DNA of 64,000 bases, taken from contig NZ_CP146991.1 in NCBI RefSeq assembly GCF_001941975.2, forward strand, positions 638,501 to 702,500, in the 5' to 3' direction. The stretch is from Sporomusa sphaeroides DSM 2875 (GTDB lineage Bacteria > Bacillota > Negativicutes > Sporomusales > Sporomusaceae). Made by a program: the position numbers and the translations under genes. Under the pieces are notes generated by a model. That model made no database searches. It saw only the letters and a list, made by a program, of their open reading frames with translations, and was not told the DNA's origin. This document shows positions 1 to 64,000 of the stretch, piece by piece. Numbering within the stretch: position 1 is the stretch's first letter; each line of letters starts with the position of its first letter.

Positions 1-388
1 TAATATCGGCGTAATAGGCAAACGGCTTGTCCGGATGCAACCCGCTGACAATATGCAGTTCGGTCATTTCCGGAGCATCGGCGACTGCCTGGCGGGCAAT
101 GGCCAGAGCCTGTTCCGGCTCCATTACATAGGCCTGTGACGCATCGGCATCACAGCCAAAGGCGCATAGCTTGCAGCGGGCCTTGCAGACATTGGTGAGA
201 TTAATGTGCCTGTTGACATTAAAATATACCTTATTGCCGGATTTGCGCTGTTTTACCAAACGAGCCAGCGCGCCGATCCGCAGTAACTCATTGCTGTTTA
301 ACAGCAATAAGCCGTCGTCGCGCGTCAGCCGTTCTCCACCGGCCAGCTTCTGTTCAATGGATAGCAATTGATCTTCCAAGTAGCTCAT
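1..388 (-). CDS. mqnE: Aminofutalosine synthase MqnE-like radical SAM protein, 5' part
   Basis: About 129 N-terminal residues are visible; the rest lies left of the window. The radical SAM cluster motif CxxxCxxC appears as CKARCKLCAF near residue 66, after a NVNRHINLTNVC stretch, and is followed by ELHIVSGLHPDKPF. That pattern fits MqnE, which joins a radical of SAM to a chorismate-derived enol ether in the futalosine route to menaquinone. CofH and other radical SAM homologues are the alternative. The start is uncertain: AGGAG directly abuts the ATG at 388, so the in-frame TTG nine bases downstream of it may be the real start. The gene is divergent from the flagellar run. Confidence 0.72.
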   Translation of the reverse strand, partial: MSYLEDQLLSIEQKLAGGERLTRDDGLLLLNSNELLRIGALARLVKQRKSGNKVYFNVNRHINLTNVCKARCKLCAFGCDADASQAYVMEPEQALAIARQAVADAPEMTELHIVSGLHPDKPFAYYADI

Positions 389-709
389 CTCCTGATTCTG
401 CTTCAGGTACAATATCCTGACAAATTTCCGAATTTTGAAAAATACCTATACCTCTTCTGTGATGGAGTGGCGGATTCCTGCCATTACAGAATTTTTTCTA
501 AGTTGCAGCAAACTGCAGGTGCCGGCTGGCAAGGCGGCGCTTACTTATTTTTCTGCTGGCGGCAAAATCCCACAGTTCCCGACTGTTGGGATTTTGTCGT
601 TATTTGGGGCAACTAATATTTTCTTAATAGATTATCAAACAAATAGTAAACACGCGAATGCGAAACTATTCATGGAGTATATCTCTCTACAATAAGGAGG
701 AATAGCAAC
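389..709. other. Intergenic region between mqnE and flgD, with a symmetric hairpin at 564-595
   Basis: No credible gene is seen. At 564-595 an inverted repeat (AAAATCCCACAGT facing ACTGTTGGGATTTT around a TCCCG loop, one bulged base) has T-runs on both strands, so it could terminate transcription either way and insulate the divergent genes. A possible leftward promoter for mqnE is TTGCTG-N17-TGTAAT around 480-520. No convincing sigma-A or sigma-28 promoter was found for flgD. Confidence 0.4.
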
Positions 710-1153
710 ATGAGTATTAATTCTGTTTCCGGTTCAACAGCCTATTGGGCAGCCCCTACCTCAACTTCCACCAGCTCAACCGATAATTCCACCTTTGGCG
801 ATTTCCAGTCATTCCTGCAGCTGCTGGCAACCGAATTGCAGTACCAGGACCCGGAAGACCCTGTTGACAGCACGGAATATGTGTCACAAATGGCTCAGTT
901 TACTTCATTAAATCAATTGCAGACCATTTCTAACAGTGTGGACGCCGCTCAGGCATATGATCTGATTGGCAAAACCGTCACTTATACGGCGCTCAATGCT
1001 TCCGGCAATACTGTCAGCACTACCGGCAAGGTGGACTCGGTAACTATCAGCGGCGGGACGCCGTATTTGAATATCGGCGGCACGAAGGTTGCGATTAGCG
1101 CGGTTACCGAAGTCGCAGCCGGCGGCAGCACCGACAGCACGGCCGAGGTGTAA
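710..1153 (+). CDS. flgD: Flagellar hook capping protein FlgD
   Basis: FlgD is the temporary scaffold at the hook tip that lets FlgE subunits assemble outside the cell. The 147-residue protein has the conserved N-terminal region with FLQLLATELQYQDPEDP near residue 35 followed by MAQFTSLNQL, the standard FlgD signature. It is shorter than the enterobacterial protein (about 230 aa): only a small C-terminal part remains after the conserved region, as is common in Firmicutes. An AAGGAGG site lies eight bases before the ATG. It heads the run flgD-flgE-flgK-flgK2-flgL-fliD; the window shows no other hook-basal-body genes upstream. Confidence 0.93.
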   Translation: MSINSVSGSTAYWAAPTSTSTSSTDNSTFGDFQSFLQLLATELQYQDPEDPVDSTEYVSQMAQFTSLNQLQTISNSVDAAQAYDLIGKTVTYTALNASGNTVSTTGKVDSVTISGGTPYLNIGGTKVAISAVTEVAAGGSTDSTAEV

Positions 1154-1258
1154 GACCTGTTTTCACAGGTATGAAAAAGTCAGCTGGACTCTGGGAAGAG
1201 GGGCTGGCGCCTATTTCTGAACGACTGAGGAAATAGCAATTTAGGAGGAAAACCTGCA

Positions 1259-2968
1259 ATGATGACTTCTATTTATTCCGGTGTCTCCGGCCTTAAAGCC
1301 CAACAAACCAAGCTAAATGTAATCGGTAATAATATTGCCAATGTCAATACCGCCGGCTACAAAGCGCAAACCGTGAGTTTTGCCGATCTGTTAAGTCAGA
1401 CACTCAGTGGCGCCACAGCGGCTAATACGACAACCAGCCAAGGCGGTACCAATGCCAAACAGGTTGGTACCGGGGTGGGTGTGGCGGCTACCACCACGAT
1501 CACTACTGTCGGCAGCACCCAGTCCACAGGTAATGCCAATGATGTATCCATCAGTGGTAACGGTTACTTTATTGTGCAGGGGGGCGGCAGCAGCAACTAT
1601 CAGTTTACCAGGGCGGGCAACTTTGGCGTGGATGCTGCCGGCAACTTAACGGTAAACGGTTATAATATCTGCGGCTGGTCGGATTTTACCATCGCGGCCG
1701 ACGGCTCCTATGTGTTTAATACCGACAAAGCGGTATCACCTTTGAATCTATTTTCTAACGGCAAGCAGGTACTGGCCGCCTCGGCCACGACAAAATCGAC
1801 CTTAACCGGTGCTATCGATGCCTCGGCCGAAGCCCAGGGAGTGACTCCTGCGACGGCGGCAACACTGGGCAGTGCGGACAATGCGACGGCTAACGCCACC
1901 GGTTTTACCTCAGTCAGTGATGATTTGAGTTCCCTGGCAGGAACGACAATTACCGTTAACGGTACTGCCGTTACGATTAATAGTGGTGATACCATTCAGA
2001 CGGTTCTTGACAGCCTGAATGCCATTAGCGGTGTAACGGCAAGCTTTGCCACCGGCGACGGCACAAACGGCTACATCCAGTTAAGCACAAGTGCTGCCGG
2101 CAGTACGGCTGCACTCACGGTGAGCGGTGATAATTCAGTATTAACAGGCCTGCTGGGCGCAACCACCGGCGCCGATACCACACTTACCGCCACCGGCACT
2201 GATGCCGTTAATCCTACCGGTCTGATTGATACCTCTAATCTGGAGGCAGACGGAACCACAACCCTGACGGTGTATGATTCGCTGGGCAACGCTTACAATG
2301 TTCAGGTAAGTTTATATAAAAGCTATGTTGACAGTTCTGATCCTGACAATCCGGTAACTTACTGGCAGTGGGAGGCTGATACCGCGGACAGCAATTTGTC
2401 TGTTAACGGCAGCGGTTTGCTGGCTTTTGATAAAAACGGCAAGATCATCACAACCAACGATGCCTATGATGCTACGCCGTCCATTACGCTGACCCCAACC
2501 AACTCCAATGCCAGTGCGGCTGCTTTTTCGGTTGCGCTGGATATGACCCAGGTGAGCACATCTGCCAATACTGCCAGCCTGACCAATACTTCGGACGGCT
2601 ACCCGGCCGGGACGCTTGACGATTTCAGCATCGGCTCAGACGGGGTAATCACCGGAGTTTACAGTAACGGTTATACCCAGCCGCTGGGGATTATTGCCCT
2701 GGCCAACTTCACCAATCCGGCAGGTCTCTTAAAAATCGGCGATAACCTGTACACCACTACCGTAAACTCAGGCGCATTCACCGGCGGTGTTATCGCCGGC
2801 AGCTCGGGTACCGGCAGTTTGAGCGCCGGTACGCTGGAAATGTCCAATGTGGATTTGTCCGAACAATTTGCTGAAATGATGATTACCCAACGTGCCTATC
2901 AGGCCAACAGTAAGATTATTTCTGCGTCTGACGAATGCCTCCAGGCCGTCATTAATATGGTGCGATAA
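1259..2968 (+). CDS. flgE: Flagellar hook protein FlgE
   Basis: This is the structural subunit of the hook, the universal joint between basal body and filament. The 569-residue protein begins with the axial N-terminal motif (SIYSGVSGLKAQQ, then NVIGNNIANVNTAGYKAQ) and ends with the matching C-terminal coiled-coil segment (SEQFAEMMITQRAYQANSK). Between them is a long variable region rich in Thr, Ser and Ala, including a flagellin hook IN-like segment around residues 220-300. It is longer than the 400-residue enterobacterial FlgE. The TAGGAGG site lies eight bases before the start; a second ATG immediately follows. A small hairpin (ACCTGT/ACAGGT) sits just after flgD. Confidence 0.92.
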   Translation: MMTSIYSGVSGLKAQQTKLNVIGNNIANVNTAGYKAQTVSFADLLSQTLSGATAANTTTSQGGTNAKQVGTGVGVAATTTITTVGSTQSTGNANDVSISGNGYFIVQGGGSSNYQFTRAGNFGVDAAGNLTVNGYNICGWSDFTIAADGSYVFNTDKAVSPLNLFSNGKQVLAASATTKSTLTGAIDASAEAQGVTPATAATLGSADNATANATGFTSVSDDLSSLAGTTITVNGTAVTINSGDTIQTVLDSLNAISGVTASFATGDGTNGYIQLSTSAAGSTAALTVSGDNSVLTGLLGATTGADTTLTATGTDAVNPTGLIDTSNLEADGTTTLTVYDSLGNAYNVQVSLYKSYVDSSDPDNPVTYWQWEADTADSNLSVNGSGLLAFDKNGKIITTNDAYDATPSITLTPTNSNASAAAFSVALDMTQVSTSANTASLTNTSDGYPAGTLDDFSIGSDGVITGVYSNGYTQPLGIIALANFTNPAGLLKIGDNLYTTTVNSGAFTGGVIAGSSGTGSLSAGTLEMSNVDLSEQFAEMMITQRAYQANSKIISASDECLQAVINMVR

Positions 2969-2996
2969 TTTGCCTTAGTTAGGAGAGAATGCGATT

Positions 2997-4499
2997 ATGG
3001 GCTCAACTTTCGGCGGCTACAGTATAGCGTATTCCGGGATGTATGCCAATCAAAGCGCCTTGACGGTGACAAGCCAGAATTTGTCCAATGTCAATACCAG
3101 CGGCTATTCCCGCCAGCAAATCAACAGTGCAGAAAAGATAGTTCCCATCTCCAGCCAGACATCAATAGGGGCGGGAGTTGCTGTTGTCGAAGTTTGCCGG
3201 GCGCGTAATCAATTGCTGGACAGCACCTATCATGACAAAAATGCCTCAGCCTCCTATTGGAGCACCAAAAGCGGCATGCTTACTTATGCGCAGGAAATTC
3301 TTGACGAGTTTTCGGCAACTGACGGCTCAGGCAGCGATGGTTTGCAGCAAACCATTCAGAACTTTTTCGACAGCTGGGAAGAATTAGCGGGAGATGCCGG
3401 CAATATCGCCAATCGTCAGGCGGTGGTCGAGTACGCCGCTACCTTGCTGGATACGCTGAGTTCCATTGATGAGCAACTGGCTGCGCTGCAACAGGATGCC
3501 TGCAATTCGGCTGCAGATATTGTGGACGATATCAATAGTATTGCCAACCAGGTGGCGGCACTCAACCTGCAAATTGTCAGGGCCGAAGCCGCCGATGCCG
3601 AGGCCAGTGATTTGCGGGACCAGCGGGATTATTTATTGGATCAATTATCCGATTATGTAAATTTTAGCACACAAGAACAGGCCAATGGCTCGGTTACTGT
3701 CTTTATTGGCGGCGTGGCTTTGGTAAGCCTTAATAAAAGCTATGAACTGAGTCTGGCGGGAGACGGATCGACGGCCGACCCGCTCGTAGTGCGCTGGGCA
3801 GACACGGGCACCAGAGCCAGTATTACCAACGGTACTTTAAAGGCTTGTCTGGAAGATGCCGATCAAACAGGGATTGGGGCGATTGACCCGGAGTTGATCC
3901 TGGATACGGATCAGGACGGCAAGGTTTATACTTATACGGCCAGCGCTACCAGTTCTCTTAGTAATCTGCGGCAGGGCTTGAATACTCTCATCACCACCCT
4001 GGCGGTTAAACTCAACTCCCTGCACAGTGCCGGCACAGGCTTAGATGGCAGTACCGGCACCGATTTCTTTGTCGCTATTGATTCGAGTCAGCCTTTAAGC
4101 AGCACCAACATCCAGGTAAATCCCGCTATTGTCAGCGATCTTAACAAGCTGGCGGCCGGCGCCAGCGGGGCTGCGGGTGATAACACGGTGGCGGCGGCCA
4201 TCTGTGACTTAAGCAGTGCCGGCATCTATACCTTTGACGGTTTGTCCCAGGACGGCACTGCTTTTTATCAATCACTAATTTCCTGGTTGTCGACAGCAGG
4301 CAGTGATGCTTCGGATTACTACGATACCCAGTCAGCTTTGGCTACACAGGTTGATAATCAGCGGCAGTCCATTTCAACGGTATCCTTGGACGAAGAAATG
4401 TCAAATATGATTACCTTTCAAAATGCTTACGCCGCATCAGCCCGGGTTTTGAGCGTGATGGACGGTCTGCTTGCCGATCTAATTGCTGAACTAGGTTAA
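2997..4499 (+). CDS. flgK: Flagellar hook-associated protein FlgK (first copy)
   Basis: FlgK (HAP1) forms the hook-filament junction with FlgL. The 500-residue protein has the N-terminal axial motif (TVTSQNLSNVNTSGYSRQQ near residue 23), a coiled region around residues 90-200 with RDQRDYLLDQLS, and the C-terminal axial motif SLDEEMSNMITFQNAYAASARV. The length fits the family. It is directly followed, 37 bases later, by a second full-length FlgK homologue that shares the same ends but has a different middle, so this locus carries a tandem duplication. The upstream TAGGAG site fits the ATG at 2997. Confidence 0.9.
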   Translation: MGSTFGGYSIAYSGMYANQSALTVTSQNLSNVNTSGYSRQQINSAEKIVPISSQTSIGAGVAVVEVCRARNQLLDSTYHDKNASASYWSTKSGMLTYAQEILDEFSATDGSGSDGLQQTIQNFFDSWEELAGDAGNIANRQAVVEYAATLLDTLSSIDEQLAALQQDACNSAADIVDDINSIANQVAALNLQIVRAEAADAEASDLRDQRDYLLDQLSDYVNFSTQEQANGSVTVFIGGVALVSLNKSYELSLAGDGSTADPLVVRWADTGTRASITNGTLKACLEDADQTGIGAIDPELILDTDQDGKVYTYTASATSSLSNLRQGLNTLITTLAVKLNSLHSAGTGLDGSTGTDFFVAIDSSQPLSSTNIQVNPAIVSDLNKLAAGASGAAGDNTVAAAICDLSSAGIYTFDGLSQDGTAFYQSLISWLSTAGSDASDYYDTQSALATQVDNQRQSISTVSLDEEMSNMITFQNAYAASARVLSVMDGLLADLIAELG

Positions 4500-4536
4500 A
4501 CCTTAGCCGCTTATTTTAAAAAAAAGGGGGGATTAG

Positions 4537-6081
4537 ATGAATTCGACATGGACCGGGCTTAGCATTTCTTCCCGCGGACTATATGCCAGCAGCGCCGCTT
4601 TGCTGGTGACAAGCAATAACATCAGTAATGTGAATACCGAAGGATATTCACGTCAGGAGGTAAAACAGGTAGCGGTTACACCTGCCGCTATCTATAACGG
4701 TAAGTATATTATCGGTGCCGGCGCGGAAGTGGAAGCCGTTATGCGTGTCCGGAGTTTCCGGCTGGATCAGAAATACTGGCAGAATAACAGCAGTCTGGGT
4801 GAGATCCAAGCCAAAGCCGACCGGTTGACAGAGGTGGAGACAGCTTTTGGCGAAACCGAGGATATCAGTGCTTTTACCACGGCCATTAACAATTTTTCTT
4901 CTGCCTTAGAAGATTTATCCACCGATCCCAGCGGTTCTTCCAGCAGAGTAGCTTTGCAGCAAGCAGGCGTGGAGCTCTGTGAGTATCTCAATAGTACGTC
5001 CGCGACTTTAACTCAGCTGCGGGAAGATAGCAATAGTGAAGTGAAGATCACGGTTGAACAGATTAATTCTTATGCCAAGCAGATTGCCGCCCTGAATGAA
5101 CAAATCCGGGTGTCTGCCGCCGGTGGTGCTTCAGCCAACGACCTGGAGGATCAGCGTACCCTGCTGATTGACAAGCTTTCCGGACTGGTTGATGTGAATG
5201 TAACACAAACAGCCGTGGGTAAGCTGGCTGACGGCAGTGATGATATGGTGCTGTCCATCACTGTCAATGGCGAAACGCTGGTCAATAATGGTATGGCGCG
5301 AAATCTGGAATGCTATGAAATTACCGATGGCAGCAATCAGGACGGCATGTACGGCATCCGCTGGCAGGACACCGGCACTTCCTTTACCCCGGACAGCGGC
5401 GAGCTGAAGGCGTATCTTGACCTGCGGGACGGTACCGGCGAGGGTTCGGCCTATAAGGGTATCCCGTATTATATCAATCAACTGAATCAATTTGCTCAGA
5501 CACTGGCTAAGGCCTTTAACGAAGGTATTTTTGCCGACGGCACTTCCTATTATTCCGGTCATGCCGGCGGGGTGGGGCTGGATGGCTCGACAGGTACCCG
5601 CTTCTTTTCCTATGATGGTCTGTCAACTGCCGACCTGTTGGCCGGCGGTACCGATACAACCGGCATTTATGCCAATATCACGGCCGCCAATATTTCGCTG
5701 TCGGCCGAGGTGCTGGCCGATGTCGATACCATTGCCGCCGCTTCTGCTGCCGGCGGTGCGGAAAATAGCGAAAACCTCAGGGATTTGATTGATTTGCTGG
5801 CAGACAGCAAAATGTTCAACACCGGCACACCGTTGGAATTTATGAACTCAATTATTGCCACCGTGGGTACCGGTAGTGAATATATGCAGACAATGGCCAG
5901 CAAGCAAAGCTCGCTTGTCAACACTATTGATACACGCCGCGCGTCAATATCCGGCGTTTCTACCAATGAAGAAACCGCTAATCTGACAAAATATCAGGAA
6001 GCCTATAATGCATCGGCGATCATGGTATCCACCTGGAGTGAAATCTATGCCACAACCATTAATATGGTCTCATCTGACTAG
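4537..6081 (+). CDS. flgK: Second FlgK-type hook-associated protein
   Basis: This 514-residue paralogue has the FlgK N-terminal motif (LVTSNNISNVNTEGYSRQEV), a central coiled region with LEDQRTLLIDKLSGLV, and a C-terminal motif STNEETANLTKYQEAYNASA. The terminal D0/D1 regions resemble those of the preceding gene; the middle is clearly diverged. It may build a distinct junction ring, replace the first copy under some conditions, or be a partner in a two-protein junction; the sequence does not decide. It has its own AGGGGGG ribosome binding site and is followed 14 bases later by flgL. Family membership is clear, the need for two copies is not. Confidence 0.88.
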   Translation: MNSTWTGLSISSRGLYASSAALLVTSNNISNVNTEGYSRQEVKQVAVTPAAIYNGKYIIGAGAEVEAVMRVRSFRLDQKYWQNNSSLGEIQAKADRLTEVETAFGETEDISAFTTAINNFSSALEDLSTDPSGSSSRVALQQAGVELCEYLNSTSATLTQLREDSNSEVKITVEQINSYAKQIAALNEQIRVSAAGGASANDLEDQRTLLIDKLSGLVDVNVTQTAVGKLADGSDDMVLSITVNGETLVNNGMARNLECYEITDGSNQDGMYGIRWQDTGTSFTPDSGELKAYLDLRDGTGEGSAYKGIPYYINQLNQFAQTLAKAFNEGIFADGTSYYSGHAGGVGLDGSTGTRFFSYDGLSTADLLAGGTDTTGIYANITAANISLSAEVLADVDTIAAASAAGGAENSENLRDLIDLLADSKMFNTGTPLEFMNSIIATVGTGSEYMQTMASKQSSLVNTIDTRRASISGVSTNEETANLTKYQEAYNASAIMVSTWSEIYATTINMVSSD

Positions 6082-6095
6082 GCAGGAGGGATAGT

Positions 6096-7154
6096 ATGCG
6101 TGTTACCAACAATATGATGGTGGCCAACACTGTCTGGAATATCAATAAGAACATGGAGCGGCTGAATAAAGCCTCGCAGGTATCGTCAACGCAATCTAAG
6201 ATTCAACTGCCGTCCGATGATCCCATTATTGCTACGCGGGCTATCAAATACCGCAGCTATGTTGCTAATGTTGAGCAATACCAGAAAAACGTCGAGAGTG
6301 CCGTATCCTGGCAGGAGGTAACTAACTCCGCGCTGGATGGTCTGACAGATGTGGTACAGCGGTTGCAGGAGTTGGTTACCCAGGCCTCCAGCGATGTATT
6401 AAACGACAGTAATTTGGCAGATATCAAGAGTGAAGTGCTGCAATTGCAGCAAACAGCCATAGACTATCTCAATACCTCGTACGCCGGGCGTTATGTATTT
6501 GCCGGTTATGACACCGATGAGCCCCCGTACTCGCTGGAAACGGTTACTATCGGCAGTACTGAGGTCAGTATGGTAAATTTCAAAGGAAATACGCTTACTG
6601 CCACGGTCGACGCTTCAGTGGATGATGCCGATATTACCGATTATTACACTAATAATGCAGCCTATACAGATACCGGCAGCGATCAGAAAATCTTTTATAA
6701 TGTAGGGTTTGGTACAAGTCTGGCAGTGAATGTGGAGGGGCAGGATGTAACAGGCAGCGGTGCCGGCAATTTGTTTGACACCATCAGTAAAATTCTAATC
6801 GGTTTGGATGGCGGTGACAGCTATAAAACCGCTGCGACCGATCCGGCGACAGGTGCTGTTACCATCGCAACCACCGGATTTGCCATGGATGATTTTCTTA
6901 CCGATTTATCAGGGAATTTGAATACCATCCTCACGGCACAAACTGATTTGGGAGCCAGGATGAAGTATGCCGAAATGGCACAGTCGCGCCTTGCTTCCAA
7001 TTTGGAAACCTACACTGCACTGATGAGCAATAACGAGGATGCCGATATCGCGCTGGCTTCAACCGATCTGACTACCGCCCAGTCGGTGTATAATGCGTCG
7101 CTGTCGGTCGGCTCCATTGTCATGAGTAAATCGCTGGTGGATTTTCTGAGATAA
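6096..7154 (+). CDS. flgL: Flagellar hook-associated protein FlgL
   Basis: FlgL (HAP3) is the junction protein between FlgK and the flagellin filament. The 352-residue protein has the flagellin-like N-terminus (MRVTNNMMVANTVWNINKN, then LNKASQVSSTQSKIQLPSDDP) and a flagellin-like C-terminal helix (LASTDLTTAQSVYNASLSVG near residue 320). A YAGRYVFAGYDTDEPPY segment near residue 130 is typical of FlgL. The length is usual for the family. Its GCAGGAGGG site precedes the ATG and it sits between flgK2 and fliD, the common Firmicutes order. Confidence 0.92.
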   Translation: MRVTNNMMVANTVWNINKNMERLNKASQVSSTQSKIQLPSDDPIIATRAIKYRSYVANVEQYQKNVESAVSWQEVTNSALDGLTDVVQRLQELVTQASSDVLNDSNLADIKSEVLQLQQTAIDYLNTSYAGRYVFAGYDTDEPPYSLETVTIGSTEVSMVNFKGNTLTATVDASVDDADITDYYTNNAAYTDTGSDQKIFYNVGFGTSLAVNVEGQDVTGSGAGNLFDTISKILIGLDGGDSYKTAATDPATGAVTIATTGFAMDDFLTDLSGNLNTILTAQTDLGARMKYAEMAQSRLASNLETYTALMSNNEDADIALASTDLTTAQSVYNASLSVGSIVMSKSLVDFLR

Positions 7155-7181
7155 TCTAAAGAAATAGAGGAGGTGGTATAG

Positions 7182-9077
7182 ATGGCAAGTTCAAGCGGCA
7201 GCGTCACGGCTACCACTGTCAATGGCACGAGCCGGATTACCGGTTTGTCCTCAGGTATTGATGTTGACTCCATTGTGGAGCAGCTGATGGCAGCCAATAA
7301 AAGCAAATTGAACCGGCTGAAGCAAAAGGAGCAGCTGGCCACATGGCGGCAAGAGTCTTACCGGGAGATTATCAGCAATATTCAACAGTTTCAGAGTAAG
7401 TATTTTGATCTTACCTCTTCCAGCAGTATTATCAGCAAAAAAACTTTCCAGGCTTTTGCTGTTACCAGCAGCAGTGCGGCGGTTACTGCATCCTCTACCG
7501 GCAGCGCCGCTGCCGGCACACACAGCGTATCTGTCAGTCAACTGGCCACCGCGGCCAGTATGACAACAAGCGGCAGGTTCTCCGGCGATATTACGGGAAC
7601 GTCGGCTGCCGATTATACGGCAGCCGCAGGCAAAAGCTTTGCGATTACTCTTGACGGTACCAAATATACTGTTACTTTGGACTCAGATAGTACTGATATT
7701 GCCGATGTGCAGGCGGCCGTTGATGCTGCTGTCGGGACAGGCAAGGTAACTGTTACGGAAGATGGCGGCTATCTGACAATGGCGGCAGTTGAGGGCAGCG
7801 GTGTGCAGAAGCTTACGCTCAGCGCGCCGGCGACCGGCGCAAGTGCTTTAGGTTCACTGGGACTTACGGCCGGGCAATCTAACCGGATCAGTACTGCTTT
7901 GACGCTGGCAGAATTGGCAGAAAGTATGGCCACGGCATTTACGTTTGATGATGATCAGGTAGAATTTTCCATCAATGGTGTCAGCTTTTCTTTTGACAAA
8001 GATACCACGCTTTCCAGTATGATCAGCACCATCAATCAAAGTGATGCCGGTGTCACCATGGCCTATAATGAGCTTACCGATCAATTGACCCTGACAGCCA
8101 ACTCGACAGGTGCAGGCAATATGCTAAACGTGTCTGAGAACGGCAGCACCTTCCTGGCGGCGGCACTGGGCACAACGACGGCAGGGACTGACGCCAGGCT
8201 GACCATTGACGGTGTCAGTCTGACCCGCAGTTCCAATACCGTGACGGTTGAGGGTGTTACCTATACGCTAAATCAGGTTACCAGTGGTTCCGATACTGCC
8301 ACAGTCACCTTAACGCAGGATGTTGACGCCATTTACAACAATATTTCCAGCTTTGTTACCGCCTATAATGAGTTAATTGCCACAATTAATACTGCGCTGT
8401 CTGAGAAATATGATTCCGATTATCCGCCGCTGACAGAAGACCAGGAAGCCGAAATGTCGGAAAGCGAGATTGAGAAATGGAATACCAAGGCTAAAACCGG
8501 GCTGCTGGCCAGTGATTCCACCTTAAAATCCATGCTGACAAGCATCCGTTCGGCACTCATGAGTTCGGTAGCTGATTTGAATCTAAGCCGCATTGGCATT
8601 ACTACCGGCACTTATGACGAACAGGGAAAGCTGTATATTAACGAAGATACGCTGAAAGAGGCCATCCAAAGCGAGCCGGAGGCTATTGCCAATCTGTTTG
8701 CCCAGTCATCCACCACACATTCCGGCACAAGTACCGTCCGCTCACTCAATGCCGGTCAGCGGTCGGTGCGGTATAGTGAAGAGGGGCTTGGCTACCGGAT
8801 TTATGATATCTTGTCAGACTATGTTTCCACCCTGCGGGATAGCTCCGGTAACAAAGGCAAGCTGCTGGAAAAGGCCGGGATTGAAAATGATACCACCGAG
8901 AGTGACAACAGCCTGAGCGATCAGCTGACAGAACTGAAAAAACGAATTGAAAAAGAAGAGGATCGCCTCGAAGCGTTGTCAGAACGTCTTTATTCCCAAT
9001 ACACAAGCCTGGAGACCTATATTAGCACCATGAATTCCCAGTTGTCGGCACTGGCATCCTATGTGTCGGATTCCTAA
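7182..9077 (+). CDS. fliD: Flagellar filament capping protein FliD
   Basis: FliD (HAP2) caps the filament and folds incoming flagellin at the tip. The 631-residue protein carries the N-terminal FliD domain (ITGLSSGIDVDSIVEQLMAA near residue 15, then KLNRLKQKEQLATWRQESY), flagellin hook IN-like repeats in the middle (for example FSINGVSFSFDKDTTLSSM), and the C-terminal FliD domain with YNELIATINTALSEKYD, closing with a coiled coil (LTELKKRIEKEEDRLEAL). It is longer than many homologues because of the repeated middle. An AGGAGGTGG site lies before the ATG. The downstream gene begins about 14 bases after its stop. Confidence 0.92.
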   Translation: MASSSGSVTATTVNGTSRITGLSSGIDVDSIVEQLMAANKSKLNRLKQKEQLATWRQESYREIISNIQQFQSKYFDLTSSSSIISKKTFQAFAVTSSSAAVTASSTGSAAAGTHSVSVSQLATAASMTTSGRFSGDITGTSAADYTAAAGKSFAITLDGTKYTVTLDSDSTDIADVQAAVDAAVGTGKVTVTEDGGYLTMAAVEGSGVQKLTLSAPATGASALGSLGLTAGQSNRISTALTLAELAESMATAFTFDDDQVEFSINGVSFSFDKDTTLSSMISTINQSDAGVTMAYNELTDQLTLTANSTGAGNMLNVSENGSTFLAAALGTTTAGTDARLTIDGVSLTRSSNTVTVEGVTYTLNQVTSGSDTATVTLTQDVDAIYNNISSFVTAYNELIATINTALSEKYDSDYPPLTEDQEAEMSESEIEKWNTKAKTGLLASDSTLKSMLTSIRSALMSSVADLNLSRIGITTGTYDEQGKLYINEDTLKEAIQSEPEAIANLFAQSSTTHSGTSTVRSLNAGQRSVRYSEEGLGYRIYDILSDYVSTLRDSSGNKGKLLEKAGIENDTTESDNSLSDQLTELKKRIEKEEDRLEALSERLYSQYTSLETYISTMNSQLSALASYVSDS

Positions 9078-9090
9078 GGAGTTGGACAAA

Positions 9091-9507
9091 GTGAAGTCAT
9101 TAGACGCTGAGCGGCATTTGGCCCGGAAGTTGGAACTTCTGGGCCAAATGACTGCCAATACAGAAAAGCTGCAGCGTTTTATCCCCAAACGCAATATGCT
9201 GGGACTGAAGCGGGTGCTGCAGGAAATGGGCAGGCTGATTGAGGAACTGTCGGCCATCAATATCCTGCTGGCAAGCCAGGTCAATGGCTGGCAGCAGCCT
9301 GCCGGATTCCAGGCTGTTGCCAAAGACCTGGCGTTACAGCAAACCGCCCTGGTAACTGCCTATCGGCAGACCTTGCAGGCTGCGGCCGCCGAACAGCAGC
9401 AGATTGCCGGTGAATTGCGCGAACTCCGGGCAGCGCAGCGCCTGCAAACCGGCTATACCGGCTCCTGGGCGCCGCATCCGGGGGGACGGCTAAGCGTCAA
9501 GGGCTGA
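9091..9507 (+). CDS. Small helical protein after fliD, probable FliT/FlgN-type flagellar chaperone
   Basis: This small, predicted all-helical protein (about 138 aa from GTG at 9091) has heptad-like stretches such as LKRVLQEMGRLIEELSAI and a final QQQIAGELRELRAAQ helix. Position directly after fliD and the helical composition suggest an export chaperone of the FliT or FlgN kind, which holds FliD or FlgK/FlgL before secretion. No diagnostic motif was recognised, so this is inference. The start was chosen because AAGGAG at 9076-9081 is nine bases from GTG 9091, while the more upstream in-frame codons lack such spacing. The AAGGAG overlaps the fliD stop, so translation may be coupled. Confidence 0.6.
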   Translation: MKSLDAERHLARKLELLGQMTANTEKLQRFIPKRNMLGLKRVLQEMGRLIEELSAINILLASQVNGWQQPAGFQAVAKDLALQQTALVTAYRQTLQAAAAEQQQIAGELRELRAAQRLQTGYTGSWAPHPGGRLSVKG

Positions 9508-9509
9508 AG

Positions 9510-9550
9510 CAATAATAACCCCCTCCCGGTGAAGGAGGGGGTTATTATTG
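9510..9550. terminator. Bidirectional intrinsic terminator between the chaperone-like gene and flagellin
   Basis: An inverted repeat with a stem AATAATAACCCCCTCC facing GGAGGGGGTTATTATT and a short CGGTGAA-type loop lies between the two convergent genes. The A- and T-rich ends supply U-tracts on either strand, so it can serve both. Confidence 0.85.
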
Positions 9551-9554
9551 CTTA

Positions 9555-10808
9555 TTAGCCTTGCAGCAGCGTCAGTACCTGCTGGGGCTGGGCATTGGCT
9601 TTGGCCAGCATGGCGGTTGCCGCCTGGTTGAGAACACTTAATTTAGTGTAATTGGCCATTTCTGAGGCCATATCAACATCACGGATGCGGGATTCGGCTG
9701 CAGTCAGGTTTTCGCTGGAAGTAGTCAGGTTATTAATAGTATGCTCCAGACGGTTCTGAATGGCGCCAAGCTTGGAGCGCATGGAGGAAACCGTTCCCGT
9801 GGCGGTGTCAATAACACTGATGGCAATATCGGCCGCCTTCTGTGAGCTTACATCAAGGCCGTTCACACCGAGGGATTGCGCGTTCATGTTGTCAATGGAG
9901 ATGTTGATGCTTTGGCCGGTATTGGCCCCGATAAGGACCGTGGCGGTGCCTTCAACACTGTCGTCTTTGGCTGACTGTGTCTGGGTAAAAGCCGAGAGGG
10001 CGTTGGTGGCTTTGGTATTGACGGTGACATTGCCCTCCGTATCGGTAGAACTGACGGTAATGGTGAGGCCGTAAACGGCAGCTGCCGTGCCGTCGGCTGA
10101 GGCTGTTGCCAGCAGATTTCCGTCCGTATCGACAGATAAGCCAAAATCAGCGCCGGCAAGAGCGGCCAGGTCGGTGGTGGCTGTTACCGTAACGTCGGTT
10201 GATACCAATTCACCATTTTTCATATAACTGACAGTAACGGTATCGTCTTCTTTGATTCCGAGCGAGTTGCCTGCCGTATCGGTCAGGTCGGTGAGCACCG
10301 ACGATGTGGCGCTAAGGGCGGAACCGCCATCGGTGATGGCCGCATTCGACTGAATGTTGGCTCTGGCAGCAATTTTGGTGCTCATAGAACCGTCAAGCAG
10401 CTTTTTGGTGTTAAATTCGGTAGTGCTGGCAATCCGGTTGATTTCCGTTACCAGGGCATTCATCTCGTCCTGAATATTGGTGCGGTCATCATCGGTGTTG
10501 GTGTCGCTGGCCGACTGGACGGCAAGCTCCCGCATGCGCTGCAGAATATCGGTGGTTTCGTTGAGCGCGCCTTCGGCGGTTTGCACCATGGAAATGCTGT
10601 CCTGGGCATTGGCACTGGCCTGGTCAAGACCGCGGATCTGGCCGCGCATTTTTTCGGAGATGGCCAGGCCGGCCGCATCGTCGGCCGCGCTGTTAATCCG
10701 GTAACCGGAAGACAGCTTCTCCAGCGAATTATTCATCAGCGTGTTGTTGGTATTGAGTTTGTTAAAAGTATTCAAAGCTGACAGATTGTGATTAATAACC
10801 ATTCCCAT
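9555..10808 (-). CDS. hag: Flagellin
   Basis: This is the filament subunit. The 417-residue protein has the canonical N-terminus (MVINHNLSALNTFN, then LEKLSSGYRINSAADDAAGL and MRGQIRGLDQASANAQD) and the C-terminal D0 domain (SRIRDVDMASEMANYTK, ending with QPQQVLTLLQG). The central surface-exposed region (about residues 170-300) is rich in Thr, Ala and Asp and not conserved. The first ATG is preferred because AAGGAGG is eight bases upstream. The gene faces the flgD-fliD run. No fliW or csrA gene, common flagellin regulators in Firmicutes, lies beside it. Confidence 0.95.
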   Translation of the reverse strand: MGMVINHNLSALNTFNKLNTNNTLMNNSLEKLSSGYRINSAADDAAGLAISEKMRGQIRGLDQASANAQDSISMVQTAEGALNETTDILQRMRELAVQSASDTNTDDDRTNIQDEMNALVTEINRIASTTEFNTKKLLDGSMSTKIAARANIQSNAAITDGGSALSATSSVLTDLTDTAGNSLGIKEDDTVTVSYMKNGELVSTDVTVTATTDLAALAGADFGLSVDTDGNLLATASADGTAAAVYGLTITVSSTDTEGNVTVNTKATNALSAFTQTQSAKDDSVEGTATVLIGANTGQSINISIDNMNAQSLGVNGLDVSSQKAADIAISVIDTATGTVSSMRSKLGAIQNRLEHTINNLTTSSENLTAAESRIRDVDMASEMANYTKLSVLNQAATAMLAKANAQPQQVLTLLQG

Positions 10809-10923
10809 TTGTTATTCCTCCTTGATTTTGAAAAAGTAAGCTTCCGTGCCGACAGAGCACTATAATGGAACAAAAATCAGCTGTTGGTTTGGGCTACCCT
10901 CCTTTTGGATTTTCTACTATAAA

Positions 10924-10949
10924 ATTCGGGCGGCAATATTATGAATTTG
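10924..10949 (-). promoter_or_regulatory. Weak sigma-28-like promoter candidate for flagellin
   Basis: On the minus strand CAAA, 14 bases, then GCCCGAAT approximates the flagellar sigma factor consensus (TAAA, about 15, GCCGATAT). It lies about 120 bases before the flagellin start. The match is imperfect. The 10809-10920 leader holds nothing else that was recognised besides the AAGGAGG site. Confidence 0.35.
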
Positions 10950-11002
10950 TTCAGAAAACTATTAAGAAAATATTTTAGTATAAAAGATTTGTGCAACAGG
11001 AG

Positions 11003-11043
11003 AAAAAAATAGACCCACCGGCCTTGAAAGGCCAATGGGTCTA
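11003..11043 (-). terminator. Intrinsic terminator after the response regulator gene
   Basis: The stem TAGACCCA/TGGGTCTA with an inner GGCC/GGCC pairing around TTGAAA is followed on the minus strand by a run of seven T. It ends the leftward regulator transcript 11 bases after the stop codon. Confidence 0.85.
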
Positions 11044-11053
11044 CATGAATATA

Positions 11054-11740
11054 TTAATTTGAAGCATGTAATTTCTTGGGTGTTTGGTGCAAATAATAGC
11101 CTACGCCCCATACTGTCTTCAGGTTGGAAAGGTTCAGCTTTTTGCGCAGGTAGTGAATATAGAGGTTAACGGTGGTAAACTCGGCTTCGGAAAAATAGCC
11201 CCACACCTTTTGGATGATTTGCTCTTTGGTGACGACCTGGCCGTAGTTGCGGATAAGGAGCTCCAGCAGTTGTGACTCCTTTAAGGTCAGCTGAATGACT
11301 TCATTGCCTTTGGTTACCTGGCAGCGCAGCGGATTTAATACAAAATCGCCGGCGTCCAGGAGATCTTCTGACAGCTCTTTGGTGCGCCGGCGGGTTAAGG
11401 CTTTGAGCCTTGCCACCAATTCGACAGAGAAGAAGGGTTTGATGAGATAGTCGTCCGCACCGGCATCCAAACCCTCGGCCCGGTCCTCGGGAGAGTCCTT
11501 GGCCGTTAAAAACAGGACAGGGGTCTCATGGCCGAGACTGCGAAACTCCTTGAGTAAAGAAATACCGTCTTGGCAAGGCAGCATGCGGTCCAGCACAATA
11601 ATGTCATAGGTACCGGTGCAGGCCATTTCCATGCCTGTTTGGCCGTCAAGAGCGGCATCAACGACAAAACCATTTCGCCGCAGCAGATGGGAGAGGGAAT
11701 CGGCCAGCTTGACTTCGTCTTCTACCAGTAATAATTTCAT
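11054..11740 (-). CDS. OmpR/PhoB-family response regulator
   Basis: The 228-residue protein has an N-terminal receiver domain (LLLVEDE at residue 3, phosphoacceptor Asp in IIVLDRMLP near residue 51, the conserved Lys in DDYLIKPF near 101) and a C-terminal winged helix (LTLKESQLLELLIRN, ending with VWGVGYYL). It should be phosphorylated by the kinase encoded just upstream (11893-13209). The start at 11740 was chosen since the protein begins cleanly at MKLLLVEDE with AAAGGAT eight bases before; the open frame extends further upstream without receiver homology. The 152-bp gap from the kinase gene is AT-rich. The signal it answers to is unknown. Confidence 0.9.
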   Translation of the reverse strand: MKLLLVEDEVKLADSLSHLLRRNGFVVDAALDGQTGMEMACTGTYDIIVLDRMLPCQDGISLLKEFRSLGHETPVLFLTAKDSPEDRAEGLDAGADDYLIKPFFSVELVARLKALTRRRTKELSEDLLDAGDFVLNPLRCQVTKGNEVIQLTLKESQLLELLIRNYGQVVTKEQIIQKVWGYFSEAEFTTVNLYIHYLRKKLNLSNLKTVWGVGYYLHQTPKKLHASN

Positions 11741-11892
11741 GGAACGACATCCTTTGGCGTCACAACCTTGTGGAAAATTTACCGTCCTTGGTTTTTGTTT
11801 GCTATAGATATTCTCGCAGAAAAATGTTAAAAATATATTTAGTTTATACAATTATTAGAAAAAAGTTAGCTGGATAAAATGCTGTACGGATT

Positions 11893-13209
11893 CTAGCGGT
11901 CAGGGTGAGCAGGCAGCCGGACAGTAAAGGTGGTTCCTTCTCCCGGTGTGCTGGTTACAGCAATCGTCCCGCCATGGTTTTCGATGATCCATCTGGCGAT
12001 AGACAGCCCTAACCCGGAGCCGCCTTTATTGCGTGATTTATCTACCTGGTAGAACCGGTCGAAAATTTTCTCCCAATGCTCAGGCGCAATGCCTTCACCT
12101 GAATCGGTAATGGTGAGAACGGCTTTTCCTTCCGACTGAGACAAAGCTGCCAGGAGCTTACCGCCAGGGGGAGTGTGACGCAGGCCATTGTCCAATAAGA
12201 TGGCAATGACCTGTTTGATGCGGGCTTCGTCACCCACAATCACAGGTGCGGCAAGGGAGCTTACATCAAGGAATATTTTCTTGCGGATAGCAACTGCCTC
12301 AAACGGAGCGGCTGCCTGCAAGAGAGTCATACTGAGAGCAAAGGGTTCTTTATGCAAGGGTTGTTGTGCCGAATCGGCCCGGGCCAGGAACAACAACGAA
12401 TTAATCAGGTTCATCATACAGATGGATTCTTCCTGGATGTTATCCAGCCATTTGCTTTGACTGGCCACCGTTTCATCAGGACTTTCCCGGACAATCTCCA
12501 GGTTGGTTTGAATGACAGTCAGGGGTGTCCGCAGTTCATGAGAGGCATCGGAGAGAAAATCATTCTGCTGCTGCCAGGCTTGTTTTATCGGTGTCATGGC
12601 CCGGTTGGCCATATAAAAGCTGGCGCCAAACGAAAGAATCGCGCAGACTGCACCGACAGCCAGCAACGCGGTCAGGACCGTTCGCAGCATGCCGGTTTCC
12701 TGAGCCAGGTCATGAAACAGAATGATTTGTCCCGGCTGATGGAGCAGTGGCGCTTGCAGATAAAAATAATCGGTTTGTGCTATGGTAATGGTACCCTGGG
12801 GTGAGGCTGTCTGCAGAACCTGGTCGGTTAGCACCTTCAATTGTTCTGCGTCATGAGGCTGGCCGGAAGACTGGAAAATAACCTCACCGGTTGCAGTGGT
12901 TTTCACAAAGAAGAAATTAGGCCCGGGGGGCATACCCGGCGGAGGGGCAGGCCGGCTGCCTGGCGGCGTACTTTGCGGCTCCCCGGCGGGGCTTCTGCCG
13001 GGTGAGATGCCTGGCGGCAGGCGACGCAGCGGCAGGTCGGTTATGATATCTGCCTGAATGTCTGCCATGATTTTATTTGCTATTGACTCAATACGATTGC
13101 TGATGTTGATGTTCGCGAAGCCATATGTGCTGACAATGAGCAGCAGGAACAGGACCAGGATGATGGAAACATTGATCAAGGTAAGTTTAAGGCGCAGTTT
13201 TTGAAACAT
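11893..13209 (-). CDS. Membrane sensor histidine kinase
   Basis: The 438-residue protein has a membrane segment at about residues 9-30, an extracytoplasmic region with a Pro-rich stretch (residues about 60-95, several PPG units), a second membrane segment at about 178-200, a HisKA domain with the phospho-accepting His in SHELRTPL near residue 225, and an HATPase domain (N box LLDNGLRHTP, G1 DSGEGIAP, G2 GGSGLGLSIA). It is the partner of the regulator downstream. A HAMP domain is not obvious. AAGGAG nine bases upstream supports the ATG. The Pro-rich sensor loop is unusual and may be an extended linker. Confidence 0.9.
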   Translation of the reverse strand: MFQKLRLKLTLINVSIILVLFLLLIVSTYGFANINISNRIESIANKIMADIQADIITDLPLRRLPPGISPGRSPAGEPQSTPPGSRPAPPPGMPPGPNFFFVKTTATGEVIFQSSGQPHDAEQLKVLTDQVLQTASPQGTITIAQTDYFYLQAPLLHQPGQIILFHDLAQETGMLRTVLTALLAVGAVCAILSFGASFYMANRAMTPIKQAWQQQNDFLSDASHELRTPLTVIQTNLEIVRESPDETVASQSKWLDNIQEESICMMNLINSLLFLARADSAQQPLHKEPFALSMTLLQAAAPFEAVAIRKKIFLDVSSLAAPVIVGDEARIKQVIAILLDNGLRHTPPGGKLLAALSQSEGKAVLTITDSGEGIAPEHWEKIFDRFYQVDKSRNKGGSGLGLSIARWIIENHGGTIAVTSTPGEGTTFTVRLPAHPDR

Positions 13210-13435
13210 GCTGGGTTCTCCTTAGATGAACTTCGGCTTTGAAAGTGGTGGCACTTGGTAGATTATACTACATTTTGAGAAGCTTTTCCTGCTTGGGATA
13301 GTGGCTGTGTTCTGTGCCCTGCTATCATAACGGGAAAGCGGAAGCCGCGCGTTCAGTTGGTTGTGGGAGGAATTTGCCGTCGATAAGCGTATTAGTTACA
13401 TATACATAGTAAATAGCAATTAGGAGTGTAGGCAG

Positions 13436-13912
13436 ATGATATTAGGTTATATCAAAAACGCGGATAAAGAAGCCGGGTTGAATATGCCCTTGCTGCAAAA
13501 GGGGCTGCAGTATTTAAGAGATACCGATTTTTCAACAATTGCTTTGGGGAAACATGTTATTGATGGCGATGCCCTGTACGCCATTGTTGCGGAGTATGTA
13601 CCTGACGTAAAAGAGAATTGTAAAGCCGAAACCCATAGTAAATATATCGACATTCAATATATCGTTTCCGGCGAAGAAATCATGGGTTTTGGCGACATCG
13701 CCAGCGGAACAGCGGAGCCGGAAGGGTATCTGGCGGAAAGAGACGCTACCTTTTATTCGGCGGTAAAAGACGAAATAGCGATAAAAGTTTCCAGCGGCAT
13801 GTTTGCCGTATTCTTTCCATGGGATATCCATCGCCCTTCCTGTGTAAGCAAACCTGGCCTTACTGTCCGGAAAGTGGTAGTGAAAATTAAAGCAGATCAA
13901 TATCTTAAATAA
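13436..13912 (+). CDS. YhcH/YjgK/YiaL-family protein (DUF386)
   Basis: The 158-residue protein matches the cupin-like YhcH/YjgK/YiaL family: a central EYVPDVKENCKAETHSKYIDIQYI with the conserved E-H-H-D metal-site pattern and a C-terminal FFPWDIHRPS with a conserved His. Members include the E. coli EbgC subunit and the sialic-acid-related NanQ (YhcH), and probably act on sugar anomers or other small carbohydrates. Here no sugar genes are adjacent, so the substrate is unknown. AGGAG eight bases before the ATG fits the start. The gene stands alone, divergent from the kinase gene. Confidence 0.82.
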   Translation: MILGYIKNADKEAGLNMPLLQKGLQYLRDTDFSTIALGKHVIDGDALYAIVAEYVPDVKENCKAETHSKYIDIQYIVSGEEIMGFGDIASGTAEPEGYLAERDATFYSAVKDEIAIKVSSGMFAVFFPWDIHRPSCVSKPGLTVRKVVVKIKADQYLK

Positions 13913-14017
13913 GCAAAAAAATATTGATAAGATTCAGCCACCGGCCAATTTTATAAGCATGGGCAGCAACTGCCGCTAATATGATAGTAATAACAAATGC
14001 CGAAGGGGGCAGTGCTG

Positions 14018-14731
14018 ATGCCTTTTTTTTGTTGGAATGCCAAAAGGGCTAAAAACTGCTTTGGTATCATTATTGCAACCTTGTTTATCATGTTTGGCGG
14101 GATTTGGTTGTTCGAATATATGGATGCTGCCGCTCTGAATTACTCGGTCAGTACACCGGCCAAAGCACCGGAAGGTGAGATGCGCTTGGTAATACGGATC
14201 TATGACCGCGTGCTTGAACTGTATGATAATGATAAGCTGTTCAAACGCTACCGGGTTGCTGTCGGTAAACAAGCGACACCTACGCCGGTTGGAGAATGGA
14301 ACATCGTGTACAAAGGCTGGAGCCCCAGTGAAATCATGGGGACCCGCTGGATGGGACTGGATATTTCGTGGGGAAGCTACGGTATCCACGGCACAAGTGC
14401 GCCCTGGTCAATCGGCAGTTTTGCCAGCCATGGCTGCATTCGCATGCGCAATGCCGATTCGGAGGAATTGTATGGCTGGGTGCCTATCGGTACGCCGGTT
14501 GACATTATTGGTCCCAAGCCTAAAATCGCAAGGGTGCTGCGGCGGGGGACCGCCGGTCCGGATGTTGTTGTCTTACAGCTTAAGCTGGTGGCCCTGGGCT
14601 ATTACCAGGAGCGGGCCAAAGGCGTATTCGGCAAAGATACCGAAGCTGCTCTCAGGGCCTTTCAGCGGGATAACCGGCTGCCGGAAACCGGCATTACTGA
14701 TGAAAAAACCATGAATTTGCTTAAACTATGA
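14018..14731 (+). CDS. L,D-transpeptidase (YkuD) with C-terminal peptidoglycan-binding domain
   Basis: This is a probable cell-wall enzyme that forms 3-3 peptide crosslinks or attaches proteins to the wall. The N-terminus has one membrane segment (about residues 13-30), the YkuD domain (about 50-165) contains HGT and the catalytic SHGCIRM motif, and the C-terminal 65 residues form a PG_binding_1 repeat (LQLKLVALGYY..., then ALRAFQRDNRLPETG). The ATG at 14018 is preferred over the one at 13997, since AAGGGGG lies eight bases before it. The gene is followed by a strong hairpin and faces the aminotransferase. Confidence 0.9.
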   Translation: MPFFCWNAKRAKNCFGIIIATLFIMFGGIWLFEYMDAAALNYSVSTPAKAPEGEMRLVIRIYDRVLELYDNDKLFKRYRVAVGKQATPTPVGEWNIVYKGWSPSEIMGTRWMGLDISWGSYGIHGTSAPWSIGSFASHGCIRMRNADSEELYGWVPIGTPVDIIGPKPKIARVLRRGTAGPDVVVLQLKLVALGYYQERAKGVFGKDTEAALRAFQRDNRLPETGITDEKTMNLLKL

Positions 14732-14738
14732 AGCAGAA

Positions 14739-14769
14739 ACGCTCCTGCGGCATTTGCCGCCAGGAGCGT
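14739..14769. terminator. Hairpin between convergent genes, probable terminator
   Basis: A perfect nine-base stem ACGCTCCTG/CAGGAGCGT with inner CGG/CCG pairing lies between the convergent transpeptidase and aminotransferase genes. There is no clear U-tract on either strand, so termination strength is uncertain. Confidence 0.5.
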
Positions 14770-14819
14770 GCCTGGTAATGATTCGGGAACTGAAAAGTTG
14801 CAGAGAGCGGCTGTTTGCC

Positions 14820-16010
14820 TTACGATAAGCGCATAGCCTTTTCGATACGTTCCAGACCTTCTGCGATCGTATCACAGGAGGTTGCATAAGAGAAGCGGAG
14901 ATATTCCTGCGTTTCGCCGCTGTTGCGCTTGCCAAACGCCGAGCGTGGCAGTACCGCGACATTGGCGTTATAGAGCAGGTGCTGCTGCAGGGCTTTGCCG
15001 TCAGGCAGCCCCAATCGCCTGCATGCCTCCGTTATGTTAGGGAAGACATAGAAGGCGCCGTTGGGAATTTTACAGGAGAACCCGGGAATACTGTTCAGAC
15101 CGGCGGCAATTAAATCGCGCCTGGCCTTGAACTCGTCAACCATGCCGTCAACAAAGTCCTGCGGACCGGTCAAAGCTTCAATACCGCCCAACTGCACGAA
15201 GGTATTAGTGCAGGATTCGCAGTTGGTAATCAAGCGGGCAATATGGACAGCCAGTTCTTTGTTCATAACGCCATAACCCAGCCGCCAACCGGTCATGGCG
15301 TAGGTTTTGGAAAAGCCGTCAAGAATGATGGTTCTTTCCTGCATGCCAGGCAGTGAACTTATGCTGCCAAAGGTTCCGCCATAGGTAATCCGGCTATAGA
15401 TTTCATCAGACAATACCCATAAGTCATGGCGGCGAGCCAGGTCGGCAATATGCGCTAAATCCTTGGCCGTAAGCATGCCACCGGTAGGGTTATGCGGACT
15501 GTTTAAAATAATCAGCTTGGTTTTGGGGGTGATCAGCTTTTCTAATTCGGCAGTATCGATACTAAAATCCTTTTCCTCGAGAATGGGGACCGGAACAGGT
15601 ATGCCGCCGGTAAACCGGATAACCGATTCGTAAATGGGAAAGCCAGGGTTGGGATAGATAACCTCATCACCCGGGTCCACCAGTGCATGCAGGACATAGT
15701 AGATAATCGGCTTGCCGCCGGGGGTCACCACCACTTCATCATGGTTTACACATAGGCTGCGGGTTTTGGCAATATAGCCGGCAATGGCTTCTCTAAGCGG
15801 TAAGATACCGGCTGAAGGACTGTAATGGGTAAAATTATCTTGAATGGCCGTAATGCCTGCTTGTTTGATATGTTCCGGAGTATCAAAGTCAGGTTCACCG
15901 ATGGCGAAGCTAATAATATCGCGGCCTGCCGTTTTTAAACGGTTAACTTCATTGAGTACTTCAAAAGCATTTTCGGTGCCAAGCTGAGTTAGACGATGCG
16001 CTAGTTTCAT
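14820..16010 (-). CDS. Class I/II pyridoxal-phosphate aminotransferase
   Basis: The 396-residue enzyme belongs to the fold-type I AspC/PatA-like aminotransferases. It has the IGEPDFDTP motif near residue 37, the SPHNPTGG motif near 170, DEIYS near 202, and the Schiff-base Lys in DGFSKTYAMTGWRLGY near 233. The substrate is an amino acid with a 2-oxo acid partner; aspartate, alanine or aromatic specificity cannot be read. No biosynthetic neighbours help. The start has a rather distant AAGGGG (12 bases). Confidence 0.88.
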   Translation of the reverse strand: MKLAHRLTQLGTENAFEVLNEVNRLKTAGRDIISFAIGEPDFDTPEHIKQAGITAIQDNFTHYSPSAGILPLREAIAGYIAKTRSLCVNHDEVVVTPGGKPIIYYVLHALVDPGDEVIYPNPGFPIYESVIRFTGGIPVPVPILEEKDFSIDTAELEKLITPKTKLIILNSPHNPTGGMLTAKDLAHIADLARRHDLWVLSDEIYSRITYGGTFGSISSLPGMQERTIILDGFSKTYAMTGWRLGYGVMNKELAVHIARLITNCESCTNTFVQLGGIEALTGPQDFVDGMVDEFKARRDLIAAGLNSIPGFSCKIPNGAFYVFPNITEACRRLGLPDGKALQQHLLYNANVAVLPRSAFGKRNSGETQEYLRFSYATSCDTIAEGLERIEKAMRLS

Positions 16011-16314
16011 ATTTGTAGTTACCCCTTCTAAACTTGATGTAAATAATATTCGCGAGGTTATATTAAATTCCTCCAGGACCAGTCTATTTCTGATTTATTT
16101 TAGTTCGCCGGGAAGAAACTATTGCTTTACAGATGTAGCAATTTTATTTAAAAACGATTCTGCTGCCGGCACGAATGTTTCCGGGAGACAAAACCGGTAC
16201 ATTCCCGGGAAGCAGGAATTGCCGGAATATTTATTGAATAATACAATTATATGAATTTTTTTATTAAACTATATTTTGCGTTTGACGTAAGATATCAATA
16301 AGGAGTAGAGTCAC
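16011..16314. other. Intergenic region between aminotransferase and rnk-like gene
   Basis: This AT-rich divergent spacer holds no gene. A hairpin at 16179-16211 (TTCCGGGA against TCCCGGGAA, one bulge) is the only structure noticed. No promoter matched well enough to call. Confidence 0.4.
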
Positions 16315-16728
16315 ATGTCAAGAGAAATTTTCATCACAGAGGCCGATAAACAGAAGCTGGATAAACTTATTAATACCGAAAGGGAATTTGGTATTGGCGG
16401 TAAGGAATATCTTATCCATCTGCAGCAGGAGCTTAACCGTGCCTGTGTAGTGCTGCCGCAAGAAATTCCCGGTAATGTAATTACTATGAATTCTAAGGTT
16501 TTACTGAAAAATTTGGATACCGAGGAAGAAATGACATATGTATTGGTTTATCCGGCCGATGCCGATCTGGAGGAAGACAAGATTTCTGTTTTGGCTCCTA
16601 TTGGTACGGCTATCTTAGGGTATCGCGAAAACGACATCCTGGATTGGCAGGTTCCGGGCGGAATAGTGCGGTTGAAAGTAGAAAAGCTTCTTTATCAACC
16701 TGAGGCTGCAGGAAATTTTGAATTATAG
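16315..16728 (+). CDS. Rnk/GreA-C-terminal-domain protein
   Basis: The 137-residue protein resembles Rnk, a GreA/GreB-like factor with a short N-terminal helical pair and a C-terminal FKBP-like domain that binds RNA polymerase. Visible are ITEADKQKLDKLI at the N-terminus, VTMNSKVL-type TMNSKVLLKN in the middle and LAPIGTAILGYRENDILDWQVPGG near residue 95, the conserved Gre C-terminal core. Lacking the long coiled coil of GreA, it would not be expected to cleave transcripts. AAGGAG lies nine bases before the ATG. It stands alone between the aminotransferase and a Fur-type promoter region. Confidence 0.83.
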   Translation: MSREIFITEADKQKLDKLINTEREFGIGGKEYLIHLQQELNRACVVLPQEIPGNVITMNSKVLLKNLDTEEEMTYVLVYPADADLEEDKISVLAPIGTAILGYRENDILDWQVPGGIVRLKVEKLLYQPEAAGNFEL

Positions 16729-16752
16729 GCAACGCGGAGCACGAAATGGTAA

Positions 16753-16781
16753 TTGACAACAGAGCGCAAGTACAATACAAT
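16753..16781 (+). promoter_or_regulatory. Strong sigma-A promoter upstream of the GGDEF/HD-GYP pair
   Basis: TTGACA at 16753-16758, a 17-base spacer and TACAAT at 16776-16781 form a near-consensus promoter. It is immediately followed by a Fur-like box and then by a terminator-like hairpin, before the GGDEF gene. Confidence 0.65.
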
Positions 16782-16787
16782 AATAAA

Positions 16788-16802
16788 TGGGAATGATTAT
16801 CA
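16788..16802 (+). promoter_or_regulatory. Fur-like box at the predicted transcription start
   Basis: TGGGAATGATTATCA matches the 7-1-7 Fur consensus TGATAATNATTATCA at 12 of 14 defined positions, with a perfect right half. It covers the expected +1 of the promoter at 16753-16781. Confidence 0.5.
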
Positions 16803-16805
16803 ATG

Positions 16806-16834
16806 ACGCCAGCTTTGTAGGTCTGGCGTTTTTT
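16806..16834 (+). terminator. Intrinsic terminator-like hairpin in the GGDEF gene leader
   Basis: ACGCCAG and CTGGCGT form a seven-base stem with a ten-base loop, followed by six T. It may end the rnk-like transcript or attenuate the promoter only 25 bases upstream. Confidence 0.6.
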
Positions 16835-16847
16835 AAAAGAGCATAAA

Positions 16848-16862
16848 TGATAATTATTCTCA
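16848..16862 (+). promoter_or_regulatory. Fur box upstream of the diguanylate cyclase gene
   Basis: TGATAATTATTCTCA matches the 7-1-7 Fur consensus at 13 of 14 defined positions. It lies 22 bases before the GTG start of the GGDEF gene, which suggests iron-dependent repression. Confidence 0.6.
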
Positions 16863-16883
16863 ATCATTACAAAGGTGATGGCA

Positions 16884-17855
16884 GTGAGAATTACGACAAA
16901 ACTGCAAATTTTGATGATGCTAGGGGCAGTTCTGCCTGTTTCCGTCATTATAATGATCGACCAAGTGGCAATCGGGGCAGGTATCGCGCTATTGGTGGGA
17001 CTGCTGGGGCCCTATGTGGCGGAAGAGTGGCTGGTAACCAGAGATCTGCAGGCCATCCGGCGTTTTTGCCAACATGTCAAAGACGGAAAATATTTGGTTC
17101 CGATCGCTTTGCCTAACGAATTGCCGGCAGGTGATGACGAGAACGAATTTGTTTCTGTAAGGCGTGATATGAACTGGATGGCCCGGGCGATTAATTTGCG
17201 GGAAAGTCAATTAAAGGCTGTCATCGACGAATTGGCTGCGGCCCGACAGGAATTGCTTGACCAAAAAGAAGAGATGGAAACGGTTAACAAGCGTCTTATC
17301 GAGATGGCTATGACTGACTCACTGACAGGCTTGTCGAACAGACGTCATTTCTTTGACCATCTGGAGCAGGAAGTATGCCGGGTAAATCGCAACAGGCAGA
17401 ATATTTCCTTGTTTATGCTGGATGTAGATCATTTTAAAAAAGTTAATGATACCCATGGGCATCAGACCGGGGACACTGTTTTGCAAGCCATTGCCGCTAT
17501 TTTGCGCAACCGTATCCGGCGTAGTGATATGGTTGCCCGGATTGGCGGTGAAGAATTCGCGGTGCTGCTTTCCGATACAGATAGTATTGAAGCTATGCAT
17601 TTGGCCGAACAAATACGGATTAGTATCAAAAACTATTCCTTTCAAACCTGTGATGGCCAGAGTATGAGGCTCACCTGCTCTATTGGCGTCTGCGGCAGCG
17701 CCGGTTGTAATACCGAACAGCTGTATAAATATGCCGATTTGGCGTTGTATCATGCCAAGAATTCGGGTAGAGACAGGGTAGCCTATTATGACTGCGAGGC
17801 ACAGGGACAGGCCACCGGCGAAGAACAGGAGAACCAGAAAGGTGTGACTCATTAA
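16884..17855 (+). CDS. Membrane-anchored diguanylate cyclase (GGDEF)
   Basis: The protein should make cyclic di-GMP. It has two N-terminal hydrophobic segments (about residues 7-22 and 25-45), a HAMP-like/coiled linker (residues about 85-135, ending KEEMETVNKRLIEMAMTDSLTGLSNRR) and a GGDEF domain with GGEEF near residue 230. RRSD five residues before GGEEF is a feedback I-site (RxxD). GTG 16884 is preferred because AAAGG is eight bases upstream; GTG 16875 and ATG 16878 are also in frame but overlap or crowd the site. Its stop overlaps the ATG of the HD-GYP gene by one base, so the two are translationally coupled. Confidence 0.9.
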   Translation: MRITTKLQILMMLGAVLPVSVIIMIDQVAIGAGIALLVGLLGPYVAEEWLVTRDLQAIRRFCQHVKDGKYLVPIALPNELPAGDDENEFVSVRRDMNWMARAINLRESQLKAVIDELAAARQELLDQKEEMETVNKRLIEMAMTDSLTGLSNRRHFFDHLEQEVCRVNRNRQNISLFMLDVDHFKKVNDTHGHQTGDTVLQAIAAILRNRIRRSDMVARIGGEEFAVLLSDTDSIEAMHLAEQIRISIKNYSFQTCDGQSMRLTCSIGVCGSAGCNTEQLYKYADLALYHAKNSGRDRVAYYDCEAQGQATGEEQENQKGVTH

Positions 17856-18451
17856 TGGATAAATTATTCCAGGAAGACGGCATACACGAGTTTGTGGAGG
17901 CCTTTACAGCGGCGCTTGACGCCAAAAATACATATACCAGAGGACATTCAGACCGGGTGGCCGAGCTTGCGGCCGCCATTGCCAGAGAATTGGGCATGAC
18001 AAAAACCAGTCAGGATAACATTCATGTGGCTGCCCATCTTCATGATATCGGGAAAATCGGTATACCTGATCATATTCTGCTGAAACCCGGCCGGCTGTCC
18101 CCTGATGAGTTTAATGTCATTAAAAGTCACCCCCAGGTGGGTTTTGAAATTTTAAATAAAGTCACGCTGCTCCGGCCTACGGCCGAAATCGTCCGGTATC
18201 ATCATGAACGCTGGGATGGTTTAGGCTACCCGGCAGGACTGAAGGGCGAGGATATTCCGCTGGGAGCGAGAATCATCGCCCTTGCCGATGCTTTTGATGC
18301 TATGACCAGTGCCCGTTCCTACCGCTTGCCGATGACACAGGCCGCAGCCGTGCAGGAGGTGCTGCGCTGTCGGGGAACGCAATTTGACCCGGATATTGTC
18401 GATGCTTTTGTTGCGTTTTGTCAGGCAGGACAGGAAAAGGGAGTCTGTTAA
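17855..18451 (+). CDS. HD-GYP domain cyclic di-GMP phosphodiesterase
   Basis: This 198-residue protein is almost only an HD-GYP domain: HLHDIGKIGIPDHIL (HD pair) near residue 63, HPQVGFEIL, HHERWDGLGYPAG (GYP motif) near 115, and LADAFDAMTSARSYR. It would hydrolyse c-di-GMP to pGpG or GMP using a metal centre. It is coupled to the GGDEF gene by a TAATG overlap, so synthesis and breakdown activities are made from one transcript. The Fur boxes upstream imply iron control of both. There is no sensor domain of its own. Confidence 0.9.
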   Translation: MDKLFQEDGIHEFVEAFTAALDAKNTYTRGHSDRVAELAAAIARELGMTKTSQDNIHVAAHLHDIGKIGIPDHILLKPGRLSPDEFNVIKSHPQVGFEILNKVTLLRPTAEIVRYHHERWDGLGYPAGLKGEDIPLGARIIALADAFDAMTSARSYRLPMTQAAAVQEVLRCRGTQFDPDIVDAFVAFCQAGQEKGVC

Positions 18452-18469
18452 TAACAGGCTCCCTTTTGA
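18435..18469. terminator. Bidirectional terminator including the HD-GYP stop codon
   Basis: AAAAGGGAG and CTCCCTTTT, extended by an inner CTGTTA/TAACAG pairing, form a long hairpin that contains the stop codon of the HD-GYP gene. It lies between convergent genes. Confidence 0.8.
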
Positions 18470-18476
18470 ATGTATG

Positions 18477-19754
18477 CTAAAAATACCGCAACAATAAGTA
18501 CACATGACACAGGATGATGGAAATGATCATCAGGGGAAAAGCAATTTTTAAATACGGAATAAATAAGAGACGGATGCCATTCTTTTCGGCAATGCCGGCA
18601 ACAATAACATTCGCTGAGGCACCGATGAGTGTACCGTTGCCGCCAAGGCAGGCGCCCAGCGCCAGTGACCACCATAATGGCTCCAGTCTCATGCCGGATA
18701 ATTGCCCCATTTCCTGGAGCATAGGAATCATGGTGGCGACAAAGGGAATATTATCAATAAAGGCAGAGGCAATAGCCGATACCCAGAGCACCAGGAGCGA
18801 GGTTTGCACTAAATCTCCCTGGGTCACACTGAGCGTCCAGTGGGCTAGTTCGCCAATTACGCCGGTGGCTTTTAAACCGCCTACCAGGACAAACAGTCCG
18901 ACAAAGAAAAAGATAGTCGGCCACTCCACTTCGGTTAAGACGTCTTCAGGTGCTACCCGGCTGACCAGCATGAGCAGGATAGCGCCTGCCAGGGCAATGG
19001 TCGCCGATTCCAACTGGAGGTATCCGTGCAAAACGAAAGCAATAATGGTGAGAGCAAGCACAGCCAGTGATTTTTTTAATAGCTGCCAGTCTTTAATTTC
19101 TTCTCTGCAATTAAGCTGCAAGATGGCTTCCCGGTTTTTTTCATCAATATGTAAATCTTTGCGGTAGATGAGCAATAACAGGGCAATTGTTACTGCCAAA
19201 ACGATAATACTGATGGGAGCCAGGTTAATTATAAACGAATTGAAATCAAGTCCTGTTGCACTGCCGATCATGATATTGGGCGGGTCGCCGATTAAGGTGG
19301 CTGTACCGCCGACATTGGAAGCAATTATTTCGGAAATTAAGAACGGCACCGGATTAACCTGGAGCATCTTGGTCAGGGTCAGTGTTACCGGCACAATTAG
19401 GAGTACGGTGGTAACATTGTCCAGAAAGGCCGATACCGTGGCGGTAATGAAGGAAAGCAGCGCCAGCAGCCGCAGCGGCTCGCCGCGCGTGATGCTGGCA
19501 GACCAAATGGCAAGAGCTTCAAATACGCCTGTACGGCGAATAACAGCCACTAAAATCATCATGCCGGTCAGCAGGCCAAGGGTGTTAAAATCAATATCAT
19601 CTTTGAGTGCGGTCTCCTGGGTCAAAAAACCCAGCAGCAGCATGATAATGCCGCCACCCATTGCGACTACCATTCTGGGTATTTTTTCCAAAATAATCAA
19701 AATATAGGTAATCAGAAAAACAATAACAGAACCCCAAAAAGCATAATCCTGCAA
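18477..19754 (-). CDS. NhaD/ArsB-family ion transporter
   Basis: This 425-residue membrane protein belongs to the ArsB/NhaD (ion transporter) superfamily, with about ten to twelve hydrophobic segments arranged as two halves. Signature stretches are SAFLDNVTTVLLIVP near residue 110, ASNVGGTATLIGDPPNI near 150, SAFIDNIPFVATMIP near 330 and LGGNGTLIGASAN near 375. The likely role is Na+/H+ antiport, or efflux of an oxyanion; the substrate cannot be told. The start is TTG with GGGGGAGG nine bases upstream. It is a clear paralogue of the divergent gene at 20161-21453. Confidence 0.85.
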   Translation of the reverse strand: MQDYAFWGSVIVFLITYILIILEKIPRMVVAMGGGIIMLLLGFLTQETALKDDIDFNTLGLLTGMMILVAVIRRTGVFEALAIWSASITRGEPLRLLALLSFITATVSAFLDNVTTVLLIVPVTLTLTKMLQVNPVPFLISEIIASNVGGTATLIGDPPNIMIGSATGLDFNSFIINLAPISIIVLAVTIALLLLIYRKDLHIDEKNREAILQLNCREEIKDWQLLKKSLAVLALTIIAFVLHGYLQLESATIALAGAILLMLVSRVAPEDVLTEVEWPTIFFFVGLFVLVGGLKATGVIGELAHWTLSVTQGDLVQTSLLVLWVSAIASAFIDNIPFVATMIPMLQEMGQLSGMRLEPLWWSLALGACLGGNGTLIGASANVIVAGIAEKNGIRLLFIPYLKIAFPLMIISIILCHVYLLLRYF

Positions 19755-19934
19755 ATGTATGCGCCTCCCCCGAAAATGTGAAGAGCGTCTGTGTTTGAGA
19801 CTCTTCTTGTAAAGAATGATAACATTTTTATGATACGCTAGTTTCTGTTTTAAGTCAATTTCAGTTACTTATTTTTCCATTAAACAAGGAGATATTTGGG
19901 TTCTGTGGTGGTTAAAACTTCTTGTAAGGAAAAC

Positions 19935-19964
19935 TTGACAATCGTCGTAAACTTTGTTTATGAT
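19935..19964 (+). promoter_or_regulatory. Sigma-A promoter of the second NhaD-type gene
   Basis: TTGACA at 19935-19940 and TATGAT at 19959-19964 with an 18-base spacer. It lies about 190 bases before the start codon, leaving a long structured leader. Confidence 0.65.
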
Positions 19965-19995
19965 ATAAATATAAAAAAATATGTCGCATTTAGGG

Positions 19996-20071
19996 AGGAG
20001 CCTGTCACCAAGGGCTCCTTCTGTTCTTTTACCGGGATAACAAAGGGAGGAGCTTTTTAAGACTCCTCTTT
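19996..20071 (+). promoter_or_regulatory. Structured leader with two competing AGGAG/CTCCT hairpins
   Basis: Hairpin 1 (AGGAGCC, 19996-20002, with GGCTCCT, 20013-20019) and hairpin 2 (AAAG..AGGAG, 20042-20052, with CTCCTCTTT, 20063-20071) share complementary arms, so alternative pairings exist. Hairpin 2 is followed by a U-rich run. This resembles an attenuator or riboswitch expression platform in front of an ion transporter gene; no known class was recognised. The rest of the 19755-20160 spacer shows no gene. Confidence 0.45.
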
Positions 20072-20160
20072 AGTTATTTATTAAGAGGGGGTTGCCGTGT
20101 TGCTGCGTTAAATTGAGAAACTGATAGCTATTACAAGTCATGAAAAAGGAGAATAAAAAA

Positions 20161-21453
20161 ATGGAATTTAGTCAGTCGTCTATTGCCATAGGTGTTTTTT
20201 TGGCGGCATATGCTCTAATCATTTCTGAAAAGATTCATCGTACGGTTGTTGCCTTAGCGGGAGCAGTACTTGTCATCATGCTGGGTGTATTGGGCCAGGA
20301 ACAGGCCATCCATCATATTGATTTTAATACCCTGGGGCTTTTGGTAGGGATGATGGTTATTGTGGCCATTACCAGCGAAACCGGGCTGTTTAGATTTTTG
20401 GCCATTTGGGCGGCCAAGGCGGTGGATGGCAATCCACTGAAGCTGATGATTGTCTTAGGTGTAATTACGGCTCTGGCTTCAGCCCTGCTGGATAATGTTA
20501 CCACAGTACTGTTGATGGTTCCGGTTACGCTGAGTATCACCAAGCAGCTTCAGGTTGACCCAATACCGTATTTGATTTCGCAAATCATTGCTTCCAATGT
20601 TGGCGGTACGGCGACGTTGATTGGCGACCCGCCTAATATTATGATCGGCAGTGCGGTAAAAGAACTGGACTTTCTTGCCTTTGTTAATAATCTTGCCGGC
20701 ATATCCATGATTATTCTTATTGTTAATGTTGCCATACTTGCACTGATTTATCGCAAGCAGCTTACGACAACGGCGGAACTGAGCGCAAGTATTAGGAGTC
20801 TTGATCCGCGGGAGCAAATTACGGACCCCAAATTGCTTAAAATTTGTTTAGGCGTGATGGCCCTTACGATCACTTTCTTCTTTTTGCATCAGCAGCTTCA
20901 TCTGGAATCGGCGACGGTAGCTATGTTTGGTGCCGTCTTACTGATTCTTTTAGCAAAGAAAAATACTGATCATCAGCTGGAGAAAATTTTCCACAAGGTA
21001 GAGTGGGTAGCGTTGCTGTTTTTTGTCGGCCTGTTCATTTTGGTTGGCGGGCTTGTTGAAACAGGGGTCATCACCTTATTAGCTCAAAAATCAATGGAAC
21101 TGACTGCCGGTAATCCGGTAACAACCGCCATGCTGATTCTTTGGTTAAGTGCCATTGCTTCGGCTTTTGTCGACAATATTCCCTTTGTAGCTACGATGAT
21201 TCCGTTGATCAAAGATATGGGAGTTTTAGGGATTACCAACCTGGAACCGCTCTGGTGGAGCCTGGCTCTGGGAGCTTGTTTGGGCGGCAACGGGACGCTT
21301 GTTGGTGCCAGTGCCAATGTCATCGTAGCCGGACTGGCAGCCCAGGCGGGGCATCCCATATCTTTCATCAGGTTTATGCTTATTGGCTTTCCGCTTACCA
21401 TGCTGTCGGTATTTATCGCCAATATCTATATTTACCTGCGGTATCTCAGCTGA
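20161..21453 (+). CDS. NhaD/ArsB-family ion transporter (paralogue)
   Basis: This 430-residue protein is a paralogue of the leftward gene at 18477-19754, with the same marks: SALLDNVTTVLLMVP, ASNVGGTATLIGDPPNI, SAFVDNIPFVATMIP and LGGNGTLVGASANVIVAG. It should be a multi-pass Na+/H+ antiporter-like or oxyanion permease. ATG 20161 is chosen since AAGGAG lies nine bases before it; the ATG at 20140 overlaps that site and would add a short Lys-rich stretch. The long structured leader suggests regulation beyond promoter choice. It is followed by a strong terminator. Confidence 0.86.
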   Translation: MEFSQSSIAIGVFLAAYALIISEKIHRTVVALAGAVLVIMLGVLGQEQAIHHIDFNTLGLLVGMMVIVAITSETGLFRFLAIWAAKAVDGNPLKLMIVLGVITALASALLDNVTTVLLMVPVTLSITKQLQVDPIPYLISQIIASNVGGTATLIGDPPNIMIGSAVKELDFLAFVNNLAGISMIILIVNVAILALIYRKQLTTTAELSASIRSLDPREQITDPKLLKICLGVMALTITFFFLHQQLHLESATVAMFGAVLLILLAKKNTDHQLEKIFHKVEWVALLFFVGLFILVGGLVETGVITLLAQKSMELTAGNPVTTAMLILWLSAIASAFVDNIPFVATMIPLIKDMGVLGITNLEPLWWSLALGACLGGNGTLVGASANVIVAGLAAQAGHPISFIRFMLIGFPLTMLSVFIANIYIYLRYLS

Positions 21454-21547
21454 TAGGCCGTGTTTTGCTGATAAGGATATACCTTTTTTCTTGAAATAAG
21501 TGCGGTATTTTACTGCTAAACTGTAACGCATAATTTTTTCAAGCGGA

Positions 21548-21608
21548 GCCGCTCCTGTTGTATGCACTGATACTATCCCTGTAGTGCACAATAGGGGCGG
21601 CATCTTTT
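21548..21608 (+). terminator. Intrinsic terminator after the second transporter gene
   Basis: A long inverted repeat (GCCGCTCCTGTTGTATGCACT against AGTGCACAATAGGGGCGGC, few mismatches) is followed by a T-run at 21604-21608. Confidence 0.85.
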
Positions 21609-21644
21609 TAATTTTAACAGAATCTATTTGTAAGTTGCACGCAC

Positions 21645-21720
21645 CACAACAAGACCCGGCACCGACGACTGTCATCCAACGCTGCGTCTCAGTACTGTTA
21701 GCGGCGGTAAGCACCGTACC
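21645..21720. repeat. Dispersed repeat, family C, copy 1
   Basis: This non-coding stretch resembles 36065-36145: both have ACCCGGC followed by GTCATNCAACGCTGCG and a TTA-rich end. The copies are diverged and no open frame is shared. The remainder of the 21454-21932 spacer shows only the terminator and the promoter listed separately. Confidence 0.5.
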
Positions 21721-21840
21721 AGCAGCTTTGCTTAATATCAGGCAGTCCTGTCAGATTTTTTTGGTAGAAACCGATATTTTGCCTGGCTATGTGCAACAAT
21801 AGTATGGATAAGGCTGATTACACAAGCCCAAAAAAACTAA

Positions 21841-21876
21841 TTGAACATCTAACAATCTTGTATTATAATTAAGTTG
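21841..21876 (+). promoter_or_regulatory. Sigma-A promoter and palindromic operator of the racemase operon
   Basis: TTGAAC-N17-TATAAT (21841-21869). The -10 is embedded in an imperfect dyad (CAATCTT..AAGTTG). Almost the same sequence lies before the OpuC-type operon at 23681-23716, including identical spacer start ATCTAACAA, implying a shared regulator. Confidence 0.65.
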
Positions 21877-21932
21877 TTTGTAAAAACATTGAAATACGGG
21901 GTGTTGTTATACTGCTGACAGGAGGCGGGAGA

Positions 21933-23024
21933 ATGAGCTTTAGTTCCCGGTTGGAAATCGATTTGGACAAAATAAAGTACAACGCGGCTAAAGTTGTTGA
22001 GGTTTGCCATAAACATGGAATTGAAGTGCTTGGTGTTACCAAAGGGTTTAGTGCAATTCCTCAAATTGTGACCGCTGTCCTCGAAGGCGGGGTTGACGGG
22101 CTGGCTGATGCCAGAATGGAAAATATTATTGAATTACGGCATGAAGGGATTTCGGCGCCGATAACCCTCTTGCGAATCCCACGGTTGAGCGATGTGGAAA
22201 ATGTGGTTAAATATAGTGATGTAAGCATCAATTCCGAGATAGCCGTCATTCGGGCTTTGGGGGAAACGGCTAAAGCGATGGGATTCAGGCATCAAATTAT
22301 CCTGATGGTCGATGTTGGGGATTTGCGTGAAGGCATTATGATTGAAAATGTTCTGGCCGCTGTCCGCGCGATAGTCAAGGTAGATGGAATCAGCCTGCTG
22401 GGGCTGGGTACGAATATGGGCTGTTTTGGCGGTATTTTGCCCGAGTACGCAAACCTTAATATTTTGGTAGAGCTTGCTAAGCTGATTAAGAACAGGCTGG
22501 GGATTACGCTCCAGATTCTTTCCGGCGGCGGTACATCATCCCTGCTGCTGGTGGAAAAGGGTGAAATCCCTGCCGGCATTAACCAGCTGCGTATTGGGGA
22601 AGGAATGCTGCTGGGAACTGATACAACAAATAACCGGGCGATTGATTGGCTTAAAAATGATGCTTTTATTTTAAAAGCCGAGGTAATTGAGGCTAAGCTC
22701 AAACCATCGGTTCCCAGGGGTAACATTGGCCGGGACGCGTTTGGCAATGTACCGGAATTTGCCGATATTGGCATTCGAAAAAAGGCCATTGTGGCGTTGG
22801 GTAAGCAGGATGTTTATATCGAAGGCCTGATTCCGCTGGATAATAATGTAACCATTCTGGGAGCCAGCAGCGACCATATGATTCTGGACATCACCGATAT
22901 AGAAAGATCGGTGCGGGTTGGTGATGAACTGGCTTTTGGAGTCACTTACTCCGGCTTGCTTTCGGCGAGTCAATCCAGGTATATAAAAAAAGTATTCAGA
23001 AAGGATAACAAATGGCTGAATTAA
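21933..23024 (+). CDS. Alanine/ornithine racemase family PLP enzyme
   Basis: The 363-residue protein is a fold-type III PLP enzyme of the Alr-like/ornithine racemase group. It starts RLEIDLDKIKYNAAKVVE and has the PLP Lys in GVTKGFSA near residue 35 (alanine racemases have a similar VLKADAYG), a DVGDLREG motif near 128, LGTNMGCFGG near 155 and SGGGTSSL near 190. These loops recall ornithine racemases of anaerobes; the substrate is inferred. The stop overlaps the start of the GNAT gene. The shared promoter with the solute importer suggests an osmotic or nitrogen-storage role rather than cell-wall synthesis. Confidence 0.82.
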   Translation: MSFSSRLEIDLDKIKYNAAKVVEVCHKHGIEVLGVTKGFSAIPQIVTAVLEGGVDGLADARMENIIELRHEGISAPITLLRIPRLSDVENVVKYSDVSINSEIAVIRALGETAKAMGFRHQIILMVDVGDLREGIMIENVLAAVRAIVKVDGISLLGLGTNMGCFGGILPEYANLNILVELAKLIKNRLGITLQILSGGGTSSLLLVEKGEIPAGINQLRIGEGMLLGTDTTNNRAIDWLKNDAFILKAEVIEAKLKPSVPRGNIGRDAFGNVPEFADIGIRKKAIVALGKQDVYIEGLIPLDNNVTILGASSDHMILDITDIERSVRVGDELAFGVTYSGLLSASQSRYIKKVFRKDNKWLN

Positions 23025-23473
23025 TTACGACAGTAGAACCGGTGTTACTTAAGCGGTTAGTTGAACTGGAACAAGAGGCTTTTGGCAGCGGGGGAATGAA
23101 TGAGTGGCATCTTGTGCCGCTGATGCGGCACGGCAGAGTGTTTGTCAGTAAGAAAAATGACAGCGTGGTTGGTGCCGTTCAGTATATGCGTGACTGGAAT
23201 AGGCCTGAACTGGCCTATATGGTTGGGGTCTCGGTTGCGCCGGCAGCCCGCGGTCAGGGAATAGGTACTGAACTGCTTGCGGAAAGCATCCAGCAACTGT
23301 TTGCTGACAATTTTGCGGAAGTTGAGCTTACTGTGGCAGCCGACAATGCAGCTGCTGTTAAGGTGTATAAAGAAAAGCTGGGTTTTGAAGTAACCGGGTT
23401 CAGAGAAAATGAATATGGTCAAGGCCAGGATCGGTTGGTTATGGTGCTTACCCGGGAGCGGTTTATCCGATGA
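23012..23473 (+). CDS. GNAT-family N-acetyltransferase
   Basis: The 153-residue protein has the GNAT acetyl-CoA binding motif A (VSVAPAARGQGIGTELL, with RGQGIG near residue 80) and motif B (AADNAAAVKVYKEKLGFEVTG). It transfers an acetyl group to an amine; the substrate is unknown. It overlaps the racemase gene by 13 bases and has AAAGGA upstream, so the two are one operon and may act on the same amino acid (for example ornithine; inference). Its last codons and stop lie inside a dispersed repeat copy starting at 23462, so the C-terminus may have been altered by repeat insertion. Confidence 0.85.
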   Translation: MAELITTVEPVLLKRLVELEQEAFGSGGMNEWHLVPLMRHGRVFVSKKNDSVVGAVQYMRDWNRPELAYMVGVSVAPAARGQGIGTELLAESIQQLFADNFAEVELTVAADNAAAVKVYKEKLGFEVTGFRENEYGQGQDRLVMVLTRERFIR

Positions 23474-23588
23474 CTAACTCGCTCTAAGACTCCCACCTCT
23501 CCAGGTGGGAGTAAGAGCGACTAAGTCCCTGGATAAGGGCGACTAACCTTTAGATGGGGTTACCCCACCTGAAGCTAAGTCTACTTTA
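23462..23588 (+). repeat. Dispersed hairpin repeat, family A, copy 1
   Basis: The copy starts TTTATCCGATGACTAAC and ends AAGTCTACTTTA. Inside are a long hairpin (GCTCT with AGAGC flanking ACTCCCACCT/AGGTGGGAGT), the conserved CTAAGTCCCTGGATAA, and a second hairpin (AGATGGGG/CCCCACCT). Copies are at 34103-34233 and, inverted and internally deleted, at 47912-47971. It overlaps the GNAT stop codon. No transposase is present. Confidence 0.7.
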
Positions 23589-23680
23589 CCGGAACTTTTA
23601 AAAAAAAATAGATACCTTTTCTATGCCCGGTTTGCAAGGGCTGGGAGCCTGATCAGCAAACAAAACCGGCATGCAAATGC

Positions 23681-23716
23681 TTGCGCATCTAACAACTTTA
23701 TATTATAATTGAGTTG
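23681..23716 (+). promoter_or_regulatory. Promoter and operator of the OpuC-type operon
   Basis: TTGCGC-N17-TATAAT (23681-23709), with CAACTTTA and TTGAGTTG forming a dyad over the -10. It is a near copy of 21841-21876. A roughly 290-base leader follows, containing the large inverted repeat at 23859-23922 and a diverged family B repeat at 23800-23840. Confidence 0.65.
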
Positions 23717-23858
23717 CCTGTAAAAAAATGTACTACGAATAAATGTTTTAAAATGGAAATAGTCTTATGCCGGATGAGTTTCTATAAAGTTTCTTTATGC
23801 TAACCCCAAAATATAACTTTATCAAAAAGGAATAAGGGCAAAAAAAACGACTTCCTTT

Positions 23859-23922
23859 ACAGGCATGTTGTCAGTGTGAGCCGCAAGTACGCAGCTTGTG
23901 CTCATACTGACAACATGCCTGT
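23859..23922. repeat. 64-base near-perfect inverted repeat in the OpuC operon leader
   Basis: Two 23-base arms (beginning ACAGGCATGTTGTCAGTG and ending CAACATGCCTGT) pair with one G-T mismatch around an 18-base loop. It lies about 87 bases before the first permease gene. There is no U-tract on the sense strand, so it is not a normal terminator. It could control RNA stability or translation, or be a palindromic insertion. Confidence 0.8.
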
Positions 23923-24008
23923 GCTATATAAATCAAGGGCAGTATAGAAGCAAAACAAACAACTTTATGTGAACATGTAAATTGTTTGAAAAGAAAGGGT
24001 GAGCAAGT

Positions 24009-24692
24009 ATGATAATGTATGTCAGTGAACAATGGCAAACCTTGCTGGCTATGACTGCAGACCACATTATAATGAGCGCAGTGGCTATTTTAATTGCTAC
24101 GATAGTCGGAATAACTCTGGGGATTGTCAGCAGCAAGGTCAGGTGGCTGGCGCGGCCGGTGTTGCTGATTGTCAACACGATCCAGACTATACCTGCGCTG
24201 GCCATGTTCGGGCTGTTAATGCCGATTGTTGGTATTGGTGCTAAGGCCGGAATAACGGCTTTGGTGCTGTATGCTATTTTACCGGTGCTCAAGAATACGT
24301 ATACAGGCATTACCGGGGTAGACCGCAGTCTGCTGGATGCAGGGCGCGGTATTGGCATGACGGAATTTCAACTGTTGAAAAAAGTGGAATTACCGCTGGC
24401 CATTCCGGTCATGATGGCTGGAATCCGGACATCAGCCGTACTTACTGTGGGGTTAGCCACTATCGTTGCCCTGATTGGCGGCAGCGGCTTAGGGAAAATC
24501 GTATTTCAGGGGATTAGCCGGGTAGATAATATTGAAATCATGGCCGGTGCTCTGCTGGCCGCCGGTCTTTCCTTTGCGGTTGATGCCCTGTTTGGCAAGC
24601 TTCAGGCGCGTTTAAGCTGGCAGCGGGAAAGAGAGGTGTGTGATCGTGATGGAGTATCTTGTTTACCTCAGCGAGCTGTCTCCCAGGATTAA
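24009..24692 (+). CDS. Glycine betaine/choline-type ABC transporter permease (OpuCB-like)
   Basis: The 227-residue inner-membrane permease has five to six hydrophobic segments and the EAA-type loop (GVDRSLLDAGRGIGMTEFQLLKKVELPLAIPVMMAGIRTS near residue 105), typical of OpuC/ProW permeases. It would form the channel with the permease encoded at 24640. The two genes overlap by about 50 bases; the C-terminal tail is hydrophilic. The first gene of a four-gene operon, it is preceded by AAAGGGTGAGC. Confidence 0.88.
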   Translation: MIMYVSEQWQTLLAMTADHIIMSAVAILIATIVGITLGIVSSKVRWLARPVLLIVNTIQTIPALAMFGLLMPIVGIGAKAGITALVLYAILPVLKNTYTGITGVDRSLLDAGRGIGMTEFQLLKKVELPLAIPVMMAGIRTSAVLTVGLATIVALIGGSGLGKIVFQGISRVDNIEIMAGALLAAGLSFAVDALFGKLQARLSWQREREVCDRDGVSCLPQRAVSQD

Positions 24693-25293
24693 AGCCGCGG
24701 GCATTGAACATTTGGCGATGACGGCGGTTGCCGTGGTGGCCGCCATTGCCGTAGCCGTACCTCTGGGGATTTATCTGACTCGCCGCCGTGAACTGGCAGC
24801 GGCAGTCTTTGGTGTAGTAAACAGTATTCAAACAATTCCCAGCCTGGCATTGCTGGGCTTTATGATTCCTCTCTTTGGTCTGGGCTTTTTACCGGCGGTT
24901 GTGGCCCTGTTCTGTTATGCGCTGCTGCCGATTCTCAGGAATACAGTGACAGGCATTGAGAGTGTGGACAAAGGCATTAAAGAAGCTGCCCTGGGAATGG
25001 GCATGAGTGAAATCCAGATACTGTTTAAAGTGGAATTGCCGCTGGCGATGTCGGCCATCATGGCAGGAATCCGGACTTCCACGATTATTATTGTAGGCTG
25101 GGCTACGTTGGCTGCCTATATCGGCGGCGGCGGATTGGGCCGGCTGATTATGGCCGGTATGTCAATGGGCAGAGAACAGCTTATTTTAGCCGGAGCCATT
25201 CCGGCAGCCGTTATCGCCTTGTCGCTGGATGCTTTGCTTGGCTGGCTGGAAGGACGGCTGGCTATTCCCGGACAAAAACAGGGAGGGGTTTAA
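24640..25293 (+). CDS. Glycine betaine/choline-type ABC transporter permease (OpuCD-like)
   Basis: This second permease (217 aa) resembles the first: the EAA loop reads GIKEAALGMGMSEIQILFKVELPLAMSAIMAGIRTS, followed by GWATLAAYIGGGGLGRLI. A heterodimeric channel with the 24009 product is expected. Possible starts are GTG 24640, GTG 24646 and ATG 24649; GAGAGG at 24631-24636 fits 24646 best, so the start may be two codons in. The gene overlaps its upstream neighbour, suggesting translational coupling. Confidence 0.88.
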   Translation: MIVMEYLVYLSELSPRIKAAGIEHLAMTAVAVVAAIAVAVPLGIYLTRRRELAAAVFGVVNSIQTIPSLALLGFMIPLFGLGFLPAVVALFCYALLPILRNTVTGIESVDKGIKEAALGMGMSEIQILFKVELPLAMSAIMAGIRTSTIIIVGWATLAAYIGGGGLGRLIMAGMSMGREQLILAGAIPAAVIALSLDALLGWLEGRLAIPGQKQGGV

Positions 25294-25295
25294 AT

Positions 25296-26204
25296 ATGAG
25301 AACAAGAGTGTTGACTATTGGTTTGCTGCTGGTGCTGGCCGTTGTTTTTACCGGCTGCGGGGGAATGACTGGCACTAAAGATACGAAAACCATTAAGATT
25401 GGGTCACAGACTTTCAGTGAACCCAAAATCCTGGCAGAAATGATGAAGCTGCTGATTGAAAAGAACCTGGGCTATAAAGTGGAGCATGTTACGAATCTTA
25501 GTGCCTCCACCATTGTCCATCAGGCTATGTTGAACAAGGAAGTCGATATATCAACACGGTATACCGGCACAGAGATGACCGGGCCGCTGGGGCTTGAGCA
25601 GCCGATATTTGACAGAAAACAGGCCTTTGATTTTGTTCAGGCCGAATTTGGCAAACGGTTTAACCAGACAGTATTTGCCCCTTATGGGTTCGAAAATACC
25701 TATGCTCTTACCGTACGCGGAGATGTAGCCCAAAAATACGGTTTGACCAAAGTATCGGACCTGGCACCTTATGCGGCCAATATGAAGCTGGGAACAGATA
25801 CTTCCTTTTTGGACCGCGAGGCTGACGGCTATCAGGCACTGACGAAACTCTATGGTTTTACCTTTGGCAAGACCTACCCCATGGAGATAGGACTGGTCTA
25901 TAAAGCCGTAAAAGATGAAGAGGTGGATACCGTTATCGCCTATTCCACCGATGCCAGAATCCGGAGCTTTGACTTGAAGGTGCTGGCAGATGACAAAAAC
26001 TTCTTTCCTCCCTATGAGGCGGTAATTATTGCCCGGAATGACACACTGGAACAGTTTGCAGGCGTTAAGGAAGAACTGGCTAAACTTAGCGGGATAATCG
26101 ATACAGATACGATGACAGAGTTAAATTATCTTGTTGACGAGAAAAAAATGGCCCCCGAGAAGGTTGCCCTTGACTTTCTAACCAAAAAGGGCCTCATTAA
26201 GTAA
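25296..26204 (+). CDS. Compatible-solute-binding lipoprotein (OpuCC/ProX-like)
   Basis: The 302-residue protein has a lipoprotein signal peptide with the lipobox FTGC (Cys near residue 21), then KTIKIGSQTFSEPKILAEM, the usual start of OpuAC/OpuCC solute-binding domains. It carries IDISTRYTGTEM-type sequence (VDISTRYTGTEM near 86) and a D-S/T-rich second lobe (VIAYSTDARI near 205). It should deliver glycine betaine, choline or a related osmolyte to the permeases. The gene follows the second permease by two bases and precedes the ATPase gene by 14. Confidence 0.9.
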   Translation: MRTRVLTIGLLLVLAVVFTGCGGMTGTKDTKTIKIGSQTFSEPKILAEMMKLLIEKNLGYKVEHVTNLSASTIVHQAMLNKEVDISTRYTGTEMTGPLGLEQPIFDRKQAFDFVQAEFGKRFNQTVFAPYGFENTYALTVRGDVAQKYGLTKVSDLAPYAANMKLGTDTSFLDREADGYQALTKLYGFTFGKTYPMEIGLVYKAVKDEEVDTVIAYSTDARIRSFDLKVLADDKNFFPPYEAVIIARNDTLEQFAGVKEELAKLSGIIDTDTMTELNYLVDEKKMAPEKVALDFLTKKGLIK

Positions 26205-26218
26205 GGAGGCTTCGACAT

Positions 26219-27328
26219 ATGATTGAGCTGATACATGTAAGTAAAGCATTTAACAACAAGCAGCCGGTATTGGACGATATTACGCTGTCTATCGGTGCCG
26301 GAGAATTTGTAGTGCTTATCGGCCCCAGCGGCTGCGGCAAAACAACGACGATGAAGATGATCAACCGCTTGATTCAGCCGACTTCCGGGCAAATCAAGAT
26401 TAAGGGAGAAAATATCGAGAACTTTGATCCGGTCGTTCTTAGGCGCAACATCGGTTATGTTATCCAGAGCATTGGGCTGTTTCCTCATATGACAATTGGG
26501 CAGAACATTGCGATAGTGCTCGATTTAAAAGGGGCTACCCAGGCCGAGTGTGAGAAAAAGGCCGGAGAATTAATTGAACTGGTGGGGTTGCCTGCCGCTA
26601 AATTCCTGCAGCGCTATCCTCACGAGCTTAGCGGCGGTCAGCAGCAGCGGATCGGAGTGGCGCGCGCGTTAGCTGCCGATCCGGAAATAATTCTGATGGA
26701 TGAGCCCTTTGGTGCGCTTGACCCCATCACGCGTGAGAATTTGCAGGACGAACTGCTCCGGATACAAAGAGAGATGCGTAAAACTATCGTTTTTGTTACC
26801 CATGATATGGATGAAGCGATAAAGCTGGGGGATCGCATTGTTGTCATGAAAGACGGCAAAATTCTGCAGGATGATACACCGGCGAAGATACTTTCTCAGC
26901 CTGCTCATGGGTTTGTCGAGGAGTTTATTGGTTCCAGGCGGCTGCTCCAACAGCCGGAATGGATTAATGTCCAGGATATTATGAACAGTAATCCGGTTGT
27001 ATGTTACCCGGATTTATCATTAGAGAAAGCGCTGCAGAAAATGCAGCAGAGCAAGGTAGACAGTCTGTTTGTCATTGACGATAATGAGCAATTGCTGGGG
27101 ATGACGACAGCAATGGATATTCACCGGAAATTGGATCAGGCCGTCCAGGTGGAACAGGTGATGAAGCCGGCGGCTGTTACGGTCAAGCCTGATGAAAATC
27201 TGCGGCAGACCATTAATCTCATGGTGGAATATGATTTGTCCTGCTTACCTGTTGTAAACCATACCAATAAACTGCGTGGCCTGGTAACCAGAAGCTCGCT
27301 GGTGAGAGTTATCGCCGAGAATTTGTAA
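26219..27328 (+). CDS. Glycine betaine-type ABC transporter ATPase with tandem CBS domains (OpuCA-like)
   Basis: The 369-residue ATPase has Walker A GPSGCGKTT near residue 36, the Q-loop, signature LSGGQQQR near 138, Walker B ILMDEPFGALD near 157 and the switch His in FVTHDMDEA. Residues about 250-369 hold two CBS domains, which in the OpuA/OpuC family sense ionic strength or cyclic di-AMP. AAGGAGG lies upstream. It closes the permease-permease-binding protein-ATPase operon, followed by a terminator, and is next to a BusR-like regulator gene, which supports an osmoregulated importer. Confidence 0.92.
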   Translation: MIELIHVSKAFNNKQPVLDDITLSIGAGEFVVLIGPSGCGKTTTMKMINRLIQPTSGQIKIKGENIENFDPVVLRRNIGYVIQSIGLFPHMTIGQNIAIVLDLKGATQAECEKKAGELIELVGLPAAKFLQRYPHELSGGQQQRIGVARALAADPEIILMDEPFGALDPITRENLQDELLRIQREMRKTIVFVTHDMDEAIKLGDRIVVMKDGKILQDDTPAKILSQPAHGFVEEFIGSRRLLQQPEWINVQDIMNSNPVVCYPDLSLEKALQKMQQSKVDSLFVIDDNEQLLGMTTAMDIHRKLDQAVQVEQVMKPAAVTVKPDENLRQTINLMVEYDLSCLPVVNHTNKLRGLVTRSSLVRVIAENL

Positions 27329-27352
27329 AACTTGAGTATATGAAAAGGTCAT

Positions 27353-27400
27353 CGGATTGCGCGTTTGCCACAGGCTGCGCGCAATCCGTATTTTCTTTTG
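27353..27400 (+). terminator. Intrinsic terminator after the OpuC-type operon
   Basis: CGGATTGCGCG and CGCGCAATCCG form an 11-base stem; TATTTTCTTTT follows. Confidence 0.88.
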
Positions 27401-27503
27401 GCTCATATTTTCCCGGCTTGCAGGAATAATGTCTATGTACAGAGTATGTAATAGATGTGTCATAATAATAATTAAAGTGTAGCAAATTTTTGGAGGATGT
27501 AAC

Positions 27504-28151
27504 ATGAAGGGGAATGTCCCGATTTTTCGGGCTATTGCACTTGATTTAGCGCAGCGTATCATCAATAGTGAGTTTGAGGAGGGAAGCAAGATTTCAGGCC
27601 GGACGCTGCTGGCCGGCCATTATAATGTGTCACCGGAAACCATCAGGAAAGCCATCTCGCTGTTAAAAGATGAACATGTTGTCGATGTATCGCAAGGCAA
27701 GGAAGTAACTATACTCTCGGTAGAGCAGGCATATAATTTTATTGAACACTATAAAAGTTCGGAATCTGTATACTCCCTGCGCCAGGAAATTGAAATTCTC
27801 CTGCGGGAAAAACAGGAGCTTGACGGAAAAATTGAGGCAGTGCTTACAGAAATTATCAATTACTCTGACCGGCTGAGAAACCTTACACCCTACAATCCGG
27901 TGGAAATCGGCATAAATGCCGACGCCCATATTGTAGGCCAGACCATCGCGGAACTCAGACTATGGCAGCACACAGGCGCTACGGTGATGGCCATTCGCCG
28001 CGGGACAGAAATCATTATATCCCCCGGCCCCAACGCCGTAATTGAGCCTTATGACAAAATTGTCGTGGTTGGTGAAACCGGTATATATCAGCGGACTTCC
28101 GAGTATTTTAATAGAACTAAGGAAAAAATCAGCGTCAGGGTAAGTGAGTGA
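27504..28151 (+). CDS. BusR-like regulator: GntR winged helix, coiled coil and RCK_C domain
   Basis: The 215-residue protein has an N-terminal GntR-type winged helix (PIFRAIALDLAQRIINSEFEEGSKISGRTLLAGHYNVSPETIRKAI, residues about 5-50), a coiled coil (about 90-125, QEIEILLREKQELDGKIEAVL) and a C-terminal RCK_C/TrkA-C domain (about 130-205, VGQTIAELRLWQHTGATVMAIRRG, then PNAVIEPYDKIVVVGE). That architecture is the BusR family, whose RCK_C domain binds cyclic di-AMP and represses betaine transporter genes. Adjacency to the OpuC-type operon fits exactly. GGAGG lies seven bases before the ATG. Confidence 0.87.
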   Translation: MKGNVPIFRAIALDLAQRIINSEFEEGSKISGRTLLAGHYNVSPETIRKAISLLKDEHVVDVSQGKEVTILSVEQAYNFIEHYKSSESVYSLRQEIEILLREKQELDGKIEAVLTEIINYSDRLRNLTPYNPVEIGINADAHIVGQTIAELRLWQHTGATVMAIRRGTEIIISPGPNAVIEPYDKIVVVGETGIYQRTSEYFNRTKEKISVRVSE

Positions 28152-28156
28152 ATAAA

Positions 28157-28184
28157 ACCGCCAAGACTAAAAGTCTTGGCGGTT
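28157..28184. terminator. Terminator hairpin between the BusR-like gene and the oxidoreductase
   Basis: A perfect 13-base stem AACCGCCAAGACT/AGTCTTGGCGGTT with a two-base gap lies between convergent genes; U-rich sequence is moderate on both strands. Confidence 0.75.
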
Positions 28185-28193
28185 CACATTAAT

Positions 28194-29576
28194 CTATTTT
28201 TTTAAGCGTTCGGTTATGACTCTGGCAACATGCACGCCACTGGCACTGGCCTGGGACAGGCCGCGGGTAATGCCTGCACCGTCGCCGATGGCAAACATGT
28301 CGGTAATCTCGGTTTCCAGTTCCTCTGTCAGTTTCAGGCGGGAGCTGTAGAATTTGACTTCCACTCCATACAGCAGGGTGTCATCATTAGCCATACCGGG
28401 GGCAATCTTGTTAAGTGCATAAATCATCTCAATAATATTGTCAAGATGGCGCTTGGGCAGCACCAGGCTCAAATCGCCGGGCGTTGCTTTTAAGGTTGGC
28501 TGGGTAAAGCTTTGCGCCAGGCGGTGCTCGTTAGTCCGGCGCCCTTTTAACAAATCGCCGAAACGCTGCACCAGCACGCCGCCGCCCAGCATATTGGAGA
28601 AGGAGGCAATGCGTTTGCCGTATTGGTGCGGCTCATTGAACGGTTCGGTAAAGTGATTGCTGACTAACAGTGCGAAGTTGGTGTTTTTGCTGTGCAGCTT
28701 TTCATCCCGGTAGCTGTGGCCGTTGGCAGTAACAATACCGTCGGTATTTTCGGCAACAACATAGCCTTTGGGGTTCATGCAGAAGGTCCGGACTAAATCG
28801 CCATATTGTTTGGTACGGTATACCAGCTTGGCTTCATACACATCATCGGTAATGTGCTGGAAAACTTCAGCCGGAATTTCAACCCGTACACCGACATCCA
28901 CCTGGTTGTTGGTTAAGGAGAGGCCCAAATCGCGGCACTGGTGGGAAAACCACTCCGAACCGGCGCGCCCGGGGGCGGCGATCAGATAATCACACTCGAT
29001 AATGCCGTCTTTGGCTGTTTGCAGGGTAAAGGTGCTGCCAACCTTTTTAATGGAATCGACGGTTACGCCAAACAGCATGGTGATGGTTTCTTTTAAATAA
29101 TCGTATATGGATTGCAGGATCTTCAGGTTGTTTTCCGTGCCAAGATGGCGGACTTTGGCGTCCAGGAGGTGCAGGTCATACCGCAGCGCTTCTTTGCCCA
29201 GGCTGCTGTTTTGGGTGCTGAAGTACTCAGACGGTGCGCCGTATTTTATATTGATCTGGTCGACATAGTCAATCAAATCAAGCACTTTTTGATCAGGAAG
29301 GTATTCGTTGAGCCAGCCGCCAAACTGGGTAGTAAAGTTATATTTACCGTCGGAAAATGCACCGGCGCCGCCAAACCCGCGCATGATGCCGCAGGGATTG
29401 CACTTAATGCAGGCAGGTGCTTTTTTATCGGAAATGGGGCAATGTCGGGAATAAATGTCGTGTCCGGCTTCTACCAGCACAATCTTACTGCCAGGATTAT
29501 TCATAATAAGCTCATAAGCGGCGAATACACCGGCAGGGCCGCCGCCGATAATGGCAATGTCAAATGTATTGGACAT
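28194..29576 (-). CDS. NAD(P)/FAD-dependent oxidoreductase (COG2509-type)
   Basis: The 460-residue flavoprotein starts with the dinucleotide-binding motif (IAIIGGGPAGVFAAYEL near residue 6). CPISDKKAPACIKCNPCGIMRGFGGAG near residue 45 contains a Cys cluster (CxxCxxC-like) that could bind a metal or take part in redox chemistry. The C-terminus has FAIGDGAGITRGLSQASASG, the second FAD motif. It matches uncharacterised FAD-dependent dehydrogenases of anaerobes; no substrate is known. ATG 29576 is chosen since GAGGTGG lies six bases upstream; the frame extends 15 codons further without homology. It stands alone. Confidence 0.8.
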   Translation of the reverse strand: MSNTFDIAIIGGGPAGVFAAYELIMNNPGSKIVLVEAGHDIYSRHCPISDKKAPACIKCNPCGIMRGFGGAGAFSDGKYNFTTQFGGWLNEYLPDQKVLDLIDYVDQINIKYGAPSEYFSTQNSSLGKEALRYDLHLLDAKVRHLGTENNLKILQSIYDYLKETITMLFGVTVDSIKKVGSTFTLQTAKDGIIECDYLIAAPGRAGSEWFSHQCRDLGLSLTNNQVDVGVRVEIPAEVFQHITDDVYEAKLVYRTKQYGDLVRTFCMNPKGYVVAENTDGIVTANGHSYRDEKLHSKNTNFALLVSNHFTEPFNEPHQYGKRIASFSNMLGGGVLVQRFGDLLKGRRTNEHRLAQSFTQPTLKATPGDLSLVLPKRHLDNIIEMIYALNKIAPGMANDDTLLYGVEVKFYSSRLKLTEELETEITDMFAIGDGAGITRGLSQASASGVHVARVITERLKK

Positions 29577-29744
29577 AAAAAACCACCTCTCTATATGATT
29601 GTGGCACAGACCGTACAACATTATACTTTATCAGCCAGTGTTTTGTAAAGAGAAAAAAAGTTCTTTTCAGGGAAACTTTTCGCACCTTGGAAACTTTTAA
29701 TAGCCACTCAAAATTACCGACTAGACAGCCTTTAGCGTGCATGG

Positions 29745-29762
29745 TAAAATTTTGTCAGAAGA
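29745..29762 (+). promoter_or_regulatory. Extended -10 promoter candidate for the PAS-HD-GYP gene
   Basis: ATGGTAAAATTTTGTCA contains an extended -10 (TGGTAAAAT). The same 17-base word with one change lies before the chemoreceptor gene at 34264-34281. No clear -35 is seen. The rest of the 277-base spacer holds only an AGCCAGGCT-type hairpin at 29784-29809. Confidence 0.35.
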
Positions 29763-29853
29763 ATTTAAATAACAACTTAATTTAGCCAGGCTCTCCACAG
29801 CTTGGCTATTTGTATTCGTAGTTTCTATAGGGTGATTGGTTGGAGGAGAAGCT

Positions 29854-30969
29854 GTGGCAGGAACGGAGACATTGTTGATTGGTATTAATTTTCTTATGCT
29901 GGCTGTACTTGTCTATATTGCTTTTACCTTGCGCCGCTATCAACAGAAAAGCAGCACTACTGCGGCCGGTATAGATAATCCGGGGATGACTGATAAGGAA
30001 AAACTGTTTGATGTTCTGGTGGAAAATTCCCCCTGCTCTGTCATGGCTATCTCTTCTACCTATCAGGTGTTGATGGTTAATGAAGTTACGGCAGCCATTA
30101 CCGGCGTAACCAGAGAAGCGGCGTTGGGCAGGAAGTGTTATGAGGTCTTTGCCGACGGGGCTGTTTGTCCCGACTGCCTGGTAGCAAAAACACTGACTAC
30201 AGCCAAACGGCATACGCAGACCACGCGGCGGCGCAATCGTTCCGGCGCCGTCAAATACATCGAGCAAACGGCCGTACCTGTGCTGACAAGCAATGGTTCT
30301 GTCAGTTATGTCTTAGAGTTTGGTCTTGATATAACCGGGAAGCAGGAGCTTGAACATCAAAACCAGCAATTGGCCGTCGAGACGGTAACGTCGCTGGCCA
30401 AGTTAATTGGCAACCGCGACCAGTATACCGGCGAGCATTCGGCGCGGGTGCGGGACATTGCGCTGGCAATCGGTAAAGAACTTAAACTGCCGGCCGACCT
30501 GCTGGGAGAACTGGCGATTGCGGCTGTTCTTCATGATATCGGCAAAATTGGTATACCTGAGCAAATATTAAATAAAACAGGCAAACTGACAGAAAGCGAA
30601 TATGCCATCATTCAACGGCACCCCCAATTAGGCTATGATGCCCTGGTGAATATCAAACAACTGGAAAAAGTGGCCGAATATATTTTGTACCATCATGAAT
30701 GTTATGATGGACGTGGTTACCCCAGCAAGAAAGCCGGGGAGGAGATTCCGCTCATTTCCCGGATACTTAGTATAGCCGACGTATATGAAGCCATAACCTC
30801 AGACCGGGTGTATCGCAAGGCTATGAATCTGGAGCAGACAATGATGGTTATGCGTACCGGGCGGGGAACTAAATTTGATCCGGAAATTCTGGATGCCTTT
30901 TTTTGTTTTTTGCGGCGGGAGCGCCCTGAAAGCAAGCTGCATCTATATGATGAGGAAGCGGTAGGCTGA
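29854..30969 (+). CDS. PAS-HD-GYP cyclic di-GMP phosphodiesterase, membrane-anchored
   Basis: From GTG 29854 the protein is 371 residues: one N-terminal membrane segment (about 8-28), a PAS domain (about 48-165) with a CPDC pair (YEVFADGAVCPDCLVAK) that may bind a metal or redox group, and an HD-GYP domain (about 180-350) with VLHDIGKIGIPEQIL, HPQLGYDAL, YHHECYDGRGYPS and LSIADVYEAITSDRVYR. It would degrade c-di-GMP in response to a PAS-sensed cue. GTG 29854 is preferred over TTG 29836 because GGAGGAG lies between them with good spacing to the GTG. Confidence 0.88.
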   Translation: MAGTETLLIGINFLMLAVLVYIAFTLRRYQQKSSTTAAGIDNPGMTDKEKLFDVLVENSPCSVMAISSTYQVLMVNEVTAAITGVTREAALGRKCYEVFADGAVCPDCLVAKTLTTAKRHTQTTRRRNRSGAVKYIEQTAVPVLTSNGSVSYVLEFGLDITGKQELEHQNQQLAVETVTSLAKLIGNRDQYTGEHSARVRDIALAIGKELKLPADLLGELAIAAVLHDIGKIGIPEQILNKTGKLTESEYAIIQRHPQLGYDALVNIKQLEKVAEYILYHHECYDGRGYPSKKAGEEIPLISRILSIADVYEAITSDRVYRKAMNLEQTMMVMRTGRGTKFDPEILDAFFCFLRRERPESKLHLYDEEAVG

Positions 30970-31034
30970 TTGTAAGCATGGGGGCAGCCGCTAAGGTGCA
31001 GAAAAGGAACAGCGCTTTCAGGCAGATAAGAAAT

Positions 31035-31077
31035 GCCGGGATTGCTTCGAAGCATAACGAGGCTGTCCCGGCTTTTG
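31035..31077 (+). terminator. Intrinsic terminator after the PAS-HD-GYP gene
   Basis: GCCGGGA and TCCCGGC pair around a 24-base loop with further internal pairing (GCTTCGAAGC); TTTT follows. Confidence 0.75.
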
Positions 31078-31103
31078 CTGTTTATGCTGCCATGTACCGA
31101 TTA

Positions 31104-31158
31104 GTTCACCGATTGTTCACAGTTCTGTCACACTTTTCCTGGACAGATAGGGTATACT
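31104..31158 (+). promoter_or_regulatory. Response-regulator-type operator and promoter of the yckD-like operon
   Basis: GTTCAC at 31104, GTTCAC at 31115 and TGTCAC at 31126 are spaced exactly 11 bases apart, the arrangement of OmpR/PhoB-family binding sites. TATACT at 31153-31158 is a good -10 and no standard -35 is present, as in activator-dependent promoters. The regulator encoded in the same operon (31741-32433) is the obvious candidate to bind it. Confidence 0.6.
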
Positions 31159-31188
31159 TGCATTAAATAAAAACAGGGAGTGATGGTT

Positions 31189-31569
31189 ATGAAAAAAATT
31201 ACTGTTGTTGCCCTTGTCGGGATTCTGGTATTATCACTGGCAGGTTCCGTGGCGCTGGCTGCTCCGGGTGATGCTTACGGCCCCGGTGGTTTCTGTCCGG
31301 CTTTTGGCACAAATGGTCAGCAGGTTAATCTGACAAGTGAGCAAAAGGCTCAGCTTGACAGCTGGCACAAAGAAAGAATGGAACATAGGAAACAAGTGCT
31401 GGAAAGACAAGTAGAATGGGGCTGGTTAACCCAAGAACAAGCCGACCAGGAAATCTCCTATATGGAAGACGGTTATGGGGGAATGGGCATGGGACCAGGC
31501 CGTATGCATGGAGGTCATGGCTGGGGCCATGGGCGGGGAGGCTGCGGTTACGGAGGCTGGGCCCGGTAA
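31189..31569 (+). CDS. Secreted YckD-like (DUF2680) protein with Met/His/Gly-rich tail
   Basis: The 126-residue protein has a Sec signal peptide (MKKITVVALVGILVLSLAG, cleavage near VALA-AP), then a DUF2680/YckD helical region (LTSEQKAQLDSWHKERMEHRKQVLERQ, LTQEQADQEISYME), and ends in a Gly-rich tail with Met, His and a Cys (GMGMGPGRMHGGHGWGHG). The tail looks able to bind soft metals. ATG 31189 is favoured since AGGGAG is eight bases upstream; GTG 31180 and ATG 31183 are in frame but too close. It precedes a two-component system whose kinase sensor has a similar Met/His-rich stretch. Confidence 0.82.
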   Translation: MKKITVVALVGILVLSLAGSVALAAPGDAYGPGGFCPAFGTNGQQVNLTSEQKAQLDSWHKERMEHRKQVLERQVEWGWLTQEQADQEISYMEDGYGGMGMGPGRMHGGHGWGHGRGGCGYGGWAR

Positions 31570-31593
31570 TAGCAGTGAATAAATTAAATAGCA

Positions 31594-31625
31594 TAGCCTG
31601 CCGCAAAAACGCGGCAGGCTATTTT
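31594..31625 (+). terminator. Terminator between the YckD-like gene and the response regulator
   Basis: A perfect stem AGCCTGCCGC/GCGGCAGGCT with an AAAAAC loop is followed by ATTTT. It probably lowers expression of the two-component genes relative to the secreted protein. Confidence 0.8.
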
Positions 31626-31740
31626 GCACATCGGCGGCTTATGATATGCTTAATTTGATGCTTCGCTTGTCCGAAGAAAGCCGCGGATTCGCACAGGCAA
31701 ATTACGAACATGCGAACCCGCGAATCGAGAGGTGGTAATC

Positions 31741-32433
31741 ATGACAGATAAAACTGTGCTTATTGTGGATGATGAACAGCCTATCCGGGAACTCCTGGCT
31801 CTGTATCTTGTGAAAGAGGGGTTTGCGGTGCAGGAAGCGGCAGATGGCGCAGAGGCTCTTATAAGATACCAGGAGAGTAAGCCGGATATCATCATTTTGG
31901 ATATCATGATGCCAATATTGGACGGTATTGAAGTCTGCCGCCAAATCCGCAAGTTTTCCCATATACCCATCATTATGCTGACTTCGCGGGCCGAAGACGA
32001 TGATCGCATTATGGGACTAGAGCTGGGGGCGGACGATTATGTGACAAAACCTTTCAACCCCCGGGAAGTGGTTGCGCGGGTCAAGGCCGTGCTGCGGCGT
32101 CAGGGTATGCCGAAAGAATCGTCTGCGGCTGTTTTAAGCTATCCGCATTTGGTAATCGATCTGGACAGACATACGGTGACGGCGTTTGATGAGGAGATTC
32201 CGCTTGCCAATAAAGAACTGGAGCTTCTGTGGTATCTGGCTTCCCATCCCGGCCTTGCCTTTTCACGGGAACAACTGCTGGAAAGTGTGTGGGACTACAG
32301 CTATTGCGGAGATACTCGCACCGTTGATACCCACATTAAACGCATTCGAAAAAAACTGGCGGTTCAGGCAGAGCCTCCGTGGGATATCAAGACCGTGTGG
32401 GGTATTGGCTACAAGTTCGAGGTGAAACCGTGA
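31741..32433 (+). CDS. OmpR/PhoB-family response regulator
   Basis: The 230-residue protein has a receiver domain (VLIVDDEQPIREL, phosphoacceptor Asp in IIILDIMMP near residue 52, Lys in DDYVTKPFNP near 102) and a winged helix DNA-binding domain (LANKELELLWYLAS, then RTVDTHIKRIRKKL and TVWGIGYKF). GAGAGGTGG lies before the ATG. Its stop overlaps the GTG of the kinase gene by four bases. Three TTCG words spaced eight bases apart and a GATTCGC/GCGAATC dyad lie just upstream (31685-31726) and might be a further operator. Confidence 0.92.
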   Translation: MTDKTVLIVDDEQPIRELLALYLVKEGFAVQEAADGAEALIRYQESKPDIIILDIMMPILDGIEVCRQIRKFSHIPIIMLTSRAEDDDRIMGLELGADDYVTKPFNPREVVARVKAVLRRQGMPKESSAAVLSYPHLVIDLDRHTVTAFDEEIPLANKELELLWYLASHPGLAFSREQLLESVWDYSYCGDTRTVDTHIKRIRKKLAVQAEPPWDIKTVWGIGYKFEVKP

Positions 32434-34067
32434 GAATATCTCTGCAGCATAAACTGCTTGGCAGCTTTATTATTGTCGTCACTTTGGTATTGGCAAGCGT
32501 ATCAGCCGGGGCAGCACTTTTAATCCGCGAATACTTCATTGCCGGCAAGCAGCGTGAGTTTACGGCCAAAGCCTATGAAACGGCGCGGGTAGTAGAAGGC
32601 TACTATGCCGGCCGGATAAACTATGTGCAGCTTGCCGGTTTCATTAATAATATTGACAGTCTGCTTAGCGCCAGGGTGTGGGTTGTCGATAATTCCCTGA
32701 ATCTGATGGCCGCATCCGAGGAGCGGGAGCTGGCAGCCAACACCTTGCATCACCGGGGCGGCATGAGGAAAAAGGGCCCAATGGGAGCCCCGGCGTCCTG
32801 TAACATGCCGGGTGGGCCGGGAATGATGCACCATAGACAAGGACAGGGCATGATGCGGGGGGCGGACCGGCAGGACGCCGCACCGGAGAGTTCGGCCGAA
32901 CAAAATCATGTGCATAATTTGGCGGATATCCAGGGGCTGGAGCTAATTGGGCAGCAGGTGCAATCTGCCGGTGACGGAGCCTGGGCTAAAACGTTTTACC
33001 ATCCCTATTATGAAGAAAATATGCTGGTTGTGGGTGTTCCCCTCAAACCGGAGGGCCAGACGCTGGGCACGGTTTTGATTCATGCGCCGCTTGCCGGCTT
33101 TGACGGTTTTCTGAACCAGATTTACTGGTATATTGCCGCCGCCGGCACAGTGGTTGTGCTTATTACCGTATGTATAGCCAATTATCTGGCATCAGGCATT
33201 ATTCGCCCTTTACGGTCCATGCAGGCTGTGGCTTCAGCCATGGCAGGCGGCAACTATTCCGTTCAGGCTAAGGCCGAGACCAACGATGAAGTCGGTGATT
33301 TGAGCCGGTCTTTAAACTCGCTGGCCAAGGCGCTGGCCGTATTTGTCAGTAATGCCGAAAAAACAGACAAGCTAAGGCGTGATTTTGTTGCCAATGTGTC
33401 ACACGAGCTTAGAACCCCGCTGACCATCCTGCGTGGTTATAATGAGGCACTATTAGACGGAACGGTGAGCAGCCCGGAGCTGGCAATGAAATATTATCAA
33501 ATCATGCGTGATGAAACTGTGCGGCTGGAAAAACTCATCGCCGAGCTTTTAGATTTAAGCCAATTGGAAGCGCGTACTGCCGAGCTGGAAACCGAGCCGG
33601 TTTCTTTAGCTGAGATTGCCGCCAATATTGTGACACTGTTCAGGCAGCGGAGTGCGGAAAAGGGAGTGACTCTGACAGTAGATATCGGCAGGGGCATACC
33701 TGATATTACCGGCAATGGCAACAGGCTGGCGCAACTTGTGGTTATCCTGCTGGATAATGCGCTTAAATTTACTCCGGCGGGCGGCACCGTCAAAGTCAGT
33801 GTAACCGCAGACGCCAACGGGGAAAGGCTTATTGTCGCCGATACCGGCGCCGGTATTCCTGCAGAGGATCTGCCATATATCTGGGAACGTTTCTATAAAA
33901 CCGACAAAGCGCATACCCGCACCGGCGGCGGTACCGGCCTGGGGCTGGCTATTGCAAAGGAAATAATTAATTTGCATGGTGCTGCCAGTGAAGTAAGCAG
34001 TAAGGTAGGACAGGGAACGGTGTTTATTATTACATTTCCCAACAAGGGGCTATTGGCGGACAGATAA
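32430..34067 (+). CDS. Sensor histidine kinase with Met/His-rich sensor domain
   Basis: From GTG 32430 (overlapping the regulator stop as GTGA) the protein is 545 residues: a membrane segment at about 12-33, an extracytoplasmic sensor to about 230, a second segment at about 232-252, a HAMP domain (IRPLRSMQAVASAMAGGNY), HisKA with His in SHELRTPL near 322, and HATPase with LLDNALKFTP, DTGAGIP and GGTGLGLAIA. The sensor includes a stretch with many Met and His residues (MPGGPGMMHHRQGQGMMRG near residue 132), suggesting that it senses Cu, Ag or another soft metal; this is inference. Confidence 0.9.
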   Translation: MRISLQHKLLGSFIIVVTLVLASVSAGAALLIREYFIAGKQREFTAKAYETARVVEGYYAGRINYVQLAGFINNIDSLLSARVWVVDNSLNLMAASEERELAANTLHHRGGMRKKGPMGAPASCNMPGGPGMMHHRQGQGMMRGADRQDAAPESSAEQNHVHNLADIQGLELIGQQVQSAGDGAWAKTFYHPYYEENMLVVGVPLKPEGQTLGTVLIHAPLAGFDGFLNQIYWYIAAAGTVVVLITVCIANYLASGIIRPLRSMQAVASAMAGGNYSVQAKAETNDEVGDLSRSLNSLAKALAVFVSNAEKTDKLRRDFVANVSHELRTPLTILRGYNEALLDGTVSSPELAMKYYQIMRDETVRLEKLIAELLDLSQLEARTAELETEPVSLAEIAANIVTLFRQRSAEKGVTLTVDIGRGIPDITGNGNRLAQLVVILLDNALKFTPAGGTVKVSVTADANGERLIVADTGAGIPAEDLPYIWERFYKTDKAHTRTGGGTGLGLAIAKEIINLHGAASEVSSKVGQGTVFIITFPNKGLLADR

Positions 34068-34102
34068 CAGTATATAAAAAAGGACTGTTATAAAAAAAGA
34101 TT

Positions 34103-34233
34103 TTTATCCGATGACTAACCCGCTCTAAGACTCCCGCTTCTGCAAGCGGGAGTTAAGAGCGGCTAAGTCCCTGGATAATTCCGACTAAGATTCAGATGGG
34201 GTTAAAACCCCTTCTGAATCAAGTCTCCATTTA
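34103..34233 (+). repeat. Dispersed hairpin repeat, family A, copy 2
   Basis: This copy shares TTTATCCGATGACTAAC, GCTCTAAGACTCCC, GGGAGT, CTAAGTCCCTGGATAA and CAGATGGGGTTA with copy 1. The first hairpin arms differ by compensating bases (CCCGCTTC..GCAAGCGGG here, CCCACCTC..AGGTGGG there), which indicates that the folded RNA or DNA was conserved. Confidence 0.72.
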
Positions 34234-34263
34234 TAAAAAAACTGCTGGCAACAAGACGGACAT

Positions 34264-34281
34264 AATGGTAAAATATTGTCA
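34264..34281 (+). promoter_or_regulatory. Extended -10 promoter candidate for the chemoreceptor gene
   Basis: ATGGTAAAATATTGTCA is nearly identical to 29745-29762. Both lie upstream of signalling genes; TGGTAAAAT reads as an extended -10. Confidence 0.35.
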
Positions 34282-34335
34282 CAAAAGGTCGTAAAATTGA
34301 ATGTTGCAGGATACTGCAGAGGAGGCAGGTTCATT

Positions 34336-35991
34336 ATGTCAATAAAAGCAAGGCTGCTGACAGTTATTTTGGTGTTGTTTATGTTTATTGTAGGTTTGCT
34401 GGGGATTAATTTTTATACATACAGCGTCTTGCAGGGAGATGCACCTGCCATTAACCTGTCAGGCAATCTACGCTTCAGGGCGTACAAATTAGCCTTGTTG
34501 TCCACTCAGTATGCGACGGCTGCTGCTGATAAAAAAGCTGCTATTGTTAATGACATTGAACAGGAAATTACTGCTTGCGACAAGATAATCAGCGGTTTTG
34601 CCAAAGGTGACGAAACGCTTAAACTTGAACCTATCAGTGATGAGGCCAGTAAAAAGCAATATGAAGTGGTAAAGCCTTATTGGGAAAAGTACAAAACCTT
34701 GCTTGCTTCCTTGCCGAACGGGACTGACTTACCGGCCAAGGTGGGTGAGATAAACGCCACGGTTCCGGCTTATGTGGCGGAAGTCAATAAGATGGTAAAT
34801 TTGCTTGACCAAAGCTCGCAAAGTAAGATCGCCGTGTCGAAAAGCGTGCAGGTGGGAGTTTCTTTACTTGGTTTGATTGTGGTGTTGCTGGCGTTGTTTA
34901 CTATCATCAACAAGATTATCAGGCCGATTAACCAGCTGGCAGATTCTTTCGCGCAAGTGGCCACCGGCGAGGGTGATTTGACGATTCGTCTGGACGACCG
35001 CCGGCAGGATGAAATTGGTGCAGTGACTAAGCATTTTAATGTGTTTATTGAAAGCGTGCAAAGGATTATCAAAGTGTCGCAGGAGACGGCGCAGCAGGTC
35101 AAACATTTGGCGCAGATGCTGTCAAGAGCCAGTGAGGAAAGCAGCCGGGCAGTCGAACAGGTAGCCAATGTGGTGCAGGAAGTGGCGGAAGGTGCGAATA
35201 AACAAAATTCTAACATGGGACATCTGGCAAGCAGTACTGAAAATGTTGCCGCCGGCATGCGGCGGATGGTAGAGCATGCCAAGGAAGCGTCCGAGTTGTC
35301 GGAAGGTTCCCAGCAGCAGGCAAACAAGGGCGGTGAAAATGCCGGGGTGGTAAGTGCGCGTACCGAACAGCTCCGGCAGACGGTGGCTGAGGTGACCGAG
35401 AACATTAATCTGCTGTCGGCGCATTCCAAGGATATCAGCCAGATTATTGATTTAATCAAGGCGATTTCCGGGCAGACCAATCTGTTGGCGCTCAATGCCG
35501 CCATTGAAGCTGCCAGGGCCGGTGAGGCCGGACGCGGTTTTGCGGTGGTGGCTGAAGAGGTGCGGAAACTGGCAGAACAAACCAATGAAGCGGCTGACAG
35601 TGTGACAACCAAGATTTTGCAGGTACAGCAGCAGGTGGACACTGTGCATAATGCCAATACCATGCTGGGGGGAGAGTTGACTCACATTGAGACGGCGGTG
35701 GCCAACCTGGCTGACGCGCTGCGGGAGATCATGTCATGGTCGGCCAGCAGCAAGAAGGCAGTTGAGGAGATAACTCAGCTCAACGAAGCTGCCTCAGCCA
35801 GCTTTGTCGAGATTGCTGCTTCTTCGAATGATATAGCGGCAGTATCCAAAGAAATTGCCGCCGAGTCAGAGGAAGCGGCAGCCGCTATTCAGGAACAGAC
35901 TGCTTCCATTGAAGAGTTTACCGCCACAGCCAATCAGTTGTCGCATTTGGCTGATGAGATGGACCAGCTGGTGGCAAAGTTCAAGGTATAA
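34336..35991 (+). CDS. Methyl-accepting chemotaxis protein with PilJ-type sensor
   Basis: From ATG 34336 (GAGGAGG upstream) the protein is 551 residues. The first membrane segment is at about 8-28; a short periplasmic region with [22 protein letters not shown] resembles the PilJ/NarX-type four-helix sensor; the second membrane segment lies at about 175-195; then come HAMP ([22 protein letters not shown]) and the signalling domain with the hairpin tip [39 protein letters not shown]. The receptor would feed CheA and flagellar motility. No che genes are in the window. A frame further upstream exists but lacks a site. Confidence 0.93.
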
Positions 35992-35994
35992 GTA

Positions 35995-36031
35995 AAAGGA
36001 CTGACGCTTAGCAAAGCGTTCAGTCCTTTTT
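35995..36031 (+). terminator. Intrinsic terminator after the chemoreceptor gene
   Basis: AAAGGACTGA-CGC and GCG-TTCAGTCCTTT pair around TTAGCAAA, followed by TTTTTAG. Confidence 0.88.
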
Positions 36032-36064
36032 AGATCTAAACAGAAGGCATAAATTTGTGCGTCC

Positions 36065-36145
36065 CCCACAAAACCCGGCGCGGAGGGCCGTCATACAACG
36101 CTGCGACGCCGGCGCTTAACCTCCGCTTATGCATAACGGCCCTCT
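36065..36145. repeat. Dispersed repeat, family C, copy 2, with inverted-repeat ends
   Basis: GAGGGCCGT and ACGGCCCTC bound a roughly 60-base element that contains CATACAACGCTGCGACG and a GCCGGCGC core. A diverged relative lies at 21645-21720. It sits at the 3' end of the leftward methyltransferase gene and might serve as its terminator. Confidence 0.55.
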
Positions 36146-36149
36146 GCGA

Positions 36150-36980
36150 CTACTTTACCTTCCACCACATAACGCCGACCGTTGTGGCTGATTGCTCGGT
36201 GCACAGGCCATCGACAGCCCGGTCCTGCAAAAAGCGGGAGATTATGCCTTCCGCCTTTGAGCCGGCTATGCCCAGCATGGCAAAATACCGGATATAATGG
36301 GCAGTAAGTTCATCTAGGGGTTCTTGCTCGGAGTGGCTATAGCTGTAAAAAGTCAGGTTGGGGCGATAACCTTCCTGGTACAGGATGTTCAGCGGATAAA
36401 TAATATCAAACGAGGGCTTGGGAGCCGGTTCCGGCAGGAGCTGTTCCCACAGCTGACGGCGCAGGTCAAGGTCGTGTTGGCCGGCAAAGCCAATAAGGCA
36501 GCAGACTTTACGGGCGACTTTGATCATTTTCATCAGCGTGTTGTAGTCATTGATCGCCGGGCTTTTGGCGGCAAAAGTGACATCATAGGCCGGCTCTGAC
36601 GGCAGGTCGTTCCAGTCGGCATGGAGGGGTGTAATGGCGTTTGACAGACCTGCCTGCCCGGCTTGCACCTGCAGGGTTGACAGCATTTGGGCGGCCGTGT
36701 CCAGGCCGGTAACCTTTATGCCTTTGGCTGCCAGCGGCAGCGCATAGGTGCCGGGGCCGCAGCCAATGTCAAGCAGGGTATCGCCTGCCTGTACCGGCCA
36801 CTGTGCAGTAAGGTTATCAATAATTTCCTGATGGGTTTGCCGGTTGTCATCATTATGTTCGGCATAACGGCCGGCAAAGCTGTTCCAAAACTCTACCCAG
36901 GCTTTGGGGTCAGGACGGCGCCTGTTTGCTGTCTGACGGTATTCGTCCCAGGCCTTCGCCCAGAATTGGGCATTATACAT
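36150..36980 (-). CDS. Class I SAM-dependent methyltransferase
   Basis: The 276-residue protein has the SAM-binding motif I (LLDIGCGPGTYALPLAAKG near residue 70), motif II VTGLDTAAQML, and AYDVTFAAKSPAINDYNTL. The N-terminus (FWAKAWDEYRQ) and the C-terminus (TTVGVMWWK) match those of the paralogue at 40483-41337. The substrate is unknown. It is transcribed 34 bases after fmdE, likely as one operon. ATG 36980 is favoured (AGGTGAGG eight bases upstream) over the GTG three codons before. Confidence 0.85.
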   Translation of the reverse strand: MYNAQFWAKAWDEYRQTANRRRPDPKAWVEFWNSFAGRYAEHNDDNRQTHQEIIDNLTAQWPVQAGDTLLDIGCGPGTYALPLAAKGIKVTGLDTAAQMLSTLQVQAGQAGLSNAITPLHADWNDLPSEPAYDVTFAAKSPAINDYNTLMKMIKVARKVCCLIGFAGQHDLDLRRQLWEQLLPEPAPKPSFDIIYPLNILYQEGYRPNLTFYSYSHSEQEPLDELTAHYIRYFAMLGIAGSKAEGIISRFLQDRAVDGLCTEQSATTVGVMWWKVK

Positions 36981-37014
36981 GATAATCACCTCACCTTGCT
37001 AAGTTAACAGCCGT

Positions 37015-37626
37015 TTACCAACCCCGGCTGTATTCCTCCGTGCAGGCCAGACAAGCGATTTTGCCATTTTGTAAGCGGGCGCGGGATTCCATAACTTTTT
37101 CGCCGCAATACTCACAGATGACAGAATTGAAAATTTTAGCTTCTGCCGGCAGTTTGAGTTCAACCTTCTGGATTTTGAACAGGTCTTCAGCCGGAGCAGC
37201 CAATAAACGGCCGGTACGCTCAGACTGAAGCCGGCGCCAGCATTCTTCCTGTTCCGGTGTGGCTTGTCCGCTGAATACGGCTGACTTTATGGCTTCCTGC
37301 TCTGCTGTCAGCGGCACCATGCTGCCGGCCATAACGACTATGCGTACGGCCTCGCCTGTGCTCCGGTTGCCGATGGTATAGGCTTGTTTGCCGTAGTCTT
37401 TGTAAATGAGATTGCCTTTGCCAATGGTGCAGCCCAGCAGCACTTGGATGGCATCAATGCCGCAACCATCTGATTCGACAATGGCAACAAGCTCTTCATC
37501 GGCTGCCCGTTCTACCTTGAGCTGTGCCAGAGCGGCTTTTGCGGCCAGGTAGCCGATAGTCAGTCCGGGGCAGCAGTGCCCGTGAAATTCGATCGCCTTT
37601 TGATAGTCTGCAGGATGATTGTTCAT
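37015..37626 (-). CDS. fmdE: FmdE family protein with C-terminal zinc-ribbon
   Basis: The 203-residue protein has the FmdE core: AIEFHGHCCPGLTIGYLAAKAAL near residue 11 and AIVESDGCGIDAIQVLLGCTIGKGNL near residue 47, with conserved His and Cys residues. The C-terminus has CEYCGE and CLACTEE, a CxxC...CxxC zinc finger. FmdE was named for operons of molybdenum formylmethanofuran dehydrogenase; in bacteria it occurs with Mo/W enzyme and metal genes, and its biochemical role is open. ATG 37626 has GGGAGG eight bases upstream. It is followed by a methyltransferase in the same direction and has a structured leader. Confidence 0.88.
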   Translation of the reverse strand: MNNHPADYQKAIEFHGHCCPGLTIGYLAAKAALAQLKVERAADEELVAIVESDGCGIDAIQVLLGCTIGKGNLIYKDYGKQAYTIGNRSTGEAVRIVVMAGSMVPLTAEQEAIKSAVFSGQATPEQEECWRRLQSERTGRLLAAPAEDLFKIQKVELKLPAEAKIFNSVICEYCGEKVMESRARLQNGKIACLACTEEYSRGW

Positions 37627-37639
37627 AATCAATACCTCC

Positions 37640-37778
37640 CGTGTTTTTGTGCTCGCAATTTAAAAAAGGTACAAAAAGTTGCCGGGGGCTCTAGCGCGTC
37701 TCCCAACAAGGCTTCATACCTCAGTTTCAAAAAAATGTAATTCAACTTATTATCTCCCACTTCGAGGCGGCTTGTCAA
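37640..37778 (-). promoter_or_regulatory. Promoter and structured leader of fmdE
   Basis: On the minus strand TTGACA (37773-37778), an 18-base spacer and GATAAT (37749-37754) form a promoter. The following roughly 110-base leader can pair GGTA with TACC and GTTGGG with CCCGGC and ends with a T-run (CCTTTTTT), like a riboswitch with an intrinsic terminator. No known class was recognised. Mo/W-cofactor or SAM-related control would fit the genes. Confidence 0.45.
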
Positions 37779-37827
37779 TAAATATATCTTAGTAAAACCT
37801 TATATTTTAGAACATTCATACAATCTA

Positions 37828-37989
37828 TTGACATATAAACGTGAATTTTGATACAATCATGACATAAGGCAGCAGAAGCTGCCAAATGCCGTAGGAAGTA
37901 CGGTTAGGTATTTAGCTGTCGGAAAATAGTCTATATAGAGATTGCAGCCATGAAGGTTTCGCGCAGAGCGATATTTTCATGGTTTTTTT
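37828..37989 (+). promoter_or_regulatory. Promoter, structured leader and terminator upstream of the DUF3842 gene
   Basis: TTGACA-N18-TACAAT (37828-37857) is followed by two compact hairpins (GGCAGC/GCTGCC at 37868-37883; CCGTA-GGAAG-TACGG) and, at 37948-37989, a terminator (CCATGAA/TTCATGG, then seven T). The DUF3842 gene begins about 100 bases further. The arrangement resembles a ligand- or protein-controlled attenuator. Confidence 0.5.
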
Positions 37990-38090
37990 GTGCTTTTTTA
38001 TGCGCTTTTGCGCGCAGGGCTGCTGTGCTTCGGTCGCAGCGGCTGCACATCATTGTCAGCGTCCAGTTTGGTGGAAGGTGGTAAAAAGTA

Positions 38091-38513
38091 ATGTTAATTG
38101 CAGTTATTGACGGTATGGGCGGGGGACTGGGGGTACAGCTGGTTACGCAGCTTTCGGTACAATTAGGACAAAAAGCCGATATTATTGCGTTGGGGACCAA
38201 TGCACTGGCAACCAATAATATGGTGCGGGCAGGTGCCATGCGCGGCGCAACCGGCGAAAATGCTGTTGTTGTTTCCATCCGTAAAGCAGATATCGTAGTA
38301 GGGCCTATTGGTATTATTATTCCGAATTCATTAATGGGCGAGATTACGCCGAAAATTGCCGAAGCTGTTGCTTCCGCCGATGCGCATAAAGTACTGGTAC
38401 CGGTGAATCAGCACCATTTTGAAATCGTTGGGCTGGAAACCCGGCCGCTGGTCGTATCCATCAAGGAAGCAGTGACGAAAGTAAGTGACCTTGTCCAGGG
38501 GAAAGCCTGGTAG
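38091..38513 (+). CDS. DUF3842 family protein
   Basis: The 140-residue protein opens with a nucleotide-binding-like motif (MLIAVIDGMGGGLGVQLV), followed by IIALGTNALATNNMVRAGA and VVSIRKADIVVGPIGIIIPNSLMGEITPKIAEAV. It matches the DUF3842 family of anaerobic Firmicutes, of unknown function; the Gly-rich loop suggests binding of a cofactor or nucleotide. GAAGGTGG lies upstream. It is alone, divergent from fmdE and convergent with the permease pair. Confidence 0.8.
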   Translation: MLIAVIDGMGGGLGVQLVTQLSVQLGQKADIIALGTNALATNNMVRAGAMRGATGENAVVVSIRKADIVVGPIGIIIPNSLMGEITPKIAEAVASADAHKVLVPVNQHHFEIVGLETRPLVVSIKEAVTKVSDLVQGKAW

Positions 38514-38540
38514 CATTGACGGTGCTTTTGCCATTGCGGT

Positions 38541-39293
38541 TCAGTTGTTGATATACACATAGGGAGTTGCCAAAGGCTTGATTGGAATAATTTCTGCAGC
38601 TTTAATTACCGGCAGCTTATTTCCCAGATAATCAACGGTGGCTAATTTTCCATGTACCTCTACCCAGCTGTCGTTTTTTATGGACTGACTGTCATTCCAT
38701 TCAACAAGCAGGCCACTGGGAACGGCATCGGCAGCACAACAGGAAATTTCAAACCGGGTGACAAGAAAGGTCCTGTCAGGTAATTGGTCCGGCCGGTAAA
38801 CAAAGCCTTTCAGGCTGATGTCTTTCCCAATAAATGCAGCTGTATTTTCATAGAGCGCAGTTACATATCTGACATGGTTTTCATCGGTTATTACCAATGC
38901 AGCCTGTTCTGACGGCAGGGGGAGACTGGCCGGGATAGTGATGCCGGCCTGCATGAACTTTACCCCTTTTTGGGAAGCGGTTGTTGAGCCAAGGGGGTTG
39001 ATGGGAACAATAAGGCCAAGAATCAATGTGCCAATACATACAATATAGCAGAACTGACCGATTTTATGCTGGCAGTTGCAGGCGGTGGCATGACGCCAGT
39101 CGAGTGTTCGGATTGCCTGAATGAGTGTCAGTACCAGCAGCAGCCCAAAACCGAGCTTACTGTTGCCAATGAATTGAGGATTGATGACCTGGGACAGGTT
39201 ATGTGTCGTCAGGGTATTGTAAAACAGGAGACTAAACCCTAAAAGTATCAGAAGTTTTAACAGATTTTCCCCGAAAAGTTTAAGCAGGAACAA
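38541..39293 (-). CDS. TIGR03943/DUF1980 (YcgQ-type) membrane protein
   Basis: The 250-residue protein has two to three N-terminal membrane segments (about 10-27, 45-62 and 82-100) and an extracytoplasmic C-terminal domain with FLVTRFEISCCAADAVPSGLLVEW, where the CC pair is conserved in the family. It is the usual partner of the YraQ-type permease, whose gene overlaps it upstream by 14 bases. The complex is a putative two-part permease, sometimes metal-linked, of unproven substrate. Confidence 0.85.
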   Translation of the reverse strand: MFLLKLFGENLLKLLILLGFSLLFYNTLTTHNLSQVINPQFIGNSKLGFGLLLVLTLIQAIRTLDWRHATACNCQHKIGQFCYIVCIGTLILGLIVPINPLGSTTASQKGVKFMQAGITIPASLPLPSEQAALVITDENHVRYVTALYENTAAFIGKDISLKGFVYRPDQLPDRTFLVTRFEISCCAADAVPSGLLVEWNDSQSIKNDSWVEVHGKLATVDYLGNKLPVIKAAEIIPIKPLATPYVYINN

Positions 39294-40212
39294 AACAAAT
39301 CACCTCCCATAGCTGAGGAAAGTAGGCCATGGATAAGCTTACGGCAAAGACTGTTGCTGTAATAATCAGGATAAGCTTGAGTGTAAATAGCGGTTTAAAT
39401 ATTGTAAACAGCATAAGGGTATTTTTTATATCCAGCATTGGCCCAAAGATAAGAAAAGCTGCCAGGGAGGCTGTGCTGAAATGTTCCAGGAAGGGAGCCG
39501 CAATAAATGCGTCGGCCTGGGAACATACTGAGATCAGAAATGCAAACAGCATCATACCGCCAATTGAATACACAGAATCCTGACCAAAGGACAAGAGTGT
39601 CAGACGGGGTATGGTTACCTGAATTAAGGCTGCTAAAAATGAGCCTAGGAGGAGAAACCGCCCCATGGCAAAAAAATCATCACAGGCATGATACAACATC
39701 TCGCGCAAGGCATTCATGAAGCCGGGGGTTGAGTTGGGAGCCTTGTGAGCATGGTGCCCGCAGCAGTTAGCTGCGGCAGCTTCGCTTGCGCAAAGTACCG
39801 GCCGCCGCTGGGTGGCGCTCACCAAAAATCCAATAATAACAACCGCGATAAAAGCTCCGGTCAGCCGGTAAAAAACCATCGGTGGAAATCCGGAGAATGC
39901 AAGGTAAGTAGACCAGGCGACAAGTGGATTAATAATGGGGGCAGATAACATAAAGGCGATGGCAATATAAGGAGGGACTCCTTTGCTGATTAACCGGCGT
40001 ATGATAGGTACCATGCCGCATTCGCACAGCGGTATGAACAGCCCGAGCAAGCAGGCTGCGACAATGCCGGTCAGGCGTTGTTTCGGTAGTGCACGCTGAA
40101 TCCACTCCGGCGGAACAAACGAATGGATAAAGGACGAAACAAACACTCCCAGCAGTACCAGTGGGAGTGCCTCAATCACAATACTGAGAAAAATCGTATT
40201 AAAATCCTGCAT
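39280..40212 (-). CDS. YraQ/DUF318-family permease
   Basis: The 310-residue membrane protein has about eight hydrophobic segments. IPLCECGMVPIIRRL near residue 63 and VCSQADAFIAAPF near 228 are the characteristic Cys-containing motifs. A cytoplasmic loop has CCGHHAHK (residues about 152-160), a possible metal-binding cluster. It is encoded in an overlapping pair with the YcgQ-type gene. ATG 40212 has an AGGTG upstream; a GTG three codons earlier is less likely. The Cys/His motifs suggest a role in metal or sulfur-compound transport, but this is inference. Confidence 0.87.
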   Translation of the reverse strand: MQDFNTIFLSIVIEALPLVLLGVFVSSFIHSFVPPEWIQRALPKQRLTGIVAACLLGLFIPLCECGMVPIIRRLISKGVPPYIAIAFMLSAPIINPLVAWSTYLAFSGFPPMVFYRLTGAFIAVVIIGFLVSATQRRPVLCASEAAAANCCGHHAHKAPNSTPGFMNALREMLYHACDDFFAMGRFLLLGSFLAALIQVTIPRLTLLSFGQDSVYSIGGMMLFAFLISVCSQADAFIAAPFLEHFSTASLAAFLIFGPMLDIKNTLMLFTIFKPLFTLKLILIITATVFAVSLSMAYFPQLWEVICFVPA

Positions 40213-40235
40213 ACCTATCACCTGCCATAATGGGT

Positions 40236-40264
40236 TTTGTACAGTTACAGTATATGAGCGTCAA
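40236..40264 (-). promoter_or_regulatory. Sigma-A promoter of the permease pair
   Basis: On the minus strand TTGACG (40259-40264), a 17-base spacer and TACAAA (40236-40241) lie about 25 bases before the start. An AT-rich dyad-like segment upstream may hold an operator. Confidence 0.5.
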
Positions 40265-40371
40265 ATAGGAATATTCTTAATAACGAAAACAAAATTACAG
40301 TTAGTGAAATACCTGGCTCAGTAAGGCACAGCTATAAAAAATGTAGCCCTCTAGGCGGGCGCCTTGCTTCC

Positions 40372-40415
40372 GGCAAAACAAAAACAACCCATTAAAGGGT
40401 TGTTTTTGTTTTGCC
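40372..40415. terminator. Strong bidirectional terminator
   Basis: A perfect 19-base stem (GGCAAAACAAAAACAACCC and its complement) around ATTAAA. On the minus strand it ends the methyltransferase transcript about 70 bases after its stop. Confidence 0.85.
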
Positions 40416-40482
40416 AATCGGTTTGTGCTTTTGCCGGGGTTTTGATATAAACCGTGTTTTCTTTATGCGAAGCTTCAGCCGG

Positions 40483-41337
40483 TTATTCCAGAATAATTGA
40501 TTTGCGGTCGGCCCGCCACCAGAGTACTCCGATAGTTGTGTTAATGAGCTCGGTGCAATAATCCTCGACCGCCCGGTTGGCCAGAAACCCGGTAATTTTG
40601 GCTGTAGTTTCCGGGCCTTCCAGTCCAAACAGCCGAAAATAACTTGTATAGTATTCAATCATGTAGGTTAGGGTCTCCCGGTACCGTTCCCGGTAGCTGT
40701 AAAATTTGATATTAGGCAGATACCGCTCCTGATAGAGAATGTTGAAAGGATACTGGATATCGAAAGCTGCGTGCTCAGGCGGTGTTCCCATCAGGTGTTC
40801 CCAGAGCAGAGTGCGGACTTTACTGTGATAGGCTCCTGCAAACCCTACCAGACAGCAAACGCCGCGAGACAGCTCATTCATTTTCATTAAACTGTCATAG
40901 TCATTAATGGCTGTTGTGTTGGCGGCGAAAACCACATCATAAGCCGGCTCGGCAGGCAACTCCAGCCAATCGGTGTTGAGCGGGGCGATCCGGCAGGTAA
41001 GCCCTTCGTGCGCCGCTTCTGACTGCAGCATGGCCAGCATCTGCTCTGCGGTATCCAAGCCGGTAACCTGTCTGGTTTTGGCAGCTAAAGGCAGTGTGTA
41101 GGTACCGGCACCGCAGCCGATATCCAGCACTGTGCTAAAGGGGGTTATCACTCCATCAGCAGCCAGTGCCTCAATAACTGCATTATAAATGGGGCGGCTT
41201 TGGCGGTTGCGCAGAGCATGCAGTTCGGCAAAGGTATTCCAGAAGTGCTGCCAATCCTGTTTGCTGCCATAACGGGGAACCTGATAAGTATCTCTTGCCT
41301 CCTGCCAGGCATCTGTCCAAAACTTGGTGTTACACAT
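40483..41337 (-). CDS. Class I SAM-dependent methyltransferase (paralogue)
   Basis: The 284-residue protein is a homologue of the product of 36150-36980: both start with FW..AW, share LDIGCGAGTYTLPLAAK, VTGLDTAEQMLAML, LPAEPAYDVVFAANTTAINDYDSLMKM, VCCLVGFAGA and end near TTIGVLWWR. Substrate unknown. ATG 41337 is chosen because AGGAGGG is eight bases upstream. It has its own terminator. Two such paralogues within 5 kb, flanking FmdE, DUF3842 and the permease pair, suggest a related metabolic block. Confidence 0.84.
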   Translation of the reverse strand: MCNTKFWTDAWQEARDTYQVPRYGSKQDWQHFWNTFAELHALRNRQSRPIYNAVIEALAADGVITPFSTVLDIGCGAGTYTLPLAAKTRQVTGLDTAEQMLAMLQSEAAHEGLTCRIAPLNTDWLELPAEPAYDVVFAANTTAINDYDSLMKMNELSRGVCCLVGFAGAYHSKVRTLLWEHLMGTPPEHAAFDIQYPFNILYQERYLPNIKFYSYRERYRETLTYMIEYYTSYFRLFGLEGPETTAKITGFLANRAVEDYCTELINTTIGVLWWRADRKSIILE

Positions 41338-41531
41338 GTACTGCACCCTCCTGCTAAAACAGTTATAAAAAAAGGCATGAACATCTAAGGACTGCTTTCC
41401 TCAGGTTTCATACCGGTTCATTTGAATCTTCATGATTCAGGTTATTAGTTTAAATATAAATTGTTTTGTAGTAATTGTCAATTCTTTCGATGATTACCCA
41501 TAAGGGCTGTTTTACCCGGAGAATTTTTTGT

Positions 41532-41635
41532 CCTAACAGAAAGTATAACTTTCTTAAGAGCAGGATAAGGGCAACATCGGCTTTCGCTGTCGCCAAAGGC
41601 TCGGCGCAAGTCGTGTTTTCTTTATCGAAAGCAGG
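41532..41635 (+). repeat. Dispersed repeat, family B, copy 1
   Basis: CTAACAGAAAG, TTTCTTAAGAGCAGG, GTCGCCAAAGGC, GCAAGTCGT and TTTTCTTTAT recur in the same order at 48014-48142; a shorter diverged piece is at 23800-23840. No coding potential. The rest of the 41338-41723 spacer shows nothing else recognised. Confidence 0.65.
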
Positions 41636-41723
41636 AAGATTGCGCTAATGTGGAGAAGAAAGAACCTTATAAATTTTCAAAAAATACGACTGCAGGCTGT
41701 ATTTTGTAACACAGGGGGGCAAT

Positions 41724-43445
41724 ATGGCAGAGACTATAGATTATCCGGCTGTTTTTGATGCCACCTACAATAGTATTATTGTTGTAAACAAAAAATTGCT
41801 TGTTATTGCAGTAAACAAAGCTGCCGCCGAGTTATTGGAACGCAGCCAGGCAGAGCTTATCGGTCAAAGAATTGAAGCCGTCATACCCAACACCCGCCTG
41901 CCGGAAGTGCTTGCAACCGGGAATGCCATACGCGGTGAGCGTATGAGTTTAGCCGGCCGGCAAGTGGTTACCAACCGCACGCCGATTTGGCAGCATGGGG
42001 AAATCACAGGCGCAATTGCTGAATTTCAGAACTATTATGATGTCGATGATCTTGCTTCCCAGTTAGACTCTGTCAAAGAAATGAATAAGGAACTGGAATG
42101 TTTGATTGAAGCCGTTGACGACGGCATTGTAGTCAGTGACGGCAAAGGCTATATCATCAGGGTAAATAAAGCCTATCAGCATATGACGGGTATTACGGCC
42201 GACGAGTATGTTGGCAAGCATGTTAAAGAACTGTTGCAAGCCGGTTATGTCGGGCGGACTACGTCCGATATTGTCATTGAACATAAAACGGTTTTGCATG
42301 TTACGGATATCCGCAATAATAAGGAATTGCTACTGACCAGTGTACCGGTGCTGAATGAAGCCGGCGATGTTATTCGGGTTGTGACGGTGTTTCGCGATTT
42401 AGCGGAATTAAACCACCTAAAAAAGCAACTGGCTCAACTGGAAAAAAGGGAAGTAAGATATCAGCAGGAGCTTACCTATTTACGATCCGAGCAGGTGTTT
42501 AAAACCATTGTTACCAATAATCAGGAGATGAAAGAAAAAATTGAACTGGCCTTCCGGGTAGCCAGGGTAAACTCCACTGTGCTTATTTTAGGCGAATCAG
42601 GGACCGGCAAGGAGCTGTTCGCGCAATTGATTCACCGGGCGAGCACCCGCTCCTGCCGGCCGTTTATCAAGGTCAATTGTGGCGCTATGCCCGAAACCCT
42701 ACTGGAATCCGAGTTGTTTGGGTATGAGGCAGGCGCTTTTACCGGTGCTGCCAAGGAGGGCAAAGCAGGACTGCTGGAAATCGCTCATGAGGGAACCTTG
42801 TTTTTAGATGAAATTGCCGAACTGCCGCTATCCTTGCAGGTAAAATTGCTACGAGCCATTCAGGAGCGGGAGATACGCCGTGTTGGCGGTAAGAAAACTC
42901 TTGCTGTTGATGTCCGGTTTGTGGCCGCTACCAACCGTAACCTGGAAGACATGGTGAAAAACAAACTTTTCCGGGAAGATTTATATTACCGTTTGAATGT
43001 TGTGCCGCTTTTCCTGCCGCCGTTGAGAGAGCGTAAGGAAGACATTTTTTTGTTGACTGCCGAGTTTCTAGACCGGATCAACAAACAATATGGCTGGCAT
43101 AAATGGCTGCATCCCGATCTGGTGCGGGCTTTTCTGAATTACAACTGGCCCGGTAATGTCCGGGAATTGCAGAATAGTATTGAACGCCTGGTTGTTACCA
43201 GCCGGGAAGACTGTCTGGGGCTGGAATTGATTCATAAATTGTTTCCTAATATGAATTCAATGGAGAATCTATCTGACGCTTACCAAGATGTCGGGTTATT
43301 GCAGGCTGCCGTAGAAAATGAGGAACGGAAAATTTTGCTGGCGATATACAAGAAGACAGGCAGCACACGCAAGGCGGCGGAAGCGCTGGGAATTAGCCAA
43401 TCCAGTGTGGTGAAAAAGCTGAAAAAATATGGTATAAGCAAATGA
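41724..43445 (+). CDS. Sigma-54-dependent transcriptional activator with PAS sensors
   Basis: The 573-residue activator has two PAS domains (about residues 8-115 and 125-230; [26 protein letters not shown] opens the second), a linker coiled coil, a sigma-54 AAA+ domain (Walker A GESGTGKE near 290, sigma-54 contact loop GAFTGA near 338, Walker B GTLFLDEI near 358) and a C-terminal HTH ([21 protein letters not shown]). It should drive the sigma-54 promoter at 43670-43685 in front of the methyltransferase operon, in response to a substrate or redox cue bound by a PAS domain. The start has AGGGGGG upstream. Confidence 0.93.
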
Positions 43446-43458
43446 CCTGCTCTTCAAG

Positions 43459-43478
43459 ATGCCGGCGAATCGCCGGTG
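43459..43478 (+). terminator. Terminator after the activator gene
   Basis: GCCGGCG-AAT-CGCCGG-type hairpin followed by TGTCTTTTT, 14 bases after the stop codon. Confidence 0.75.
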
Positions 43479-43496
43479 TCTTTTTATATGTACGAA

Positions 43497-43584
43497 CGCT
43501 GATTCGTTTTTGAATCAGCGATTACTTTTGTAATTAGGACAGTAGGCCTTTCTAAATAGAAGGTTTCAGCCTGTTGAGCAACAG
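43497..43584 (+). promoter_or_regulatory. Candidate upstream activator sites
   Basis: Two palindromes lie upstream of the sigma-54 promoter: CGCTGATTC/GAATCAGCG (43497-43520) and the perfect CTGTTGAGCAACAG (43571-43584), the latter about 86 bases before the -24 element, a usual distance for activator sites. The activator encoded just upstream is the likely binder. Confidence 0.5.
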
Positions 43585-43669
43585 CTAAAAGTCGCAAGGC
43601 GATTACAAAAATAATCAGAAGATTAAAACGGAAGGACATAAACTCCCTGCTGCTGCGGGCTTATTGGGT

Positions 43670-43685
43670 TGGCACACCTTTTGCA
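43670..43685 (+). promoter_or_regulatory. Sigma-54 promoter of the corrinoid methyltransferase operon
   Basis: TGGCACACCTTTTGCA matches the consensus TGGCAC-N5-TTGCA exactly (GG at 43671-43672, GC at 43683-43684). It is 86 bases before the corrinoid protein gene. Confidence 0.88.
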
Positions 43686-43770
43686 ATAGTATGGTTGCGC
43701 AAAGAGTTAACTCAATCCAGTAATTTGAATTAGTGAAGCGGCCGACAGCAAAGTAAAGGAGTTGTAACAC

Positions 43771-44406
43771 ATGTTTGATTTTAGCAAACTGACCAATGCG
43801 GTTACTTCCGGCGAATGGAAAAAGACGCCGGAATTAACCAACGAACTGCTCACCGCCGGGGCCAGTCCTGAAGATATTATTGCCCTTGGCCTGCAAAACG
43901 GTATGAGTATGGTGGGTGAAAAATATTCTGCCGGCGAATTCTTTTTGCCTGACATGATGCGGGCATCCCGGGCGATGAATGCCGCCATGGAAACGCTTAA
44001 ACCGGTTTTGGAAGACATCGAGTTGACCAAGCTTGGCAAATTTGTTATCGGCACTGTAAAAAATGATATGCATGACATCGGTAAAAATATTGTGGCGTCC
44101 TTCATGAAAGGGGTTGGCTTTGACGTAATTGATCTGGGGATTGATGTTTCTGAAGATAAATTTGTCGAGGTTGTGCGCACAGAGAAACCTGATATTCTGG
44201 GGCTGTCAGCCCTGTTGACCACTACCATGTATGAGATTGGCACTGTAATAAAAAAGCTGGAGAGTGAAGGGCTTCGGTCATCGGTCAAAATTATTGCCGG
44301 CGGCGCTCCGGTGACAGAACGGTTTGCCTTCCAAATGGGGGCAGATGCCTATGCCAAAGAAGGCGGCGAAGCTGTCCGTATTGCCAAGCAGCTTGTCGGT
44401 AAATAA
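43771..44406 (+). CDS. Corrinoid protein of a methyltransferase system
   Basis: The 211-residue protein carries the cobalamin cofactor between two methyltransferases. The N-terminal helical cap is residues about 1-90; the cobalamin-binding domain follows with the lower-ligand motif DMHDIGKN (DxHxxG) near residue 102, GVGFDVIDLGIDV, LSALLTTTMYEI and IIAGGAPVTERFAFQMGADAYA. It resembles MtbC/MttC/MtvC-type proteins. It is first in the operon with a methyl-donor methyltransferase and a pterin methyltransferase behind a sigma-54 promoter. AAAGGAG lies upstream. Confidence 0.92.
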   Translation: MFDFSKLTNAVTSGEWKKTPELTNELLTAGASPEDIIALGLQNGMSMVGEKYSAGEFFLPDMMRASRAMNAAMETLKPVLEDIELTKLGKFVIGTVKNDMHDIGKNIVASFMKGVGFDVIDLGIDVSEDKFVEVVRTEKPDILGLSALLTTTMYEIGTVIKKLESEGLRSSVKIIAGGAPVTERFAFQMGADAYAKEGGEAVRIAKQLVGK

Positions 44407-44427
44407 CAGACCAAAGGAGGGATTTTG

Positions 44428-45543
44428 ATGGCAATGACACACACACAACGAATTTTGGCAGCCGCACGCGGGGAGATGGTTGACAAACTTCCATTCGGAG
44501 CCCGTATTGATACCTGGTATAACTATCATAGTGCGCATGGAACATTACCGGAAAAATATCAAGGCTGGTCGGAAACAGATATTATTGCCGATCAGGGGGC
44601 CGGGGCGCAAAAACGGTTTTTCAGTGTTTGCAAGGAAAGCTTCCGTGATATGGAAGTCATCACCAACTGGGAGGGCAATTGGGAAACCAGAGAATATATT
44701 ACTTCCATCGGCACCTGTTCGATCAAGCTTTTATGGTCAACCAATGAAGGTCCCTGGTTGGCGTATGAACATGAAAAGCTTTTTAAAACAGCCAAAGACT
44801 ATCCGGTAATCAAATATATTCTGGAACATACTGAACCCTACTATAATACGGATTATGATAAAGAACGGGAAGTCATGGGAGAACGGGGCATTGTAATGAC
44901 AGGAACAGGCTTATGGTCTCCTGCCCAGCGAATTATGCGGGAAATTATGGGCTATGAGCAGTTCTTTGAAGAAATGATGGATAACCCGGAGGAAGTGGCC
45001 GAGCTTATTGAGGTTATGAGTGAACTGGAGCTTAAAAAACTAAAAATCGCCGCCGACTCAAAACTTGAGTTAATTAATCTCTGTGCCAACTGGAGCGACG
45101 ACATCCATACCCCGGTATTCAGGCAGTTCTTTACTCCATATTTTAAACAGGCTAATGAAATTATCCATGCTGCCGGCAAACTGTCGATGGCTCACGCAGA
45201 TGGTGAAATGCGCCGTCTATTGCCGCTGTTTGGCGAAACGGAGATTGATGTGGCGGAAGCCGTTACCCCGGCGCCGCAGTCCAGTATGACGATGAGTGAG
45301 TTTAAGCAAGGGTACGGGGACAAAGTGACGCTGTGGGGAGGGATTTCCTCAGTCATGTTTGAGCCTGCCTACAGTGACCAGGAATTTGACGACTTTGTCA
45401 TCAGGCTGATTAAGGAAATGGCCCCCGGCCAGCGCTTTATTCTCGGAATGGCTGACAATCTTCCCTTTGACGGTGATATCAACCGTATCGGCAGGGTGGT
45501 TGATTTGATCGAAAAATACGGTAAGCTGCCCATCTGGATATAA
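44428..45543 (+). CDS. Uroporphyrinogen-decarboxylase-fold methyltransferase (methyl donor:corrinoid)
   Basis: The 371-residue protein belongs to the UroD-like methyltransferase group (MtaA/MtbA/MtvB relatives). It has TQRILAAARGEMVDKLPFGAR at the N-terminus, HADGEMRRLLPLFGETEIDVAEAV near residue 255 and ILGMADNLPFDGDINRI near the C-terminus; a Zn site of His and Cys type is not clear. In the O-demethylase systems of acetogens such proteins transfer the methyl group of methoxyaromatics to the corrinoid protein; the substrate here could also be another methylated compound. ATG 44428 has AAAGGAGG seven bases upstream. Confidence 0.83.
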   Translation: MAMTHTQRILAAARGEMVDKLPFGARIDTWYNYHSAHGTLPEKYQGWSETDIIADQGAGAQKRFFSVCKESFRDMEVITNWEGNWETREYITSIGTCSIKLLWSTNEGPWLAYEHEKLFKTAKDYPVIKYILEHTEPYYNTDYDKEREVMGERGIVMTGTGLWSPAQRIMREIMGYEQFFEEMMDNPEEVAELIEVMSELELKKLKIAADSKLELINLCANWSDDIHTPVFRQFFTPYFKQANEIIHAAGKLSMAHADGEMRRLLPLFGETEIDVAEAVTPAPQSSMTMSEFKQGYGDKVTLWGGISSVMFEPAYSDQEFDDFVIRLIKEMAPGQRFILGMADNLPFDGDINRIGRVVDLIEKYGKLPIWI

Positions 45544-45553
45544 GAGGTGGCAC

Positions 45554-46348
45554 ATGATCATTATTGGCGAAAAAATCAACAGCAGCATTCCGTCAATGGC
45601 CGAAGCCATTAGCCGGCGGGATGAGGCTTATATTCAAAAAACAGCGGTGGCACAAGCACAAAATGGAACCCATTTTATTGATGTGAATGCCGGGGCGTTT
45701 GTTGACGCGGAAAAAGAGTTGCTGCCCTGGCTGGTCAAGGTTGTTCAGGCTGTGACTGCCGTACCGCTCTGCCTTGACAGTCCTGATCCGGCTGCATTAG
45801 CGGCAGCTATGGCCTGTCATCAAGGCAAACCGCTGATTAACTCCATTTCGCTGGAGAAAGACCGTTATAATGGCGTGCTTCCGTTAATCCGGGGCGGCGC
45901 CGCCGGTATCATCGGTCTATGCATGGATGACACCGGTATCCCTAAGACCGCCGAACAGCGGGCGGCTGTAGCCTGCCGGCTTGTTGACAGGTTGATCACC
46001 GATGGGGTAGCTTTCGCCGATATCTACCTGGATGTCATGGTGCAGCCGTTAGGTACGGACTGGTTGTCAGGCAAGGAGGTGCTGCAGGCTGTCCGTTTAC
46101 TTACCGCAGAATTTCCGGGAATTCATCTTACCTGCGGTCTCAGCAATGTTTCTTTCGGCCTGCCGAAGCGCCAGGTATTAAATCAGGCGTTTGCCGTCGC
46201 CTTGGCGGCTTACGGCTTAGATACCTTCTTCATTGATCCGCTGGATCACCGCATGATATCACTGCTGTTAGCTATTCAGGCTTTGAACGGCCAGGATGAA
46301 TATTGTTCGGAGTACATTGATGCATACCGTGCCGGCTTGATGAAGTAA
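45554..46348 (+). CDS. Methyltetrahydrofolate:corrinoid methyltransferase (pterin-binding)
   Basis: The 264-residue protein has the DHPS-like TIM-barrel pterin-binding fold: IIGEKINSSIPSM at the N-terminus, THFIDVNAGA near 39, PLCLDSPDPAAL near 71, PLINSISLE near 94, and DIYLDVMVQPLGTD near 155. It would accept the methyl group from the corrinoid protein and pass it to tetrahydrofolate (or run the reverse), feeding the Wood-Ljungdahl pathway. It resembles MtvA/MtgA and AcsE. It is the third gene of the operon; a strong hairpin overlaps its 3' end. Confidence 0.9.
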   Translation: MIIIGEKINSSIPSMAEAISRRDEAYIQKTAVAQAQNGTHFIDVNAGAFVDAEKELLPWLVKVVQAVTAVPLCLDSPDPAALAAAMACHQGKPLINSISLEKDRYNGVLPLIRGGAAGIIGLCMDDTGIPKTAEQRAAVACRLVDRLITDGVAFADIYLDVMVQPLGTDWLSGKEVLQAVRLLTAEFPGIHLTCGLSNVSFGLPKRQVLNQAFAVALAAYGLDTFFIDPLDHRMISLLLAIQALNGQDEYCSEYIDAYRAGLMK

Positions 46349-46365
46349 GCCGGCAGACGGTATGC
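46322..46365 (+). other. Strong hairpin at the end of the methyltransferase operon
   Basis: GCATACCGT-GCCGGCTT pairs with AAGCCGGC-AGACGGTATGC across the stop codon. There is no U-tract, so it may stabilise the upstream mRNA or reduce read-through into the transporter gene rather than terminate. The spacer to 46508 shows no other signal. Confidence 0.6.
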
Positions 46366-46508
46366 AGGCCAGCTAGTTACAGGTAAGCGGATCTGAATGA
46401 ATTTCAGGAAAACCGGGTTTAAAAAAGGATATACCTGGATTATAAAAAAATATGAGCTGACAAGTCTTTTAACGCAGATTTTATTAGCTCATACGGGAGG
46501 AGAAAAAA

Positions 46509-47825
46509 ATGTCGGAACAGGCGGTACGCTATCAAACAAAACAAGCCGGTTTAGCTGCCTTGATTGGGACGGTCTTGGAGTGGTATGATTTCTTAATTTA
46601 TGGAGCAGCCGCGGCGATGGTATTAAACAAGGTCTTTTTCCCTTCTATTGATCCGTTGATGGGTACTCTTGCTGCTTTTGGCACCTATGCGGTTGGCTTT
46701 CTTTCCCGACCCTTAGGCGGTTTAATTCTTGGCCACCTGGGCGATAGGGTCGGACGTAAAGAAGTTTTGATTCTTACCCTCTTTTTAATGGGTGGGGCAA
46801 CAACGGCCATCGGTCTTTTGCCAACATATGACCAGATCGGGATAATGGCACCGATTGCACTTGTCATCTTGCGATTAATCCAGGGATTTGGCGCAGGCGG
46901 CGAATATGCCGGTGCGGTAGTGCTATCTGTTGAACATGCCAAGCCGGGAAAAAGAGGGCTCGCCGGCTCCTGGGCGCCTATGGGCTTTTCAGCGGCTACC
47001 CTGCTGGCCAATGTAGTGTTCTTTTCCTGCCTGTCAATCATGGGAGAACAGGTTTTCGTGGATTGGGGCTGGCGAATTCCTTTTATTCTCGGTGCCGTTT
47101 GCGTATTAGTTGGTTATTTTATCCGCCGTCATATTGTTGAACCGCCGGCTTTCGAAAAAGCAAAGGCTGCCCGGGAACAGAGCAGTAAACGTATTGGCAT
47201 TTTTTCAGCGATTAAACGTCATCCGCGTGAAGTTCTTATCGTTATTGGCACACGTATGGGGGAAAATGGGTTTGCATACTTCTATCCGGTTTTCATTATG
47301 GCGTATCTGACAACCGGACTGGGGTTCCCGAAATCTACAGCATTATGGGGAGTTATTGCTGCCTGTATGCTGCAACTAATAGCTATGCCTGCTTTTGGCA
47401 TGCTTTCCGATAAAATCGGGCGCAAGCCGGTTTATATTGGCGGAACGATCCTGTCCATGCTTTGGCTTATCCCGTTTTTCCTGATTTGCGGAACAGGCTC
47501 CTTCTGGGCAATTATCCTGGGATTTGTTGTCGGGCTGGGAATAGCATATCCGGCAATGATGTCGCCGCAGGCTTCCTGGTATGCCGAATTATTTGACACA
47601 GATTTCCGCTTGTCCGGCTTTGCCTTTTCCCGTGAATTAGGCTCCATACTGGCCGGCGGACTGGCACCGTTTATTTGCACGGCACTATACAGCTGGAGCG
47701 GGCACTGGTGGCCCATTGTAGTGTACATGTGCGTGTTAGGTGTAATTACTTTAGTGGCTTTGGCTATGGGGCCGGAAACTGTCCATAAAAATATCGAAGA
47801 TAATCATCAGACAATTACTCAATAA
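46509..47825 (+). CDS. MFS transporter, metabolite:H+ symporter (MHS) family
   Basis: The 438-residue protein has 12 predicted membrane segments and MHS family marks: GTVLEWYDFLIYG near residue 20, RPLGGLILGHLGDRVGRKEVLI near 68 and RLIQGFGAGGEYAGAVVLSVEHA near 125, and a second-half GMLSDKIGRKPV. Relatives carry shikimate, citrate, betaine or aromatic acids. Placement after the methyl-transfer operon suggests import of its methylated substrate. GGGAGGAG lies upstream. Confidence 0.9.
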   Translation: MSEQAVRYQTKQAGLAALIGTVLEWYDFLIYGAAAAMVLNKVFFPSIDPLMGTLAAFGTYAVGFLSRPLGGLILGHLGDRVGRKEVLILTLFLMGGATTAIGLLPTYDQIGIMAPIALVILRLIQGFGAGGEYAGAVVLSVEHAKPGKRGLAGSWAPMGFSAATLLANVVFFSCLSIMGEQVFVDWGWRIPFILGAVCVLVGYFIRRHIVEPPAFEKAKAAREQSSKRIGIFSAIKRHPREVLIVIGTRMGENGFAYFYPVFIMAYLTTGLGFPKSTALWGVIAACMLQLIAMPAFGMLSDKIGRKPVYIGGTILSMLWLIPFFLICGTGSFWAIILGFVVGLGIAYPAMMSPQASWYAELFDTDFRLSGFAFSRELGSILAGGLAPFICTALYSWSGHWWPIVVYMCVLGVITLVALAMGPETVHKNIEDNHQTITQ

Positions 47826-47857
47826 GGGCAGTATGTAAACAAAATCAGAACAACCGT

Positions 47858-47905
47858 TGATGGGTCATTTTCTCGGAGCCAGCAGGAATGATATTTCTGG
47901 TTGAT
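47858..47905 (+). pseudogene. Short remnant resembling the N-terminus of a RelE/ParE-type toxin
   Basis: The 18-base word GGGTCATTTTCTCGGAGC is identical to part of the toxin gene at 57138-57155, and the same frame reads VIFSEPAG, where the toxin has VIFSERTGE. It then degenerates and stops. A csoR fragment lies beside the full toxin gene, so the two loci exchanged pieces. Confidence 0.5.
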
Positions 47906-47911
47906 CTACTA

Positions 47912-47971
47912 TAAAGTAGACTTAGCTTCAGGTGGGGTTTTAACCCCATCTGAAGCTAAGTCATCGGATAA
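47912..47971 (-). repeat. Dispersed hairpin repeat, family A, copy 3 (internally deleted, inverted)
   Basis: Read on the minus strand, it starts TTATCCGATGACT, goes directly to the second hairpin (AGCTTCAGATGGGG with CCCCACCTGAAGCT) and ends AAGTCTACTTTA, as copy 1. The first hairpin and CTAAGTCCCTGG segment are missing. It marks the ends of the repeat unit. Confidence 0.7.
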
Positions 47972-47982
47972 TTTGATTCTTA

Positions 47983-48008
47983 AACGTCCGTTTATACGGG
48001 CGTTTTTT
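47983..48008 (+). terminator. Intrinsic terminator before the csoR region
   Basis: AACGTCCG/CGGGCGTT (one G-T pair) around TTTATA, followed by six T. Confidence 0.8.
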
Positions 48009-48013
48009 GTTAT

Positions 48014-48142
48014 ACTAACAGAAAGGATACATTTCTTAAGAGCAGGCTAAAGGCGGCACCTGCTTTCACCGTCGCCAAAGGCGGCACCTGCTTTCACCGT
48101 CGCCAAAGGCTTGGAGCAAGTCGTATTTTCTTTATGAAAAAG
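48014..48142 (+). repeat. Dispersed repeat, family B, copy 2, with internal tandem duplication
   Basis: It shares its order of conserved words with 41532-41635. A 28-base unit starting GGCGGCACCTGCTTTCACC is present twice in direct succession (48052-48107), a recent duplication absent from the other copy. Confidence 0.7.
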
Positions 48143-48145
48143 GTA

Positions 48146-48175
48146 TTGATTTTATCCCCCCCGGGGGGATAAAAT
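48146..48175 (+). promoter_or_regulatory. CsoR promoter with G/C-tract palindromic operator
   Basis: TTGATT-N18-TAAAAT frames the palindrome ATCCCCCCCGGGGGGAT (48154-48170). CsoR-family operators are such C-tract/G-tract dyads. The operator fills the promoter spacer, so CsoR should repress its own operon when metal-free. Confidence 0.8.
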
Positions 48176-48192
48176 ATAAAGGGGAGGATATT

Positions 48193-48468
48193 ATGGAAAA
48201 ACATACACATTCTCATCAAAAACAGGTTGTGAACCGGCTGGCTAGAATTGAGGGGCATATTAGAGGGATTAAAGAAATGGTTCTGGCAGAACGGGATTGT
48301 CCTGAAGTATTATTACAAATTGCTGCTGTCAGAAAAGCGCTTGATAATACGGCTAAAATTATTTTAAAAGATCATCTGGAGGATTGCCTGATCCATGCCG
48401 TTAATGAGGGCGAACAGGAAAAATTCCTGGCCGATTTACAGGAAGCACTGGATCGTTACATCCGGTGA
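48193..48468 (+). CDS. csoR: CsoR-family metal-sensing repressor
   Basis: The 91-residue all-helical protein has the family core VVNRLARIEGHIRGIKEMV, and the metal ligands Cys (in RDCPEVLLQ near residue 36), His and Cys (in KDHLEDCL near 61 and 65), the Cu(I) set of CsoR. The N-terminus has HTHSH, which may add a nickel- or cobalt-like site. Metal binding should release the operator at 48154-48170. It leads an operon with a small membrane protein and a MATE exporter, not the usual CopA ATPase, so copper specificity is not certain. Confidence 0.88.
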   Translation: MEKHTHSHQKQVVNRLARIEGHIRGIKEMVLAERDCPEVLLQIAAVRKALDNTAKIILKDHLEDCLIHAVNEGEQEKFLADLQEALDRYIR

Positions 48469-48482
48469 CGGGAGGAGGATTT

Positions 48483-48680
48483 ATGAGTTTGTTTAAGGTA
48501 GCACCACTGGTTGTGGTTTTGCTGGCTATTCCATCGGTAACCTATGCGCACTCAGGTACTGTGTTTAAGGCCGTTGTCAACTATATTCCGCTGGCTTTAG
48601 CGTTAGCTTCTGTTTTTTCACGGCCGGTAGTTGAACTGGTGAAAAAAATCAGGGCGATTTTCATGAAAAAGCGTGACTAA
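48483..48680 (+). CDS. Small membrane protein in the csoR operon
   Basis: This 65-residue protein has a signal-peptide-like first segment (VAPLVVVLLAIPSVTYAHSG) and a second hydrophobic segment (YIPLALALASVFSRPVVELV), ending in a Lys/Arg-rich cytoplasmic tail. Not recognised as a known family. GGGAGGAGG precedes the ATG, which gives strong support for translation. Placed between csoR and the MATE gene, it may assist export or metal delivery; this is inference. Confidence 0.65.
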   Translation: MSLFKVAPLVVVLLAIPSVTYAHSGTVFKAVVNYIPLALALASVFSRPVVELVKKIRAIFMKKRD

Positions 48681-48701
48681 GTTCAGACCAGAGGCCCGAT
48701 A

Positions 48702-50045
48702 ATGCATGACGGCGTTTCTGGCACAAATCGAAAGCAAAAAGTAAAAGTTGTATTGGCGCTTGCCGTGCCTACTGTCATCGAAAACTTTTTGCTGACCATT
48801 GTCGGCTTTGTCGATACCTTTTTTGTAGCGCAAATCGGTTTGCATGAAGTTGCGGCCGTCGGCATGACTAATGCTATTGTAGCAATTTATATTGCTGTAT
48901 TTCTGGCAATGGGAATTGGCACGTCTTCGCTGATTGCCAGGTGCATGGGGGCTGGGGAAGTAGATAAAGCCAAGGCAATAGCACGGCAGTCAACCTGGAT
49001 TGCCGTGGCTATCGGACTTGTTTTTGGGTTAATTACCTTCCTTTTTGCTGAACCTTTGCTGCGTTACATGGGCACTGAGCCTGATGTTTTAGCTGCAGGG
49101 GTCGTTTATTTTCAGATCGTAGCCATTCCGTCTGTTTTCCTTTCGCTCATGACGGTTTTCGGAAATATCCTGCGAAGTGCCGGTGATACTAAAACTCCCA
49201 TGAAGGTGGGTGTATGGGTAAACCTGATTCATATTGGCCTGGACTATATATTGATTTTTGGCCTGGGAGGCTGGGACGGCTGGGGAATTACCGGAGCTGC
49301 CTGGGCAACAACCATTGTTCGGGTAATCGGAGCGGCGGCGTTATACGTCTATCTCCAAAAATCAGCGGTATCCTTTCCCTTGTTCCAAGGAGCATCCAGT
49401 GAATTTACCCTTCCTTTGCTGAAGCTTTCCGGCCCGGCGGTTATTGAGCGTCTAATCATGCGTCTGGGGCAATTGTTTTATGCAGGCTTGATTGTGCGGA
49501 TTGGCACAGATGTTTATACCTCCTTTTTGCTGGCAGGAAATATTTCATACTTTTCATTTATGCCAGGTTATGGCTTGGCGGTCGCCGCCACAACGCTTGT
49601 GGGCAATCACGTAGGAGCAAACCGCAAAAAGGATGCTTACCATTATGGGAAGGTAATCATGTGGATTGCCGTTATTTTCATGGGTTTTATCGGCGTGTTG
49701 TATTTTGCTTTTTCATCTATCGCCGGTTCCTGGTTTACAGCAGATAAAAATGTAATTGAAATGGTGGCTATTGGACTTCGGATTGATGCGTTTGCCCAAC
49801 CTTTTATAGCAGTCAGTTTGGTTATTGCCGGTGCGCTGCAAGGTGCCGGTGACACGAAAAGTCCGATGTACAGCACCATCATAGGTATATGGGTAATTCG
49901 CGTTGCTGGCATTTATGTGCTATGTTTGTATCTGGATATGGGCATTGCGGGAGTATGGCTGGTCAATGCTGTCGATTATGCCCTTCGTTCCGTCTTTTTG
50001 CTCTACAGGTTTAGAAGAATCATGCAAGTGTCCGCTAATCATTGA
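48702..50045 (+). CDS. MATE-family efflux transporter
   Basis: The 447-residue protein has 12 hydrophobic segments in two homologous halves (LALAVPTVIENFLLTIVGFVDTFFVAQIG at the start; LLKLSGPAVIERLIMRLGQLFYAGLI at the start of the second half), with GAGDTKSPM as in MATE proteins. It should expel a cationic compound by Na+ or H+ antiport. Its position in a CsoR operon suggests that the substrate is linked to metal stress, such as a metal-complexing compound; this is inference. It follows the small protein gene by 21 bases. Confidence 0.9.
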   Translation: MHDGVSGTNRKQKVKVVLALAVPTVIENFLLTIVGFVDTFFVAQIGLHEVAAVGMTNAIVAIYIAVFLAMGIGTSSLIARCMGAGEVDKAKAIARQSTWIAVAIGLVFGLITFLFAEPLLRYMGTEPDVLAAGVVYFQIVAIPSVFLSLMTVFGNILRSAGDTKTPMKVGVWVNLIHIGLDYILIFGLGGWDGWGITGAAWATTIVRVIGAAALYVYLQKSAVSFPLFQGASSEFTLPLLKLSGPAVIERLIMRLGQLFYAGLIVRIGTDVYTSFLLAGNISYFSFMPGYGLAVAATTLVGNHVGANRKKDAYHYGKVIMWIAVIFMGFIGVLYFAFSSIAGSWFTADKNVIEMVAIGLRIDAFAQPFIAVSLVIAGALQGAGDTKSPMYSTIIGIWVIRVAGIYVLCLYLDMGIAGVWLVNAVDYALRSVFLLYRFRRIMQVSANH

Positions 50046-50072
50046 CATATCTTTCATATGGAAGATATGGAT

Positions 50073-50110
50073 AACCCCTCCCGTCAGACTGACTGCGGGA
50101 GGGTTTATTT
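50073..50110 (+). terminator. Terminator after the MATE gene
   Basis: AACCCCTCCCG and CGGGAGGGTTT pair around TCAGACTGACTG, then TATTTTT follows. Just before it, CATATCTT/AAGATATG (50046-50069) forms a second hairpin. Confidence 0.85.
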
Positions 50111-50143
50111 TTCCAGGAAGGCAACTTAATTCATAACCTGGTA

Positions 50144-50172
50144 TTGACATCCAGAAAAAATTATATTAGAAT
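50144..50172 (+). promoter_or_regulatory. Sigma-A promoter of nikABCDE
   Basis: TTGACA (50144-50149), 17-base spacer, TAGAAT (50167-50172). A perfect Fur-type box begins 13 bases downstream. Confidence 0.75.
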
Positions 50173-50184
50173 CAACTTCAATAA

Positions 50185-50199
50185 TGATAATCATTATCA
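50185..50199 (+). promoter_or_regulatory. Perfect Fur-type box before nikA
   Basis: TGATAATCATTATCA matches the 7-1-7 Fur consensus at all 14 defined positions and lies over the expected transcription start. A Fur-family repressor (Fur, or a relative that binds a similar box) should control nickel uptake here. Confidence 0.85.
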
Positions 50200-50231
50200 A
50201 ATTGATTTTAGGGAGATGTGATTGCTTTATT

Positions 50232-51821
50232 ATGTCGCAAAAAACGTGGAAGCTTTTAGGACTGATAATGACATTCTTGATGATGACACTGCTCGGAGGT
50301 TGTTCCGCCGGTGACAAAGCTGCCGGAGAAAAAAAAGAACTGGTCTTTGCCAACTTCCGGGACATCCGGGACTTGAATCCTCACTTGTATAGCGGGGAAA
50401 TGTGGGCGCAGAATATGCTGTATGAATCGCTGGTGATGAATACCGAGACAGGAGTGGCTCCCTGGCTGGCGGAGAAATGGGATATTTCTGCCGATGGAAA
50501 GGTTTACGACTTTCATTTGCGTAAAGATGTCAGCTTTTCTGATGGAGAAAAGTTTAATGCCCAGGCTGCCAAACTGAATATTGATGCCATTCTGGACAAC
50601 CGGGACCGCCACACCTGGCTGGAGATGGTCCGGCTAATTGACCGGGTGGAAGTGGTGGATGAATACACATTGCGGTTTGTGCTGAAAAGCCCTTACTACC
50701 CTATGCTGACTGAATTAGCGGTAACACGGCCTTTCCGGTTTATTTCGCCGAAATCAATGAAAGACGGGCAGACGAAAAATGGTGTCACCGCTTATGTGGG
50801 AACAGGCCCGTGGGTGCTGACCGAGCATAAAACAGATCAATATGCAGTCTTTACGGTGAATCCCCGGTACTGGGGCGCAAAACCAAAAATTGAAAAAGTC
50901 ACTATGAAAGTTATTCCTGACAATCAAACCAGGGTATTGGCGCTGCAAAAGGGTGAAATCGATTTGATTTTCGGGAAAAATATGATTGATGCCGACTCGT
51001 TTACCCAGTTAGGTAAAGATAACAAGTTTGAAGCGGTGATGTCCCAGCCGTCTTCCACCCGGATGCTGCTGATGAATACCACCAGCGGTCCGTTGCAAGA
51101 CCTGCGGGTTCGTCAGGCTCTGGAGCACAGTATCAATAAGCAAGGAATTTCCGCAAATATTTTTAACGGCAGTGAAAGTGTTGCCGATACGCTGCTGGCT
51201 AAAACGGTGCCTTATTGCAATATTGATTTAAAACCCTTTGCCTATGATGTAAGTCAAGCCGAGCACTTGCTGGAAGAAGCCGGCTGGCAAAAGACCGCAG
51301 GACAGAAATATCGCCAAAAAGACGGTCAGGCCTTGCTGATTAAGACCCATTACAACAGCAACAGCGCCCTGGAAAAAACCATTTCCGAGTATATCCAAAG
51401 TGAACTGGCAAAGGTTGGTGTTAATCTGGAGATTGTCGGGGAAGAGGAGCAAGCTTACCGGGACCGGCAAAAGGCTGGTAATTTTGACATCATCTTCAAT
51501 ATTTCCTGGGGTACGCCTTATGATCCCCAATCGTCGCTGGCAGGCATGAAACTGCCGGTGTATGGCGATTATTATGCGCAGCAGGGGCTTAAGGATAAAA
51601 AGGCTCTGGATCAGGCCATTACCGATGTACTTATTTCAACAGATGAGACGAAACGCCAGAATCTGTATACTTATATCCTTACAACTTTACATGATGAAGC
51701 CGTCTATATACCGCTGACATATGAGCGCAACCGGGCGGTTTACACTAAAAATCTCAAAGGCGTCACCTTCAACCCCTCCCAGTATGATATCCCCTTTGAA
51801 AAAATGTATTTCGGCCAGTAA
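50232..51821 (+). CDS. nikA: Nickel-binding lipoprotein NikA
   Basis: The 529-residue solute-binding protein has a lipoprotein signal (lipobox LLGGC near residue 23) and the family-5 binding fold. It closely follows the known NikA pattern: MLYESLVMNTETGVAPWLAEKW, LDNRDRHTWLEMV, ELAVTRPFRFISP (with the RPFRF containing the Arg known to contact the ligand), GTGPWVLTEHK, and a C-terminal LHDEAVYIPLTYERN. It should bind Ni as a chelate and hand it to NikBC. ATG 50232 lacks ideal spacing from GGGAG, but no better start precedes the signal peptide. A terminator follows, before nikB. Confidence 0.9.
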   Translation: MSQKTWKLLGLIMTFLMMTLLGGCSAGDKAAGEKKELVFANFRDIRDLNPHLYSGEMWAQNMLYESLVMNTETGVAPWLAEKWDISADGKVYDFHLRKDVSFSDGEKFNAQAAKLNIDAILDNRDRHTWLEMVRLIDRVEVVDEYTLRFVLKSPYYPMLTELAVTRPFRFISPKSMKDGQTKNGVTAYVGTGPWVLTEHKTDQYAVFTVNPRYWGAKPKIEKVTMKVIPDNQTRVLALQKGEIDLIFGKNMIDADSFTQLGKDNKFEAVMSQPSSTRMLLMNTTSGPLQDLRVRQALEHSINKQGISANIFNGSESVADTLLAKTVPYCNIDLKPFAYDVSQAEHLLEEAGWQKTAGQKYRQKDGQALLIKTHYNSNSALEKTISEYIQSELAKVGVNLEIVGEEEQAYRDRQKAGNFDIIFNISWGTPYDPQSSLAGMKLPVYGDYYAQQGLKDKKALDQAITDVLISTDETKRQNLYTYILTTLHDEAVYIPLTYERNRAVYTKNLKGVTFNPSQYDIPFEKMYFGQ

Positions 51822-51856
51822 TAGCTGCTGCAAAGCAGGCGCTTAGTTGCTGGCAA

Positions 51857-51891
51857 GAGGAGGCTGGACAGACCCCAGCCTCCTCATTTTA
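51857..51891 (+). terminator. Partial terminator between nikA and nikB
   Basis: A perfect stem GAGGAGGCTGG/CCAGCCTCCTC around ACAGACC, followed by ATTTTAG. It likely makes the binding protein more abundant than the membrane parts. Confidence 0.78.
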
Positions 51892-51929
51892 GTTATTAAC
51901 CATGAAACTTTACGGGAGGTGAGCGTGCG

Positions 51930-52862
51930 TTGCGCAATTACCTGATAAAAAGATGTCTGGCGCTGATTCCGCTGCTGTTGGCTGTGTCGTTTTTATCTTT
52001 TGCCCTGATTGCCATGGTGCCGGCAGACCCGGCCGAGGTGGCGCTGCGGGTCAACGAAATAGTGCCTACCCCGGAAGCAGTAGAGGCGCTACGGGAAGAG
52101 TTAGGTCTTAATAAGCCATTCTTAATCCGGTATGGCGACTGGCTGTGGAAAGCCTTGCATCTGGATTTTGGCAAGTCTTATATCAATGACCGTCTGGTGC
52201 TTGATGAGATTTTGCGGTGTTTGCCGGCGACGCTGGAATTAGCGGCAGCCGCACTGGTGTTAGTGGTCGCGGTTAGTCTGCCGGTAGGTATTTTGGGAGC
52301 TCTGTTTGCCAACCGGGCTTTTGACCGGATCTTGCGGGTATTGGTTTTTATTGGTACGGCCATGCCGGGGTATTGGGTGGGGCTGTTATTGATCTGGTTT
52401 TTTTCAATCAAGCTGAATCTTCTGCCGACCAGCGGCAGCGGTAGTTTTAGTCACCTGATTCTGCCGGCGGCGGCTCTTTCACTGACATATATTTCTACCT
52501 ATGTCCGGCTGATTCGCAGCAATATGCTGGAAAACATGCGAGAAAACTATGTTCTTTATGGACGGGTACGGGGCCTTAGCGAAAAACGGATTCTTTTGGC
52601 TCATGTCTTGAAAAACTCTCTTCAGACCAGTATCACCGCTATTGGCATGAGTATTCCCCAGCTGTTGGCCGGGACAGTCATTATTGAAAATATTTTTGCC
52701 TGGCCGGGCATCGGCCGGCTTTGTATTTCCGCAATCTTTAACCGGGATTATCCGGTTATTCAGCTGTATATCCTGTTGATGGCAGTGCTTTTTATACTTT
52801 GCAATCTGATTGTCGATATTATTCATCACAGTCTGGACCCGCGGTTAAGGGAGGGAAGATAA
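51930..52862 (+). CDS. nikB: Nickel ABC transporter permease NikB
   Basis: The 310-residue permease has six hydrophobic segments and NikB marks: WLWKALHLDFGKSY near residue 70, LPATLELAAAALVL, a C-terminal EAA-like region, and TVIIENIFAWPGIGRLCISAIFNRDYPVIQ near residue 250. The start is TTG with GGGAGGTG eight bases upstream. It follows nikA after a partial terminator and precedes nikC by four bases. Confidence 0.9.
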   Translation: MRNYLIKRCLALIPLLLAVSFLSFALIAMVPADPAEVALRVNEIVPTPEAVEALREELGLNKPFLIRYGDWLWKALHLDFGKSYINDRLVLDEILRCLPATLELAAAALVLVVAVSLPVGILGALFANRAFDRILRVLVFIGTAMPGYWVGLLLIWFFSIKLNLLPTSGSGSFSHLILPAAALSLTYISTYVRLIRSNMLENMRENYVLYGRVRGLSEKRILLAHVLKNSLQTSITAIGMSIPQLLAGTVIIENIFAWPGIGRLCISAIFNRDYPVIQLYILLMAVLFILCNLIVDIIHHSLDPRLREGR

Positions 52863-52866
52863 GCCG

Positions 52867-53700
52867 ATGAGAGAGTTGTGTAACCGTCTGTTTCGCGATT
52901 ATCTGGCAATGGGCAGCCTGGGGGTGATTGGGCTTACCCTGTTGGCCGGCTTGTTTGCCCCATGGCTGGCCTTGCACGATCCGAATCAAGTGGATGTGCT
53001 TCATAAATATGCGGGCGTCTCCTCTCAATATCCTCTGGGAGCAGACCAACTAGGGCGTTGTATCTATTCACGGCTGCTTTATGGCATCAGGACAACGGTT
53101 TTTTTATCTTTACTTACCATGGCGGCGACGATTACTGTGGGCGTTTTTTTCGGTTTGCTGGCCGGCAGTTTCCGAGGCTGGGTCGATGAAGGACTAATGC
53201 GCTTTGCCGATGTAATGCTGTCTTTTCCCAGCCAGGTGATGATCCTGGCCATTGTCGGCATGCTCGGCGTGGGGATCGGCAATGTGATTCTGGCGAATAT
53301 TATTGTGAAATGGGCTTGGTATACCCGGATGGTTCGCAGCACGGTTCTTAAATATAGTCAAAAAAATTATATTCTTTTTTCGCGGGCTACCGGCAGCGGC
53401 AAGAGCTTTATTCTTTTTAAGCACCTATTGCCCAATGTTGCACCGGAAATTATCGTTTTGGCAACTCTGGATACAGGCTGGGTGATTTTGAATCTGTCGG
53501 CGCTGTCTTTTCTTGGTTTGGGTGTCCAGGCCCCAACCGCTGAGTGGGGGGCTATGCTGAGTGAAGCGCAGAAGGTGATGACCATTCATCCTGAGCAGAT
53601 GCTGGCACCGGGACTGGCAATTTTGGCGCTGGTGGCAGCCTTTAATTTATTGGGAGACAGTTTGCGGGACGCACTGGACCCAAAGGAAGGGTGCAGATGA
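52867..53700 (+). CDS. nikC: Nickel ABC transporter permease NikC
   Basis: The 277-residue partner permease has about six hydrophobic segments, the N-terminal DPN-type loop (HDPNQVDVLHKYAG), PLGADQLGRCIYSRLLYGIR near residue 56, and the EAA-type loop in TGSGKSFILFKHLLPNVAPE. It forms the channel with NikB. Its stop codon overlaps the ATG of nikD (ATGA), so the two are translationally coupled. Confidence 0.9.
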   Translation: MRELCNRLFRDYLAMGSLGVIGLTLLAGLFAPWLALHDPNQVDVLHKYAGVSSQYPLGADQLGRCIYSRLLYGIRTTVFLSLLTMAATITVGVFFGLLAGSFRGWVDEGLMRFADVMLSFPSQVMILAIVGMLGVGIGNVILANIIVKWAWYTRMVRSTVLKYSQKNYILFSRATGSGKSFILFKHLLPNVAPEIIVLATLDTGWVILNLSALSFLGLGVQAPTAEWGAMLSEAQKVMTIHPEQMLAPGLAILALVAAFNLLGDSLRDALDPKEGCR

Positions 53701-54545
53701 ATATGATACTGAGTGTGCGTGATTTGACTGTAAGCCTGGTTGACAGGCCGGAAGTGCCGCTTGTGCGCGGAGTTTCTTTTGATTTGCCTCAAAACGCCTG
53801 TCTGGGCATTTTAGGGGAAAGCGGCAGCGGGAAGACCATGCTTTGCCGGGCTATTTTGGGGCTTTTAGATCAGCGTTTTGTTATAACCGGGCAGGTGAAT
53901 TTTAAAGGACGTGAGCTTTTGCAGGCAAGCCCGCAGGAGCTGCGGGCAATGCGGGGCCGGGAGAGCTGCATGATTTTGCAAAATCCGATGACGGCTTTCG
54001 ATCCTCTCAGCCGGATAGGCAGCCAGATGACAGAGACATTTCATACTCACCGGACGATGACGGACAAAGAGGCCCGCGAGCTGTCTTTGGCGGTTTTGCA
54101 GCGGATGCAGATCCGGGAGCCCGGGGAAGTGGTCAAAAAATACCCTCATCAGCTTAGCGGCGGGATGCTGCAGCGGGTGATGATCGGGATTGCTCTGGCG
54201 TTGGAGCCTGACCTGATTATTGCCGACGAGCCGACTACTGCCCTGGATTCGGTAACCCAATACGAAGTGATGGAGGAATTTGCCCGGATCCGGGAGCGGC
54301 TGCAAACCAGCATGATTTTTATTTCCCATGATTTTGGGGTTATCAGCCGGATTGCAGACCGGATTTTGGTGATGAATCAGGGGCAGGCGGTGGAAGAAGG
54401 CCCGAAGGAAAAGATCTTTTGTCATGCGGAGCAGGAGTATACCCGCTATTTGGTTGGTACCAGAGCGGCATTGATGCGAAAGTATCATCTGGCTCTTCGG
54501 GGCGAGGATGCAAAGGAGTTGAAGGCGTGTGCTACTGACGGTTAA
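53697..54545 (+). CDS. nikD: Nickel ABC transporter ATPase NikD
   Basis: The 282-residue ATPase has Walker A GESGSGKT near residue 42, signature LSGGMLQRV near 150, Walker B IIADEPTTALD near 172 and the switch His in FISHDFGVIS. A short C-terminal extension (YLVGTRAALMRK) is typical of the Opp/Nik family. ATG 53697 overlaps the nikC stop and has AAGGAAGG upstream; a GTG two codons earlier is possible. It is the partner of NikE. Confidence 0.9.
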   Translation: MNMILSVRDLTVSLVDRPEVPLVRGVSFDLPQNACLGILGESGSGKTMLCRAILGLLDQRFVITGQVNFKGRELLQASPQELRAMRGRESCMILQNPMTAFDPLSRIGSQMTETFHTHRTMTDKEARELSLAVLQRMQIREPGEVVKKYPHQLSGGMLQRVMIGIALALEPDLIIADEPTTALDSVTQYEVMEEFARIRERLQTSMIFISHDFGVISRIADRILVMNQGQAVEEGPKEKIFCHAEQEYTRYLVGTRAALMRKYHLALRGEDAKELKACATDG

Positions 54546-55353
54546 CGAGGTGTATAAGGATTTTTCTCAGGAAGGCAGCTTTTTTTTAGCTTCAAAAAAG
54601 CCTGTTCTTAAAGGAGTTTCGCTGCAGCTGGCCCAGGGAGAGTGCCTGGGGCTGATTGGTGAAAGCGGCAGTGGGAAAAGCACGTTAGGCAGGATGATGA
54701 TTGGTATTGAGCCGCCAGACCGGGGCGAAGTGCTGTTTGACGGTCAGAATATATACAAATCTGCCGGGTGGGGCAAAAGGGCTGACTGGCGTCAGAAAAT
54801 CAGTGCCGTTTTTCAGGATTACACATCTTCCGTCAATCCGCGTTTTCAGGTATGGCAGATTATTGGCGAGCCGATGCATACCCGGCGGAGGGCCGCATCT
54901 GCCGGGACGATGGAGCGCATTGCCTATCTACTGGAGAAAGTCGGTTTACATGGGGGCCATGTAAACCGATATCCGCACGAACTCAGCGGCGGCCAGCTTC
55001 AACGGGTCTGCATTGCCCGGGCCATTGCAACTAATCCTGCGTTCATTTTGCTGGATGAGCCGGTAAGCTCACTGGATGTGTCGGTTCAGGTGCAGGTGAT
55101 GGATCTGTTGGCTAGCCTAAAGGAAGAATTCAATTTATCTTATCTCTTTATCAGCCATGACCTGGCGGCAGTTGCTTATCTTTGCGACCGGGCGCTGTTT
55201 TTCGCCGAGGGGGAGATTGTCGAAGAAGTTCCGCGCATCATGGAATTGGGCCGGGTGAAAGCTGCTTATTCCCGCAAGTTATTGCATTCGGTGCTGGATT
55301 TTTCCGAGGGAGCGGCAGATTGCCACTGCCGACTTGCAGGGGTGACCGAATAG
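54529..55353 (+). CDS. nikE: Nickel ABC transporter ATPase NikE
   Basis: The 274-residue ATPase has Walker A GESGSGKST near residue 45, Q-loop SAVFQDYTSSVNPR (typical of NikE/OppF), signature LSGGQLQRV near 150, Walker B FILLDEPVSSLD, and FISHDLAAVAYL. The start is GTG at 54529, overlapping the 3' end of nikD, with AAAGGAG upstream. It ends with a short acidic/Cys tail (DCHCR). The operon closes with a terminator. Confidence 0.9.
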   Translation: MLLTVNEVYKDFSQEGSFFLASKKPVLKGVSLQLAQGECLGLIGESGSGKSTLGRMMIGIEPPDRGEVLFDGQNIYKSAGWGKRADWRQKISAVFQDYTSSVNPRFQVWQIIGEPMHTRRRAASAGTMERIAYLLEKVGLHGGHVNRYPHELSGGQLQRVCIARAIATNPAFILLDEPVSSLDVSVQVQVMDLLASLKEEFNLSYLFISHDLAAVAYLCDRALFFAEGEIVEEVPRIMELGRVKAAYSRKLLHSVLDFSEGAADCHCRLAGVTE

Positions 55354-55390
55354 TATGGCGGCAGCAGAGAAAACAGGTAGAAGTAACATA

Positions 55391-55430
55391 GAAAAAATCC
55401 CCTCTGTTCAGTGAACTGGGGGATTTTTTC
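55391..55430. terminator. Bidirectional terminator between nikE and the M14 gene
   Basis: AAAAAATCCCC and GGGGGATTTTTT pair around TCTGTTCAGTGAACTG. The A and T tails serve both convergent transcripts. Confidence 0.88.
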
Positions 55431-55437
55431 TATTCTG

Positions 55438-56403
55438 TTATTTCTGTGCGAACTTTTCAAGCCCGTATGCTACCAGCGGGTCGCCGGAGTTCACCGCCAA
55501 ACCGCTTGTATAATAAAACACGGTGCCATCCTCTTCCGCATAGTATTCCCGGATGCATTTCCCAAAAAAGTTCTCTGTATGACCTAACAGATCGCCTTTT
55601 TTCACTATCCCATTTTCCTCTATAGCGGGATACCAAAGGCCTGCCTCTGCGGCCGCCAGGTAAATAGTTTTATTATATACCTTTTTATCACATACAGGTT
55701 CTGCCGGATTAAACACATATACACCCAGGTGATTAAATAGTAAACAGATATCCTTTTGATATGCCTGCACCCATGCTTCCTTGCAATAACCGCAGTATCC
55801 CCGTTCCAGCAGGAGACCCGGTATACCCAGTTTGGCGGCATAACTATATTGTCCCGTAGCTGCAGTTGAGGCAATCAGGTAGGGAATATCGGTCGCCCGC
55901 GCGGCCGCTTCCGCAATGTTGCGAACCTCTTCGCCTGCCGCTGCAGGGAAGAACAGGCAGGGGGTGAGAGGCTCCATTTGGCCGCCGCTGTGCAAGTCAA
56001 TGATGAATCCGGCCTGGGGAAATATCTCGCGGACAAAGTAGTCGGCGATACGGTCGCCGGTACCACCATCCGGGCTGCCCGGGTAATTGGCGTTTAAATT
56101 CGCGCCATCTTCCGGTACACGGTCTGGTGATTTCGCCCAGAACCCACTGGTGTTAACGCAATGCAGCAATAATATTCGCCCCTTGACCCTGATCGGATTA
56201 ATTTCCGCTGCCACGCGGATGGCCGCGGCGACTCCGGGGTATTCCCCGCTGTGGATGCCTGCCGTAACAACAATGGTAGGGCCGTCCTCATTACCATAAA
56301 TCAAAGTAGCCGGCATTTCATATCCCGCTACACCTGGCTCGATCAAAACCTGTTTCTTTTCTCCCCGGGCCACACTGTATCCGCAAATCGTCCATTGGTT
56401 CAT
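55438..56403 (-). CDS. Succinylglutamate desuccinylase/aspartoacylase-family (M14) hydrolase
   Basis: The 321-residue enzyme has the zinc ligands of the AstE/AspA family: HSGEYPG (His and Glu) near residue 50 and IDLHSGGQ (His) near 133, with the RILLLHCVNTSGFW strand and a C-terminal beta-rich domain (VKKGDLLGHTENFFGKCIREYYAEEDG). It should cleave an amide-linked acyl group or peptide; the substrate is not readable. ATG 56403 is chosen as GGAGG is eight bases upstream; the frame runs 28 codons further without homology. Confidence 0.82.
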   Translation of the reverse strand: MNQWTICGYSVARGEKKQVLIEPGVAGYEMPATLIYGNEDGPTIVVTAGIHSGEYPGVAAAIRVAAEINPIRVKGRILLLHCVNTSGFWAKSPDRVPEDGANLNANYPGSPDGGTGDRIADYFVREIFPQAGFIIDLHSGGQMEPLTPCLFFPAAAGEEVRNIAEAAARATDIPYLIASTAATGQYSYAAKLGIPGLLLERGYCGYCKEAWVQAYQKDICLLFNHLGVYVFNPAEPVCDKKVYNKTIYLAAAEAGLWYPAIEENGIVKKGDLLGHTENFFGKCIREYYAEEDGTVFYYTSGLAVNSGDPLVAYGLEKFAQK

Positions 56404-56698
56404 TGTATCATCCTCCTGTATTCTGTCATGATATATGATTTCATCCTCTGGTTTGACTTTTCCAACACTGATTTGTTGATACGGCAAACTTTCATCCCAT
56501 TGCTTTCGCGTTATAGTCCGGCACTATGTCTTTACCATGATTATCTATATTTTATTGCAATTGAACTTAAAAAAGGAGCAACCTTAGCGGCCTCTCCTTT
56601 ACGCTTTATGCATTTGCAAACATTTTATCCTGTTATGGGAAAGTTCAATATAATGGTCATATTATACCAGTCTGACAAGTGAGGTGTCTACAAATTTT
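56404..56698. other. Spacer between the M14 gene and the csoR remnant
   Basis: No credible gene. An AAGGAG/CTCCTTT inverted repeat (about 56571-56601) and AT-rich stretches are the only features seen. Confidence 0.35.
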
Positions 56699-56760
56699 GT
56701 TAGAAGGGATTAAAGAGCTGGTTTTGGCAGAAGGGGATTGTCCTGAAGTATTATTACAGA
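56699..56760 (+). pseudogene. Fragment of a csoR gene
   Basis: About 62 bases read LEGIKELVLAEGDCPEVLLQR, nearly the same as the CsoR stretch around the first metal Cys at 48256-48320 (RGIKEMVLAERDCPEVLLQ). At the DNA level long words are shared (GATTGTCCTGAAGTATTATTACA). The frame has no start and is broken on both sides, so it is a remnant. Confidence 0.75.
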
Positions 56761-56789
56761 GAAGACTGCCTTTGACCCTCAAGAAGTTT

Positions 56790-56829
56790 CAGTGGTAAAA
56801 TAAGCATATAATAAGAATACTATTTTACT
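56790..56829 (+). promoter_or_regulatory. Promoter/operator dyad of the toxin-antitoxin genes
   Basis: GTAAAATA and TATTTTAC form an inverted repeat around a -10-like TATAAT (56807-56812). Phd/YefM antitoxins autoregulate through such dyads. No clear -35. Confidence 0.45.
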
Positions 56830-56845
56830 ACAGGAGGTGCTTGCA

Positions 56846-57130
56846 GTGAATATAAAACCTTCGGCCGCAATACGCAAGAATTATAACGAAATATCTGCAC
56901 TTTGTAAAACTACTAAGGAACCGGTTTTTCTCACGAAAAATGGTGAGGGCGATCTGGTAGTCATGGATATAGATACTTTTTCCCGTCGGGAAAGTATGCT
57001 CAAGCTGAGGGAACAGCTTGTGGCAGTTGAGGAAGACCGTTTGATGGGCAAAAGAGGCTTTTCCATTGATGAAATGAATGAAATGATGACAAAAGCTATT
57101 AAAGAGTCTGTCAATGTGCAGCGTCTCTAA
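56846..57130 (+). CDS. Phd/YefM-family antitoxin
   Basis: The 94-residue protein matches the Phd/YefM antitoxin fold: NIKPSAAIRKNYNEISALCKTTKEPVFLTKNGEGDLVVMDIDTF, with a charged C-terminal helix (FSIDEMNEMMTKAI) that would bind the toxin. GTG 56846 is used because AGGAGG lies eight bases upstream. Its last codons overlap the start of a RelE/ParE-type gene, which carries a frameshift, so the antitoxin may now lack a functional partner here. Confidence 0.85.
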   Translation: MNIKPSAAIRKNYNEISALCKTTKEPVFLTKNGEGDLVVMDIDTFSRRESMLKLREQLVAVEEDRLMGKRGFSIDEMNEMMTKAIKESVNVQRL

Positions 57131-57420
57131 GCGCTATCGGGTCATTTTCTCGGAGCGAACGGGGGAAATGCTTGTGCAGCATGTCCGTTTTGTCGCTCAA
57201 GTTAGTTCCCAGGCAGCGGATAAGCTAAGACTAGGTATAATTGAATCTGCAAAATTCTTGCAAAAGTTTCCCGAACATGGGGCATGACTTATTGATCGCA
57301 AATGTCTATAGGAAACTGCTTGTGGACAAACGTTACCTCTTTATTTACAAGATTAAAGACAATACGGTATATCTTGATTATGTGGTTGATTGCCGTCAAG
57401 AGTACCCCTGGTTGATTTAA
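57114..57420 (+). pseudogene. RelE/ParE-type toxin gene with frameshift
   Basis: From ATG 57114 the frame reads YRVIFSERTGEML and continues through LRLGIIESAKFLQKFPEHG to a stop at 57285-57287. In another frame from 57283 the expected C-terminus continues (LLIANVYRKLLVDKRYLFIYKI, then VDCRQEYPWLI) up to a stop at 57420. One extra G in the GGGG run at 57279-57282 explains the break. It overlaps the antitoxin gene, as usual for such modules. It could be a true inactivation, a programmed shift, or a base-call error. Confidence 0.78.
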
Positions 57421-57459
57421 TATAAATGAATTCTTAAATGACTGTTTGTCAGGGCGGTA

Positions 57460-57488
57460 TTGACAGGTATTTCCGGATATGGTATAGT
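57460..57488 (+). promoter_or_regulatory. Sigma-A promoter of the first cobalamin riboswitch
   Basis: TTGACA (57460-57465), 17-base spacer, TATAGT (57483-57488). Transcription should start about 25 bases before the aptamer. Confidence 0.75.
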
Positions 57489-57520
57489 CATATGCATAGC
57501 AAGGATAAACTAAATATTTC

Positions 57521-57690
57521 GAGATAGGTGCCCTTAGGGGCTTAATAGGGAAGTCCGGTTAGAAGCCGGCGCGGTCCCGCCACTGTAACGGGGAGTAAGC
57601 TTAAGTTATACCACTGGGATGTATTTCCTGGGAAGGTTTAAGCAAGCCATGATCCGGAGTCAGGAGAACTGCCTGTCTGACAATCACCGT
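57521..57690 (+). ncRNA. Cobalamin riboswitch 1 (no gene directly downstream)
   Basis: The aptamer has the conserved order of AdoCbl riboswitches: TAGGTGCC, GGGAAGTCCGG, GCGGTCCCGCCACTGTAA, then the B12 box region (AGTCAGGAGAACTGCC) and a CAATCACCG end. CACCCACGAGG and GGGGAGGGG follow, then two terminators at 57756-57784 and 57803-57835. The next feature is riboswitch 2, not a gene. It therefore works in tandem with riboswitch 2 or is an orphan. It is highly similar to riboswitch 3. Confidence 0.93.
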
Positions 57691-57755
57691 TTTTCACCCA
57701 CGAGGTATGGGGAGGGGATTACAGTAGACGCTTCTATGGCGTAGCTGATTAATTC

Positions 57756-57835
57756 GCTCCTGGTATATAAACCAGGAGCTTTCTATTAGTCTACTGATTA
57801 TTACTCCCAGCTTTTCAACGGTTGGGAGTTTTAAT
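57756..57835 (+). terminator. Twin terminators after riboswitch 1
   Basis: First, GCTCCTGGT/ACCAGGAGC with TTTC (57756-57784); second, ACTCCCA/TGGGAGT with TTTTA (57803-57835). Confidence 0.8.
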
Positions 57836-57943
57836 ATTTCTTCAGGACATTCTTCTCAAAACGCTCCTTTCGAACTTTTGCGCCGCTGGCGCGCGGGCCA
57901 ATTTGGCCCTAATTTTTTACAATTATACTTTAACATAAAAATT

Positions 57944-57983
57944 GTATTCAACAACCAATAGCGTGGCAAGAGCAGTTGAATAC
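57944..57983 (+). promoter_or_regulatory. Dyad between riboswitches 1 and 2
   Basis: TGTATTCAAC and GTTGAATACA are perfect 10-base arms 20 bases apart. The right arm overlaps a possible weak promoter (TTGAAT-N17-TATGAC, 57976-58004) for riboswitch 2. It could be an operator or an RNA hairpin. Confidence 0.4.
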
Positions 57984-58005
57984 ACCGGGAAAACTTAATA
58001 TGACA

Positions 58006-58160
58006 GTATAGGTGCCTGCGAGGCTTAATAGATAAGCCGGTGCAATACCGGCGCGGTCCCGCCACTGTAATGGGGAGCAAACTCAAAAAATGTCACTCTT
58101 GGGAAGGCCTGAGCCAGCGATGATCCAGAGCCAGGAGAACTGCCTATATGATAATCACCG
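58006..58160 (+). ncRNA. Cobalamin riboswitch 2
   Basis: TAGGTGCCTGCGAGGCTTAA, GCGCGGTCCCGCCACTGTAA, AGCCAGGAGAACTGCC and ATAATCACCG define the aptamer; it is shorter than the other three in its variable arm. ATCCACGAGCGATGGGGAGG follows. Two terminators (58222-58248, CCGGCGTAT/ATACGCCGG; 58273-58302, GTCTCCCTG/CAGGGAGAC) lie between it and the HD-GYP-like gene at 58448. Confidence 0.92.
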
Positions 58161-58221
58161 TTTTATCCACGAGCGATGGGGAGGGGATTAGCGCAGCAGT
58201 TTGGCTTGTGCTTATTTTGTC

Positions 58222-58302
58222 CCGGCGTATGTTATACGCCGGAATTTTATCGGTATAGCTACTGTTTTGTCTGTCTCCCTGCCTTTCAGCAGGGAGACTT
58301 TT
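58222..58302 (+). terminator. Twin terminators after riboswitch 2
   Basis: CCGGCGTAT/ATACGCCGG followed by AATTTTAT, and GTCTCCCTG/CAGGGAGAC followed by TTTTG. Together with the riboswitch they should shut down the downstream genes when cobalamin is present. Confidence 0.82.
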
Positions 58303-58447
58303 GTGTTATGGCTCGCAGCTTTCCAGGGGATGCCGCAATATTGCAGCGGGAGATAATAGCGTAATGCTCCCATCACTGTCGTGGGTCCTGCCCTTCGCTT
58401 TAACGGTTTTGACTGACTAAGACGGTTTATAAACAAGGAGGATACCA

Positions 58448-59020
58448 ATGAGGAGAATTGAAAAGTTAATGGAACTTTTTCACAACTATGACCCCGCTAC
58501 ATTGAGGCATTGTCAAAGTGTTGGTATGCACATGCTGGAATGGGCGGATTGTATGGGGTTTTCCGATAAAAAAATACAAATAGCATATTATTGTGGCTTA
58601 ATGCATGATATCGGCAGATTGTGCCTGCCTGGCAATGTATTTAATAAACTTGAACCATTATCAGACGACGAACAGGATATGCACAAACTTCATACGGTAT
58701 ATGGCTGGGTCATCCTTAATAGTGTGGGGCTGAAGGAAATAAGTCCTATTGTTCGTTATCACCATGAACGGTATGATGGAACAGGATATCCGGAAGGCCT
58801 GAAAGAAGCCGAAATTCCCTTTTTAAGCAGAATGCTTTCTATCTGCGATGCTTTCGATGAGATGACAAACAGGCAAGGAACGAATAATCTAAGCGGCCGC
58901 CAGGCGTTGCAAGCAGTGGAAACCTGCGCCGGGACACGGTTTGATCCGTGGCTGTGCCGGCAATTTGTCAGTTATATAAGGAAAGTAGAAACACTAAAAG
59001 CGGTTGCTAATTTCGCATAA
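58448..59020 (+). CDS. HD-GYP-like domain protein under B12 riboswitch control
   Basis: The 190-residue protein is a stand-alone HD domain with HD-GYP marks: GLMHDIGRLCLPGNVF near residue 50, HTVYGWVIL, RYHHERYDGTGYPEGL near 103 and LSICDAFDEMTNRQG. It could hydrolyse c-di-GMP or another cyclic nucleotide. HxxGxP-type substitutions (GRLCLP for GKIGIP) are mild. AAGGAGG lies upstream of ATG 58448. It follows riboswitches 1 and 2, so expression should rise when cobalamin is scarce, an unusual setting for a signalling enzyme. Confidence 0.85.
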   Translation: MRRIEKLMELFHNYDPATLRHCQSVGMHMLEWADCMGFSDKKIQIAYYCGLMHDIGRLCLPGNVFNKLEPLSDDEQDMHKLHTVYGWVILNSVGLKEISPIVRYHHERYDGTGYPEGLKEAEIPFLSRMLSICDAFDEMTNRQGTNNLSGRQALQAVETCAGTRFDPWLCRQFVSYIRKVETLKAVANFA

Positions 59021-59058
59021 ACCGGTTGATATCAGATAATATAAGAGGGATGTGTAGT

Positions 59059-59757
59059 ATGATTTTACATATTGCTAACGGCTCAATACTGAAATCCTAT
59101 TTAGAGACTAAAGGCATTTCAGGCCAGAAGATTATTGCGTTTAATGAATCCATGATTACCGGGAAATGCGCGGAGACAATTTTTAGTGAGGAATTCTTTC
59201 AATTACGGGCAGAAACCTTACAGGTTGATTATGAGCGCTATAACGAATTGACGGTGACAGAACTAGAGGCATTATTAAGTCACTCGTATTCGGAGATTAT
59301 ATTATGGTTTGATGCCGATATGTTTTGTCAGATGAATATTTTAACCTTGTGCGCCTATCTGGATGCCAGCAACTATCAGGGGGAAGTGCATTTGCATATT
59401 ATCCGGCACGATTTTTGGCAATATGATAGTTTGCAGGACATAATACTTATATCCTATCAAATTAACCCTGCGGGATATTACGAGATATACCGGGAGGTTC
59501 TCTTGCAAAGATGGCCAGCAAGAGAAAAGTATCCGGTTTTTGCAGAATTAAACGCAGGAATTAACTTGTACACAAACTATATTTCCGCTAATAGTGATAT
59601 TCGGTTAGCCATAACAAAAATGGTTAAAGAAAACAAAGATAAACCGTTTGTAATAAAAGAAATAAACGAGAAATATCCGCATTATGGTATCGGTGATTAC
59701 AATATTCAGCTGATTTATCGTGATATAGTAGATACGATTCAGCTTAATATGGATTGA
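59059..59757 (+). CDS. DUF1835-domain protein
   Basis: The 232-residue protein matches DUF1835: LHIANGSILKSYLETKGISGQKIIAFNESM at the N-terminus and the conserved IILWFDADMFCQMNIL near residue 80, followed by LHIIRH. The C-terminal part is a helical region ending NEKYPHYGIGDYNIQLIYRDIV. Function unknown. ATG 59059 is chosen over an upstream frame start because GAGGGATG lies just before it. It is 38 bases after the HD-GYP-like gene and presumably in the same riboswitch-controlled transcript. Its stop codon is overlapped by the promoter of riboswitch 3. Confidence 0.78.
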   Translation: MILHIANGSILKSYLETKGISGQKIIAFNESMITGKCAETIFSEEFFQLRAETLQVDYERYNELTVTELEALLSHSYSEIILWFDADMFCQMNILTLCAYLDASNYQGEVHLHIIRHDFWQYDSLQDIILISYQINPAGYYEIYREVLLQRWPAREKYPVFAELNAGINLYTNYISANSDIRLAITKMVKENKDKPFVIKEINEKYPHYGIGDYNIQLIYRDIVDTIQLNMD

Positions 59758-59782
59758 CAATCACTTCCTGCAGTGTTATGCT
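59754..59782 (+). promoter_or_regulatory. Sigma-A promoter of riboswitch 3
   Basis: TTGACA (59754-59759) overlaps the upstream stop codon; 17-base spacer; TATGCT (59777-59782). The aptamer begins about 25 bases later. Confidence 0.72.
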
Positions 59783-59808
59783 AATTTCATAAGAAAACTA
59801 CATATGTT

Positions 59809-59977
59809 AGAGATAGGTGCCTTACAGGCTTAATAGGGAAGACCGGTTAAATGCCGGCGCGGTCCCGCCACTGTAACGGGGAGCAGGCTTAAGATATACC
59901 ACTGGGATGTATTTTCTGGGAAGGTTTAAGCAGGCTATGATCCGGAGTCAGGAGAACTGCCTATCTGACAATCGCCG
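59809..59977 (+). ncRNA. Cobalamin riboswitch 3, upstream of cbiK
   Basis: TAGGTGCCTTACAGGC, GGGAAGACCGG, GCGGTCCCGCCACTGTAACG, AGTCAGGAGAACTGCC and ACAATCGCCG show the AdoCbl aptamer. It closely resembles riboswitch 1, both in the aptamer and in the platform (ACCCACGAGGTATGGGGAGG, GGCGTAACTGG, GCTCCTGG). It is followed by twin terminators and the cobalt chelatase gene. Confidence 0.94.
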
Positions 59978-60043
59978 TTTGTTACCCACGAGGTATGGGG
60001 AGGGGATTATAGTAGGCGCTTTTATGGCGTAACTGGCTAATTC

Positions 60044-60126
60044 GCTCCTGGTTTACACACCAGGAGCTTTCTGTTCGGGCTACTGTTCAAACCTCTCACC
60101 GCTACGGTTGAGAGGTTTGCTGTTTT
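60044..60126 (+). terminator. Twin terminators after riboswitch 3
   Basis: GCTCCTGGT/ACCAGGAGC with TTTCT (60044-60072), and CAAACCTCTCA/TGAGAGGTTTG with TGTTTT (60088-60126). Confidence 0.82.
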
Positions 60127-60205
60127 AATCACAGGCTGCTCCCATCATCCTGGTAACGAAGGCGTGTCCGGTACTCAAAAAATATGAAGGAGTTGTTTTT
60201 GGCCA

Positions 60206-61138
60206 ATGAAAAACATCTATTCGATTATCACCACCCTGTGCATGCTGGCTGTATTTGGCTGCGTAAGTCTGGTTCCGTCACTGGCAGCGGCTGCACCGGC
60301 TCAGGCAGGCAAAAAGGCTATTTTAGTTGTAAGCTTTGGTACTACGTATCCTGAAACCTTAAAGACAACCATTGAAGCTGTTGAAACCAAAATAAAAGCA
60401 GAATTTCCCGAGTACGAAGTTCGCCGGGCTTTTACTTCCCGGATTATCATTAAAAGAATTGCTGAACGTGACGGCGTGAAAATCGATACCGAAAAAGAAG
60501 CGCTTGACCGTTTAAAAGCCGAAGGCTTTAATGAAGTTATTGTTCAGCCGCTGCATATTGCTGCCGGTGAAGAGTTTGATTTGGTGAAGGGTGTTGTAAA
60601 ACATCATGAAGCCGCTAAAACCTTTGACAAAATTGCGTTAGGCAGACCTATTATGTATTTTATGGGACAAGAAGAGAAACCTGATGACTATTTAGCTGCT
60701 GCTAAAGCATTAGAAAACCAGTTCCCCAAACAGAAAAAAGACGAAGCCATTGTACTGATGGGACATGGTGGCAGCCATCCCGGAAATTCGGCTTATGCCG
60801 CCATGCAGCTTAAATTACAGGATGAAGGCTATAAAAACGTATATCTGTTCACCGTGGAAGGGTATCCGTCCTTCGACAATATGCTGGCTAAATTAAAAGC
60901 CAACAAAGTAAAAAAAGTTACTCTTATGCCGTTCATGCTGGTAGCCGGTGACCATGCTACCAACGATATGGCCGGTGATGAAGAGGATTCAGCAAAAAGC
61001 CAGCTTATTGCCGCCGGCTTTAAAGTAGACACTTATGTGCATGGCTTGGGTGAAAATGCAGGTTTTCAAGATATTTATGTCCAACATGTTAAAGATGCCA
61101 TTGATGAACTGAATAACCCGGAAGCTAAAAAGCACTAA
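60206..61138 (+). CDS. cbiK: Secreted sirohydrochlorin cobaltochelatase CbiK
   Basis: This class II chelatase inserts Co2+ into sirohydrochlorin in anaerobic B12 synthesis. The 310-residue protein has a signal peptide (about residues 1-30, CVSLVPSLAAAAPAQA), followed by KKAILVVSFGTTYPETLKTTIEAV, the CbiK start, VQPLHIAAGEEFD (ligand His near 145), VLMGHGGSHPGNSAY and LMPFMLVAGDHATNDMAGDE (second His). An exported CbiK is like the periplasmic CbiK of Desulfovibrio and suggests extracytoplasmic metal trapping or chelation. GAAGGAG is rather far (13 bases) from the ATG. Confidence 0.9.
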   Translation: MKNIYSIITTLCMLAVFGCVSLVPSLAAAAPAQAGKKAILVVSFGTTYPETLKTTIEAVETKIKAEFPEYEVRRAFTSRIIIKRIAERDGVKIDTEKEALDRLKAEGFNEVIVQPLHIAAGEEFDLVKGVVKHHEAAKTFDKIALGRPIMYFMGQEEKPDDYLAAAKALENQFPKQKKDEAIVLMGHGGSHPGNSAYAAMQLKLQDEGYKNVYLFTVEGYPSFDNMLAKLKANKVKKVTLMPFMLVAGDHATNDMAGDEEDSAKSQLIAAGFKVDTYVHGLGENAGFQDIYVQHVKDAIDELNNPEAKKH

Positions 61139-61159
61139 AAGCAAAACCAAATAACAAAA

Positions 61160-61330
61160 GAGTTAGGTGCCCTACGGGGCTTAATAGGGAAGTCCGGTGA
61201 AAAGCCGGCGCGGTCCCGCCACTGTAATGGGGAGCAAATCCAAGAATATGCCACTGGGATGAAAAGTCCTGGGAAGGTTTGGATGAGCCGTGAACCAGAG
61301 TCAGGAGAACTGCCTAGCTGACAGTCGCCG
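61160..61330 (+). ncRNA. Cobalamin riboswitch 4, upstream of the transporter genes
   Basis: TAGGTGCCCTACGGGGC, GGGAAGTCCGG, GCGGTCCCGCCACTGTAATG, AGTCAGGAGAACTGCC and ACAGTCGCCG define it. No separate promoter was found in the 21 bases after cbiK, so it is probably an internal riboswitch on the cbiK transcript. A single strong terminator follows. Confidence 0.93.
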
Positions 61331-61432
61331 TTTTACCCACGAGGCATGGGGAGGGGATTACAGTAGATGGTATGTATGCTGAAGACTCACGGGCCCTGGG
61401 GTGCCGGATGCTGCAAAATATATCAAAACTGA

Positions 61433-61473
61433 AAATACATTCCCACGCGTAAGCGCGGGAATGTATTTTTTTT
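61433..61473 (+). terminator. Terminator of riboswitch 4
   Basis: AAATACATTCCC-ACGC and GCG-GGGAATGTATTT-type arms, followed by eight T. It is 20 bases before the transporter gene start. Confidence 0.87.
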
Positions 61474-61491
61474 ATCTAAGGGGGCAAGGAT

Positions 61492-63132
61492 TTGACCATC
61501 AAAAAAGCACTGACCGGCGTCGTGGCAGTGCTGTTGGTAATGTTGACAATTACCGGACAGGCCCAGGAGGGAGTATCTTTTTCCTGTCAATTTCCGTATT
61601 ATCTGGGAAAGGTCAGGGATTCTGTGATTCCCGGCGGGCAGACGGCAGCGCTGTTTAGTATTGAACATCGTGGTCTAAGCGACACAACGGTGACAGTGAC
61701 CATCAGTCTGCCGCCTGGCTTTAGCCCGGCCGGTTCTCAGGAAAACTGGGAGGTAACCAGGCAAGCAGACCGGTATTCCTTAACCAGAGATATGCTGCTG
61801 TCGGGAGGGTATAGTCAGTGGTATGATTTGCTGTCCCTGCAGGTGGCGGCAGATTTGCCGCCCGGCAGGTATACCGCTGCCGTGACGGCAGGAGACAATA
61901 CACAGCAGATACCGGTTACCGTAGGGGCCGGTACCGGTGACGCCGCCGTGCCGGTCACACTGGCAGGTATGGTTCTGCCGTTGGATAAGGACGGCAAAAC
62001 CGATGACCGTGTAGGGCGCAATGTCTTGGTGCTGCGGGACAGACAATGGGATTACTACAAAAATTTATTTATTGGCAAAGGCGCTTCGAATCAAGAAATT
62101 GAGGCCATTCACCCGGTAACTCACCTGGGCGTGGATATTGTCAATCCAGCCGGGGTGCAAAAACTGGTTATTGTTACCGTTCATCTCTTAGATGCGGGTC
62201 GTCAGCCGGTGAGCGGCTTGTTTACTCCCGGTGCGACCAATGAAGATGTCGATGGCGGCGCGCTGGATGGTCACAAGGAATATTTAGAGATGTTTACGGC
62301 TTTGAACGGTGACTCCCGGCAGCGCCTGCAGCTGCCTGTATATGCGGATGAACGCAATTTGACCGGCGGGGATTATATCCTCCGGGCAGAACTGAGCGAC
62401 GGGGTCAAGGCGCCGTTGCTGTACGAAGTGCCGCTTACTATTATCAAAAAAGACAACAAAGCCCTGATAGTAGTCAGTAGTGCCGCCCTGGCGGTATTGA
62501 CAGGCTTGCTGCTTTCCCTCAAGCGCCTGCGGCGAGTATTGGCGGTGCTGAAAACACGCTGGCTGGTAACCATTGCCTTGTTTGGTGCGGCAGCTTTTGC
62601 GGTGGTCAATGTACCGTCCACTTTATTAAATGATTTTTTTCATATTTTGCTGGGCCCATTCGGATTTTTAATTACCGGCCTGTTTAGCAGCATATTTCTC
62701 TATATGATGGTGGTGGCGCTGGTCATACTCATTCCCCAGCCCGGGGTGGTGGCGCTGATGACCGTTGTTCGCATGCTGCTCGGGATGCTGGCATTTGGTC
62801 AAATCTCACCCATTGGCCTGTTATCCTATGGTCTGCATGCGCTGCTGCTGGAGCTGCTGATTTATGGCAGTGGCATGTATGGCTGGCTGCAGCAACGGGA
62901 AGACAACCCCATACCCTGGGACAAGATCGCGCTGTTGGCTGTCAGCTGTGCGGTGGCTGATACCATCGCAGCCTATGTGAGCTTGCAGGCGATGGCGTTT
63001 TTGTACCGCATGTATTATGCTGCCTGGTATATTGCATTGGTCTTACTGTTTAACGGCTTTATCTATACCATAATCGGCGCCGCCTGTGGCACAGCCTTAG
63101 GCAAACGACTGGCCAGAGTAGGGGGAGATTGA
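61492..63132 (+). CDS. Fusion of an extracytoplasmic domain with an ECF S-component-like membrane domain
   Basis: The 546-residue protein has a signal peptide (about 1-24), an extracytoplasmic beta-rich region (about 25-325, with SLPPGFSPAGSQENWEV and LPVYADERNLTGGDYILRAEL), then six or so hydrophobic segments: one at about 328-347, and a cluster at 360-540 (ALFGAAAFAVVNVPSTLLNDFFHILLG begins it). The C-terminal half resembles S components of ECF importers. The TTG start has AAGGA upstream. An ECF-type ATPase gene follows three bases later. Control by a B12 riboswitch suggests uptake of cobalt, a corrinoid or a precursor. Function inferred. Confidence 0.72.
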   Translation: MTIKKALTGVVAVLLVMLTITGQAQEGVSFSCQFPYYLGKVRDSVIPGGQTAALFSIEHRGLSDTTVTVTISLPPGFSPAGSQENWEVTRQADRYSLTRDMLLSGGYSQWYDLLSLQVAADLPPGRYTAAVTAGDNTQQIPVTVGAGTGDAAVPVTLAGMVLPLDKDGKTDDRVGRNVLVLRDRQWDYYKNLFIGKGASNQEIEAIHPVTHLGVDIVNPAGVQKLVIVTVHLLDAGRQPVSGLFTPGATNEDVDGGALDGHKEYLEMFTALNGDSRQRLQLPVYADERNLTGGDYILRAELSDGVKAPLLYEVPLTIIKKDNKALIVVSSAALAVLTGLLLSLKRLRRVLAVLKTRWLVTIALFGAAAFAVVNVPSTLLNDFFHILLGPFGFLITGLFSSIFLYMMVVALVILIPQPGVVALMTVVRMLLGMLAFGQISPIGLLSYGLHALLLELLIYGSGMYGWLQQREDNPIPWDKIALLAVSCAVADTIAAYVSLQAMAFLYRMYYAAWYIALVLLFNGFIYTIIGAACGTALGKRLARVGGD

Positions 63133-63135
63133 CCA

Positions 63136-64000
63136 ATGGACAGTATAGTATGCTTTAATAATGTTTCCTTTACCTATCGGCATCGCAGCAGTCCCAGTAT
63201 CAGTAGCGTCAGTTTCCGGGTTTCCCCAGGCGATTTCCTGCTGCTGACAGGTGCGACCGGTTGTGGCAAAAGCACTTTGTTAAAAATGCTTAACGGACTG
63301 ATTCCCCATGAAAGCGGCGGCAAGCTTGAGGGAGACGTGGTTGTCGGCGGACGTTCGGTGAGTGGCTTGAGTGTGGCGGAGATGAGCCGTACCGTGGGCA
63401 TGGTATTTCAGAATCCGGATGATCAGATTTTTTCCACAACCGTGTTTGATGAAGTGGCTTTTGTCCTGGAAAATATGGGAATGACGGCAGTTCAGCTCGA
63501 ACCTCAGGTCAAAGAAGCGTTAGCCTTGGTAGGTCTTGCCGATAAGGCAAAAGCCAGTGTGCATGCACTGTCAGGAGGACAAAAACAGCGCCTGGCGGTA
63601 GCCGCCGTACTGGCAGCCAAACCACAGGTACTGGCACTGGATGAACCTATCAGCCAGCTTGATCCGCAGGGAGCCGCGGAATTGCTGTCCGTATTGCAGC
63701 AACTGAATGCCAATCTGGGAATTACCATTATTATTGTTGAGCACCGCCTGCATGAAGTACTGCCTTTATGTCACAAGGCAGCCATTATGGATGCCGGACG
63801 GCTCATCTGGCAGGGCAGGCGTGAAGAGGCTTACAACTGCCAGGAAATGTTTGCTGCTTACGGTCTCAGGCTCCCCCAGCCTGTTACCCTTTGTCATCAT
63901 CTGGGGGTTGCGGCGCGTTCGGCTCAGGTTGACGATGCCGTGGCAGCCATCCGGCAGCATTATGCCATTCCGGTTCCCGCTATCAGTCCGGTTCCCGCAG
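63136..64000 (+). CDS. ECF-type ABC transporter ATPase, 5' part
   Basis: The visible 288 residues contain a full ABC ATPase: Walker A GATGCGKST near residue 42, GMVFQNPDDQIFSTTVFDEVAF (the ECF ATPase Q-loop signature) near 93, LSGGQKQRLAVAAVLA near 138, Walker B VLALDEPISQLDP near 160 and the switch His in IVEHRLHEVL. The frame stays open at the window end, so more sequence follows, possibly a second fused ATPase. It starts three bases after the transporter gene with GGGGGAG upstream. A T component (EcfT) should lie beyond. Confidence 0.9.
   Translation, partial: MDSIVCFNNVSFTYRHRSSPSISSVSFRVSPGDFLLLTGATGCGKSTLLKMLNGLIPHESGGKLEGDVVVGGRSVSGLSVAEMSRTVGMVFQNPDDQIFSTTVFDEVAFVLENMGMTAVQLEPQVKEALALVGLADKAKASVHALSGGQKQRLAVAAVLAAKPQVLALDEPISQLDPQGAAELLSVLQQLNANLGITIIIVEHRLHEVLPLCHKAAIMDAGRLIWQGRREEAYNCQEMFAAYGLRLPQPVTLCHHLGVAARSAQVDDAVAAIRQHYAIPVPAISPVPA

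Follow-up and report, generated by a model that had tools for sequence, protein, structure and literature searches.

Two tandem cobalamin riboswitches (RS1 and RS2) in Sporomusa sphaeroides appear, on balance, to lie on one transcript and to gate an operon headed by an HD-GYP gene through transcription termination, which would link corrinoid supply to c-di-GMP. The window, that is, the whole stretch of 64,000 nucleotides analyzed (G000:C1:638501-702500), carries four cobalamin aptamers, all of them within its last 7 kb and far above the RF00174 gathering score of 31.5 bits (98-115 bits), with RS1 and RS2 matched over model positions 1-189. As summarized in Table 1, RS1 and RS2 precede two same-strand ORFs only before the RS3 promoter is reached, and the first ORF matches HD_5 (PF13487) at 101 bits; the layout reported in the first-pass annotation, in which the two riboswitches stand before just an HD-GYP-like gene and a DUF1835 gene, was thus confirmed. 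RS1 and RS2 are more readily understood as a tandem pair sharing a single transcript than as two separate controls.

Table 1. Features of the tandem-riboswitch operon, its downstream neighbors, and related loci in congeners (G004 and G006); coordinates without a genome prefix are window positions
Feature	Position	Strand	Remarks
Promoter of HD operon	57460..57488	+	TTGACA-17-TATAGT, TG extension, 11/12, near consensus
RS1, cobalamin riboswitch aptamer	57509..57690	+	RF00174, 114.5 bits, E 6e-28
RS1 first hairpin, GCTCCTGG-CCAGGAGC	57756..57779	+	Terminator/anti-aptamer switch by predicted pairing
RS1 intrinsic terminator	57803..57829	+	5′ arm with 8-bp complement at 57591-57598 inside aptamer
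Weak terminator-like hairpin, third after RS1 and ahead of RS2	57895..57909	+	
RS2, cobalamin riboswitch aptamer, second of tandem	57993..58161	+	RF00174, 98.3 bits
RS2 first hairpin, terminator-like	58222..58242	+	
RS2 intrinsic terminator, GTCTCCCTGC-GCAGGGAGAC-TTTT	58273..58298	+	
HD-GYP protein, 190 aa, without sensor or receiver domain	58448..59020	+	Shine-Dalgarno AAGGAGG just 5′
DUF1835-like protein, 232 aa	59059..59757	+	38 bp past HD gene; ORF 59026/59059-59757
Promoter of next unit	59754..59782	+	TTGACA-17-TATGCT; overlaps 3′ end of DUF1835-like gene
RS3, cobalamin riboswitch before cbiK	59798..59978	+	RF00174, 109.1 bits
CbiK cobaltochelatase	60206..61138	+	PF06180, 338.7 bits
RS4, cobalamin riboswitch before ECF-type transporter unit	61148..61331	+	RF00174, 107.4 bits; ECF ATPase from 63136 on
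G006 HD-GYP ortholog	G006:C1:416883-417458		Riboswitch 398 nt upstream, cobO next; 56-58% identical to window protein
G006 HD-PAS-GAF-GGDEF protein, 667 aa	G006:C1:351717-353720		Riboswitch 272 nt away
G004 HD-PAS-GAF protein, 514 aa	G004:C49:54631-56175		Riboswitch 201 nt away

Both riboswitches are followed by elements of an expression platform, RS1 by terminators and a hairpin arm complementary to its B12 box, and RS2 by terminators and a weaker complement. In the first RS1 hairpin, the 5′ arm can pair with the B12 box (57659-57666) over 8 bp, 2 of them G-U, and this hairpin-arm/B12-box complementarity was also present in RS3 and, across the genus, in 48 of 143 riboswitches compared with 0 in shuffled sequences, whereas the competing pairing of RS2 (8 bp at 58177-58184) contains 3 G-U pairs. 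Promoter-like matches across the region were found at chance level (9 versus 7.3 expected), and therefore only the two strong promoters listed in Table 1 count. On the + strand, sigma-70-like sites scoring at least 9/12 were detected neither between RS1 and RS2 nor from 58299 to the HD start, and the separate constitutive promoter at 58302-58448 that the first-pass annotation had named as contrary evidence was not seen in this genome. In the genus stretches examined, a promoter score of at least 10 was recorded for 1 of 22 second-in-tandem riboswitches (those at most 600 nt after another), versus 85 of 138 others and 5 of 160 shuffled sequences. Since no promoter was found at RS2 and promoters are generally absent from second-in-tandem switches, RS2 most likely depends on readthrough from RS1. 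With one strong promoter before RS1, none at threshold later, and terminators after both aptamers, B12 should turn the operon off; the arrangement has the anatomy of transcription-terminating OFF switches, and from it we infer both the ligand response and the OFF direction. At each of the three HD loci in congeners, the riboswitch likewise has a comparable promoter in front of it. Just upstream of RS1 (window 56846-57420), a YefM/Phd-like antitoxin is followed by a RelE/ParE-like toxin frame broken by stops.

The product of the first gene was then compared with solved HD-GYP enzymes. A profile search matched it to 4mcw (E 1.4e-22), and its AF2 model (pLDDT 89.5) adopted the HD-GYP fold, with Foldseek matches to 4mcw (E 3.2e-9, TMq 0.82), 4r8z, and 9rbz. 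The H..HD..H..HH..D set, which is the HD-GYP metal-ligand motif (PMC8177086), is complete (H21, H53, D54, H82, H105, H106, and D134), and the GYP triad is G113-Y114-P115. Because the protein has no sensory or receiver domain, its control would be through expression. Alignment to 4mcw (PmGH) placed Ala17 at the position of the PmGH trinuclear-site glutamate. That glutamate makes PmGH trinuclear (PMC8177086), and with alanine replacing it, a dinuclear metal site is expected, a kind of HD-GYP enzyme for which a single hydrolysis step is anticipated (review PMC8177086). Judged by its sequence, the most likely role of the protein is that of a two-metal phosphodiesterase for c-di-GMP (or pGpG). An in-genome comparison is offered at window positions 16875-18451, where a GGDEF protein overlaps a second stand-alone HD-GYP gene with no riboswitch.

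The DUF1835 label given to the second ORF is weak, as PF08874 (DUF1835) scored 16.4 bits against a gathering cutoff of 21.1 bits, and four scanned homologs likewise fell below every cutoff. Foldseek alone yielded no significant match for the model of this protein (AF2, pLDDT 74.5), and VIA-align gave Toprim folds: all 50 VIA rows were type IA/IIA topoisomerases (Z 8.5-9.4), and GyrB was among the structural matches (3.2 Å over 119 residues). A Toprim-like fold is therefore predicted. In the Toprim motif, the first strand is followed by a catalytic Glu and the third by a DxD; at the pLDDT of 74.5 noted above, the DUF1835-like model has DxD at 85-87 and N7-G8-S9 where the Glu would be expected. 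Homologs were found in six other genomes among 380 of the class, some of them adjoined by pyridoxamine-oxidase-like genes, and a viral search with the protein returned no match.

RS1 opens an island of about 90 kb (G000:C1:696009-785920) that holds 18 of the 31 cobalamin riboswitches of this genome, with 33 riboswitches counted in G007 and 38 in G006, and whose genes resemble cobaltochelatases, TonB-dependent receptors (btuB/tonB-like), ExbB/D, BtuF/C/D, CobO, and ECF-type components. Behind RS4, a 546-aa membrane protein (window 61492-63132) with no Pfam or NCBIfam match precedes ECF-type ATPase and T-component-like genes and is kept in the islands of G001, G004, G006, and G007. In the examined stretches of nine genus genomes, which cover a part of their riboswitches, we located 165 cobalamin riboswitches, and for 27 of these the next element was another riboswitch, before any gene. 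Elsewhere in the genus, riboswitches precede genes resembling, by eye, OmpH, porin, MATE, and Rex-type genes; at G006:C1:401840, a cobalamin riboswitch lies directly before a Rex-type redox regulator (by eye), another B12-controlled regulator.

In four of some 138 riboswitch units, spread over three of the nine genomes, the first gene was an HD-GYP gene (Table 1). The G004 protein, a 64% homolog of the G006 HD-PAS-GAF-GGDEF protein, lacks the GGDEF core through an in-frame gap that leaves only the last residues of this domain, and both genes, as the window operon does, form the island head before riboswitch-cbiK. A partial relative stands at a contig end in G002, before similar riboswitches, and the G001 and G007 islands start with riboswitch-cbiK and have no HD gene. 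Among the riboswitches examined, six of nine genomes had no riboswitch-controlled HD gene, G002 being cut by the contig end. The gene order that was expected to be kept in relatives is thus retained in part: riboswitch-HD recurs in one congener (G006), and none of the other eight genus genomes has the DUF1835-like gene. The matches listed for 380 class genomes included no further riboswitch-HD pair, and in a profile search of genome contigs, the alignment of the two orthologs picked up unrelated HD-GYP genes only, most of them from Lachnospiraceae, and no close relative. In the riboswitch tree, RS2 and the riboswitch of the G006 ortholog were not closest to each other, indicating that riboswitch and gene did not travel as one unit; a weak promoter-like site (9/12) is located just upstream of the G006 ortholog gene.

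On the assumption of 20-30 HD-GYP genes per genome, the 4 riboswitch-HD first genes compare with 0.6-0.8 expected by chance (P 0.003-0.011). The four loci probably represent only two independent events, and when they were counted as two against the same expectation, the excess was not significant (P 0.12-0.21). This closeness to chance favors an explanation in which the multiplying riboswitches of the island captured downstream genes, so that the HD gene would be a passenger under genuine B12 control with no signaling purpose. Capture of this kind is a real alternative because riboswitches of the genus also precede the unrelated genes mentioned above; moreover, many of the 165 riboswitches in the examined stretches are tandem and close in sequence, and no other genus member has the DUF1835-like gene. 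However, the same HD-GYP types stay under riboswitches in species whose proteins have diverged to 56-64% identity, the same island-head position before cbiK is taken by different HD-GYP families, and we consider capture without purpose unlikely. In favor of a riboswitch-gated signaling operon, the similar pairings kept in congeners suggest that a shortage of B12 acts on a lifestyle signal as well as on the B12 supply genes.

The G006 ortholog carries R in place of H106 and GSP in place of GYP, and with these altered motif residues, c-di-GMP hydrolysis is doubtful there and may not be the conserved function. The loss of one metal-ligand histidine and of the GYP tyrosine would suit an HD-GYP domain that serves to bind c-di-GMP, as a receptor, or a partner, and whose enzyme function is gone or secondary. 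DvhD, a metal-ligand-free HD-GYP domain that can act as a c-di-GMP receptor (PMC13090378), was among the fold matches of the window protein. The window protein, however, keeps all ligands and the GYP triad and has no output domain, which makes a receptor role improbable. The lost tyrosine, the position of the G006 ortholog directly before cobO, and the location of both orthologs inside the B12 island could also be explained by a hydrolase of cobamide metabolism (acting, e.g., on a nucleotide-loop intermediate) instead of a signaling enzyme. We find this hardly probable, since in two congeners cobO follows a riboswitch with no HD gene in between, the window protein keeps the complete HD-GYP set, and the GGDEF domain on the larger riboswitch-controlled protein points to cyclic dinucleotides; a search of the riboswitch-cobO interval in G001 and G007 for an HD remnant found none. 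The presence of cobC in all nine genus genomes (TIGR03162, above cutoff in 9/9) also speaks against such a hydrolase, and it rules out the HD protein as a stand-in for CobC (alpha-ribazole phosphatase).

A c-di-GMP context for the proposed HD-GYP phosphodiesterase is found throughout the genus. c-di-GMP-I riboswitches were detected in all nine genomes (3 here, up to 14 elsewhere), and one of the three here (G000:C1:1513336) precedes two genes, one for a PgaA-like TPR protein whose PgaA barrel match is near threshold, the other for a deacetylase resembling PgaB (GHL13, 294 bits), so that c-di-GMP probably controls a polysaccharide of the poly-N-acetylglucosamine type. The genome also shows 27 GGDEF matches, flagellins, and CdhD, the corrinoid protein of the acetyl-CoA pathway. 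The suggestion of the first-pass annotation that B12 status feeds into cyclic-dinucleotide signaling gains from these c-di-GMP riboswitches and from the G006 ortholog and the HD-PAS-GAF(-GGDEF) family in two congeners under cobalamin riboswitches; its enzymatic step, c-di-GMP hydrolysis, is predicted from the window protein, and the closest riboswitch-controlled ortholog has lost catalytic-motif residues.

We propose that a single transcript would start just after 57488 and carry both RS1 and RS2. At plentiful corrinoid, either aptamer would fold and free its downstream terminator, and polymerase would stop before the HD gene; at scarce corrinoid, both switches would let polymerase through, the pair acting as a two-step gate. 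The operon would then yield a stand-alone HD-GYP phosphodiesterase (for c-di-GMP or pGpG) together with the DUF1835-like protein, and corrinoid starvation would lower c-di-GMP and shift behavior under c-di-GMP control, such as biofilm polysaccharide and perhaps motility, in parallel with the genes for uptake and synthesis that answer to the same ligand. A riboswitch-to-riboswitch relay, which we put forward tentatively and hold to be possible though doubtful, would follow if the fall in c-di-GMP caused by HD-GYP release at low corrinoid were read by the c-di-GMP-I riboswitches, including the one before the PgaA/PgaB-like genes, coupling B12 supply to attachment or motility. Cobalamin riboswitches are regarded as controls of supply; if the link is true, a vitamin would serve as an environmental lifestyle signal via RNA alone, with no dedicated sensor protein, in bacteria that rely on corrinoid proteins for their energy metabolism. 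Natural variants exist within the genus: a riboswitch-controlled full HD-PAS-GAF-GGDEF protein, one minus the GGDEF core, and the ortholog in which catalytic residues are changed.

Riboswitch and enzyme class are each known, and the connection between them is apparently undescribed: in the open-access literature, we found no paper that joins cobalamin riboswitches to HD-GYP proteins or names an HD-GYP target. In a 2013 survey, which covered 197 genomes and 535 cobalamin riboswitches, the targets were grouped into four classes, i.e., transport, synthesis, cobalt uptake, and B12-independent isozymes (PMC3766115). The system described here shares with RF00174 regulons the aptamer family, the predicted terminator control, and an island with cbiK, cobO, btuB/tonB-like, and ECF-type genes, but its c-di-GMP-type enzyme fits none of the four classes. 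Terminator-type control has a parallel in Dehalobacter, where corrinoid starvation induces genes behind such cobalamin riboswitches (PMC4285132), and cobalamin riboswitches of Sporomusa ovata functioned as reporters in B. subtilis (PMC9600662). Many switches per genome are common to the Sporomusa and Desulfitobacterium sets, although the numbers differ, with 31 here and 38 in one congener versus the 18 cited for D. hafniense (PMC11124144). In fold, as well as in its H..HD..H..HH..D and GYP motifs, the HD protein agrees with PmGH (4mcw) and PA4781 (4r8z). It differs from PmGH in Ala17 and in the dinuclear site expected from it, and it has no sensory or receiver domain. Going by its citation in PMC11124144, Listeria pocR is a regulator under a cobalamin riboswitch and, to that extent, a precedent for such a riboswitch acting on a regulator instead of a metabolic enzyme; pocR is a transcription factor, however, whereas the target here would be a second-messenger enzyme.
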